Below, piece after piece: positions 1 to 37,172 of a DNA stretch of 37,172 bases (position 1 is the first letter of the stretch; every line of letters begins with the position of its first letter). The DNA is from a virus: IMG/VR virus record IMGVR_UViG_3300025890_000057, positions 1-37,172 of that record; one strand, 5' to 3'. Position numbers and translations under genes: made by a program. A model generated the notes under the pieces. That model worked only from the letters and a program-made list of their open reading frames with translations, made no database searches and was not told the DNA's origin.

Positions 1-1
1 G

Positions 2-688
2 CTGAAGAGAGATAGTGAAGTAAGTTTAGTAGGTATGACAACCCCTAGTGCGTCTACAGGATGCCATACCGCTGCAGAGTTAGTAGCATATGCTGCTCGG
101 GTTAGCAATCCGGCTAACCAAAATAATACTAAGACAGCAAAGAAACTGTTAAAGTATTTAATTAAAGAGAACCACTGGTCGCCTTTCGAAATGGTTTCGA
201 TTACGATGGAGATTGTTACGACTCGAGATATCAGCAGACAGATTCTTCGGCATCGTTCGTTCTCTTTTCAAGAATTCTCTCAACGTTATGCAGTAAGCGA
301 GTCGTTTGTAACTAATCGTGAAGCGAGAAAACAACATCCGACTAATCGACAGTTGAGCCAGAAAGATACAAATCCAGAAATTCAACGTAAAGCCCAAGAA
401 GTGTTTTCTGAAATGCAAGGAGAAGTCTCTCGAGTCGCTAAGGACTATTATGAGATGGCGCTAAATACCGGTATCGCTAAAGAACAGGCGCGTGCTCTGC
501 TTCCAGAAGGCCTGACAGAAACAACCTTGTATATGTCAGGTACCTTACGCTCTTGGGTTCACTACTGTGAGTTACGCCGAGGACACGGAACGCAAGCAGA
601 ACATATGGAAATTGCAGATAAATGTTGGGAGATAATTGGAGTTCATTTTCCTGATGTAGTTTCTGCTCTAGAACCTACTGATGACTGA
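2..688 (+). CDS. thyX: Flavin-dependent thymidylate synthase ThyX (5' end outside window)
   Basis: ThyX makes dTMP from dUMP using methylene-tetrahydrofolate and an FAD/NADPH hydride, supplying thymidine for phage DNA synthesis. The family signature RHRx7S is intact (RHR, seven residues, then S), followed by QRY. The C-terminal part has the conserved RSWVHYCELR segment and a QAE motif. The reading frame is open from base 2, and the residues before the first ATG at 35 (EVSLVGMTTP) match the usual N-terminal beta strand of ThyX, so the true start lies upstream of the window. The end overlaps the next gene by 8 bases, suggesting one transcript with the small genes that follow. ThyX in place of a T4-type ThyA is common in marine T4-like phages. 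Identity is secure; only the N-terminus is missing. Confidence 0.95.
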   Translation: MKRDSEVSLVGMTTPSASTGCHTAAELVAYAARVSNPANQNNTKTAKKLLKYLIKENHWSPFEMVSITMEIVTTRDISRQILRHRSFSFQEFSQRYAVSESFVTNREARKQHPTNRQLSQKDTNPEIQRKAQEVFSEMQGEVSRVAKDYYEMALNTGIAKEQARALLPEGLTETTLYMSGTLRSWVHYCELRRGHGTQAEHMEIADKCWEIIGVHFPDVVSALEPTDD

Positions 689-875
689 TTATCCAGAAGG
701 TGTTTATGGTTGGGTTTTTAATTACGATGAGGTAGAATATAAACTCCGTTGTAAACAAAAGATGTATTGGAAAACGTATAAGTTTAAAGCTACTGATGTG
801 CAGCTTGTAGATAAATCTACAGACAAAGAAATGAAACAGACTATCGCTGATAGTCTTAATGAGGAGTTGCGATGA
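681..875 (+). CDS. Small hypothetical protein, 64 aa
   Basis: I do not recognise this protein. It is 64 residues, rich in Tyr, Lys and Asp, with a predicted beta-rich N-terminal half (GVYGWVFNYDEVEYKLR) and a charged C-terminal helix. No cysteine pair, signal peptide or membrane segment is visible. It overlaps thyX by 8 bases at its start and the next gene by 4 bases (ATGA) at its end. Such overlaps at both ends argue for a real, translationally coupled gene. Its function is unknown; the only context is a run of nucleotide and sugar metabolism genes. Confidence 0.6.
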   Translation: MTDYPEGVYGWVFNYDEVEYKLRCKQKMYWKTYKFKATDVQLVDKSTDKEMKQTIADSLNEELR

Positions 876-1477
876 ACATATTTGATCTTGATCAAGATCC
901 TAAAAAATGCGCAGAAAGTCATAATGATTCTCATGTTGTTAAAATGTGCACCGAATATGCTCAACTAATGTCTACGGCGCATCGTGTTCTCGACGGAACC
1001 CCTTGGTATGGAAAGTCTGCAACAGGTAGAAAAATTAAAAGGTATTACCTAGAGAATCCTCTTTTCAATATGAACCTCTACCTTGCTTGTCATATTAACC
1101 ATCCTTCTAATATCTGGCTACGTCAAAGCAAAGATAACTACCAGTGGCTATACACAATGTGGTCTTTTTTGCTTAAAGAGTATACGTATCGATATGACAA
1201 GGAACATGGCGCGGGCAAGTTGCATAGTTTTCTGTTCTGGGTTCCTAACAATATTCCTACAGACATTGGCTTAACGCCTGTTACTCCTGCAGTGGGAAAC
1301 TTTTCCACATGCATTGTCAAAAACGATTCTGTAGAATCTTACAGAAATTATTATTGGGAAGCCAAGCGTAATCTGGCAAAGTGGAAACGAAGGAGCCCAC
1401 CAGATTGGTGGATTCAAAGAGAGCAAGTAGAATATAACCTAATTGAGAAAACTTTATTTCAGGAGCCCGTGCATTGA
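872..1477 (+). CDS. Conserved phage protein of unknown function, 201 aa
   Basis: The start (MNIFDLDQDPKKCAE) and the block HVVKMCTEYAQLMSTAHRVLDG look like a family I associate with marine and enteric myoviruses, to which I cannot assign a biochemical role. Other visible blocks are NHPSNIWLRQS, YQWLYTMW and the C-terminal YRNYYWEAKRNLAKWK, followed by a Pro/Trp-rich stretch. The many conserved His, Asp, Trp and Tyr residues suggest an enzyme or nucleic-acid-binding protein rather than a structural one, but that is inference. A GAGGAG ribosome-binding site sits just upstream, and the start overlaps the preceding stop as ATGA. It is soluble, with no signal or membrane segment. Confidence 0.75.
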   Translation: MNIFDLDQDPKKCAESHNDSHVVKMCTEYAQLMSTAHRVLDGTPWYGKSATGRKIKRYYLENPLFNMNLYLACHINHPSNIWLRQSKDNYQWLYTMWSFLLKEYTYRYDKEHGAGKLHSFLFWVPNNIPTDIGLTPVTPAVGNFSTCIVKNDSVESYRNYYWEAKRNLAKWKRRSPPDWWIQREQVEYNLIEKTLFQEPVH

Positions 1478-1788
1478 ACGGTAAAGGAAGCAAACCAAGA
1501 CCTCTGAGCGTTAAGCAAAATGCATTTGATGCGCAATGGGATCTTATTTTTGGGGGAAAAAATATGAAATACCATGAGCATAAGAGTCAGGTCAACATCA
1601 ATGAAGTAATATCTAAACATTGGTCAGACAACGGCAAGAAAGAAGCTATTGTACAGAAGAGTGTGGTAGGGTATTCTGTTGAATTGTTTGAACAATCAAG
1701 GTATATTAGAACAGTTGAGTGCTTTGACAAGTCGCTTAGTTATGCTGAAGATGTCGCCGAAAATTTTTGTTTGGGAATATTATCGTGA
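1474..1788 (+). CDS. WDxIFG-type phage microprotein joined to a 74-aa extension
   Basis: The first 30 residues (NGKGSKPRPLSV then WDLIFGGK) match a tiny protein family that is widespread in phages and normally ends right after the WDxIFG motif. Here the frame continues for 74 more residues with no recognised domain. The start is a TTG overlapping the previous stop, with AGGAG about eight bases upstream. An in-frame ATG at 1564 is preceded by the purine stretch GGGGGAAAAA, so the distal part could also be made alone as a 74-residue protein. The end overlaps the next gene by 4 bases (GTGA). Whether this is a fusion or two proteins with nested starts is unresolved, and the role is unknown. Confidence 0.65.
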   Translation: MNGKGSKPRPLSVKQNAFDAQWDLIFGGKNMKYHEHKSQVNINEVISKHWSDNGKKEAIVQKSVVGYSVELFEQSRYIRTVECFDKSLSYAEDVAENFCLGILS

Positions 1789-2564
1789 AAATTGTTGTTG
1801 CTGGTTATGGTGCCGTTGGGCAGGCAGTTGAATATGTCTTGCAAAAGAGAGACGATTTGCAGGTTTTTGTAGATGATCCTGCAAAGGGACACAACTATAT
1901 ACCGAATCCTAATCTATCTCCCGTTGATGCTGTTGTCGTTTGCGTTGCCACGCCTATGCGCGAAAACGGTTCTTGTAATACTGATCATGTCGAAGAAGTG
2001 TTTAATAAGTACGGTAGTGTGAAGTATTTAATTAAATCAGCTGTCGATCCTGTTTGGATAGATTGGGAAGCGGGGGTTCGTGACGGTAGTTATACTTACT
2101 CGCCTGAGTTTTTGGGTAGTTCGAACGTCAATCGAAATACATTAGAAGAATTTGAGTTTCAAACATATGCAATCTATGGTGGAGACGATTGTCGATTTTG
2201 GGATGAACTGTTACGGCCAGTATTACCAAGTTTGTGCGATGTTAAGTATTGTTCTTTGCAACAGGCATCCTTTGCTAAGTATGTTGAGAATACCTTTTTA
2301 GCAACTAAGGTGACCTTCTTTAACGAGATGTATAAAATCTATAAAGACATTGGATTCGAAGGGTTTGACCAAATGGTAGATGCTATTACTGTTGACCCTA
2401 GAATTGGAAAGTCTCACACTCAGGTTCCTGGGCCGGATGGTAAATTTGGATATGGGGGCCATTGTTTACCAAAGGATATCGCGGCATTGAGGTATATTGC
2501 TGTTGGTTCACCACTATTAGACGCTGTCGTAGATTGTAATGAGGAGTATAGAAATGAAAATTAA
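1785..2564 (+). CDS. Short UDP-glucose/GDP-mannose 6-dehydrogenase-like protein
   Basis: Members of this family oxidise the C6 hydroxyl of a nucleotide sugar to a carboxylate with two NAD+. Starting from the GTG at 1785 (GTGA overlap with the previous gene), residues 7-12 form the Rossmann motif GYGAVG. The central segment FAKYVENTFLATKVTFFNE carries the family Lys and Asn, and GYGGHCLPKD contains the catalytic Cys at residue 227. The protein ends at 259 residues, whereas cellular enzymes have about 390-450, so the C-terminal sugar-nucleotide-binding domain is missing. A TTG six codons upstream (1767) would only add residues before the Rossmann strand and is less likely. It may serve phage or host surface glycans. 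The family is clear, but activity without the third domain is uncertain. Confidence 0.85.
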   Translation: MKIVVAGYGAVGQAVEYVLQKRDDLQVFVDDPAKGHNYIPNPNLSPVDAVVVCVATPMRENGSCNTDHVEEVFNKYGSVKYLIKSAVDPVWIDWEAGVRDGSYTYSPEFLGSSNVNRNTLEEFEFQTYAIYGGDDCRFWDELLRPVLPSLCDVKYCSLQQASFAKYVENTFLATKVTFFNEMYKIYKDIGFEGFDQMVDAITVDPRIGKSHTQVPGPDGKFGYGGHCLPKDIAALRYIAVGSPLLDAVVDCNEEYRNEN

Positions 2565-2829
2565 TGATATAGTAACCGTTGTAGCTGTAACAGGCGCAGA
2601 GTACGTAGGTAAATTTAAGAAAGAAACTGATGACACTTTTGTCATAGGAGATCCACATATCGTTTCTCCTGTTAACGAAACCATTCAGTTTATGCCCACC
2701 GTAGCCATGACGGGTATGCCCAGCATTGGTGAAGTAACCTTTCAGAAATCAGGAGTTATTCTTTTGGTGCCCACTGCTAAAGAAGTCGCGAACGAATATA
2801 CGAAGTCGATAAGCGGGATTATTCTATAG
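2554..2829 (+). CDS. Small conserved phage protein, possible Sm-like fold, 92 aa
   Basis: The sequence opens with MKINDIVTVVAVTGAEYVGKF, followed by TDDTFVIGDP. This pattern of short beta strands (function, Gly-Tyr-x-Gly turn, acidic turn, DP) is seen in small Sm-like proteins of marine T4-like phages, and the C-terminus ends in a short helix. The Sm-like reading is by appearance only. I chose the ATG at 2554 because GAGGAG lies 8 bases before it; an upstream ATG at 2539 would place that Shine-Dalgarno inside the gene. It overlaps the dehydrogenase end by 11 bases. Nothing indicates catalytic activity. Confidence 0.6.
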   Translation: MKINDIVTVVAVTGAEYVGKFKKETDDTFVIGDPHIVSPVNETIQFMPTVAMTGMPSIGEVTFQKSGVILLVPTAKEVANEYTKSISGIIL

Positions 2830-2830
2830 G

Positions 2831-3085
2831 TTATGACAGGTAGATATCTTGAAGAACATCTTCGAACTGTTCTACCTTCTCAAGCCTATTTGGCCATTTA
2901 ATATATTCTTTTTCAGGATTAGTTTTAAGGTTTGCTAGAAGAGGTTGAATCGCATTGTACAAATCGTCTAATTTTTTCTGTAACTGTTCTGCTGTATCAG
3001 TTACAGATTTGACCTCTTGCGCAACGTCAAGTTCGTCTTCGTTTACCGCTGTAAACCCAAAATCGAATAATTCTTTAGTAGCCAT
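2831..3085 (-). CDS. Conserved small T4-like protein, coiled coil, 84 aa
   Basis: An isolated minus-strand gene between two plus-strand blocks. The N-terminus MATKELFDFGFTAV, a helical heptad-like centre (about residues 25-55), and the motif NPEKEYIKWPNR near residues 57-68 are features I associate with a small protein conserved in cyanophage-like T4 relatives. I cannot name a function with confidence. Its start lies only 24 bases from the divergent gp33 start, so any promoter must overlap coding sequence. The stop comes one base after the end of the convergent 92-residue gene. Placement next to gp33 and gp32 hints at a role in replication or recombination, but that is inference only. Confidence 0.7.
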   Translation of the reverse strand: MATKELFDFGFTAVNEDELDVAQEVKSVTDTAEQLQKKLDDLYNAIQPLLANLKTNPEKEYIKWPNRLEKVEQFEDVLQDIYLS

Positions 3086-3109
3086 AATTTTACCTAGGAG
3101 TAAGTTGTA

Positions 3110-3343
3110 ATGAACCTTGATGGTCTAATATTGAACAAAAGTAAATTCACCAAGATGATAGAGAAAACAGTACAATCAAAAGGCTTGTCCTATCTTGACA
3201 CTGTTGTCTATCTTTGTGAACAAAATAACATCGATATCGATGATGTCCGCAAGTTTATCTCGCAGGTCATCAAAGATAAAATCGAGGTTGAGGCTCAAAG
3301 CCTGAATTTCATACCGAAGGGTAATACTCTTCCGTTTGAATAG
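3110..3343 (+). CDS. 33: Late transcription coactivator gp33
   Basis: In T4, gp33 links the sliding clamp (gp45) to RNA polymerase carrying the late sigma factor gp55 and so switches on late promoters. This 77-residue protein matches the C-terminal two thirds of T4 gp33: a helix with KMIEKTVQSKGLSYLDTV, then EQNNIDID, KDKIEVEAQSLNF, and a terminal clamp-binding tail NTLPFE comparable with T4 NTLDFL. T4 gp33 has 112 residues, so the N-terminal part is shorter here. AGGAG lies 9 bases before the ATG. It sits directly upstream of gp32; genes 32, 59 and 33 are also neighbours in T4. TATAAATA late promoters elsewhere in the window fit its role. Confidence 0.85.
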   Translation: MNLDGLILNKSKFTKMIEKTVQSKGLSYLDTVVYLCEQNNIDIDDVRKFISQVIKDKIEVEAQSLNFIPKGNTLPFE

Positions 3344-3437
3344 TTACTCATAATCGAGTAATATATATAGTTCTACATAATGATGTACTTGTGGATAAAA
3401 AAATACAAAACATACAAATAAAATACGAGGTAATAAT
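3344..3437 (+). promoter_or_regulatory. gp32 leader: two small hairpins and an A-rich single-strand region
   Basis: This 94-base gap holds an inverted repeat TTACTC/GAGTAA (3344-3349 with 3356-3361), a second TACAT/ATGTA (3374-3378 with 3383-3387), then about 40 bases of nearly unstructured A-rich sequence running into the GAGG ribosome-binding site (3427-3430) and the gp32 ATG. T4 gp32 represses its own translation by binding cooperatively from a 5' pseudoknot along an A/U-rich unstructured leader over the start site. The arrangement here is similar. The operator role is inference; the first hairpin could instead be a weak gp33 terminator. Confidence 0.45.
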
Positions 3438-4328
3438 ATGTCTTTTGACACTCTTAAGCGCAACCGCGCAAATTCAATCACGAAACTAGTTAATGCTGCT
3501 TCTGGCCAAAACGCTGGTCCAGAGAAGAAGTCCTATGTGGACGAACGTATCTGGAAGCCGACAGTTGACAAAGCCGGCAATGGCTATGCGGTATTAAGGT
3601 TTCTTCCTGCTGCCGAAGGTACTGACCTCCCGTGGGTTCGTTACTGGGATCATGGTTTCAAAGGTCCAACTGGGCAATGGTACATTGAGAAGTCTTTGAC
3701 CTCTATTGGTCAGAACGATCCTGTATCAGAAGCTAACAGCAAGCTCTGGAACTCTGGTAACGAGCGAGACAAAGAGATTGTTCGTGAACGTAAGCGTCGA
3801 TTGCACTATGTTGCAAATGTTCTTGTCGAGAGCGATTCTGCTAATCCTGAGACTGAAGGACAGGTAAAACTGTTTGTCTTTGGTAAGAAGATCTTTGACA
3901 AGATTATGGATGTTATGCAACCACAGTTTGCTGACGAAGATCCTGTCAACCCATTTGACTTCTGGGAAGGTGCTTCTTTCAAATTGAAGATTCGTAATGT
4001 TGAGGGATACCGAAACTACGATAAGTCTGAGTTTGCTTCTTCGAAACCTCTTTCGGACGACGATGACGTCTTAGAACAGATCTATTCGAAGCTGCATGAT
4101 CTTAACGAGTATTCTGATCCAGACAACTACAAGAGCTATAACGAGCTACAAGAGCGATTGAATATGGTCCTTGGTGTTACTGCTGCTGCTGAACGAAACT
4201 TTACTTCAGTAACCGAGACAGCTGCAGCGCCAGCTCCTAAGACGGCTTCTGAACCGGAGATTACGGTGACCGCCGAAGACGAAGATGACACTATGTCATA
4301 CTTTGCAAAGTTAGCTGCAGAAGATTAA
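3438..4328 (+). CDS. 32: Single-stranded DNA-binding protein gp32
   Basis: gp32 coats single-stranded DNA during replication, recombination and repair and contacts the phage replisome. The match to T4 gp32 is clear: an N-terminal basic segment for cooperativity, the core with GNGYAVLRFLP, a DHGF block, GQWYIEKS, LHYVANVLV, the FGKKIFDKI block, and an acidic C-terminal tail (from about residue 265, ending DDTMSYFAKLAAED) that in T4 recruits partner proteins. Length is 296 residues against 301 in T4. H72 of the T4 zinc site is kept, but the segment that holds the three Cys ligands in T4 reads SLTSIGQNDPVSEANS, with no cysteine. A GAGG site sits 7 bases before the ATG. Its stop overlaps the convergent tape-measure gene. 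Confidence 0.95.
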   Translation: MSFDTLKRNRANSITKLVNAASGQNAGPEKKSYVDERIWKPTVDKAGNGYAVLRFLPAAEGTDLPWVRYWDHGFKGPTGQWYIEKSLTSIGQNDPVSEANSKLWNSGNERDKEIVRERKRRLHYVANVLVESDSANPETEGQVKLFVFGKKIFDKIMDVMQPQFADEDPVNPFDFWEGASFKLKIRNVEGYRNYDKSEFASSKPLSDDDDVLEQIYSKLHDLNEYSDPDNYKSYNELQERLNMVLGVTAAAERNFTSVTETAAAPAPKTASEPEITVTAEDEDDTMSYFAKLAAED

Positions 4329-5599
4329 AACGTTTCTCTGCTTCGATTTTTTAACGGGTTGGGGTCCCTTACGGGACCACTGCTTGCTGTAACGTTTGTT
4401 GTGCTGTTGTTAACATTAGTGTTATTTGACTGCGGCGCAATGTTTACATTAGCAGTTTGAGAATGCCCTTTAAAGGCATTCTTTTCCGCCTCCGTTAATT
4501 CTCCTGTTAACTCTGCTCTACGCGCTTCTGCGGCAGTTACCCTTCCTGATCGCGTAGGATCGCCATAATCGATGACTGTCTTTGGATCATAATCATCGTC
4601 TCCTGCAGACTCTTCTGAAGAGTCTGATCCAAACCCAAGCGCTGATAACCCCTTTTTGGTTAGGTCGCCAAGACCATTAAAAAGCTTGGACGGCAATTCA
4701 GAAAACCAATCTACGATTCCTTGGTACATTTCTTGTATTTCTGTAACTATACCAATGTCTTCGCCGGTCGTGAAGAAATGAAAGAGGTCCGCTAAACCTT
4801 TCGCGATTGATTTTATTTTTTCAAAAACGGTATCTATCACAGTAGAAACCATTTCTTTAGCTTCCTCGCTTTCCGGTCCCATAAACCAGTCAATCCCGTT
4901 TGCGATCATATCGGTCATCGGTTTCAGGAATTCACCAATTCCTTTAAGAAGATCTTCCCACATTTTAGCAACATCGACTTTCTCTAGATATGCTGCTGCT
5001 TCATTTGCTCCAAATTTCCGAGCCAACCAAGCAGCCAAATCTACGACGAACTGACTAGGTACTGCAATTAACCACTTAAACAGTTTCTGGATAGCACCGC
5101 CAAGTCCCGCGACTACCTTTTCTCCAAACGTACCTTCTGTTGATTCAAAATCTTCCATAAACCCCTTAATAAGCGCAATAACTGCAGTCACAGGAAGAGC
5201 AATACGCTTTATGAAGTTCAATAGCCTTGTACCAAATAACATCATTGAAGCTTTGAACGCTATGAAGCTCGCTACAATACCATCAAAGAGAAAGCCAGCA
5301 TCATCTTTATCGCCCGAATTTTTGGCACCCGACGTCTTGCCCTGTACGCCACCTTTATCTTCTGGGTCTAATCCTTTTAAACTAGCAAGGGCTTGGTTCT
5401 GCATAAACTCTTCGAAGTTATTATTGAGCATGGCGACACTATTCGCGATTACTTCTAGTATCTTTATCTGATCGCGAAGCAAAGAGCTTTGTATGCCCTT
5501 GCCTTTGGTCGCATTTCGGTCTTCAGCGCCTTCTTCGTTGATCGTCTTAAGACGATCTGTGACCTGCTGCATGTAACTAATTTCTTTTTCTTCAGCCAC
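4325..5599 (-). CDS. Probable tail tape measure protein (gp29 position)
   Basis: This 424-residue protein is largely helical. It has an N-terminal coiled-coil-like part (about residues 5-75), a Gly/Lys/Asp linker, a hydrophobic stretch (about 105-147: FDGIVASFIAFKASMMLFG followed by RIALPVTAVIALI), long amphipathic helices with repeated Trp-Phe pairs, and a low-complexity Asn/Thr-rich tail. Such features, and a position directly after the gp26-type chaperone pair, are typical of tape measure proteins, which set tail length and travel through the tube at infection. T4 gp29 has 590 residues; similarity at the sequence level is not evident to me. The GTG start at 5599 overlaps the preceding -1 frame by 8 bases, with AAGGA upstream. 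The assignment rests mainly on composition and context. Confidence 0.65.
   Translation of the reverse strand: MAEEKEISYMQQVTDRLKTINEEGAEDRNATKGKGIQSSLLRDQIKILEVIANSVAMLNNNFEEFMQNQALASLKGLDPEDKGGVQGKTSGAKNSGDKDDAGFLFDGIVASFIAFKASMMLFGTRLLNFIKRIALPVTAVIALIKGFMEDFESTEGTFGEKVVAGLGGAIQKLFKWLIAVPSQFVVDLAAWLARKFGANEAAAYLEKVDVAKMWEDLLKGIGEFLKPMTDMIANGIDWFMGPESEEAKEMVSTVIDTVFEKIKSIAKGLADLFHFFTTGEDIGIVTEIQEMYQGIVDWFSELPSKLFNGLGDLTKKGLSALGFGSDSSEESAGDDDYDPKTVIDYGDPTRSGRVTAAEARRAELTGELTEAEKNAFKGHSQTANVNIAPQSNNTNVNNSTTNVTASSGPVRDPNPLKNRSRETF
4363..4378. other. Perfect 6-bp inverted repeat near convergent gene ends
   Basis: GGTCCC and GGGACC flank a TTAC loop, 35 bases after the gp32 stop and inside the 3' end of the minus-strand tape-measure gene. 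It could slow or stop polymerase arriving from gp32, but no T-run follows the stem on either strand, so it is not a standard intrinsic terminator. Confidence 0.3.
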
Positions 5600-5777
5600 T
5601 AGCGTGTTTCCTTCGTTCGTTTTCTTCTTTAATCTTATTAATTAACATATTTACGTAAACTTCCCTCTCCCAAGGCATCATATTATCTAACTCTTCAAGT
5701 GTAAACCTATCTTGGTAAATTAACTCAAAGTTAAGCTTATAATGATTTACCAGATTATCATGAGAGAGGCATATTAA
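5592..5777 (-). CDS. C-terminal extension of gp26 read by -1 frameshift (GT-like)
   Basis: Directly after the gp26 stop, the -1 frame is open for 61 codons and ends in TGA at 5592-5594. It contains YKLNFELIYQDRFTLEELD and MPWEREVYVNMLINKIKEEN, a PWERE-type motif I associate with the short second ORF of tail assembly chaperones. The conserved segment begins well before the first ATG of the frame (codons 33-34), and no ATG, GTG or TTG precedes it, so independent initiation cannot make it. A -1 slip on the T8 run joins it to gp26, giving a 295-residue fusion. By analogy with lambda gpGT, the fusion would recruit the tape measure protein. That the reading frame is coding is well supported; frameshifting itself is inferred. 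Confidence 0.75.
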   Translation of the reverse strand, partial: LICLSHDNLVNHYKLNFELIYQDRFTLEELDNMMPWEREVYVNMLINKIKEENERRKHASG

Positions 5778-6478
5778 AAAAAACTATTTAGACCCTCTAT
5801 CTTTTGCGAATTTGGTTTTTCGCAACCAGAACATTTAAACTTGGCAGCATATTCTAACTTTGGCATAGTTTCCATAAATTCCATAATATTTTTAAACTGT
5901 TCCGATGTCATTTGTTCTATGAAATCTAAAATCTCTTTTTTCGAGACTTCATTCACATCAATCCTTTCTTCGCCATGATGGATTGCTTTAATACATTCTG
6001 CTGCAAGAGAGAACCCAGTCTCTGTTGAATTGATGTTTTGTAAATCATATTCTAGAAGATTAACAAAGGGCGGATAGCGCAATTCAATAGTGATTTCGTT
6101 AGTCAACTTTGCCATGTTTTTAACCTTTGGCATTTTTACTTCTAGGCTGTCAAGATTTATCGTAATCTCATTGTTTGTTTCGCAGTTTTGACAAGCCATA
6201 AAAATCTGTGCTGTTTCTCCGGAGGACTTCGCTCGAATCTTGGTAAACATATATTCAATATCAAATGTCGTCAGATTTTCTCTATCGATGTTTTCATCAC
6301 AACACGCTTCAATCGTGTCCGCGATTGCACTCATGGTTGCTGAAGCATCTTTAGTTTCTGCAGCCATCATTAGTACTTTTTCTTCTTTCACCAAATAGGG
6401 ACGAAATCTAACTCTCTTCTGAGTAGAAGGTATCTTCAATGCATATTTCGGTGAGTCGTTTAACTTAGGTAACGCCAT
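5774..6478 (-). CDS. 26: gp26-family baseplate hub / tail assembly chaperone protein
   Basis: This is a 234-residue member of the T4 base plate protein family (gp26). Diagnostic parts are the N-terminal KLNDSPKYALKIPSTQKRVRFRPYLVKEEKVLMMA (positions 5-39, abbreviated motif RFRPYLVKEEK), TFDIEYMFTKIRAKS near residues 71-85, and two CxxC pairs, C96/C99 and C216/C219, likely forming one zinc knuckle. A GGAG ribosome-binding site precedes the ATG. It lies between gp54 and the tape measure gene. Its last codons sit on a T8 slippery run opening a 61-codon extension, so I infer it acts as a tail assembly chaperone (G-like) rather than, or as well as, a hub part. Family assignment is firm; exact role in marine phages is less so. 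Confidence 0.85.
   Translation of the reverse strand: MALPKLNDSPKYALKIPSTQKRVRFRPYLVKEEKVLMMAAETKDASATMSAIADTIEACCDENIDRENLTTFDIEYMFTKIRAKSSGETAQIFMACQNCETNNEITINLDSLEVKMPKVKNMAKLTNEITIELRYPPFVNLLEYDLQNINSTETGFSLAAECIKAIHHGEERIDVNEVSKKEILDFIEQMTSEQFKNIMEFMETMPKLEYAAKFKCSGCEKPNSQKIEGLNSFF
5776..5783 (-). promoter_or_regulatory. Slippery T8 run for -1 ribosomal frameshift
   Basis: On the minus strand gp26 ends AGT TTT TTT TAA. The heptamer T TTT TTT fits the X XXY YYZ rule, so both tRNA-Phe can re-pair after slipping back one base. The next -1 codons are TTA, ATA, TGC. The gp26 stop immediately follows the heptamer, which would favour pausing. No strong downstream stem was evident by eye. Confidence 0.7.
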
Positions 6479-6498
6479 AATATTCTCCAGTAATAAAA

Positions 6499-7221
6499 CT
6501 AATTTCCCAATCCAAATTTATCTAGTACGTTTGACAGAACTCCACCCAAAGGATTGTTCGGGGGCGAGAACGATTCTGCTTTCCAATCTTTATATGTAAA
6601 GCTTACAGTTATTTCTAGAACTTGGTCTGTGGCATCATCCGACAATTCTATCGCGGTAATAGAAGTCGGATAAGCATCAATCAAAGTGCATTCATATACA
6701 ATAGCATCCGCCGTTAACTTGTTAAAATCTAATTTTCCGCTGGCAAGATTCAGAGGACCCAAAGAAGGCAATCGATTTCTAATTTCACTTGGTATTGAAG
6801 ACTTTACTTCAAATAGTTGTCTGTTCAGAAAACCAAGCCCAAACGATTTTCTTAATAATGAAATGGTAATGTCTTTTGCGTAATCTCTGTAATACCCCAC
6901 TTCATAGCTGTTATGGTCTACAATCTGATTCTGCCATGTATCAAAGTAATCTTTCACGTAAGGATTATTAAGCATTCGAAACGTCATTGTTATATCTTGA
7001 GAAGCAAACCCGTTCACTATATTGGCCGTGGTTAATCCGATTTGTCTAGCAGTCACATTTAATTGTCGGGCAGGCAGCTGTAGTCCTTTACACAATAGGT
7101 TTAAATCCTTTGTATTTGCCCTTGGGTCTATTGGCGGCAGTCTTACTTTGAATAGATTTCCTCTAGCGAACCCATTCCCAGCGGACACAGCACTTTTTAT
7201 ATCTTCAATACTGTATGACAT
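6499..7221 (-). CDS. 54: Baseplate tail tube initiator gp54 (gp19-fold)
   Basis: The N-terminal FARGNLFKVRLPPID, then LLCKGLQLPARQL, the block NGFASQDITMTFRMLNNPYV, and the C-terminal ITVSFTYKDW are characteristic of the tail tube protein superfamily (gp19-like). In T4, gp48 and gp54 form the two lowest rings on which gp19 polymerises. At 240 residues it is longer than gp19 (163) and shorter than T4 gp54 (320). gp48 is recognised separately at 8385, and gp19 normally lies with the sheath and head genes, so gp54 is the best fit. The start overlaps the preceding stop (TAATG), with AAGGAAAAAG upstream. An alternative is another tube-like protein of the same fold. Confidence 0.65.
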   Translation of the reverse strand: MSYSIEDIKSAVSAGNGFARGNLFKVRLPPIDPRANTKDLNLLCKGLQLPARQLNVTARQIGLTTANIVNGFASQDITMTFRMLNNPYVKDYFDTWQNQIVDHNSYEVGYYRDYAKDITISLLRKSFGLGFLNRQLFEVKSSIPSEIRNRLPSLGPLNLASGKLDFNKLTADAIVYECTLIDAYPTSITAIELSDDATDQVLEITVSFTYKDWKAESFSPPNNPLGGVLSNVLDKFGLGN

Positions 7222-7805
7222 TATATCTTTTTCCTTGAATCCGAATAGACTTTATTTTTATTTGCTCCTTCCCATTGAGCAGTGGGTAAAAACACAGCAA
7301 TCTCATACTCTGGGGCGCTTACTTTAGCGAACTGACTTCTAACCTGCGAATTCAGATAATGTTTAAAACAAGGAGCAAAGTATTTCATCTTAGAAGCTCT
7401 CTTGAGCATTTTATACGACAGATTAAATTTGGTTGATTCGTCATATCTAGAATTATTGGTTATATCTAACAAGGAATCCAAGAATTTTGCTCTCAACACC
7501 GGCGGAAGGTAATGCAAGTTTAAACCATAGAAACCGCCTTCAGCCGGTCCTGCGACAATTGTTAATGGAAATTTGTCATAGTAAGGTAATGTATCTTTAT
7601 TCTTTGCTTCATAAAAATACATGTACATATGTCCAACAATTTCGCTACCAGTTTTCTTAATAGGGTCTTCGTTCATAAGAGCTTTCCGGTCGATTCTACG
7701 AAGGTCGGCTGCTTTTTTCTGAAACCACGCTCTAGACTCTCGGGTGCGAGGAGTTATACCGGCGCGAAACGCTTGTAATTCTAATTTATTAAATAGGCTT
7801 GACAT
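7221..7805 (-). CDS. 2: DNA end protector-like protein gp2
   Basis: T4 gp2 binds the ends of packaged DNA, protects them from RecBCD and completes the head. This 194-residue protein shows the block VGHMYMYFYEAKNKDTLPYY, followed by DKFPLTIVAGP and GFYGLNLHYLPPVLRA, and a C-terminal FLPTAQWEGANK. I associate this pattern with the proteins called DNA end protector in cyanophage-like T4 relatives. It sits directly after gp4, matching the T4 order 2-4-53. No Shine-Dalgarno is obvious; a late-promoter-like CATAAATA ends seven bases before the ATG, so the mRNA may be nearly leaderless. Assignment is from remembered family pattern and synteny, so moderate. Confidence 0.6.
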   Translation of the reverse strand: MSSLFNKLELQAFRAGITPRTRESRAWFQKKAADLRRIDRKALMNEDPIKKTGSEIVGHMYMYFYEAKNKDTLPYYDKFPLTIVAGPAEGGFYGLNLHYLPPVLRAKFLDSLLDITNNSRYDESTKFNLSYKMLKRASKMKYFAPCFKHYLNSQVRSQFAKVSAPEYEIAVFLPTAQWEGANKNKVYSDSRKKI

Positions 7806-7811
7806 AAGACT

Positions 7812-7819
7812 TATTTATG
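7812..7819 (-). promoter_or_regulatory. Possible late promoter CATAAATA upstream of gp2-like gene
   Basis: It matches seven of eight bases of the T4 late octamer on the minus strand. With the usual distance, transcription would start within a base or two of the gp2-like ATG at 7805, leaving essentially no leader. The same seven-base spacing occurs at gp25. Confidence 0.35.
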
Positions 7820-7848
7820 CTGATTGAATCTAATAATAAAAACCTTTT

Positions 7849-8340
7849 TCACTTTTTCTTTTTCCTTGAGTATTTGGGCATAGGTTTTATTTTCTTAAAT
7901 GGTTTTGGTAAAATCCCCATAAGCCGCAGTTCTATTTCGGTCCAAATCTCGAAACTCCATTTTCGGTCTTTACAGTACTGTGTGGCGGCTTCCCATTTGT
8001 TTTGATTTTTAACGTAAGTGAATCCCTCAGTAATGTATTTTTTTGTCCTAGTCGGGCCTTTAGGTGGCAATGTTTCTTTATGCGGTTTGACTTCAATCAG
8101 CGAAGTCTGCCCGCTTTTCCAAGTTACGACAAAGTCTGGAAAGTAACGATGAATCCTTTTGTCTGCCTCATATAAGTAAGGAATAATAATTTCTTCACTT
8201 GACCATTGTATTATATCAGAGCTGTTGTCGAAGAATTGCATGCAATTTTTCTCCCAACCACTTCGATACACAACGTTGGTAAAATCACCTTTATATTTGC
8301 TGGTGTTTTTTACTTTGTATTTTCCTTTATAAGTCTGCAT
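7849..8340 (-). CDS. 4: Head completion protein gp4
   Basis: gp4 acts on the filled head before tail joining. The 163-residue sequence aligns along its length with T4 gp4 (150 residues): VKNTSKYKGDFTNVVYRSGWEK against VPKNISKYRGDP..ITYRSNWEK, then IIQWSSEEIIIPY, RYFPDFVV, IEVKPHKETLPP, and WEAATQYCKDRKWSFEIWTE with the final LMGI. The conserved Asp and the IEVKP block have the D...ExK look of a PD-(D/E)xK nuclease, which suggests DNA trimming at packaging; that is inference. The C-terminus is a Lys-rich tail. It is the first gene of the minus-strand operon and faces gp48 across a 44-base divergent promoter region. Confidence 0.9.
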   Translation of the reverse strand: MQTYKGKYKVKNTSKYKGDFTNVVYRSGWEKNCMQFFDNSSDIIQWSSEEIIIPYLYEADKRIHRYFPDFVVTWKSGQTSLIEVKPHKETLPPKGPTRTKKYITEGFTYVKNQNKWEAATQYCKDRKWSFEIWTEIELRLMGILPKPFKKIKPMPKYSRKKKK

Positions 8341-8348
8341 AGAATGGC

Positions 8349-8356
8349 TATAAATA
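8349..8356 (+). promoter_or_regulatory. T4-type late promoter TATAAATA for gp48 operon
   Basis: A perfect late octamer lies 28 bases before the gp48 ATG at 8385, which would give a leader of about 23 bases. It is in the gap between divergent gp4 and gp48, the expected place for a structural operon promoter read by gp55/gp33/gp45. Confidence 0.75.
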
Positions 8357-8365
8357 GTTTAATAG

Positions 8366-8373
8366 TATTTATT
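8366..8373 (-). promoter_or_regulatory. Possible divergent late promoter AATAAATA for gp4 operon
   Basis: The minus strand reads AATAAATA, one base from the late consensus, placed to start transcription about 20 bases before the gp4 ATG at 8340. It faces the plus-strand octamer at 8349-8356. Confidence 0.4.
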
Positions 8374-8384
8374 TGGATTTTAAA

Positions 8385-9446
8385 ATGTCGCAAGAAAGCG
8401 TAGAGATATCAAAACCAGATATTTCGAAAAAAACACAAGGGCAATCTACTGAAGTAGTTATAAAAACTCCGCAGAAGTATCGTTTTCCTTTGCGCGATCA
8501 AGACGACTATAAAGGGAAAGTAACATTCAAAGTTATTGAGGTTGAAGGAATCACTCCTTCTATTTTTAAATCATTAGAAAATTTAGACACCTCTGATATA
8601 ATTAATAGGTTCACTGGTCTATTCTCTTCCGAAGAAGAAACGCCAACGAAAGAAGAAGCTAAAGAAGGCCGAGACGCTTTAGAAGGTAAAAATAATACAA
8701 CTCAATCATATGAAAACGTTGAAGCACAAAAAACATATGGTGATGTAGTAACATTATATCTTCCTGGATCCTTTGCTATCAGAGACGCAGTTACTTACGA
8801 TAACGTCAACCTCGGAATGATCGGCGGCGCAGTTGAAGCAGTGGGACAGGCAGGAGGTTCAATCGCACAAGGTGTGGGCGCTGCTGCAAAAGGCGGAGTC
8901 GAAAGCTTCATTGACGCGTTTCGAGGCGGTGCAGGTGCAGATGCAGCTAGTGTTGCTATTAGCAAAGTTGCGTCTATGGGGGGCGCTGGCGTTGGTGGAG
9001 CAGTACAATCTCTCACAAGAACAACAGTAAATCCAAACACTAGGTCGATATTCTCAAGCGTTCCGATGAGAGAGTTTCCATTTACATTTAAACTTCTCGC
9101 GTCATCTCCTCAAGAAGCAGAAGAAATAAAGAAGATTGTTAAGACGTTTCGAAGAGAATTATATCCAGGAACTATTTCGGCACCATTACCTGGAGAACTG
9201 GGAGTTTCTATCCCAATTGGGTATAGAATGCCGAACTTATTTGAAATTAAAATGACCTATGACGAAAAGCCAATTTATACCGGAATACAAGACGCTTACC
9301 TCCGAGACGTTCTCGTCTCATATAACCAAAACGGTGCGGCGTTTCATAATGTTAAAGGAAAGGTGGCGCCAGTTGAGGTTGAAATAACGTTGTCGTTTAT
9401 TGAAGCAAGAACAATGACTAGAGAACTTATTGAGGAAGGATTTTAA
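8385..9446 (+). CDS. 48: Baseplate tail tube cap gp48
   Basis: gp48 caps the baseplate hub and starts the tail tube. Characteristic blocks are TYGDVVTLYLPGSFAIRD near the middle, a Gly/Ala-rich insertion (about residues 145-210), then VNPNTRSIFSSVPMREFPFT, EAEEIKKIVKTFRRELYPG, IPIGYRMPNLFEIKM and a C-terminal EVEITLSFIEARTMTRELI. The length of 353 residues is close to T4 gp48 (364). I start it at the ATG at 8385; a TTG four codons upstream is in frame but less likely, being nearer the expected transcript start. It ends TAATG with gp53. The Gly/Ala insertion is low complexity and probably a flexible loop. Confidence 0.85.
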   Translation: MSQESVEISKPDISKKTQGQSTEVVIKTPQKYRFPLRDQDDYKGKVTFKVIEVEGITPSIFKSLENLDTSDIINRFTGLFSSEEETPTKEEAKEGRDALEGKNNTTQSYENVEAQKTYGDVVTLYLPGSFAIRDAVTYDNVNLGMIGGAVEAVGQAGGSIAQGVGAAAKGGVESFIDAFRGGAGADAASVAISKVASMGGAGVGGAVQSLTRTTVNPNTRSIFSSVPMREFPFTFKLLASSPQEAEEIKKIVKTFRRELYPGTISAPLPGELGVSIPIGYRMPNLFEIKMTYDEKPIYTGIQDAYLRDVLVSYNQNGAAFHNVKGKVAPVEVEITLSFIEARTMTRELIEEGF

Positions 9447-10267
9447 TGGCGTATTTTAAGAACTTTCCGATAATAAAATATAAATTCGGTAACAACGAAG
9501 AAAGCGTATTTTACAAAGATGCTAGTGTGTATGTTGATCTTATCGATCAAGTAGCAGATAATGTTTCGTATTACGCAAGCTTTAATATCCTCGATGGAGA
9601 AAGACCGGACACGCTGTCATATAAATTATATGGTACCTCTGACTACTATTGGACTTTCTTTTTGCTCAATGAAAAGTTAAGAGAGTCTGGCTGGCCTTTA
9701 TCTCATGGAAAGGTTTATGAATTTGTTGAAGAAGCATATTCAAATTATGCTATTCAGTTAGACGGCGCGGGATCTTTAAACACAGGCGGAATCGTCAAAA
9801 ATTATCTTGCTTCTGATACAGTGCTCGCACAAACGTTTCCTATAGGAGGCAATGTTTTGTTGAATGATATTTCTGCTAATGTAGCAAATGCGAAAATTGT
9901 TAGTAAAAATTTAGATATCGGTCAAATGATTCTTCGCTTTGTTAGTGGAGACGTGACAGTTATGACGAACATCAATGAAATTACATACAATGATGGCGTT
10001 AATATTTTTTCAGCAGGGGCGTCGTACGGTACCAATTTTTTTAACAATGTTGTGGAATATAACTCTCCGGCTTACTATACGAATTCTTTGGAAGCGCGGG
10101 TAGACATAGACCCGTATGATATAGCAACATCAACTGGGCCGCTTATTCCGATCACCTATCAAGAGAAACTCATTAGCTATAATGATGACCTGAAGATAAT
10201 TAAGATACTTAAACAAGACGCTATTTCTAATATTGTTTCTGAATTTAATAGACTGGTGAAAGGATAA
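9446..10267 (+). CDS. 53: Baseplate wedge protein gp53
   Basis: gp53 joins wedges to the hub. The family hallmark is present near residues 49-78: GERPDTLSYKLYGTSDYYWT then FFLLNE and GWPLS, matching T4 RPEELANAIYGNPQLYWVLL. The C-terminal helix LKIIKILKQDAISNIVSEFN corresponds to the T4 end KIIAKSDINSFMNDL. At 273 residues it is longer than T4 gp53 (196), with an insertion of beta-rich sequence (about residues 115-210). A strong GAGGAAGGA lies before the ATG, which overlaps the gp48 stop by one base. Confidence 0.9.
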   Translation: MAYFKNFPIIKYKFGNNEESVFYKDASVYVDLIDQVADNVSYYASFNILDGERPDTLSYKLYGTSDYYWTFFLLNEKLRESGWPLSHGKVYEFVEEAYSNYAIQLDGAGSLNTGGIVKNYLASDTVLAQTFPIGGNVLLNDISANVANAKIVSKNLDIGQMILRFVSGDVTVMTNINEITYNDGVNIFSAGASYGTNFFNNVVEYNSPAYYTNSLEARVDIDPYDIATSTGPLIPITYQEKLISYNDDLKIIKILKQDAISNIVSEFNRLVKG

Positions 10268-10268
10268 A

Positions 10269-11606
10269 ATGGCTGACGCCCCAAACAATCAAAAATTCAC
10301 CTTATCTGAAGCGATTATTTCTTCAGATAGATTTGGCTCTGATGATGAGATCGAATGTGCTCGGCTTATTTACGAATTAACTCTTTTCGAATCATTAGAC
10401 AATCCTTACGTGTCTGGTATGGTCGCATTAGTCGACGATAAAAGTATATTCGGATCAATCAACTTTTCAGGTACAGAAAGGATCACTATTCGAATACAGC
10501 CAATATCAGGTGGCGAAACTTTTATCGACAAAACATTTATTATGATCAAAATGGCAGAGACTGTTCGAGGGTCAAATGATGCTGATGTCATTCTGTTTAA
10601 TCTCTTAGAACCACATGCTTATTTTAATTCTCTAAGAACATTGTCCCGAGCATATACTGGTTCTATAGAAACAATTGTCTCTCAAATATTAAATGGCGAG
10701 CTCAAGAAAAAAGTCGACGTTTCATATCTGACAAAAGAAACAACCGCACAAGGTGTTCGTAAGTTCATTGTTCCTTATATGACTCCGTTAGACGCTTGCA
10801 GAATGTTAATTGATCGAGCTACCACAACAAACGGTTCTCCTACATTTTTATACTCGTCAGTCTATGATAACAATATTCGTATGGGCGACCTTGACAAAAT
10901 GCTTCAACAACCTGCGTTTAATGAAGAATCGCCGTTTGTTTTTTCTCAGGCAAAAAGCAATGCTTCTAGTCCTACTGACGAATTTACAAAATCAACAACA
11001 GTCAAAGAGTATGTACGTAAAGATCAAGAAGACACTTTAGATCAAATTATGGCTGGCGGCGTTGGCGCGTTCTATACTAATACAGACATTGGTACTGGAA
11101 TTTCTTTTCGCTCCCATGTCTCGATTAAGAAAAATATAGAAACATTAAAAAATGCAGGTGTTCTGAAAAAAGACGCCCAACAGGTTATATTTGACGAGTC
11201 TTTAAAATATCTAGACAGAAATGCTGACGAATACAATGCTCAGTTTTTTCATCAGGTAAATTCATCACTAACCTATAATCAAATTAAAAGTTATCATGAC
11301 GCCGCTTCTGGTGAAGACTTCTTACTTAAGATTAAAAAACACCAGATTGAACAAGCGTTATATAAGAATGTGATTAAGTTTTCGATTCCAGGAACTGCTT
11401 TTTTTATGGCCAAAGCAACCGTTGGTGACATTTGTAGGTTTAGAGTATTAAAAAACATATCTCAGGATAAAGAAAATCCAAAAGACCTATTTGACGAAAA
11501 GGGTTCTGGTGATTTCCTCGTCCACTCATTACGACACACATTTAGACAAACAGACCATAATGTTTCGATGGAAGTTTGTAGGTTGAATCGACGTAAGGTG
11601 ATATAG
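10269..11606 (+). CDS. 27: Putative baseplate hub subunit, gp27-like
   Basis: In T4 a gp27 trimer forms the cup that holds the gp5 spike and links it to the tube. This 445-residue protein lies directly before the gp5 OB-fold gene, as expected for gp27, and has the beta-rich N-terminal half with YVSGMVALVDDKSIFGSINF, ITIRIQPISG and a phage-tail-protein-like block VPYMTPLDACRMLIDRATT. The C-terminal LVHSLRHTFRQTDHNVSMEV resembles the end of related hub proteins. T4 gp27 is 391 residues. Sequence similarity to T4 itself is not obvious to me, so the call rests on synteny, length and hub-like blocks. AAGGATAAA precedes the ATG. Confidence 0.65.
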   Translation: MADAPNNQKFTLSEAIISSDRFGSDDEIECARLIYELTLFESLDNPYVSGMVALVDDKSIFGSINFSGTERITIRIQPISGGETFIDKTFIMIKMAETVRGSNDADVILFNLLEPHAYFNSLRTLSRAYTGSIETIVSQILNGELKKKVDVSYLTKETTAQGVRKFIVPYMTPLDACRMLIDRATTTNGSPTFLYSSVYDNNIRMGDLDKMLQQPAFNEESPFVFSQAKSNASSPTDEFTKSTTVKEYVRKDQEDTLDQIMAGGVGAFYTNTDIGTGISFRSHVSIKKNIETLKNAGVLKKDAQQVIFDESLKYLDRNADEYNAQFFHQVNSSLTYNQIKSYHDAASGEDFLLKIKKHQIEQALYKNVIKFSIPGTAFFMAKATVGDICRFRVLKNISQDKENPKDLFDEKGSGDFLVHSLRHTFRQTDHNVSMEVCRLNRRKVI

Positions 11607-12481
11607 TGGATAACGCAATACCAAGAAAATATTATGGTGACGATATCCGTTGGTTCATTGGAGTCGTAGTTAACGCAACGCCTCCTCCTATTCTACAGGG
11701 TAGAGTTAAAGTGCGAATTCACGGTGTACACAATCCTTCGACAGGAGAAATACAAGAAAGTGATTTGCCTTGGGCACAGGTGTTAATCCCTACAACAGAA
11801 GGAGGAGTCTCTGGTATTGGGGCTGTTCCAGGAATACTTCCTGGAGCTTCTGTTTTTGGTTATTTCTTAGACGGAAAATCATCACAACTGCCCGTTATAT
11901 TGGGATCGTTTCCAAGAATAGAATTCCCTAATGCAGTGCAAAAACGAGTAAATTCTGCTAATCAATCAGAAGATGAATTAGAATACGATCAAGAAAGAGA
12001 ACAAAACTTTATTGAATCGTCAGTAATGATTGATGATGAGTTTCAAAAGGGAAATGTTTCTCGAAGAAGAAGCCAAGCTATAAAATTTTTCATAGACAAC
12101 GGGTATCGCCCAATACACGCCGCAGCTTTGGCTGGTATTATTGAAGCGGTTTCGGGTTTCGCTATCTACGAGATTGACTCTAAAGAAAATGAACAAGGGT
12201 TGATAAAGTGGTCACAAAACGAAGGTAATCGGTTTAAAGGTCTAATAGAGTTTTCTAAAAATTATCAGAAAACAAAAAGCTGGAAATCTTATTCAATTCA
12301 GCTTCAATTTATTTTATATGAATTGCGCAATACTCAGAATAGAGCTAATGTCAAACTTCTACAAACAACTTCTATAGAAAAAGCGGTAGAGGCAATTGCT
12401 AAATATTACAGTAAAAACTCTACAAACACAAACGAAGCAGTAAAGTTTGCAGAGAGAGCTTATGATGGGGCGTTAGAATGA
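11606..12481 (+). CDS. 5: gp5 N-terminal half: OB-fold hub with degenerate tail lysozyme domain
   Basis: Residues 1-115 are the gp5 OB fold (YYGDDIRWFIGVVVNATPPP, GRVKVRIHGVHNPSTGEI, LPWAQVLIPTTEGG, LDGKSSQLPVILGSFPR), which sits on gp27 at the head of the spike. Residues about 153-245 look like a phage tail lysozyme domain: FFIDNGYRPIHAAALAGIIE, QGLIKWSQNEGNRFKGLIEF, and a later QLQFILYELRN. In that family the motif before SGF normally ends in the catalytic Glu (ESGF); here residue 182 is Val (AVSGF). The protein stops at 291 residues with no needle, which lies two genes downstream. The GTG start overlaps the previous stop by one base. Confidence 0.8.
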   Translation: MDNAIPRKYYGDDIRWFIGVVVNATPPPILQGRVKVRIHGVHNPSTGEIQESDLPWAQVLIPTTEGGVSGIGAVPGILPGASVFGYFLDGKSSQLPVILGSFPRIEFPNAVQKRVNSANQSEDELEYDQEREQNFIESSVMIDDEFQKGNVSRRRSQAIKFFIDNGYRPIHAAALAGIIEAVSGFAIYEIDSKENEQGLIKWSQNEGNRFKGLIEFSKNYQKTKSWKSYSIQLQFILYELRNTQNRANVKLLQTTSIEKAVEAIAKYYSKNSTNTNEAVKFAERAYDGALE

Positions 12482-14352
12482 CAGCAAGTAAAGAACAGGT
12501 CAAAGATCAAATAACCGGTCTTGCAAATAAAATCAGTTATGATGGCGTTAACGCTCAAGCAAAGACTGCGACGGCACAAAAGAAAAACGCGGTTCAAACT
12601 GCTGTTGGTAATAAAGTCGGTGAGGTCAAAGGTGGGGTGCAGAGTATCAGCGCGAAAGCTGAAGATGTTTCTAATAAACTGAACAGCGCACCAGTTGAAG
12701 GTTTGGTGACAGACGGTGTATCGTCTATCAAAGGTTCAATAGATGATACTCTTTCTGCAGAGACTAATATATTATCTTCTACTTTTGGAACCAAATTAGA
12801 ACTGACTTGGACAGATCCGGACGAAGATGGTAATGTAAGAGTTAGAAGTAGTTCTTTGGTTGCAGACACCAATTCGTCTCTGAGTTCACTTATAACTTCC
12901 ATATCTGGTCTTGGCGCTGGCAAGCCAGACCTTTCAGGGTTTGCTCAAGAAATAGTTACAAACGCTTCACCAGAAGGGCTTGTAAGTTCGCTTAATAATA
13001 TCAAAGGAACAGTTGCAGGGTTTCCTGACTTAGCAACTGTTAATGCGCTTTCACAAAAAGCAAACGACACAGTTTCAGCTATAACAGCAAAAATAAATGC
13101 TGCTACTGAATTTGTTAATGCTCCAAATGTAAACTCAGGAGACTCTGCTGGTAATTTTACCTACGCATTTCCAAATGATTCTGCAGACGTTAACATAACA
13201 AATGTGACCATGCAACAGACTTATGATGGGTTTACTTTAGAAACAGGGCGCGCCGTTACTGACGCTCAGACTTTAGTAGACAAAGCGATTAGCATCGACG
13301 AAAATGCGCTTAAAACAGATTTATCGGGCCTTAAAGATAACATAGTCTCGGGCGCGTCAATTTTCTCTGATTTACAAACAGTCGTGAGCGCAGTGACCGA
13401 TGTAGGCCAAAAAGGATTAGATTATATCGTTTCCGCCCTACAAGCCATTTCGCCTTCTTCTAACGGCTTGATACAAGGATTTGTTACAGACCTCAATCAA
13501 GAAGCACAAAATTTACAAAAAGATTATCCTGAATTGACAGACGAAGAGGCCAAAAAGGTTGTTGAACTTTCTCAAGGAAATAAATCTGATCAAGATAAAG
13601 CGACAGAAATTGTTCAAAATAAAACAAAACAACCACCAAACGCCGTTCGAGCTAGACTGTTAAAAGTCAACACGACAATTGCAGGAACAACTGTTGTTGA
13701 TAATGAAAATTCGGCGTTTACCAATCCGTTTTCTTTTGAAAGAAATGATTGGAACGACGGGCAAGGTAGTCAGAGTTTCTCTTATATAAACACCGTTGAA
13801 GAACTAGAAGCAGAGTTGAGAACCTCTACAAGAGACATTACAGAGGTTGTAGTGCATTGGACAGAAACGTTTACCAATAAAAACATTGGTTCAGAAGAAA
13901 TTAACTCAACTCACATTGGTTTAGGAATAAAGGGCATTGGTTATCATTATGTGATTCGTAGGGATGGTTCTTTGCAAAGGGGTCGACCCCTTTCGAATCA
14001 AGGAGAGCATTCTTCTGTAAACGATCATGACGAGTTTTCAATAGGACTGGTGTTTGTTGGCGGTTTTAATTGTTCTTCTGGAACGCCTAATCCTGAATCG
14101 TTTTTGTCTTCACAATCATTGACCCGCGCGCAGATGACTACTTTCGAACAATTCTGTCGAGCATTCTATAAGAAATATCCTGGAGGTCAAGTCCTTGGCC
14201 ATAATGACATTGACTCAACGGAGCTAGATCCAGGGTTTGATGTTATTGATTACTGCAAAGATGTTTTTGGTAAAGAGTCTATATTTTCAGATCCAACGTC
14301 TCAAGGACCCTTTAAACCGAGCGACTTAGTCAAACAAAAGGTGGTATTATGA
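12478..14352 (+). CDS. Hub-associated protein with C-terminal T7-lysozyme-type amidase
   Basis: The C-terminal part (about residues 445-610) is an N-acetylmuramoyl-L-alanine amidase of the T7 lysozyme/AmpD fold, cutting the amide between MurNAc and the peptide. Visible are EVVVHWTET (H460), GYHYVIRRDGSLQRGRP (Y489, H490), SIGLVFVGGFN, and GHNDIDSTELDPGFD (H575, D584). H460, H575 and D584 fit the zinc ligands of AmpD. The usual catalytic Lys two residues before the last ligand is Glu (E582). The first 400 residues are Ser/Thr/Ala-rich with coiled-coil character and no recognised domain. It overlaps both neighbours by four bases (ATGA), inside the gp5 gene cluster, so it probably supplies the cell-wall-cutting activity of the tail tip. 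Confidence 0.85.
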   Translation: MTASKEQVKDQITGLANKISYDGVNAQAKTATAQKKNAVQTAVGNKVGEVKGGVQSISAKAEDVSNKLNSAPVEGLVTDGVSSIKGSIDDTLSAETNILSSTFGTKLELTWTDPDEDGNVRVRSSSLVADTNSSLSSLITSISGLGAGKPDLSGFAQEIVTNASPEGLVSSLNNIKGTVAGFPDLATVNALSQKANDTVSAITAKINAATEFVNAPNVNSGDSAGNFTYAFPNDSADVNITNVTMQQTYDGFTLETGRAVTDAQTLVDKAISIDENALKTDLSGLKDNIVSGASIFSDLQTVVSAVTDVGQKGLDYIVSALQAISPSSNGLIQGFVTDLNQEAQNLQKDYPELTDEEAKKVVELSQGNKSDQDKATEIVQNKTKQPPNAVRARLLKVNTTIAGTTVVDNENSAFTNPFSFERNDWNDGQGSQSFSYINTVEELEAELRTSTRDITEVVVHWTETFTNKNIGSEEINSTHIGLGIKGIGYHYVIRRDGSLQRGRPLSNQGEHSSVNDHDEFSIGLVFVGGFNCSSGTPNPESFLSSQSLTRAQMTTFEQFCRAFYKKYPGGQVLGHNDIDSTELDPGFDVIDYCKDVFGKESIFSDPTSQGPFKPSDLVKQKVVL

Positions 14353-15812
14353 CAACTCGGGTAGACAATCTAGAAAAGAGAGAAGAAAAATTTGGTAAAG
14401 CTCGAGAATTAACCGAAGGTGTATCAAGAGACGGGTTTGTTGACGCGACAGGAGAGTACTCTAAAAGAGATTACTTCTATGGCAACTCAATCAACAAAGC
14501 AGCCAAAGGCGAGCAGATCAATAGCCTATTTGCTGGTGGTGGAGACTATGGCGTCTCTACAGAATTTCAGGATCAGAAACCTTCAGAATACCCTCACAAT
14601 AAAGTGTCAGAAACAACTTCTGGTCATATCTGGGAAATAGATGACACTCCTGGAGGTGAACGAATACTTCTTAAGCATCGTTCTGGCGCGGGAATAGAAC
14701 TTCGTTCAGACGGTTCTGTTCTATTCTCTACTGTTAATAAAAAGGTAGAAGTCACCGGTGGCGATCACACTGTCATCGTTGAAGGCGAAGGCAATCTTGT
14801 GTACAAAGGCAATCTTAATGTTCGTGTTACTGGCGACTATAATTTGTCAGTTGACGGTAACATAAACATTAAAACTGCAGGCAACAAAAAAGAAGAAATT
14901 AATGGCAACCATATTAAAACGGTTGATCAGAACCAGAACTATGTTGTCAAAGGGTCAAGGAACTCGCAAGTTGTTGCAACCAACACAGATACTATACTTG
15001 GGGACAACAACCTACTTGTAAAAGGTGAGCAAAAAAATCTTGTGGAAGGCCCTGCTAAATTTTTTGCTAGTGACATAAAACAAACCGCCAGCGGTGAATG
15101 GACGGTTTCTGCCAGCATAGCTAATCTTACTGCTATCGATATCTCCATGGTGGGATTAAAAGGAACCATTGGTGGCCAGCTGGTCGATCATTATGGTAAA
15201 ATGTTTGGTGGTCCTCCTACTGGATTAGGTAATGGGGGTACAACTTTCTATGGTACTTTGGTCGGTAAAGCACAAGAAGCTATCACAGCAGATTTTGCTA
15301 ACATGGCTGGTTATGCTCGAAGAGCTAGAACAGCGAGAGCAGAAAGGGGTTCTGCAGATGGCGCAACGGCCAGCGGGTTTAGAGGATACTATCCTACCTT
15401 TCAACCATTTGTTCCCGTGCCTCCGACAACAGTTATGCCCAACGCAGCAATTGTTTTACCGTGGCTTACTAAATCTGACTATGCAATTCGCGGTGTGAAA
15501 GTCGACACGACAATTGATGATCCAAATTCGTTACTGTCTAAAATTCTTAAAACAGACGATTATGATAATTTTTTCAACCGAGATCCGACCATACAAGAGA
15601 TTAGATCTAAACTACGGTCCAAGAGCGCTTTTGAAAACACCAAGTTCACCGGAAACCTTGTAGCGTCTGGATTACTTAATTCTGAGTTTGCAAATATTGT
15701 TCCCAAGAAAAGCGGAAGGGCTGAAAAGAAAACACCTTCTTTACGGTTTGGAAACACAGTAATAGGTAACAATCCAGCAGAAACGTTAAGCAAAAGGTTT
15801 AAACCACAATGA
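14349..15812 (+). CDS. 5: gp5 C-terminal needle (beta-helix spike)
   Basis: Residues about 78-112 match the gp5 neck: EYPHNKVSETTSGHIWEIDD then TPGGERILLKHRSG. Next come short repeats typical of the triple beta-helix needle (about 120-250): VEVTGGDHTVIVEGEGNL, LNVRVTGDYNLSVDGNINI, EEINGNHIKTV and similar, each near eight residues with alternating Val/Gly/Asn. In T4 this needle pierces the outer membrane. Here it is a separate 487-residue protein with a further 230 residues after the helix, including an Arg/Ala stretch (YARRARTARAERGSADG) and Pro-rich segments of unknown role. It overlaps the amidase gene upstream and the next gene downstream, both ATGA, so the pieces are likely made together and assemble. 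Confidence 0.85.
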   Translation: MTTRVDNLEKREEKFGKARELTEGVSRDGFVDATGEYSKRDYFYGNSINKAAKGEQINSLFAGGGDYGVSTEFQDQKPSEYPHNKVSETTSGHIWEIDDTPGGERILLKHRSGAGIELRSDGSVLFSTVNKKVEVTGGDHTVIVEGEGNLVYKGNLNVRVTGDYNLSVDGNINIKTAGNKKEEINGNHIKTVDQNQNYVVKGSRNSQVVATNTDTILGDNNLLVKGEQKNLVEGPAKFFASDIKQTASGEWTVSASIANLTAIDISMVGLKGTIGGQLVDHYGKMFGGPPTGLGNGGTTFYGTLVGKAQEAITADFANMAGYARRARTARAERGSADGATASGFRGYYPTFQPFVPVPPTTVMPNAAIVLPWLTKSDYAIRGVKVDTTIDDPNSLLSKILKTDDYDNFFNRDPTIQEIRSKLRSKSAFENTKFTGNLVASGLLNSEFANIVPKKSGRAEKKTPSLRFGNTVIGNNPAETLSKRFKPQ

Positions 15813-17032
15813 GCACACCAATTTTATTTGGATCACCAAGAGCACAAAAGAATTACATCAGACCTCGATTTGAAGGATTAGCGCCAAGGACAACACCGAT
15901 TGGATATAACAAAGACCAATCTGTAGAACGCGCCCCCATTCTTCCACCGCCACCACCGCCCATTGCAACTGGGTATACTGGTTGGTTTCAGAGGACCGTT
16001 GACGGTGTCAACAGCTTCTCCGAAGTATCAATTGAAAATTATATAGCAGCGAGCGACACCATGACAGCGAGTTCAATTAATGTGGCTCCACAAGCTCCAC
16101 CTGGATTAGAACCAACATGGGAATCGACGTGGGTGGGCACCTTTTTTGGGACTTCTGCAGTGCAAAACGGTTCTAATACTCATGGATATCTCCATGTCCG
16201 GAGCACGGCCGAGCCGAACTTAAACTTATTTCAAATTCCGCAAATGACATTTTTTGCTTATGCAAATGCAACAACACAAAATAACTTGAATGATATAGGG
16301 CCAGGCAGTGCCACACAGAAACAAGTAGGAGTAAACGACAAGGCTAACGGTTATGGGTTGAGGATTATCGGAGCAGATAATCTAAATAATGCAATTTTTA
16401 ATGTGACAAGGTTTCCATTTGCAAGTGATACCTTTACTAACAACGGTAGTGCTGTAGGACAGGTTGTTCCAGGCATAACAGATACAAGCCCAGACAACGT
16501 GAATGGCAGAAGAGACGCCATGGCTACTCAAGACTTAAACGCGGCTTTTTATGTTGGTGGAACGGGTGCACCTTTTGCTTCGATTATTCCTTTTACAGGA
16601 ACTGTTATTAAATTTCCCTTTGCTAATTATGCTGAAGATACGCGCTTGACAGGATTAGACCCTTGGGGACCAAGTCCGTCAGAGGCTTTTCAGGGTACTG
16701 GTGTTTCTAGCACGACTCATGGTTATTCTCTTGGGGGAGTAGTGATTCCTGTTCCTACAACGAATACAGATGTCATGCAGAAATATCCTTTTACCGCAGA
16801 AGGTGATGTTGGTTCTAGTAACGTTGGAAATCTATCCATAGCGGTGAATAGAGGTCATGGTTCTGCAACAAACTCGACTGGATATCTCTCTGGCGGTTGG
16901 AGTATCGCGCCTCAGTCTACGCCTATACAAACAATACAAGCGTTTCCTTTTGCTAGTGATACTACAACTACAGGAGTAAGCAATATATTAAGGACTCATT
17001 CGGAATGGGGCAGAGGAACTTCAGAGGCGTAA
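15809..17032 (+). CDS. Repeat protein with FPFASD motifs, probable virion protein
   Basis: A 407-residue protein with a Pro-rich linker (PPPPPP near residue 48) and at least four copies of a repeat centred on FPFASD or variants (TRFPFASDTF, IKFPFANYAE, QKYPFTAEGD, QAFPFASDTT), spaced roughly 50-70 residues and linked to Gly-Tyr-x-x-GG turns. Such spacing suggests beta-propeller or kelch-like blades; I recall similar repeats in cyanophage structural proteins. It starts on the ATGA overlap after the needle gene and is followed by gp25, so it is probably part of the spike, hub or a short fibre. The exact role is unknown. Confidence 0.65.
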   Translation: MSTPILFGSPRAQKNYIRPRFEGLAPRTTPIGYNKDQSVERAPILPPPPPPIATGYTGWFQRTVDGVNSFSEVSIENYIAASDTMTASSINVAPQAPPGLEPTWESTWVGTFFGTSAVQNGSNTHGYLHVRSTAEPNLNLFQIPQMTFFAYANATTQNNLNDIGPGSATQKQVGVNDKANGYGLRIIGADNLNNAIFNVTRFPFASDTFTNNGSAVGQVVPGITDTSPDNVNGRRDAMATQDLNAAFYVGGTGAPFASIIPFTGTVIKFPFANYAEDTRLTGLDPWGPSPSEAFQGTGVSSTTHGYSLGGVVIPVPTTNTDVMQKYPFTAEGDVGSSNVGNLSIAVNRGHGSATNSTGYLSGGWSIAPQSTPIQTIQAFPFASDTTTTGVSNILRTHSEWGRGTSEA

Positions 17033-17036
17033 TATA

Positions 17037-17621
17037 ATGATTATTTTACCAGACCCAGTATACAACCCTAACTTTCTTTCGTCTATCACGTCTTCGACAA
17101 AACTTGGACCAGGAGTCACTCTTGCTAAGTTTCTTGGCGCTCCAGGTTCTCGATTACAGTTCGAACGTATTTCTGGCGACAAAAATCAAATCGCAAGAAA
17201 TCTTTATCTGCAGACAGAGATAATAAGAGCAACAATTGATAACCTGCAATTTAACGATCATAGATTAATTGTTGCCGAAGGATTGTATGTTCCTTCCTTT
17301 AATGAGGCTGTGACTGAAAATGATATCAACAAAGACAAACAAACAGGGCGCGCTGTTGTCTATCAACTTATAGGTAAAAATGGCGAAATTGATCATGAGA
17401 AAACATTTGATTTAGCGCTTTATTGGAAAGATTATACTCACTACGATAAACTTGTTTTAGACTATGATACTTTTGATCCTTCTGGTAACCTCTCAAGTCA
17501 AATAATTCTCGTTGTTCCTTCTTGTCCCGAATCTTTTGATGTCAGTCCTCGCGGAGAAGTTGAAACAGTTTTTAATCAGAAACTTATGACTAGAAACGAA
17601 TTGGTCGAATTTGGCATATAA
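17037..17621 (+). CDS. Baseplate-region protein, possibly a degenerate M15 peptidase fold
   Basis: A 194-residue protein between the spike cluster and gp25. The order of blocks, ARNLYLQTEIIRATIDNLQF, DKQTGRAVVYQLIG, EKTFDLALYW, YDKLVLDYD and QIILVVPS, resembles the layout of VanY/M15 peptidases (SxHxxGxAxD, a helix, then a beta strand ending WxH). The metal ligands are not there: the His and Asp of the first motif and the WxH His are replaced. I infer a possible inactive peptidase-like fold used structurally. This is a tentative reading of motif order; an unrelated wedge protein is equally possible. No signal peptide or membrane segment. Confidence 0.5.
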   Translation: MIILPDPVYNPNFLSSITSSTKLGPGVTLAKFLGAPGSRLQFERISGDKNQIARNLYLQTEIIRATIDNLQFNDHRLIVAEGLYVPSFNEAVTENDINKDKQTGRAVVYQLIGKNGEIDHEKTFDLALYWKDYTHYDKLVLDYDTFDPSGNLSSQIILVVPSCPESFDVSPRGEVETVFNQKLMTRNELVEFGI

Positions 17622-17624
17622 ATA
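17617..17624 (+). promoter_or_regulatory. T4-type late promoter TATAAATA before gp25
   Basis: A perfect late octamer overlaps the stop codon of the preceding gene and ends seven bases before the gp25 ATG. The expected start would be at or next to the ATG, giving a leaderless message. No Shine-Dalgarno is seen before gp25. Confidence 0.5.
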
Positions 17625-17630
17625 ACTTCC

Positions 17631-18074
17631 ATGGCAAAAGTATTATCAACAGAAGATCAAGAGCTCTCGGGTAAGAGTATTACGACGACTCGAAATAGGG
17701 TTTATAAAGATATAGACCTTTCTTTAGCTAAAAATACTACTACTAACGATATCTTTAAAAAACAAGACGCTGCAGCAGTGAAACAAGCAGTAATGAATTT
17801 GATACAAACAGGTCGATTTGAGAAACCATTCAGACCTTCGTTTGGCGCCAACATTACAAATCAGTTGTTTGAATTATCCGCGAGCGAAACGGCAACAGAC
17901 TTAGAATATCAAATAAAAACGTCAATAGAAAGGTTCGAGCCAAGAGCAAAGGTTCGAGAATTAATTGTTAATAGTAATCCAGACCGAAATTATATATCTG
18001 TTTTTTTAGAATTTCAAATATTAAATACATCAGAAATTGTATCATTTGAAACATCACTATCAAGGTTGAGATAA
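17631..18074 (+). CDS. 25: Baseplate wedge protein gp25
   Basis: gp25 belongs to the GPW/gp25 family and sits at the wedge core, where sheath contraction is triggered. The family features are FEKPFRPSFGANITNQLFEL near residues 62-81, a helix ATDLEYQIKTSIERFEPRAK with the EPR motif, and the closing strand ISVFLEFQI. Length is 147 residues against 132 in T4. It is followed after zero bases by gp6, the T4 wedge partner. The start codon lacks an evident ribosome-binding site; the upstream octamer TATAAATA may make the transcript leaderless. Confidence 0.9.
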   Translation: MAKVLSTEDQELSGKSITTTRNRVYKDIDLSLAKNTTTNDIFKKQDAAAVKQAVMNLIQTGRFEKPFRPSFGANITNQLFELSASETATDLEYQIKTSIERFEPRAKVRELIVNSNPDRNYISVFLEFQILNTSEIVSFETSLSRLR

Positions 18075-19871
18075 ATGGCAACAACAATACAATCAACAAG
18101 TTTAGACTTTCAGGCGATCAAAGATAACCTGAAAAGATTTTATCAACAAGGTGGTGAGTTCACTGATTATAATTTTGAAGCGTCTGGCCTTTCTAACATT
18201 CTTGATGTTCTTGCGTACAACACTCATTACAATGGGTTGACCGCAAACTTTGCTCTTAATGAATCATTTCTATCAACAGCACAACTTCGTTCTTCTGTTG
18301 TTGGTCTTTCTACTGCGATAGGCTACACTCCAAGGTCTAGGTCTGGCGCGTTCGCGCTTGTAGCTTTATCGTTTAATAAAGTAGGAGGCGCTTCTCAATA
18401 TACAATGCCGGCAGGATTTACCTTTACTTCGACTGTTGATTCGCAGACCTATACTTTTCAAACAAGAGATTCTCTAATAACTAACAAGGTCGGCAACCTC
18501 TATACGTTTAATTTAGACGGTGATGAAAATATTAAAATTACCGAAGGCGTTCCGAGCAGTAAAGTTTTTACTGCTGGTCCTGCTGCTGAGAATGATGTCT
18601 ATATCATTCCAGACGCGAACTTAGACCTTGGTACGGTTACTGTTAAGGTTTATCCTACCGCTTCGTCGGGCGCGTTTACGACTTATACGAACATAAACGA
18701 TTCGACTACGATTACTTCTTCCTCGACTATCTATGCGATTCGAGAAGCGCCTAATGGTTTCTACGAACTGACGTTTAGTAATGGTTCTTCGCTGGGTCAA
18801 ACACCGGCGCCTGGTAATAAAATCGAAGTCTCTTATCTTTCTGTTAACGGTTTTGACGCGAATGGCGCTTTAACCTTTAGCCCAGACACTCAGTTTGAGG
18901 GCGAAGACTTAAGCGTTGTGACAGTCGCCAATTCTGCTTCTGGCGCTGAAAAAGAATCTATTGATTCTATTAGGCAGAATGCTCCTTTCTTATGGGGGAG
19001 TCAAAACCGTATGGTAACTGCAGCAGATTACTCTACGCTTATATTAAGAAAATACTCTTCGCTTATTGATGACATACAGTCATGGGGAGGTGAAGACAAT
19101 ATTCCTACCAACTATGGTAATGTTTATATTTCAATCAAATATAAAGACGGTATTCTACCGGCAGTAGAAACCCAGAATAAAAAAGAAATAACGGCGCTGG
19201 TACAAGATTTGTCTATAGCTTCATTTAATGTTGTGTTTGTAAATCCAATCGAAACCTTTATCGAAATTGAGAATACGTTTCAGTTTAATCCTAAGTTGAC
19301 AACGTTGAGTAATACTGCGGCAGAAGCTGCAGCGAAGACAGCAATTAGTAATTATTTCTCTGCTAATCTTGGGGGATTTGGGCAAACGTTCAGACGTTCA
19401 AATATGCTTACTACTATTGATGAAGCAGACCCAGCAATTCTTTCTAGTAGAGCAGAAGTGGCAATGCAGCAAAGATTAACTCCTGGGAACAACATTGCAA
19501 TTGCTACGGAATACTTATTACAGTTTCCTGCTGCAATTGCTGGAACTTCAAAAGACCAATACACTATCACAAGTTCTGTATTTAATTTTAATTCAACAAC
19601 TTGCACTCTAAGAAATTTACTAGGGTCAAATGTAATTCAGATTGTTTCTAACGCCAACCAAGTTATTGTCAATAACGTCGGCCAATATGATGCAGGATCT
19701 GGATTAATTGTTTTAAATGGGTTTGCTCCTACTTCTATTCCAGGATCTTCTTTTATACGTGTTCTAGCTATACCTTCAAATCAGGGGTCTATCACACCAT
19801 TAAGAAATAACCTTTTAACCTTTGATGATGTAAATTCATCTTCACGAGCTATCCTTACTACATCGAAATAA
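18075..19871 (+). CDS. 6: Baseplate wedge protein gp6
   Basis: gp6 forms the inner ring of the baseplate and belongs to the baseplate J-like group. The N-terminal SLDFQAIKDNLKRFYQQGGE, SGLSNILDVLAYNTHYNG and FLSTAQLRSSVVGLSTAIGY are typical of gp6 of T4-like phages, as is the central SIRQNAPFLWGSQNRMVTAA block followed by a DDIQSWGGED motif. Length is 598 residues against 660 in T4. It directly follows gp25, its wedge partner. The end lies 22 bases before gp8. Confidence 0.93.
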   Translation: MATTIQSTSLDFQAIKDNLKRFYQQGGEFTDYNFEASGLSNILDVLAYNTHYNGLTANFALNESFLSTAQLRSSVVGLSTAIGYTPRSRSGAFALVALSFNKVGGASQYTMPAGFTFTSTVDSQTYTFQTRDSLITNKVGNLYTFNLDGDENIKITEGVPSSKVFTAGPAAENDVYIIPDANLDLGTVTVKVYPTASSGAFTTYTNINDSTTITSSSTIYAIREAPNGFYELTFSNGSSLGQTPAPGNKIEVSYLSVNGFDANGALTFSPDTQFEGEDLSVVTVANSASGAEKESIDSIRQNAPFLWGSQNRMVTAADYSTLILRKYSSLIDDIQSWGGEDNIPTNYGNVYISIKYKDGILPAVETQNKKEITALVQDLSIASFNVVFVNPIETFIEIENTFQFNPKLTTLSNTAAEAAAKTAISNYFSANLGGFGQTFRRSNMLTTIDEADPAILSSRAEVAMQQRLTPGNNIAIATEYLLQFPAAIAGTSKDQYTITSSVFNFNSTTCTLRNLLGSNVIQIVSNANQVIVNNVGQYDAGSGLIVLNGFAPTSIPGSSFIRVLAIPSNQGSITPLRNNLLTFDDVNSSSRAILTTSK

Positions 19872-19892
19872 ATAAAGAAAAAGAGAAGATAA

Positions 19893-21350
19893 ATGACGGC
19901 GAAAGTAACAAACAGCTTAAAACAAACTCTAGGGAAGCTTCTAGAGACTAGTGTTGATAGCGATGCTACAGAATTATATTACATGGCTCTTGGAAGAAGC
20001 TTGAGTTGGGATCCTTCTGATACACCTCCTGTTATTGCCGACTCGGACGTGAATTCATTAGCGTTTCAACGAAAAGTAAGACACGGATTACAGTCATATA
20101 AAGTTGTCTCTGGTTCTAATATGATTGTCGATAGAGTTAATTGGACTAATTCAATATATTATGCATATGATGACGCAGAAACAAATCAAACAACAAACCA
20201 TTATGTTGTGAACTCTGCGGGCCAGGTATTTCTTTGTCTCGAACAAGGGAAAGACGCTTCAGGGAACGCTGTGTCTTCTGATATCGAACCTTCGGCATCA
20301 CTAAGATATTATCACGAAGCGGCTCGCCCAAACGGTATCGGCAATAATAATGGAAACTTTTCATTCAGAACGGCCGACACAGGAGCTGCCATAGGACAAG
20401 GTTACTTGTGGCAATACTTATACAAGCCTTCTTTAAACGACGTCAATAGATATGCTACTCTGTCTTTATATCCAGTAAAGAAAGTGGTTCCAACAGTCGG
20501 ACTATTGCCTCAAGACAGTGACAATTTAGACCTACAAAACGCGTCTATTGGTGGACAAGTCTTGAGTATTATGTTAGACTCAGTTGGTTATGGATATACA
20601 GGAACTCCATCAGTGTCAATAACCGGTAATGGTTCGGGCGCGGCGTTTCTTGCTTCTGTAAGTGGCGGAGTTGTTCAGAATGTATATATGGATTCAGCTC
20701 ATGGTCTAACAGCACACGGGTCTGGTTATAATTTTGCTACAGTTACTTTTACTGGCGGTAGTCCTGCCGTCCCAGCAGTTGGTCGAGCAGTACTTGGTCC
20801 TAAAAATGGCCCGACCGCAGACCCTGTTCAAACTCTGCGCGCTAACAGATTGATGGTTCAGGGCGTTTTTGAAGACGACGAGTCGGGTAGTATTCTGATC
20901 GAAAACGATTTCCGACAAGTAGCTATCATCTCTAATCCCACACAATACGGTTCTACAGTACCATATACAGGCAACACAGCTCAGGCGCTGCAGATATTAG
21001 TCTTTCAAGCGGGTGCGACTGCATTTGTTGAGGATGTTTATTTTAAACAAAACGATGCACAAGGTATTGTTGTACATTGGGACGCCGCGTCCAATCATCT
21101 TTATTTTTATCAGAACGAAGAAACCGGCTTTGGAGCTTTTGTAAATGCTGACGCTGTTACTGCTTTGACTGGTTTAAACGGAGCACCAAATACTAGTAAC
21201 GGATCCGGCAGTGTTGCAAATTCAGGTCCTGCTGTCATTCAACCTAGTATAGATCGGTATTCTGGGGATATGCTATATATTCATAACCAAGTAGATGTTT
21301 CTAGAGCAATCAACCAAACAGAAGATGTTAAATTAATTATCAGTTTTTAG
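19893..21350 (+). CDS. 8: Baseplate wedge protein gp8 with inserted repeat domain
   Basis: gp8 is a dimeric outer wedge protein. The N-terminal part has ALGRSLSWDPSD (T4: FGRSEPWSS), an unwound central region and GQGYLWQYLYKPS (T4: GDGYVWEYLFEIP), then YPVKKVVP. Residues about 220-300 carry a double GxGY repeat (VGYGYTGTPSVSITGNGSG and HGSGYNFATVTFTGG), a beta-rich module seen in marine phage virion proteins and absent from T4 gp8. The length of 485 against 334 reflects this insertion. AGAGAAG precedes the ATG. The wedge order gp25-gp6-gp8 omits a recognisable gp7 between gp6 and gp8. Confidence 0.8.
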   Translation: MTAKVTNSLKQTLGKLLETSVDSDATELYYMALGRSLSWDPSDTPPVIADSDVNSLAFQRKVRHGLQSYKVVSGSNMIVDRVNWTNSIYYAYDDAETNQTTNHYVVNSAGQVFLCLEQGKDASGNAVSSDIEPSASLRYYHEAARPNGIGNNNGNFSFRTADTGAAIGQGYLWQYLYKPSLNDVNRYATLSLYPVKKVVPTVGLLPQDSDNLDLQNASIGGQVLSIMLDSVGYGYTGTPSVSITGNGSGAAFLASVSGGVVQNVYMDSAHGLTAHGSGYNFATVTFTGGSPAVPAVGRAVLGPKNGPTADPVQTLRANRLMVQGVFEDDESGSILIENDFRQVAIISNPTQYGSTVPYTGNTAQALQILVFQAGATAFVEDVYFKQNDAQGIVVHWDAASNHLYFYQNEETGFGAFVNADAVTALTGLNGAPNTSNGSGSVANSGPAVIQPSIDRYSGDMLYIHNQVDVSRAINQTEDVKLIISF

Positions 21351-21358
21351 GATAGAAA

Positions 21359-24300
21359 ATGCCAAACACATTTAATTCGAGCACTTTATCTGGAACGTAT
21401 AAAGACGACTGGAATGATAGCGATGGGTATCATCAAATATTATTCAATAGTGGTCGTGCACTACAAGCCAGAGAATTAACTCAACTACAGACAATCATCC
21501 AAGAAGAGATTTCTAGGCACGGTAAAAATGTCTTTAAAGAAGGTTCGCGGGTTTCGGCAGGTGGTATTACTATCGATAATCAAATTCGATATGTAAAAAT
21601 ATCTACTGTTGGTGGCGGGACTTTCGCTGATATTCCTGTCGGTACTCTGTTCACCGGATCCACTAGTGGTTACACTGCTCGCGTTTTAGACGTTAAAGCT
21701 GCTGGTGTGGATGGCTATGCAACTGATACTTTGTATTTACGATATGTAGGAGCAAACACAGTTTCTCCTGCGGGCTCAACGGCTCTGTTTATAAACACAG
21801 AAACATTAACAGGCGGTAACTACACACTCACTGTTGGAAATGATACAGACTCTGTTGGTGTTGGCACCAAGATAACTGTTGCCGAAGGCGACTGGTTTGT
21901 TCTGGGGCACTTTGTTCATTCACCAGAACAGACATTATACCTTTCTCCATACACGCAGACAGCAAACGGCGAGATTGTTTATGAAGTCGTTGAAGACGTT
22001 GTTACCGTTAATGACACAACTTCTCTTTATGATAACACAGGCGGTTCGCCTAATTTGGCCTCTCCAGGCGCAGACCGATACCGTATTCGTTTAACGCTTA
22101 AAGACCAGATTAATGTTACTGTTGGTGCTACTCAGTGCTTTATTTGTAGTGTAGAAAACTCAACAATCACTAAACAAGCCACAACCTTAGAGAGCTACAA
22201 CAAGATAAACGAGTTGCTTGCTCTCAGAACAAACGAAGAGTCTGGCGATTACATTGTTAATCCATTTAGCATACATTTTAGAGATGATGTAATAGGCGAC
22301 TCGAATTTAGATCTCATTGTTTCTCCTGGAACTGCGTACATTAACGGTTACAGGGTTTCTAACAGTCATCCTGTTAGATTATCAGTACCTCGATCGACAA
22401 GAACACAATTGGTCAATAATCAAGCAATTCCTTATACAAATGGTAGCTTTATTATTTCAGACGTAAGTAGAGGCGCGCCATTTGCTTCTACAACATTAGC
22501 TACGGTTGACATTCGCGATACAATTGCTTATGGTGGTTCTACTATTGGTACCTGCCGCGTTAAAGCGATTGACAACACGCCAGACGGTCGGGTTCGGGTA
22601 TATCTCTTTGATGTGCAAATGAACGCAGGTCAAAGTTTTCGTACAGCCAGATCAATCGGCAACAGCGCTACAGACTACTGGGATATAGATCTTGAAACTG
22701 ATGCTGCTGTTATTAAAGAAGCTGGCCGAAACGATATGTTTATTGTCTTGCCAAGACCTCGTCCTCAAAATATCACGGACATTAATATAACAACGCAAAG
22801 ACAATTTACTTCAGCGGCGGCAAGCGGCAACCAAGTAACAATTACTGGTTTAAGCGCTAATCAAAGTTTTGTCGACACTGATCGCTGGATTGTTGCTGGA
22901 GCAGACGAACAATTTAAGACAACCCCAACAATTATTTCTAACACAGGAACTTCTGTTGTTATTGGCGGTTTGACAAACGGTAAAGTCTATCAGGTTTATG
23001 CATATGTTAATGACACATCCGGTGCTGCAAGAACGAAAACTCTTGTCTCGGTAACGAACGCCGGAACATTAACCACTGATCCTGAGGGATTCAAATACTT
23101 TGACATTGGGTATACTGATGTTAAAGAAGTAACTCGTCTACGAACTACAGACTCTGACGGAGTCGATATTTCTTCTAACTTTGTTCTGGATAACGGGCAA
23201 AGAGATAACTACTATGGTCGTGGTCGAGTCATTCTGAAGAATGGAATTGCAGATCCAGGAACTGTCTTTATTCGAGTCAATCACTACTCGCACAGCGCTA
23301 CAGGTAATTTTTATGATGCGACTTCATATCCTGATGAGTATGAAGACATTCCATCACATAGAAAGTCGAATGGTGAAGTTGTTCCTCTGCGTAATGTCTT
23401 AGATTTTCGTCCAGACTTTGATGGTACCACCTTCACTGAGTTTGGTGGTGATCAAGAGATCGAATTACCAAGAAGCGGCGACTTCCTCAGCGCAGACGTA
23501 AGATACTATACACCACGAGCAGATAAGCTATTGGTGACACAAGAGGGCGACTTCAAACTGTTAATGGGTGTTCAGGCTGAGAATCCTCAGTTTAAAGAAA
23601 CCCCAGAAAATTCTCTTGAGTTGTACAAGCTGATTTTAAATGGTTACACAGACGGTCCATTAGACCTGACCGCAACACCAATCGAGCACAAACTTTATAC
23701 AATGAAGGATATCAATAAGCTCGAGCTGCAGCTTAACAGCTTCCAAGAAGAAACACGATTGTCGTTACTTGAGTTGGAAGCAAAATTAGATACAATGTTT
23801 GATTCTGCTGGCATTGAGAGAATCGTTTCTGGTCTTCTGGTAGATGATTTTGACGATCAATCACAAACAGATACGACACACGTTGATCACACTGCATCAC
23901 TGGATCCGGAAAGCCGATCTATCAGAGCAGGATTTGAAGCAAACAATATTCGTTTGATTTACGATTCTGCTGTTTCAAGCGGTATGAAGCCTACTGCTAC
24001 AACCGGCGACCTTGTTACCTTGAATTTCGTTGACGAAGAATGGCAGAAACAAGAGCTCGCTTCAAGAGTTCAAAAGGTTAATCCTGCAGGTTTAATTCGA
24101 AACATTGGTTGTTTAATGTTATCGCCCTCAAGCGATGAGTGGAAAGATCAGAAAGCAAAAACAAACTATGCAGTTCCTGGAACAACTTCTATCGATACGC
24201 AACAAGCGTATCTCTGGAATGAGTGGCAGTGGAACTGGGGCGGAAGAGCTGCAGAAAATTTTGATACCGGTGCTTATTGCGGAAAGGGTCTCTCATCGAC

Positions 24301-26758
24301 AACCGGTGCGAGCTCTAGATCCCAAATATCACAAGGAGATAATTACTATACTCAAAGCGGAACAAACGGTTCGAGCAGAAATTCTGTTTCTAGAGTATTG
24401 TCTAACGACACTATCAGAGAAACGGTAGGTAATGTTACCGTAGACATCGCTCTTATTCCCTGGATTCGGTCTCGTAAAATCTTCTTTAAGGCACAAGGGC
24501 TCAAACCCAACACTAAATTCTTGGCATTCTTTGACGGGGTCAATGTTGAAGATTGGGTTCGTGTAGAAAACACCTTTACTCGATGGGGCCAAAGAACAGA
24601 TGACATTGAAGGTCAAATTGACGCTTCACAATATTCTGAACATCCAGATAGTAAAACAGAACTTACGTCAGACGCTGATGGACAAATTATAGGTTCGTTT
24701 TTTATACCGAACTTCAGACCAACTCAATCCGCCGTAGGAAATGCGAATTCTGTTAACGCAGAAACTTCTGGTGGATTGAGATTTAGAACAGGTATTAGAG
24801 AATTTAGGCTCCTTGATGTAACGAGTACAGATATTACTGAAGCGGGATCTAGCGCTTCTTCTTACTACGCAGCCAAAGGCGTTCTAGAAACAACTACTAC
24901 TACCAATATCATATCAACAAGAATACCTTGGAATGCTTGGACTTTATCAAGCGTATCGTCTCTTGGTGTGTTCCCAGTATATAATCAGAGATCCCAACAG
25001 CAATATCTTGATGCAATAAACCCTGGACAGGTGTTACTGAATCAACCTCATGTATCCGGTGGTTGGACAGCTAATGATGAACCGGTTGACCCAGGCGATT
25101 ATGCGGGGCAAGAGTCTAAACTTCTTTCTGATTATATTACTATTGATCAGAGTCAGTATGGCAATGTTTCGTCAAATAACTCTACGCCTTTACTGCAATA
25201 TCCTTTGGCGCAATCGTTCAAAGTTGACAATCAGTTTGGTCTCACGTTACGGCAAGTTAAGTTATTCTTTGCAAGCAAAGATGATACCTTACCAGTACAC
25301 ATCCAAATTCGACCAATGGAAAATGGTGCGCCTTCGATTAGTAAAATCGTACCAAGCTCTTGTGTATTTAAAAAATCAAACGAAGTGTCAGCTACTCCTT
25401 TTATAAAAGGTACCACGTTGTTAACAAACGTTCAGTCAGCTGCCACAACGTTTACGTTTGATGAGCCTGTTTATCTGAAACCTTGGACAGAATATGCAAT
25501 TGTAATTTCTTCTGAATCGCCAGAATATGAAGTATACACAGCTAAGTCTTTAGAGTATATTATAGGCGCTGGTGGTTCACAGAGAATCACATCACAGCCT
25601 GCTCCTGGAGCGTTATTCTTGCCTCAGAATAGCACAGAATGGCAACCTTCGAAAGATATGGATTTGATGTATACGTTAGTAAGAGCCAAATTTAATACTA
25701 ATGGTTCCGCCATTTTTCATAACGCGGCAGTTCCTGGAAAACTCCTAAACACAAACCCATTGCTTGTGACTCAGGGTTCAGCAGATATTTATGTATATAA
25801 TCCTTGTCATGGCTTAGATTCTTCGGCGGGCGACACCGTGATTATTTCTGGGCTGCAAAATGGCACTACATATGGTGGCATTGACGGAGCACAAATAAAC
25901 GGTTCGCGAACAATAAAACATTATGATATTGATGGTTTTGTTGTTACAGCTGCAGCTCCTGCCACAGCAAATGGTTATGTTGGTGGCAATTCTGTTGTTA
26001 GTAGTCGAAACATTCAATTTAATTTGGTGAATCCTACAATCGCTAGTTTAGTGCCGGCAGGAACTTCTATCGATATTAGTGCTCAGTTCACAACCGGACG
26101 TTCTGTCTCTGGCAATGAAGTCAAATATCAAAAAGATGATAAATATTCGCGCGTTACTCCTGGAATAAACACTGAGTTCAGAAATCCACGAATCGTTGCA
26201 AACACAACATTAGAAACTTCTAATCTCGGAGGAGGAGTTAAATCTGCAGATGTTAAGATAAACCTGCTCTCTTCCAACGATTATGTTTCGCCGTTTATTG
26301 ACCTTGAAAGAATTTCACTATCGTTGGTTCAAAATTGCGTTGATGATATTAGCGCCAGACCTCCGGTCAATGAAAGAGACGAAACCCAGCCTTGGATGGG
26401 CGTTGGCAATGGTGGTTCGCGACACATTACGACTCCAGTCTCGTTGTCAGACGACGCTGTTGGGGTAAAGATAGATTTTGATGTAAACTTGCCTGACGCT
26501 GCTTCTGCTTTTGATTTTTACTATAGGACTGCAGTATCGTCTGATGATATTGTAAATCAAACTTGGATCAAAACTCCAATTGTACAGAATGTTACGGGCA
26601 ACACAAATGAATATATCAATCAAAGTATACTGATCGGGGGGCAGAACGGATCTTTAGAACCATTCAACCAATTCCAATCAAAGGTTGTGTTTATTTCATC
26701 TAACATGTCGACGTCGGCTTCTATTCGTAATTACAAAACGAAATTCTTGGCGACATAA
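21359..26758 (+). CDS. Giant DUF4815-type virion protein, 1799 aa
   Basis: The N-terminus (GTYKDDWNDSDGYHQILFNS, then GRALQARELTQLQTIIQEEI) is the signature of the large DUF4815 family of marine T4-like phages. A fibronectin-III-like segment is near residues 475-565. Near 770-830 a helical region YTMKDINKLELQLNSFQEET leads into GIERIVSGLLVDDFDD. The C-terminal third has YPLAQSFKVDNQFGLTLRQV and PVYLKPWTEYAIVISSES blocks also typical of the family. It follows gp8, where T4 has gp9-gp12, so it is probably a peripheral wedge or fibre-anchoring protein; gp7 or gp10 function is possible but unproven. GGATAGAAA precedes the ATG. Confidence 0.75.
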   Translation: MPNTFNSSTLSGTYKDDWNDSDGYHQILFNSGRALQARELTQLQTIIQEEISRHGKNVFKEGSRVSAGGITIDNQIRYVKISTVGGGTFADIPVGTLFTGSTSGYTARVLDVKAAGVDGYATDTLYLRYVGANTVSPAGSTALFINTETLTGGNYTLTVGNDTDSVGVGTKITVAEGDWFVLGHFVHSPEQTLYLSPYTQTANGEIVYEVVEDVVTVNDTTSLYDNTGGSPNLASPGADRYRIRLTLKDQINVTVGATQCFICSVENSTITKQATTLESYNKINELLALRTNEESGDYIVNPFSIHFRDDVIGDSNLDLIVSPGTAYINGYRVSNSHPVRLSVPRSTRTQLVNNQAIPYTNGSFIISDVSRGAPFASTTLATVDIRDTIAYGGSTIGTCRVKAIDNTPDGRVRVYLFDVQMNAGQSFRTARSIGNSATDYWDIDLETDAAVIKEAGRNDMFIVLPRPRPQNITDINITTQRQFTSAAASGNQVTITGLSANQSFVDTDRWIVAGADEQFKTTPTIISNTGTSVVIGGLTNGKVYQVYAYVNDTSGAARTKTLVSVTNAGTLTTDPEGFKYFDIGYTDVKEVTRLRTTDSDGVDISSNFVLDNGQRDNYYGRGRVILKNGIADPGTVFIRVNHYSHSATGNFYDATSYPDEYEDIPSHRKSNGEVVPLRNVLDFRPDFDGTTFTEFGGDQEIELPRSGDFLSADVRYYTPRADKLLVTQEGDFKLLMGVQAENPQFKETPENSLELYKLILNGYTDGPLDLTATPIEHKLYTMKDINKLELQLNSFQEETRLSLLELEAKLDTMFDSAGIERIVSGLLVDDFDDQSQTDTTHVDHTASLDPESRSIRAGFEANNIRLIYDSAVSSGMKPTATTGDLVTLNFVDEEWQKQELASRVQKVNPAGLIRNIGCLMLSPSSDEWKDQKAKTNYAVPGTTSIDTQQAYLWNEWQWNWGGRAAENFDTGAYCGKGLSSTTGASSRSQISQGDNYYTQSGTNGSSRNSVSRVLSNDTIRETVGNVTVDIALIPWIRSRKIFFKAQGLKPNTKFLAFFDGVNVEDWVRVENTFTRWGQRTDDIEGQIDASQYSEHPDSKTELTSDADGQIIGSFFIPNFRPTQSAVGNANSVNAETSGGLRFRTGIREFRLLDVTSTDITEAGSSASSYYAAKGVLETTTTTNIISTRIPWNAWTLSSVSSLGVFPVYNQRSQQQYLDAINPGQVLLNQPHVSGGWTANDEPVDPGDYAGQESKLLSDYITIDQSQYGNVSSNNSTPLLQYPLAQSFKVDNQFGLTLRQVKLFFASKDDTLPVHIQIRPMENGAPSISKIVPSSCVFKKSNEVSATPFIKGTTLLTNVQSAATTFTFDEPVYLKPWTEYAIVISSESPEYEVYTAKSLEYIIGAGGSQRITSQPAPGALFLPQNSTEWQPSKDMDLMYTLVRAKFNTNGSAIFHNAAVPGKLLNTNPLLVTQGSADIYVYNPCHGLDSSAGDTVIISGLQNGTTYGGIDGAQINGSRTIKHYDIDGFVVTAAAPATANGYVGGNSVVSSRNIQFNLVNPTIASLVPAGTSIDISAQFTTGRSVSGNEVKYQKDDKYSRVTPGINTEFRNPRIVANTTLETSNLGGGVKSADVKINLLSSNDYVSPFIDLERISLSLVQNCVDDISARPPVNERDETQPWMGVGNGGSRHITTPVSLSDDAVGVKIDFDVNLPDAASAFDFYYRTAVSSDDIVNQTWIKTPIVQNVTGNTNEYINQSILIGGQNGSLEPFNQFQSKVVFISSNMSTSASIRNYKTKFLAT

Positions 26759-26759
26759 T

Positions 26760-27002
26760 ATGAGTGTAAAATATATTCCGGTTGCGGGGCATCAAGGGTT
26801 TGTTCGAGATACCTCAACCGGAGCTGTACTAAATATAAATCGTACAGCGATTGAACAAGCTAGACAAAGTAAAAAGAACAGATTAGAACAAAGAAAGAAA
26901 CAGGAAAACTTAGCCGAACGTGTAAACTCTATGGAAGAGGATATTAGTTCAATTAAGTCTCTCTTAGAAGTTATCGCACAAAGGCTGAATAATGTCTCAT
27001 GA
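26760..27002 (+). CDS. Small coiled-coil structural protein, 80 aa
   Basis: Starting at the ATG at 26760, one base after the preceding stop, the protein reads MSVKYIPVAGHQGFVRDTST followed by a basic Lys/Gln/Arg-rich helix and a C-terminal heptad pattern MEEDISSIKSLLEVIAQRL. I associate the combination of VRDTxTGAVLN and a terminal coiled coil with a short protein found next to DUF4815 genes in marine T4-like phages. An upstream in-frame TTG or ATG inside the 1799-residue gene is less likely. It overlaps the next gene by 11 bases. Probably a small trimeric connector or chaperone; the role is not established. Confidence 0.7.
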   Translation: MSVKYIPVAGHQGFVRDTSTGAVLNINRTAIEQARQSKKNRLEQRKKQENLAERVNSMEEDISSIKSLLEVIAQRLNNVS

Positions 27003-30000
27003 CGGATTTACAGATAAAGGTCGTAGGAATTTAAACCTATCAAACCCTCGTATTGATGAAGTACTACCTCAATATTTTACTACTCAATATCCTAAATTCA
27101 TCTCACTTCTCGAAAGATACTATGAGTTTGAAACTGACTCTGCGAGTCCAACAGAACTTATTGGACATCTTTTCGAAAGTCGCGATATAAATCAAACAGA
27201 CCTTTCGTTACTGTCTTACATTGAAGACGAATTGTTACTTGGAAGTAATTATGCAGAAGGATTTCAAGACAAACGCGCTGCTGCAAATTTCTCCAGTCAA
27301 TTATTCAGAGCAAAGGGCACCAAGTATTCAATTGAGTGGTTCTTTCGAGCCTTTTTTGGCGTTGACCCAGAAATATTCTATCCAAAAGAAAACGTTTTTC
27401 TTTTAGCTGGCGTTGATTCAGACACCCTTGATAGTAAGATTGGGACTGGATATGCCAAATATATTACTAACGACAAACTCTATCAAACCTTTGCGCTAGA
27501 AATAAAAACTGAACTTGGTGTCGAACAATGGGAAAACATTTACAAGCTGTTCGCTCACCCTGCAGGAATGTACCTAGGCTCGAGATATGTTGTTAATGCA
27601 GAAGCCGAAGTAGAAGGCCTAGATTCTGACATTGTTAATAATTCTATTACAACAGCACCTTCTCCTGTCTTTAATCTTTCTGCAGACGACACAAGTCCAG
27701 ACGAAGGAGATTTAGTTACATTCACTATTAGTGGTTCTAATATTCCGTCTGAATATTATTACTGGTATGTTGCTCCATCTACGATTAGCGATAGTGATAT
27801 TGTTGCGCCATATCCAACGGTTAATAACAGAGAACCTGTACTTGTTACTGCTAATTCGGGATCTTTTGATCTTGTTATTGGCTTTCAGGATGAGCAAGAA
27901 ACTGACGCAAAAGAATTTTTAGCTATTCTCTCAGACGAACCATTTCCAGGAGCTATTCCTGGAGCAAAAGGATCTTTAGCGGATCAATTAATTTCTATAA
28001 ACGATGTTTCTTACACCGTTAATACTACTGGTGGCGTTTCTCCGACCACGGGACCAGATCAAGACGTAAATGTTCTCGAAGGTGAAACAATTACATTTAC
28101 TCTCGCGCCAAACACACCATCGATCATTCCAAATAAACCAGTATTCTTTACTACAAACCTTCCAAACTTATTTGTCGACAGTAGCCAAATCGATGTCGGT
28201 GATCACGATGTTTTAAGTGGTGGAAAGAGACTGGTCTCGCTGGATGGTTCAGGCGGTTCTACGAATTTAACTATCGCTACAAAGGTTGGCACAGGCGCAA
28301 AAGCGTTTGTTGCACAATTCGAAGATTCTTCTGGTAATCAGATCTTTGGTTATTCTACGTTTGAAGGTATTCTGATTGAAATTCAAGATAATGTTGCTGC
28401 ATCATATACAATCACAGCATCACCAAGTGGTCCTTCCGAGGGAGTTTCTGGTACTCCAATGACCTTTAATGTCACTGGGTCTGGTTTAAACATTGGAGAT
28501 AGCGCAACCTACATTAATATAACACATCTCACCACTGACAACGCAGACTTTACAACTGTACCACCAGGAAACAGTCCAACTTCGAGAGCGCTCGTGACTC
28601 TTGCTGATACAGGTAATCGGAGTGGGTTTGGACAAGCGGTCAGTTTAATAACGGTAAAACAAGATGCAGCTTCTGAAGGTGATCAAACATTTAAAGCAGA
28701 TCTCTATGACGATATCTCTGCAGGTTCTTTATTGACAACAAGCGGTACAATTACCATAACAGATACTAACTTTACACTGACACCTACACCAACAACAGTT
28801 AACGAGGGCGATACCGTTACCTTCGATGTTTCAGGAACAGGAATTACTCAGAGTGGTACTGCATATTGGCAAATGGATTATGGTACTGCAGACTCTGCTG
28901 ATTTTATTAATCATCCATCTTCTTCTGGCGACAGAAGGGCGGTTTCTATAACTTCCGGATCAAGCCCAGAAGGTTCGTTTACAGTTAATGTTAAAGAAGA
29001 TTTTACTACAGATGGCGCGCCCGAAAACTTTGCAACAAGTGTATGGACAGCTCCTACTGGCGGTGTACAATTAGCTGCTTCGGGTAATGTTACAATTAAC
29101 GACACCTCTATTCCTACAGGAGCGGATTATAATATTTCTGCTACCGGAACTACAGAAGGAGGGAATGTAGTTCTCTCCGTGTCTCCAGGAGCTTCCAGTG
29201 GAGACACGGTTGATTGGACAATAGATGGAGTTGGTGTGGGTGATTCTGCCACGTCTCTAGAAAATAGAATGAGTTCATTGACAGGAACATTCGGTGTTGT
29301 AAGTGGAACTGTAAATGTTAATGTTGGTACAACTTTGGATTCAGATGTTTGGCCATATGTAAACAATGGCCGAGTAATCATAGACATCAATGGTGGCGCG
29401 ACGGGTGTTGACTCTGACCGGTTTACAGTTAGCGATGCTGCTGCTTCTTACGAGCTTATTGCTACAAACGATACCGCAGGAGCTTGGGACGAAGGTTCTA
29501 CTACTCAATGGGCAATCAAAGGCAAAAACATAGATAGTGATACGGTTGTCTATGTTGAATTTTCTGGCGGTACAGCAGACGGAAATGATTTCGCTACACC
29601 GAATCCATATCAGAGCAGACAGGCTGTTTCTTTAGTTTCTGCTAATTTCAATCCACTAAATGGTTATAATGGAACTTACTCTGTTGCGATAGAGAATGAC
29701 GCAACAACTGAAGGCAATGAAACATTTAACGCGAGCCTTTGGAATCAGGCTACTTCTGGTATTCAACTGGCCACCGCTGGGGCGTTTACGATTAACGACA
29801 CAAGTACTGCGGCGGGAGTTAGTAGCTACGTGTTCTTTGGTAGAGCACATGACGACTTTAGCACCACGAATAATACGGGTTCGACTGTTACTACATTTAG
29901 GAATACCGGATCTTGGGAAACTGCGGGCGCCGCAGGTGTTGCTGACGATGCTGTTGAGCCTGATTATACTGGCGCATCTTCTCACTTTGACGACGAGTGG

Positions 30001-30273
30001 TTATCAACGGGAGGCAGCGCCTCAGATTATCAAATTAGAGTTACAGGATCATTCGGTACCTATTCTTCACAAGGGTCTGGTAGTTGGGGTTCTTGGCAAA
30101 CACTTAGTAGCAATCGTGCATACGGTATTAATAATAGCAATGGGGGTTCTGGTCTCAAAATTGGCGCCAGCACATTGACTATAACAATAAAACGATATAC
30201 CGGAACTTTAGGGGTAGGTGATACCGTGTTAACAAAACTATATAATGTTAACTGCAGCGTTGGAGGTTTATAA
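26992..30273 (+). CDS. Baseplate-linked protein with tandem Calx-beta/Ig-like domains, 1093 aa
   Basis: Residues 1-215 form a conserved helical anchor (RIDEVLPQYFTTQYPKFISL, LERYYEF, FRAKGTKYSIEWFFRAFFG, NVFLLAGVD). Residues about 225-960 are built of five or six tandem beta domains with repeated signatures EGDTVTFDVSG, ADFxxxP, RRAVSI, EGxExFxxSLW and a closing TINDTS, resembling Calx-beta or Ig-like domains with acidic, possibly Ca2+-binding, loops. The last 130 residues (from SSYVFFGRAHDDF) are Gly/Ser-rich and different. Likely an extended surface fibre that contacts the host or glycans. It follows the small coiled-coil gene with an 11-base overlap. The beta-domain count is by eye. Confidence 0.75.
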   Translation: MSHDGFTDKGRRNLNLSNPRIDEVLPQYFTTQYPKFISLLERYYEFETDSASPTELIGHLFESRDINQTDLSLLSYIEDELLLGSNYAEGFQDKRAAANFSSQLFRAKGTKYSIEWFFRAFFGVDPEIFYPKENVFLLAGVDSDTLDSKIGTGYAKYITNDKLYQTFALEIKTELGVEQWENIYKLFAHPAGMYLGSRYVVNAEAEVEGLDSDIVNNSITTAPSPVFNLSADDTSPDEGDLVTFTISGSNIPSEYYYWYVAPSTISDSDIVAPYPTVNNREPVLVTANSGSFDLVIGFQDEQETDAKEFLAILSDEPFPGAIPGAKGSLADQLISINDVSYTVNTTGGVSPTTGPDQDVNVLEGETITFTLAPNTPSIIPNKPVFFTTNLPNLFVDSSQIDVGDHDVLSGGKRLVSLDGSGGSTNLTIATKVGTGAKAFVAQFEDSSGNQIFGYSTFEGILIEIQDNVAASYTITASPSGPSEGVSGTPMTFNVTGSGLNIGDSATYINITHLTTDNADFTTVPPGNSPTSRALVTLADTGNRSGFGQAVSLITVKQDAASEGDQTFKADLYDDISAGSLLTTSGTITITDTNFTLTPTPTTVNEGDTVTFDVSGTGITQSGTAYWQMDYGTADSADFINHPSSSGDRRAVSITSGSSPEGSFTVNVKEDFTTDGAPENFATSVWTAPTGGVQLAASGNVTINDTSIPTGADYNISATGTTEGGNVVLSVSPGASSGDTVDWTIDGVGVGDSATSLENRMSSLTGTFGVVSGTVNVNVGTTLDSDVWPYVNNGRVIIDINGGATGVDSDRFTVSDAAASYELIATNDTAGAWDEGSTTQWAIKGKNIDSDTVVYVEFSGGTADGNDFATPNPYQSRQAVSLVSANFNPLNGYNGTYSVAIENDATTEGNETFNASLWNQATSGIQLATAGAFTINDTSTAAGVSSYVFFGRAHDDFSTTNNTGSTVTTFRNTGSWETAGAAGVADDAVEPDYTGASSHFDDEWLSTGGSASDYQIRVTGSFGTYSSQGSGSWGSWQTLSSNRAYGINNSNGGSGLKIGASTLTITIKRYTGTLGVGDTVLTKLYNVNCSVGGL

Positions 30274-30275
30274 GA

Positions 30276-30827
30276 ATGGCAACAATACTTCAATTAGCAG
30301 ATATGGCATACGCTAGTAGCCTATCTAATACCGCAACCTGTTTCGCTACAGAATTGAAATCAAATGGGTTTGTATTATATGGACAAAACGGTACTGATGC
30401 TATAGAACCACAAGGGGCTGTAGGAAATGAAGATGGTGATAATGTTACTGGAACTTGGCGGTTTGAAACAAACGCACTTGATCAATCTATAGATTTTTGG
30501 GTAGCTAATGGTCAATGTGATGATACTGGTGTAGTTGATTATTCAAACCTTTGGGTAAGAGCAGAAAATAATGTTGATCCTGTAGGCGGTGGATGGTCGA
30601 TCGGCAGTAATGCATTTGATACTTGGTTTAATATGGGTAATAGGATTAACGTTAGCTGGACTTACGAAAGAAATGGCACTAATAATGGCTCTCCTGTTAA
30701 CTGGATTGGAAGTTTCGATTTATATGTTTTAGAAAAGGCTACAACGCCCACAGGGACAGCAAGCGTAGAAGGCGCTACTTTAATTGGTTCTCCTTCATTA
30801 ACGATATTTAATAGTGGCCAACCGTAA
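30276..30827 (+). CDS. Small virion or fibre-associated protein, 183 aa
   Basis: Unrecognised. The sequence is beta-rich with many Trp, Asn and Gly (GTWRFETNALDQSIDFWVAN, GGGWSIGSNAFDTWFNMG, PVNWIGSFDLYVLE) and a Ser/Gly/Pro-rich end, which looks like a small lectin-like or jelly-roll fold. GGAGG lies ten bases before the ATG, and the start follows the previous stop by two bases. The location between two fibre-type genes suggests a fibre tip or accessory. No catalytic motif is visible. Confidence 0.65.
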   Translation: MATILQLADMAYASSLSNTATCFATELKSNGFVLYGQNGTDAIEPQGAVGNEDGDNVTGTWRFETNALDQSIDFWVANGQCDDTGVVDYSNLWVRAENNVDPVGGGWSIGSNAFDTWFNMGNRINVSWTYERNGTNNGSPVNWIGSFDLYVLEKATTPTGTASVEGATLIGSPSLTIFNSGQP

Positions 30828-30845
30828 AAAAGGATAAGCGCAAAA

Positions 30846-31217
30846 ATGGCACAATATAAAGATTTAACTATAGATCAGGGCACAGACATTACGGTTGAGT
30901 TGCATCTTATCAATACGGATAAAAGTCCAAAAAATTTAACAGGGTATTTTACTTCAGCGAAATTGGCGCCGAATTATAACGCTTCAGATTCTGATAGAAT
31001 TTCTTTTACTACTGAAGTTGCTACTCCTGCGACTGAAGGTATAATGTATTTGTCTCTCACAAACCAACAGACCGACGCATTACAAACTAAAAGAAAATAT
31101 GTCTATGATGTTGAAATATCATACATCAACGATAGCGATGGAATGGGGTCAAGTATTTTCACAATAGAAAGAGTTCTTGAAGGAAACCTGTTCGTAAAGC
31201 CTTCTGTTACAAAATAA
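30846..31217 (+). CDS. BppU-N-like small structural protein, 123 aa
   Basis: A 123-residue beta-sandwich-like protein (LTIDQGTDITVELHLINTDK, PKNLTGYFTSAKLAP, GIMYLSLTNQQTDAL, YVYDVEISY). The pattern of an Asp-Gly strand pair, then NLTGY, resembles the N-terminal domain of BppU-type baseplate upper proteins and similar proteins of marine myoviruses that attach fibres. AAGGATAAG precedes the ATG. It is the last gene before the late promoter at 31232. Assignment by fold pattern only. Confidence 0.55.
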   Translation: MAQYKDLTIDQGTDITVELHLINTDKSPKNLTGYFTSAKLAPNYNASDSDRISFTTEVATPATEGIMYLSLTNQQTDALQTKRKYVYDVEISYINDSDGMGSSIFTIERVLEGNLFVKPSVTK

Positions 31218-31231
31218 TATTTTCTAATCCC

Positions 31232-31239
31232 TATAAATA
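31232..31239 (+). promoter_or_regulatory. T4-type late promoter TATAAATA for fibre genes
   Basis: A perfect octamer in a 64-base non-coding gap, 42 bases before the next ATG, giving a leader of about 37 bases with an AGGG Shine-Dalgarno (31273-31276). It is the best-placed late promoter in the window and would drive the three fibre genes that follow. Confidence 0.8.
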
Positions 31240-31281
31240 GGTAGTAACGCGCCTAAATTGTTTTAAGTTATCAGGGTTGGA

Positions 31282-33240
31282 ATGAAAAAACAAATTGTAA
31301 CAGTTATTGTTGAAGATGCAACAGTAGTCGATGTTGTACAACTTGAGCAGACAATTGTTAGTAGAGTTAAAGTAGGCACTTCTAATGACCCTGTGCAAAT
31401 TCCCGTTGGATGGTCTTCTAGCGAAAATGTAGTAATACAAGATAATCCGTCTATAGATCTACTGTTGAAAACTTCAGTAGACAAAGTTGTTCTTGGAAAT
31501 ACCGTTCTTCTGGGTGATACTCAGAGATATCTTTATAATGATTCTTCTTTTGTCACGAACATAATCGATTCAGATTATGTTAATGCAATACTGGCCGCAA
31601 ACAACGTCGAAGAATCAGATGATTCTGCTATATCAGACGAAGTTCGTTTTGGTAGGTTCAATCCATTAGTTTGGGATTCGGGCGGCGCTCAATATGGTGG
31701 AGCAGATTACAGAATTATAGCTGGGTATCAACCTGATCCCGAATTTCCCGACGAAGTCGTTTCGGTTCGAGACGCAGAATTTCTACCGTATGGCACTGAA
31801 GGTTTTAATAAATTTAGACTTTTGCTCGCCACGTTTACTCCTACTATTGGAACAGGAGCGCCGCAGACGATCAATTTAAATTGGGATGTTTTGGCTAGTG
31901 GATTTTCTATATCTATCTCAAACCCTTTAGATTTTGTAAGTCGGTATGTGGATGAAGTTGTTGATCTAGAAACATCATCGACAGGACAGTTTCCTATGAG
32001 CGTAGGAAATATAATTAAATCCGAGAATTTTAATACTACCGGACCATCTCCAATTCCATTTGGAGGTTCAACTTGGTCACAAGCTTGGACCACTGACGCA
32101 GACTGGTATTTAAATACATTACCAAACAGAGGGGACGAGGCGTATGTTACTGATTTTTACAGTCTCCGCGATGTGGTTAATATTAACGGTTCGGAAGAAA
32201 TTACCGGCGGCGCAACTAATCAAACCAAAGGCGGGAGTGCGTCTTTATGGGTTAGGCTTAAAGATACTACGGGATTTGAATATGGAGGGTTCGTCGAGCC
32301 GTATGATAATGGCGCTCGAATAAATTTCAATTGGCGTAACGCTACTTTAAACGTATCGATCAATAATGTAAGCGGCAGTAATTTTTTAAAAACTTATACT
32401 AGCACAACTTATACTACATCAATAACAAACCTTACTGATATAAACAACGCAGAAGGAGCATTAGCTAGCGGGGACCCAGACGCTCCAGCACATATTCCAA
32501 AGTATCAACCTGCTTTCGTTACCGCTCTTGGCAATTTAGATGCTGGGTATACCGGACCATTTACGTCTACAGAAGATAAAAATAGATGGCCTGACGCTTG
32601 GAGCTATGGCGGAAACCCGACTCAACGAGCACTAGGTAGTGGTACATGGACCCTTTGGCCTCCTGTTCATAAAGACGATCATCCTCAAAGTTCAAGCGGG
32701 CCCAGTGTAAATTACAGACACCTTTATGCTGCAGCTAGGATTACACGTCCTCTTGGAATAGCAGGATCTTTTGATGGTGATTCGGCAGGAGGATTAGACC
32801 CAGCTAAAGGCGCTTCATATATTGAGAGAATTTATAGCACCAACAATTCATTTAACGCTTCATGGGTATATTATTCTTTTTGGCTTTTTACTTCTTCATT
32901 AGCCTCGCCACCTACAAATTCTGATGTTGTTTCAGGATCAGATTATAAGTCGCCCGATGTAACACAACTTGGAAATCAAATAAATAACCTTAGTGGTTTT
33001 ATTAATAACCCAGGAGCTGGACCACAAGCGTTTTGGTTTGGTATTAGAGCTTCTGCGACTCAACCAAATTTTTTCAGAACAGGGTCCAGCGCGTCTTTAT
33101 TATCGGATGTTACACAAACCAATTCTACTGTTTTTTTACAGCCATCGCCAACGCCAGCAAATTATCTCGCAGAAGAATATAGTTTATATGGATTTGTTTT
33201 ACAACCAGGATCTACTTACGTGAGTATAGGAAGACAATAA
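31282..33240 (+). CDS. Tail fibre-type protein A, 652 aa
   Basis: First of two paralogous fibre-like genes. The N-terminal part carries VxxNDPVQIPVGWSSSE and a lone IDSDYVNAIL motif; the middle has GGADYRIIAGYQPDPEFPDE, WPDAWSYGG, GTWTLWPPVHKDDH and TRPLGI, and the C-terminus has QAFWFGIR, FRTGSSASLLSDVT and YGFVLQPGSTYVSIG. These blocks recur in the next gene in the same order. The composition (Gly, Ser, Asn, Trp, aromatic) is that of a receptor-binding or virion surface protein. I know no function for the family. It is preceded by the late promoter at 31232 and an AGGG site. Confidence 0.7.
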   Translation: MKKQIVTVIVEDATVVDVVQLEQTIVSRVKVGTSNDPVQIPVGWSSSENVVIQDNPSIDLLLKTSVDKVVLGNTVLLGDTQRYLYNDSSFVTNIIDSDYVNAILAANNVEESDDSAISDEVRFGRFNPLVWDSGGAQYGGADYRIIAGYQPDPEFPDEVVSVRDAEFLPYGTEGFNKFRLLLATFTPTIGTGAPQTINLNWDVLASGFSISISNPLDFVSRYVDEVVDLETSSTGQFPMSVGNIIKSENFNTTGPSPIPFGGSTWSQAWTTDADWYLNTLPNRGDEAYVTDFYSLRDVVNINGSEEITGGATNQTKGGSASLWVRLKDTTGFEYGGFVEPYDNGARINFNWRNATLNVSINNVSGSNFLKTYTSTTYTTSITNLTDINNAEGALASGDPDAPAHIPKYQPAFVTALGNLDAGYTGPFTSTEDKNRWPDAWSYGGNPTQRALGSGTWTLWPPVHKDDHPQSSSGPSVNYRHLYAAARITRPLGIAGSFDGDSAGGLDPAKGASYIERIYSTNNSFNASWVYYSFWLFTSSLASPPTNSDVVSGSDYKSPDVTQLGNQINNLSGFINNPGAGPQAFWFGIRASATQPNFFRTGSSASLLSDVTQTNSTVFLQPSPTPANYLAEEYSLYGFVLQPGSTYVSIGRQ

Positions 33241-36000
33241 TTGGAAAATGATAAAACAAAAGTAGACAAAATTGTTGTTGGGATCATTAATGACTCCGCG
33301 CAAATTCCTGTTGGGTGGGCGTCAAGCGAAATTGTATCTGTGGGTCAAGGCAATTCAATCAGAGGCGATATTGTAAATGATCCTGTAGAGGTAAAGATTA
33401 AAGCAGGAACGCCAGACCGACAAGGTCGCACAACGATTAAACGATACAATGAAGAAACCTTTATCACAAAAGTGGTCGATTCCGCTTATCTGAAGACCTT
33501 TATAGATTCTGATGTAGTGGAAGATAGCGCTATATCCAATGTAACCTTGTTTGGTAAATTCAGCCCTCTTGTTTGGGATTCGGGTGGTCCTGATTACGGC
33601 GGAGCAGATTACAGAATTATAACTGGCTATCAACCTGATCCAGAAATTCCTGATGACGTCATTAACGTTCGAGACGTTGAATATGTCCCTGATATTGAAG
33701 GCGCCGGAGAAAATTTTAAATTTAGACTACGTCTAGCAAGTTTTAATCCGGTGTTTTTAGGGGGAGAAGAATATAACGTACAAATTCTTAATTGGGACGA
33801 TTCGGCCACTGGTTTTACGGTACTTGTAGAAAACCCAGACGACTTTAAAAGCAGATATATTACTGAAGTTGTTGCAATGTCCGTCGCGCGAATACCTGCT
33901 AGTAACTACCCATCAGCTGAACAGCCTAATTCAGATATCTTTAATATAACCAATGCTTTTTATGGGCGATGGCCTGATATGCCTGCTTGGAAACCGAACG
34001 GTACTTACGGACTGGCTAGCGCTAGCCTTGATTATTTCGGAGAATACTTACCGAATCTAAATCCATTCAACCCCGCCAACCTAGAAGACTCCGCTTATAG
34101 GGCAGATTCAGACACTTCCGAAGAACATAGATTCAGAATTAATCAATTTACAACAACTGGGCCGCGCCTTGATTCCGCAAATGGTTCTCCAGTTACTCCT
34201 GCAGGAGGAGTAGACTGGGCCCAGACGTTCAATTTCACTAATACTGCTTTTGTTCGTACTGATGAAAATGGTGCAGAGGCTACTTATAATCAGGTCGGAG
34301 ATGAATACGACGATTCTGCTAACACCAATGGTTTCTTGTATACAGACGGACAATACGGATATTGGGGAGGCCCAATACTGTATGAAGCGAGTTATGATAC
34401 ACAGCAGCTTACTTCCCGAACGATGGCGAAAAGGATACGCACAACCTATCCACCGCCCCCTTTTAATATAAATAGTACGAATGGCCTTTTTAGTTCTTAT
34501 TTTAATGGCCAATATGATAAAACGGACCAAGGGTCGTTCAACTTTCCAAACAAAGTATATAATTTTAATTATTCACGTCCTTTCAAACTAGTTTTTAAAG
34601 ATAACACAGGAGCTGTATTTTCAGCGGGGCCTTTTATGTTTGCGTGGAAATGCGCTCATCTTTGGAATACTATTACCCCATGTCTCGGAAAAACTTTTCT
34701 GCAAACATACGAATCGACAACCTATGAAGTTGGAGTTGCCCACCTAACTAATCAAAACCTTTTTCAAGGAGACGCGCATTCTCCACATATACAGATTCGA
34801 GATAGCGCCAATGATTTTTATGCGGGTAGACCGTTTGATGGTGCTGGTAATAATCCACAACCAGTAACACCAGGACAAATTACTTGTGCTATAGGTGAAT
34901 ACTCGGGTTATTTGTATCAAGACAGCACTAGTGCGTTTTCTGGGATCACCGGCAACCCTGTTAAGCGTTATCTCTTCGACCCCAACGATATTGACTCAAG
35001 TTGGACCCAGATCAACCCTTATGATAATATACAAAACGAGCGGGCATACTATTCAAAAGAACAGTGGCTACCTGGATTTGAGCGCTGGCCTGATGCGTTG
35101 GCGTGTGCTGGCACTTTATCTAATACTCACAACTTGGGAACAGGAACTTGGACCTTTTCTTCGCCTTGTCATCATACCGATAGAGGCCCAGTGGACGCTA
35201 ACTACAATTACTATAACTCGGGGAGCGATCCCCTTTATGGCCCCAAATTACAACGAGAGCTTCATCACTGGGGATTGATAACAAGGCCATCAGGAATAGA
35301 TCCTTCTAGTTACACAATTGCAGGAGAGCCTCCTGCGCCGCCTGGAGGACCGCTACCTCCGGAAGCGCCGAACTGGGTATCAGGTGTACCACCAATTGGT
35401 TACACAAGATCGCGGGGCGAACTTTCGACCCACTGGCAAACTTATATCAGGCCAGCGATGGAAGCAGCAGGCACTTATGAATGGGATCCAGAAGTGAATG
35501 GCTTTGATTTTCTTGGGGCCAGCTATAAGAACCGCATGCGGTCTTGGTATGATTTAAGTAAATTGTATACTGAATTTCTCTATCCTTCATTTTGGTTGTT
35601 CGGACCAGGAGATTTGACGACTCCTACTAACGCGGATATTGTCGTGGGTGATGAATATAGACCAGAAGTAACTTCTCTCGCTAATCAGACAAGGGTTTTT
35701 TCAGGATACGTTAATAATATTTCAGCAGCCCCCCAAGCGTTTTGGTTCGGCATTAGAGAGCACAGTGACAATTATTCGTTCGCTGCAGGCCCAGCAACTA
35801 ACTATCATACTGCAGTGCCTCAACCAACTTCGTTTAGGACAGGTTCTAGCCCAGCGTTACTTTCTGATGTTACGACAGTAACTCGTGTGGTTAAATTAGG
35901 AGCTATTCCAAACCCAAATATTCTTTATAAGGCAGAACCATTTACTTTGTATGGATTTGTTTTACAACCAGGAACCACTTACGTGAGCATAGGACCTTAA
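33241..36000 (+). CDS. Tail fibre-type protein B, 919 aa, paralogue of A
   Basis: Shares with the preceding gene the N-terminal NDSAQIPVGWASSE, the block GGADYRIITGYQPDPEIPDD, WPDALACAG with GTWTFSSPCHHTD, TRPSGI, and the C-terminal QAFWFGIRE, FRTGSSPALLSDVTT and YGFVLQPGTTYVSIG. It is 267 residues longer, with unique insertions around residues 215-440 and 650-800 that include Pro-rich stretches and two regions rich in Tyr and Asp. The start appears to be TTG directly after the previous stop, with GGAAG upstream; no ATG or GTG sits nearby in frame. Tandem duplication followed by divergence is the simplest explanation. A surface fibre is likely. Confidence 0.7.
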   Translation: MENDKTKVDKIVVGIINDSAQIPVGWASSEIVSVGQGNSIRGDIVNDPVEVKIKAGTPDRQGRTTIKRYNEETFITKVVDSAYLKTFIDSDVVEDSAISNVTLFGKFSPLVWDSGGPDYGGADYRIITGYQPDPEIPDDVINVRDVEYVPDIEGAGENFKFRLRLASFNPVFLGGEEYNVQILNWDDSATGFTVLVENPDDFKSRYITEVVAMSVARIPASNYPSAEQPNSDIFNITNAFYGRWPDMPAWKPNGTYGLASASLDYFGEYLPNLNPFNPANLEDSAYRADSDTSEEHRFRINQFTTTGPRLDSANGSPVTPAGGVDWAQTFNFTNTAFVRTDENGAEATYNQVGDEYDDSANTNGFLYTDGQYGYWGGPILYEASYDTQQLTSRTMAKRIRTTYPPPPFNINSTNGLFSSYFNGQYDKTDQGSFNFPNKVYNFNYSRPFKLVFKDNTGAVFSAGPFMFAWKCAHLWNTITPCLGKTFLQTYESTTYEVGVAHLTNQNLFQGDAHSPHIQIRDSANDFYAGRPFDGAGNNPQPVTPGQITCAIGEYSGYLYQDSTSAFSGITGNPVKRYLFDPNDIDSSWTQINPYDNIQNERAYYSKEQWLPGFERWPDALACAGTLSNTHNLGTGTWTFSSPCHHTDRGPVDANYNYYNSGSDPLYGPKLQRELHHWGLITRPSGIDPSSYTIAGEPPAPPGGPLPPEAPNWVSGVPPIGYTRSRGELSTHWQTYIRPAMEAAGTYEWDPEVNGFDFLGASYKNRMRSWYDLSKLYTEFLYPSFWLFGPGDLTTPTNADIVVGDEYRPEVTSLANQTRVFSGYVNNISAAPQAFWFGIREHSDNYSFAAGPATNYHTAVPQPTSFRTGSSPALLSDVTTVTRVVKLGAIPNPNILYKAEPFTLYGFVLQPGTTYVSIGP

Positions 36001-36003
36001 AAT

Positions 36004-37172
36004 ATGGCTGATTCAGATTTTTATGGATTAACACGTAATACATGGCCTGGAACATGGAGTCCAAGCACAGAAGCACCCATTGTTCTCGATAAAGAGACAC
36101 GAGGTGGGTTACGGTCAATCATTGGAAGTAACGGAGACCGTCTTGAAGATATAACTGGCCAGAGATTAGTCTCTGGTATGTTTGTATTTGTCGAGAAAGA
36201 TTATTCTATTGACAGTGTTGGCGGTAGTATATGGACGTTAGATTCTGTTCCAACTACATTTCAGTCAGGGTACTATCAGTACAAAAACGATTCAGATAGA
36301 AACGAGATAACAGGGTCTCTTCAAAACGAAAGGCAATTCTGGTCTACAATAAATTTAGAATTTGATTCTTCTGATGTATTGGCATTAATTGACTCAGACT
36401 ATATCAAAGGTTTCGTCGATTCAGATTACATTAAGGGTTTTATTGACTCTGATTACATAAAAGGTTTTGTCGATTCAGATTACATTAAGGGTTTTATTGA
36501 CTCAGACTATATCAAGGGTTTCGTCGATTCTGATTACATCAAAGGGTTTATTGACTCAGACTATATCAAAGGTTTCGTCGATTCTGATTACATCAAAGGG
36601 TTTATTGATTCCGATTATCTTAAAGGATTCATAGACTCAGATTATATAAAGGGGTTTGTCGATTCTGATTACATAAAAGGGTTTGTTGACTCCGATTACG
36701 TTAATGCATTTACTGCAGTTTTTGTAGATTCAGATTATATTCAGGCTCGACAAATCTTCGGGCTTGATTCGGCTTTAACGATTGACCTTATCGATTCTGA
36801 TTACATCCAAGCTCGACAAATCCTCGGCGGAGGCAGCGGCGGCGGAATTGATTCAGCTTTAACAATTCAATTAATCGATTCTGATTACATCCAAGCTCGA
36901 CAAATCCTTGGTGGTGGTAGCGGTGGAGGTATTGATTCAGCGTTAACAATACAACTCATCGACTCAGATTATATCAACGCTCGAGTAGATGCTGCTAGTA
37001 TTCCTGATGTTTTGGATTCTTCGGAAATCATAAATCTTATAGGTTTAACTGTTGACTCGGATTACATCAACGCTAGAGTAGATGCAGTAGCTGGTGGAGG
37101 CATTGATTCAGCTTTAACAATTCAATTAATCGATTCTGATTACATCCAAGCTCGACAAATCCTTGGTGGCGG
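36004..37172 (+). CDS. Tail fibre gene with DSDYIKGF tandem repeats (3' end outside window)
   Basis: The frame opens at the ATG at 36004 (MADSDFYGLTRNTWPGTWSP) and stays open to the window end, 389 codons, so the gene is partial. Residues 1-127 are an N-terminal domain that may attach to the virion. Next are twelve consecutive nine-residue repeats of the form I/V-DSDYIKGF, then a second class of repeat with DSDYIQARQ joined by GGGSGGGIDSALTIQL linkers. Repeats with DSDYI are known from fibre-like proteins of marine T4-like phages. The regular acidic-aromatic repeat suggests a long beta-structured shaft. The tip is outside the window. Confidence 0.8.
   Translation, partial: MADSDFYGLTRNTWPGTWSPSTEAPIVLDKETRGGLRSIIGSNGDRLEDITGQRLVSGMFVFVEKDYSIDSVGGSIWTLDSVPTTFQSGYYQYKNDSDRNEITGSLQNERQFWSTINLEFDSSDVLALIDSDYIKGFVDSDYIKGFIDSDYIKGFVDSDYIKGFIDSDYIKGFVDSDYIKGFIDSDYIKGFVDSDYIKGFIDSDYLKGFIDSDYIKGFVDSDYIKGFVDSDYVNAFTAVFVDSDYIQARQIFGLDSALTIDLIDSDYIQARQILGGGSGGGIDSALTIQLIDSDYIQARQILGGGSGGGIDSALTIQLIDSDYINARVDAASIPDVLDSSEIINLIGLTVDSDYINARVDAVAGGGIDSALTIQLIDSDYIQARQILGG
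36388..36711 (+). repeat. Twelve 27-bp in-frame tandem repeats coding I/V-DSDYIKGF
   Basis: Units are exactly 27 bases with no gaps. Odd and even units mostly alternate between an ATT-GAC form and a GTC-GAT form, so the array also reads as 54-bp repeats. Units 1 and 7, units 2 and 4, and units 6 and 8 are identical. The last unit diverges (VDSDYVNAF). Confidence 0.95.
36847..36914 (+). repeat. 68-bp direct repeat, copy 1
   Basis: This stretch, coding IDSALTIQLIDSDYIQARQI and the first Gly of the linker, is identical over 68 bases to 37102-37169. The region between them contains further imperfect copies. Confidence 0.85.
37102..37169 (+). repeat. 68-bp direct repeat, copy 2
   Basis: Second exact copy of the 36847-36914 repeat, in the same reading frame and continuing to the window edge. 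The offset of 255 bases is a multiple of three, so recombination between copies would keep the frame. Confidence 0.85.

Follow-up and report, generated by a model that had tools for sequence, protein, structure and literature searches.

The locus and its genes

At 37,172 bases, the window, i.e., the whole stretch of DNA analyzed here, comprises a virus record of IMG/VR type, a metagenomic contig which is likely a fragment. At its 3' end lies a tail-fibre ORF carrying a tandem array of 27-bp units (Table 1). This ORF leaves the contig before its C-terminus, and any receptor-binding tip or chaperone domain at that end would lie outside the window. The genes upstream form a tail/baseplate structural cluster including baseplate wedge, fibre-assembly, gp32-like and other T4-like genes. 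The two genes directly preceding the fibre gene are paralogues with 45% identity over both ends, the longer one having a large extra middle part; in contig L011, a homologue of the shorter one is located immediately upstream of the fibre gene. Phage C48C1, phages of Pelagibacter and others provide the closest matches (~30% identity) to the large gene at 21359. Further genes of the window include one for a ThyX-type thymidylate synthase, with which the contig begins (35-688), and a UDP-glucose/GDP-mannose dehydrogenase-like gene (1767-2564). A structural protein encoded among the baseplate genes (12478-14352) contains an Amidase_2 domain (N-acetylmuramoyl-L-alanine amidase). The product of 26992-30273 has a baseplate-wedge-like N-terminus, after which comes a long region that includes a match to an Ig-like domain.

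Table 1. Features of the fibre locus in the window.
Feature	Position	Strand	Evidence or remark
L-shaped tail-fibre assembly-like gene	30846..31217	+	phrog_3304, E 3e-13; phrog_1084, E 2.5e-18
Upstream structural gene, 652 aa, one DSDYV motif	31282..33240	+	Paralogue of the next gene
Second paralogue, 919 aa, adjoining the fibre gene on its 5' side	33241..36000	+	
Tail-fibre ORF, 389+ aa, 3' end cut by the contig end	36004..37172	+	Homologues are tail fibres
N-terminal WPGTW domain, ~119 aa, presumed attachment domain	36004..36360	+	29 homologous loci
Degenerate unit 0, FDSSDVLAL	36361..36387	+	In phase with the array, directly before it
Shaft array, twelve 27-bp units, (I/V)DSDYIKGF	36388..36711	+	TRF, unit listing, codon simulation
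Spacer TAVF and one more motif unit, VDSDYIQAR, out of 27-bp phase	36712..36763	+	
Second, looser array, period 84 bp (DSALTIQLIDSDYIQARQILGGGSGGG)	36764..36984	+	TRF score 295, 2.6 copies
Exact 68-bp copy of 36847-36914 at the contig end	37102..37169	+	

Identity of the fibre gene

Homologues of the WPGTW domain are present at 29 viral loci (38-52% identity), which were obtained by a two-row profile search of viral contigs, and different shafts follow the domain at these loci. In L043, L044 and L059, the domain is followed by a collagen-like shaft matching tail-fibre PHROGs. DS-nonads follow it in L038, L050 and L064-L066, and in L050 and L065 these are accompanied by a tail-fibre PHROG domain. 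Different shafts thus follow a single type of N-terminal domain, and the nonad array occupies the place of a shaft. The initial annotation had spoken of a fibre, and this assignment is upheld by the WPGTW homologues running into tail-fibre PHROG domains and by the T4-like structural cluster. On the grounds of sequence homology and gene context, assignment of the gene as a putative tail fibre of an uncultured T4-like myovirus is sound.

Direct searches were less productive. For the fibre protein itself, neither PHROG nor Pfam gave a strong match, a PDB sequence search yielded chance-like matches only, and tblastn of the protein and its pieces against annotated phage records gave no match. When the N-terminal peptide alone and the upstream gene were used as queries in viral contigs, no relatives were found, and the collections searched contained no close relative of the window phage.

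Organization of the repeat array

The array consists, as initially annotated, of twelve gapless in-frame 27-bp units, with starts at 36388 + 27n (n = 0..11). Eleven of the twelve units encode (I/V)DSDY(I/L)KGF; unit twelve encodes VDSDYVNAF. Counterparts of the degenerate unit 0 are located at the same place in L038 (DSSEIIQLV) and L050 (DSATATALI). The identity of several units at the DNA level was likewise confirmed (1 = 7, 2 = 4, 6 = 8), as was the one-base difference between units 5-6 and units 7-8. A 54-bp higher-order period had also been proposed: TRF scores the array at 368 for period 54 and at 240 for period 27, and the lag-2 permutation test of the 54-bp period gives p = 0.04 with the I/V codon left out. 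This period extends across units 1-8 but fades beyond unit 8.

Within the array, exact repeats are at most 38 bp long. On the 3' side, the motif continues with a looser 84-base period and glycine-rich spacers, and the exact 68-bp repeat at the contig end is a likely cause of the assembly break. No inverted repeats were found within the array, and as DNA the array folds worse than shuffled sequences, suggesting that selection acts on the protein; a role of the array as a DNA or RNA structure was rejected on this basis.

Unit number in homologues and relatives

At the place of the array, L038 and L065 contain two units and L050 contains three, compared with 13 in the window (twelve plus one degenerate). 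At another place, the L038 gene also contains four 27-base units that are perfectly identical to each other (INSSYVTGI) and represent a separate expansion of a different motif-family member. A survey for three DSxxY(I/V)-like units at 27-base spacing covered viral contigs and 84,980 bacterial and archaeal genomes. The pattern was present in 49 viral contigs versus 2 contigs from the bacterial and archaeal genomes, and the DSDY-type motif family is thus almost confined to viral contigs. Bacterial matches L116 and L117 were set aside because of unrelated-looking peptides, and viral matches L067, L075 and L113 because of different peptides.

The initial annotation suggested that copy number could change without breaking the frame. 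This is seen in a related fibre present in six contigs, where the units number two (L130, L131), three (L129, L133) or four (L134, L132): the series proceeds in exact 27-base steps of one unit, with downstream flanks 93-97% identical, and is real copy-number variation between relatives. It does not extend to a giant fibre of ~3,000 aa or more, which has exactly 18 units in all seven contigs (L071, L081, L096, L079, L069, L078 and L089). A fixed copy number is what the initial annotation had named as evidence against variable length. These contigs were not selected by array length, as a search with the flanks only recovered them again. For many units of the giant fibre, the best match in a homologue is at a different position in the array, indicating that sequence has been exchanged while the count stays at 18. 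Nine further contig sets also hold their unit count; several of them comprise nearly identical contigs and carry little weight. In relatives, therefore, the motif family gains and loses whole 27-bp units in frame and exchanges units within arrays.

Several minor observations may be added. YadA-head-like repeats are present in the giant fibres of L002-L004, alternative designations of contigs L079, L089 and L069. A 45-bp unit (LDSAGVLGIINANPT) is present in one more copy in L019 than in L014, the genes being otherwise similar. Between L103 and L111, which have equal unit counts, the array is 88% identical and both flanks are 99% identical, i.e., the array changes faster than its surroundings. 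Unit number in multiples of three was considered as a structural rule and dropped, as counts of 4, 5, 7 and 10 occur.

Age of the array

Divergence among the units was compared with a codon simulation in which the peptide was held and codons were drawn independently according to the codon usage of the structural genes (20,000 simulations). Mean between-unit identity is 0.768, versus 0.755 expected from codon usage (p = 0.19). Because mean unit identity equals the expectation for independent synonymous codons, the array is mostly old. Codon differences summed over unit pairs comprise 244 synonymous versus 40 non-synonymous changes: the units vary mainly at synonymous sites and the array peptide is under purifying selection. 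Against this background, three identical unit pairs are observed versus 0.013 expected, a number reached in none of the 20,000 simulations, and seven pairs have at most one difference versus 0.17 expected. This excess of identical and near-identical pairs indicates some recent copying or conversion. Signs of recent expansion, noted initially, can thus be retained for a few recent local copyings, represented by the three identical pairs, but not for the array at large, most units of which are at the divergence limit set by codon usage. What emerges is an old array, under selection for the peptide it encodes, in which local copying has occurred recently in places but no wholesale expansion.

Formation of the array

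These data are best explained by a nonad shaft in a T4-like tail fibre that grew from a few units long ago and later underwent local copying, which we consider probable. Nine-residue units arranged head to tail right after the N-terminal attachment domain would form a segment of the fibre shaft. An ancestral array of two or three units, as in the homologues at the same place, would have grown in the window lineage, a direction suggested by a few distant homologues. Most synonymous sites would have had time to randomize since this growth, and later local duplication or conversion would have produced the identical unit pairs. These changes would likely have proceeded by recombination or slippage between units. 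The number of units would set the length of this fibre section, and some fibres might tolerate a change in unit number while others hold the number fixed. The array is real and is probably a fibre-shaft module, of a kind that evolves by gain, loss and exchange of whole units and is length-constrained in some lineages. Judging from relatives, variable fibre length is plausible in the window phage and might be a function of the array.

Alternatively, the array might be a contingency locus, i.e., a fast length switch in which copy number within a population varies fibre reach or host range. The series of two, three and four copies in near-identical relatives of another fibre would fit such a switch, as would the identical units in the window and L038, which offer substrates for it. 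In addition, changes in fibre repeats accompany host change in Guarani virophage, ORF8 of which contains collagen-like repeat units of 27 nucleotides and had an 81-nucleotide deletion after passage on a new host (PMC7242381); no host effect is known for the window array. However, frequent expansion and contraction would prevent the divergence to the codon-usage limit seen in most units, the array has no exact repeat longer than 38 bp, and the giant-fibre arrays are fixed at 18, which together make a fast switch decidedly unlikely. Similar evidence bears on whether the unit number was set by a short-read assembler and the true count is other than twelve. The window is a metagenomic virus contig and stops at an exact 68-bp repeat, but a 38-bp repeat is short relative to assembly reads of at least 100 bp and seven separate giant-fibre contigs agree on 18 units; an artefact of this kind is highly improbable. 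Old growth from a few units followed by local copying remains the preferred explanation.

Fold of the nonads

In alpha/beta coiled coils such as Tcar0761 and OMP100, tandem nonads follow a published capping rule, with D/N/T/S at beta3, K/R at e and D/E/Q at g (PMC4786415). The window array shares the nine-residue period and the tandem nonads, together with hydrophobic beta1, small hydrophobic beta2, D at beta3 and hydrophobic a. Over 182 distinct units, the residues are I/V at beta1, A/I/V at beta2, D at beta3 and I/V at a, and the hydrophobic fractions at beta1, beta2 and a are 0.84, 0.95 and 0.97; this fits the published beta-layer rules. Among the capping positions of these units, D at beta3 (0.92) fits the rule, whereas S at e (0.91) and Y at g (0.83) depart from it. 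On this sequence comparison, three chains might form an alpha/beta coiled coil from the nonads, to which we give slightly less than an even chance.

The nonads could instead form a monomeric beta-solenoid rather than a trimeric coiled coil. One single-chain AF2 model has continuous beta structure over residues 126-233 with pLDDT of about 85, but a second single-chain run including array relatives gave pLDDT 32, and Foldseek yielded no match at E <= 0.001. For repeat sequences, AF2 reportedly yields solenoids that are confident but unrealistic (PMC11795689), and for this reason neither run was counted. The AF2 solenoid was rejected as a probable artefact, and a solenoid fold of the nonads is unlikely. 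As for the trimeric packing, a more specific proposal is that the DSDY nonads represent an undescribed alpha/beta coiled-coil shaft of uncultured T4-like phages in which unit number serves as a length ruler, being exactly 18 in the giant fibre in spite of unit exchange and variable in other fibres; in this full form the proposal is speculative and we hold it as rather doubtful.

Comparison with known fibre repeats

Collagen-like repeats separate the domains of Streptococcus thermophilus phage antireceptors (PMC5601072). The window array is likewise in-frame, fibrous and located in an attachment protein, and WPGTW-domain homologues of the window carry collagen-like shafts. The unit differs, in that collagen-like repeats consist of Gly-X-Y whereas (I/V)DSDYIKGF in the window is without Gly-X-Y triplets. 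The window array is thus of the same kind as collagen-like fibre repeats, with a different unit. An earlier description of a DSDY-type repeat was not found in the open-access literature searched.

Related phage fibres provide a natural series in which a nine-residue module varies in number (2, 3, 4, 13) or is fixed (18), and this series would allow the relation of fibre length to adsorption to be tested directly. Tcar0761 holds 14 tandem nonads (PMC4786415), and if the predicted fold is true, a long natural nonad shaft would be added to a fold with few known examples. A long repetitive fibre is also encoded by CDS0001 of Phage C48C1 (Kyanoviridae), whose position within the structural cluster is comparable, with an L-shaped tail-fibre assembly gene a few genes before it. 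Having neither DSDY nonads nor the WPGTW domain, this protein contains repeats like those of an ordinary coiled coil (AEVARATAAE...).
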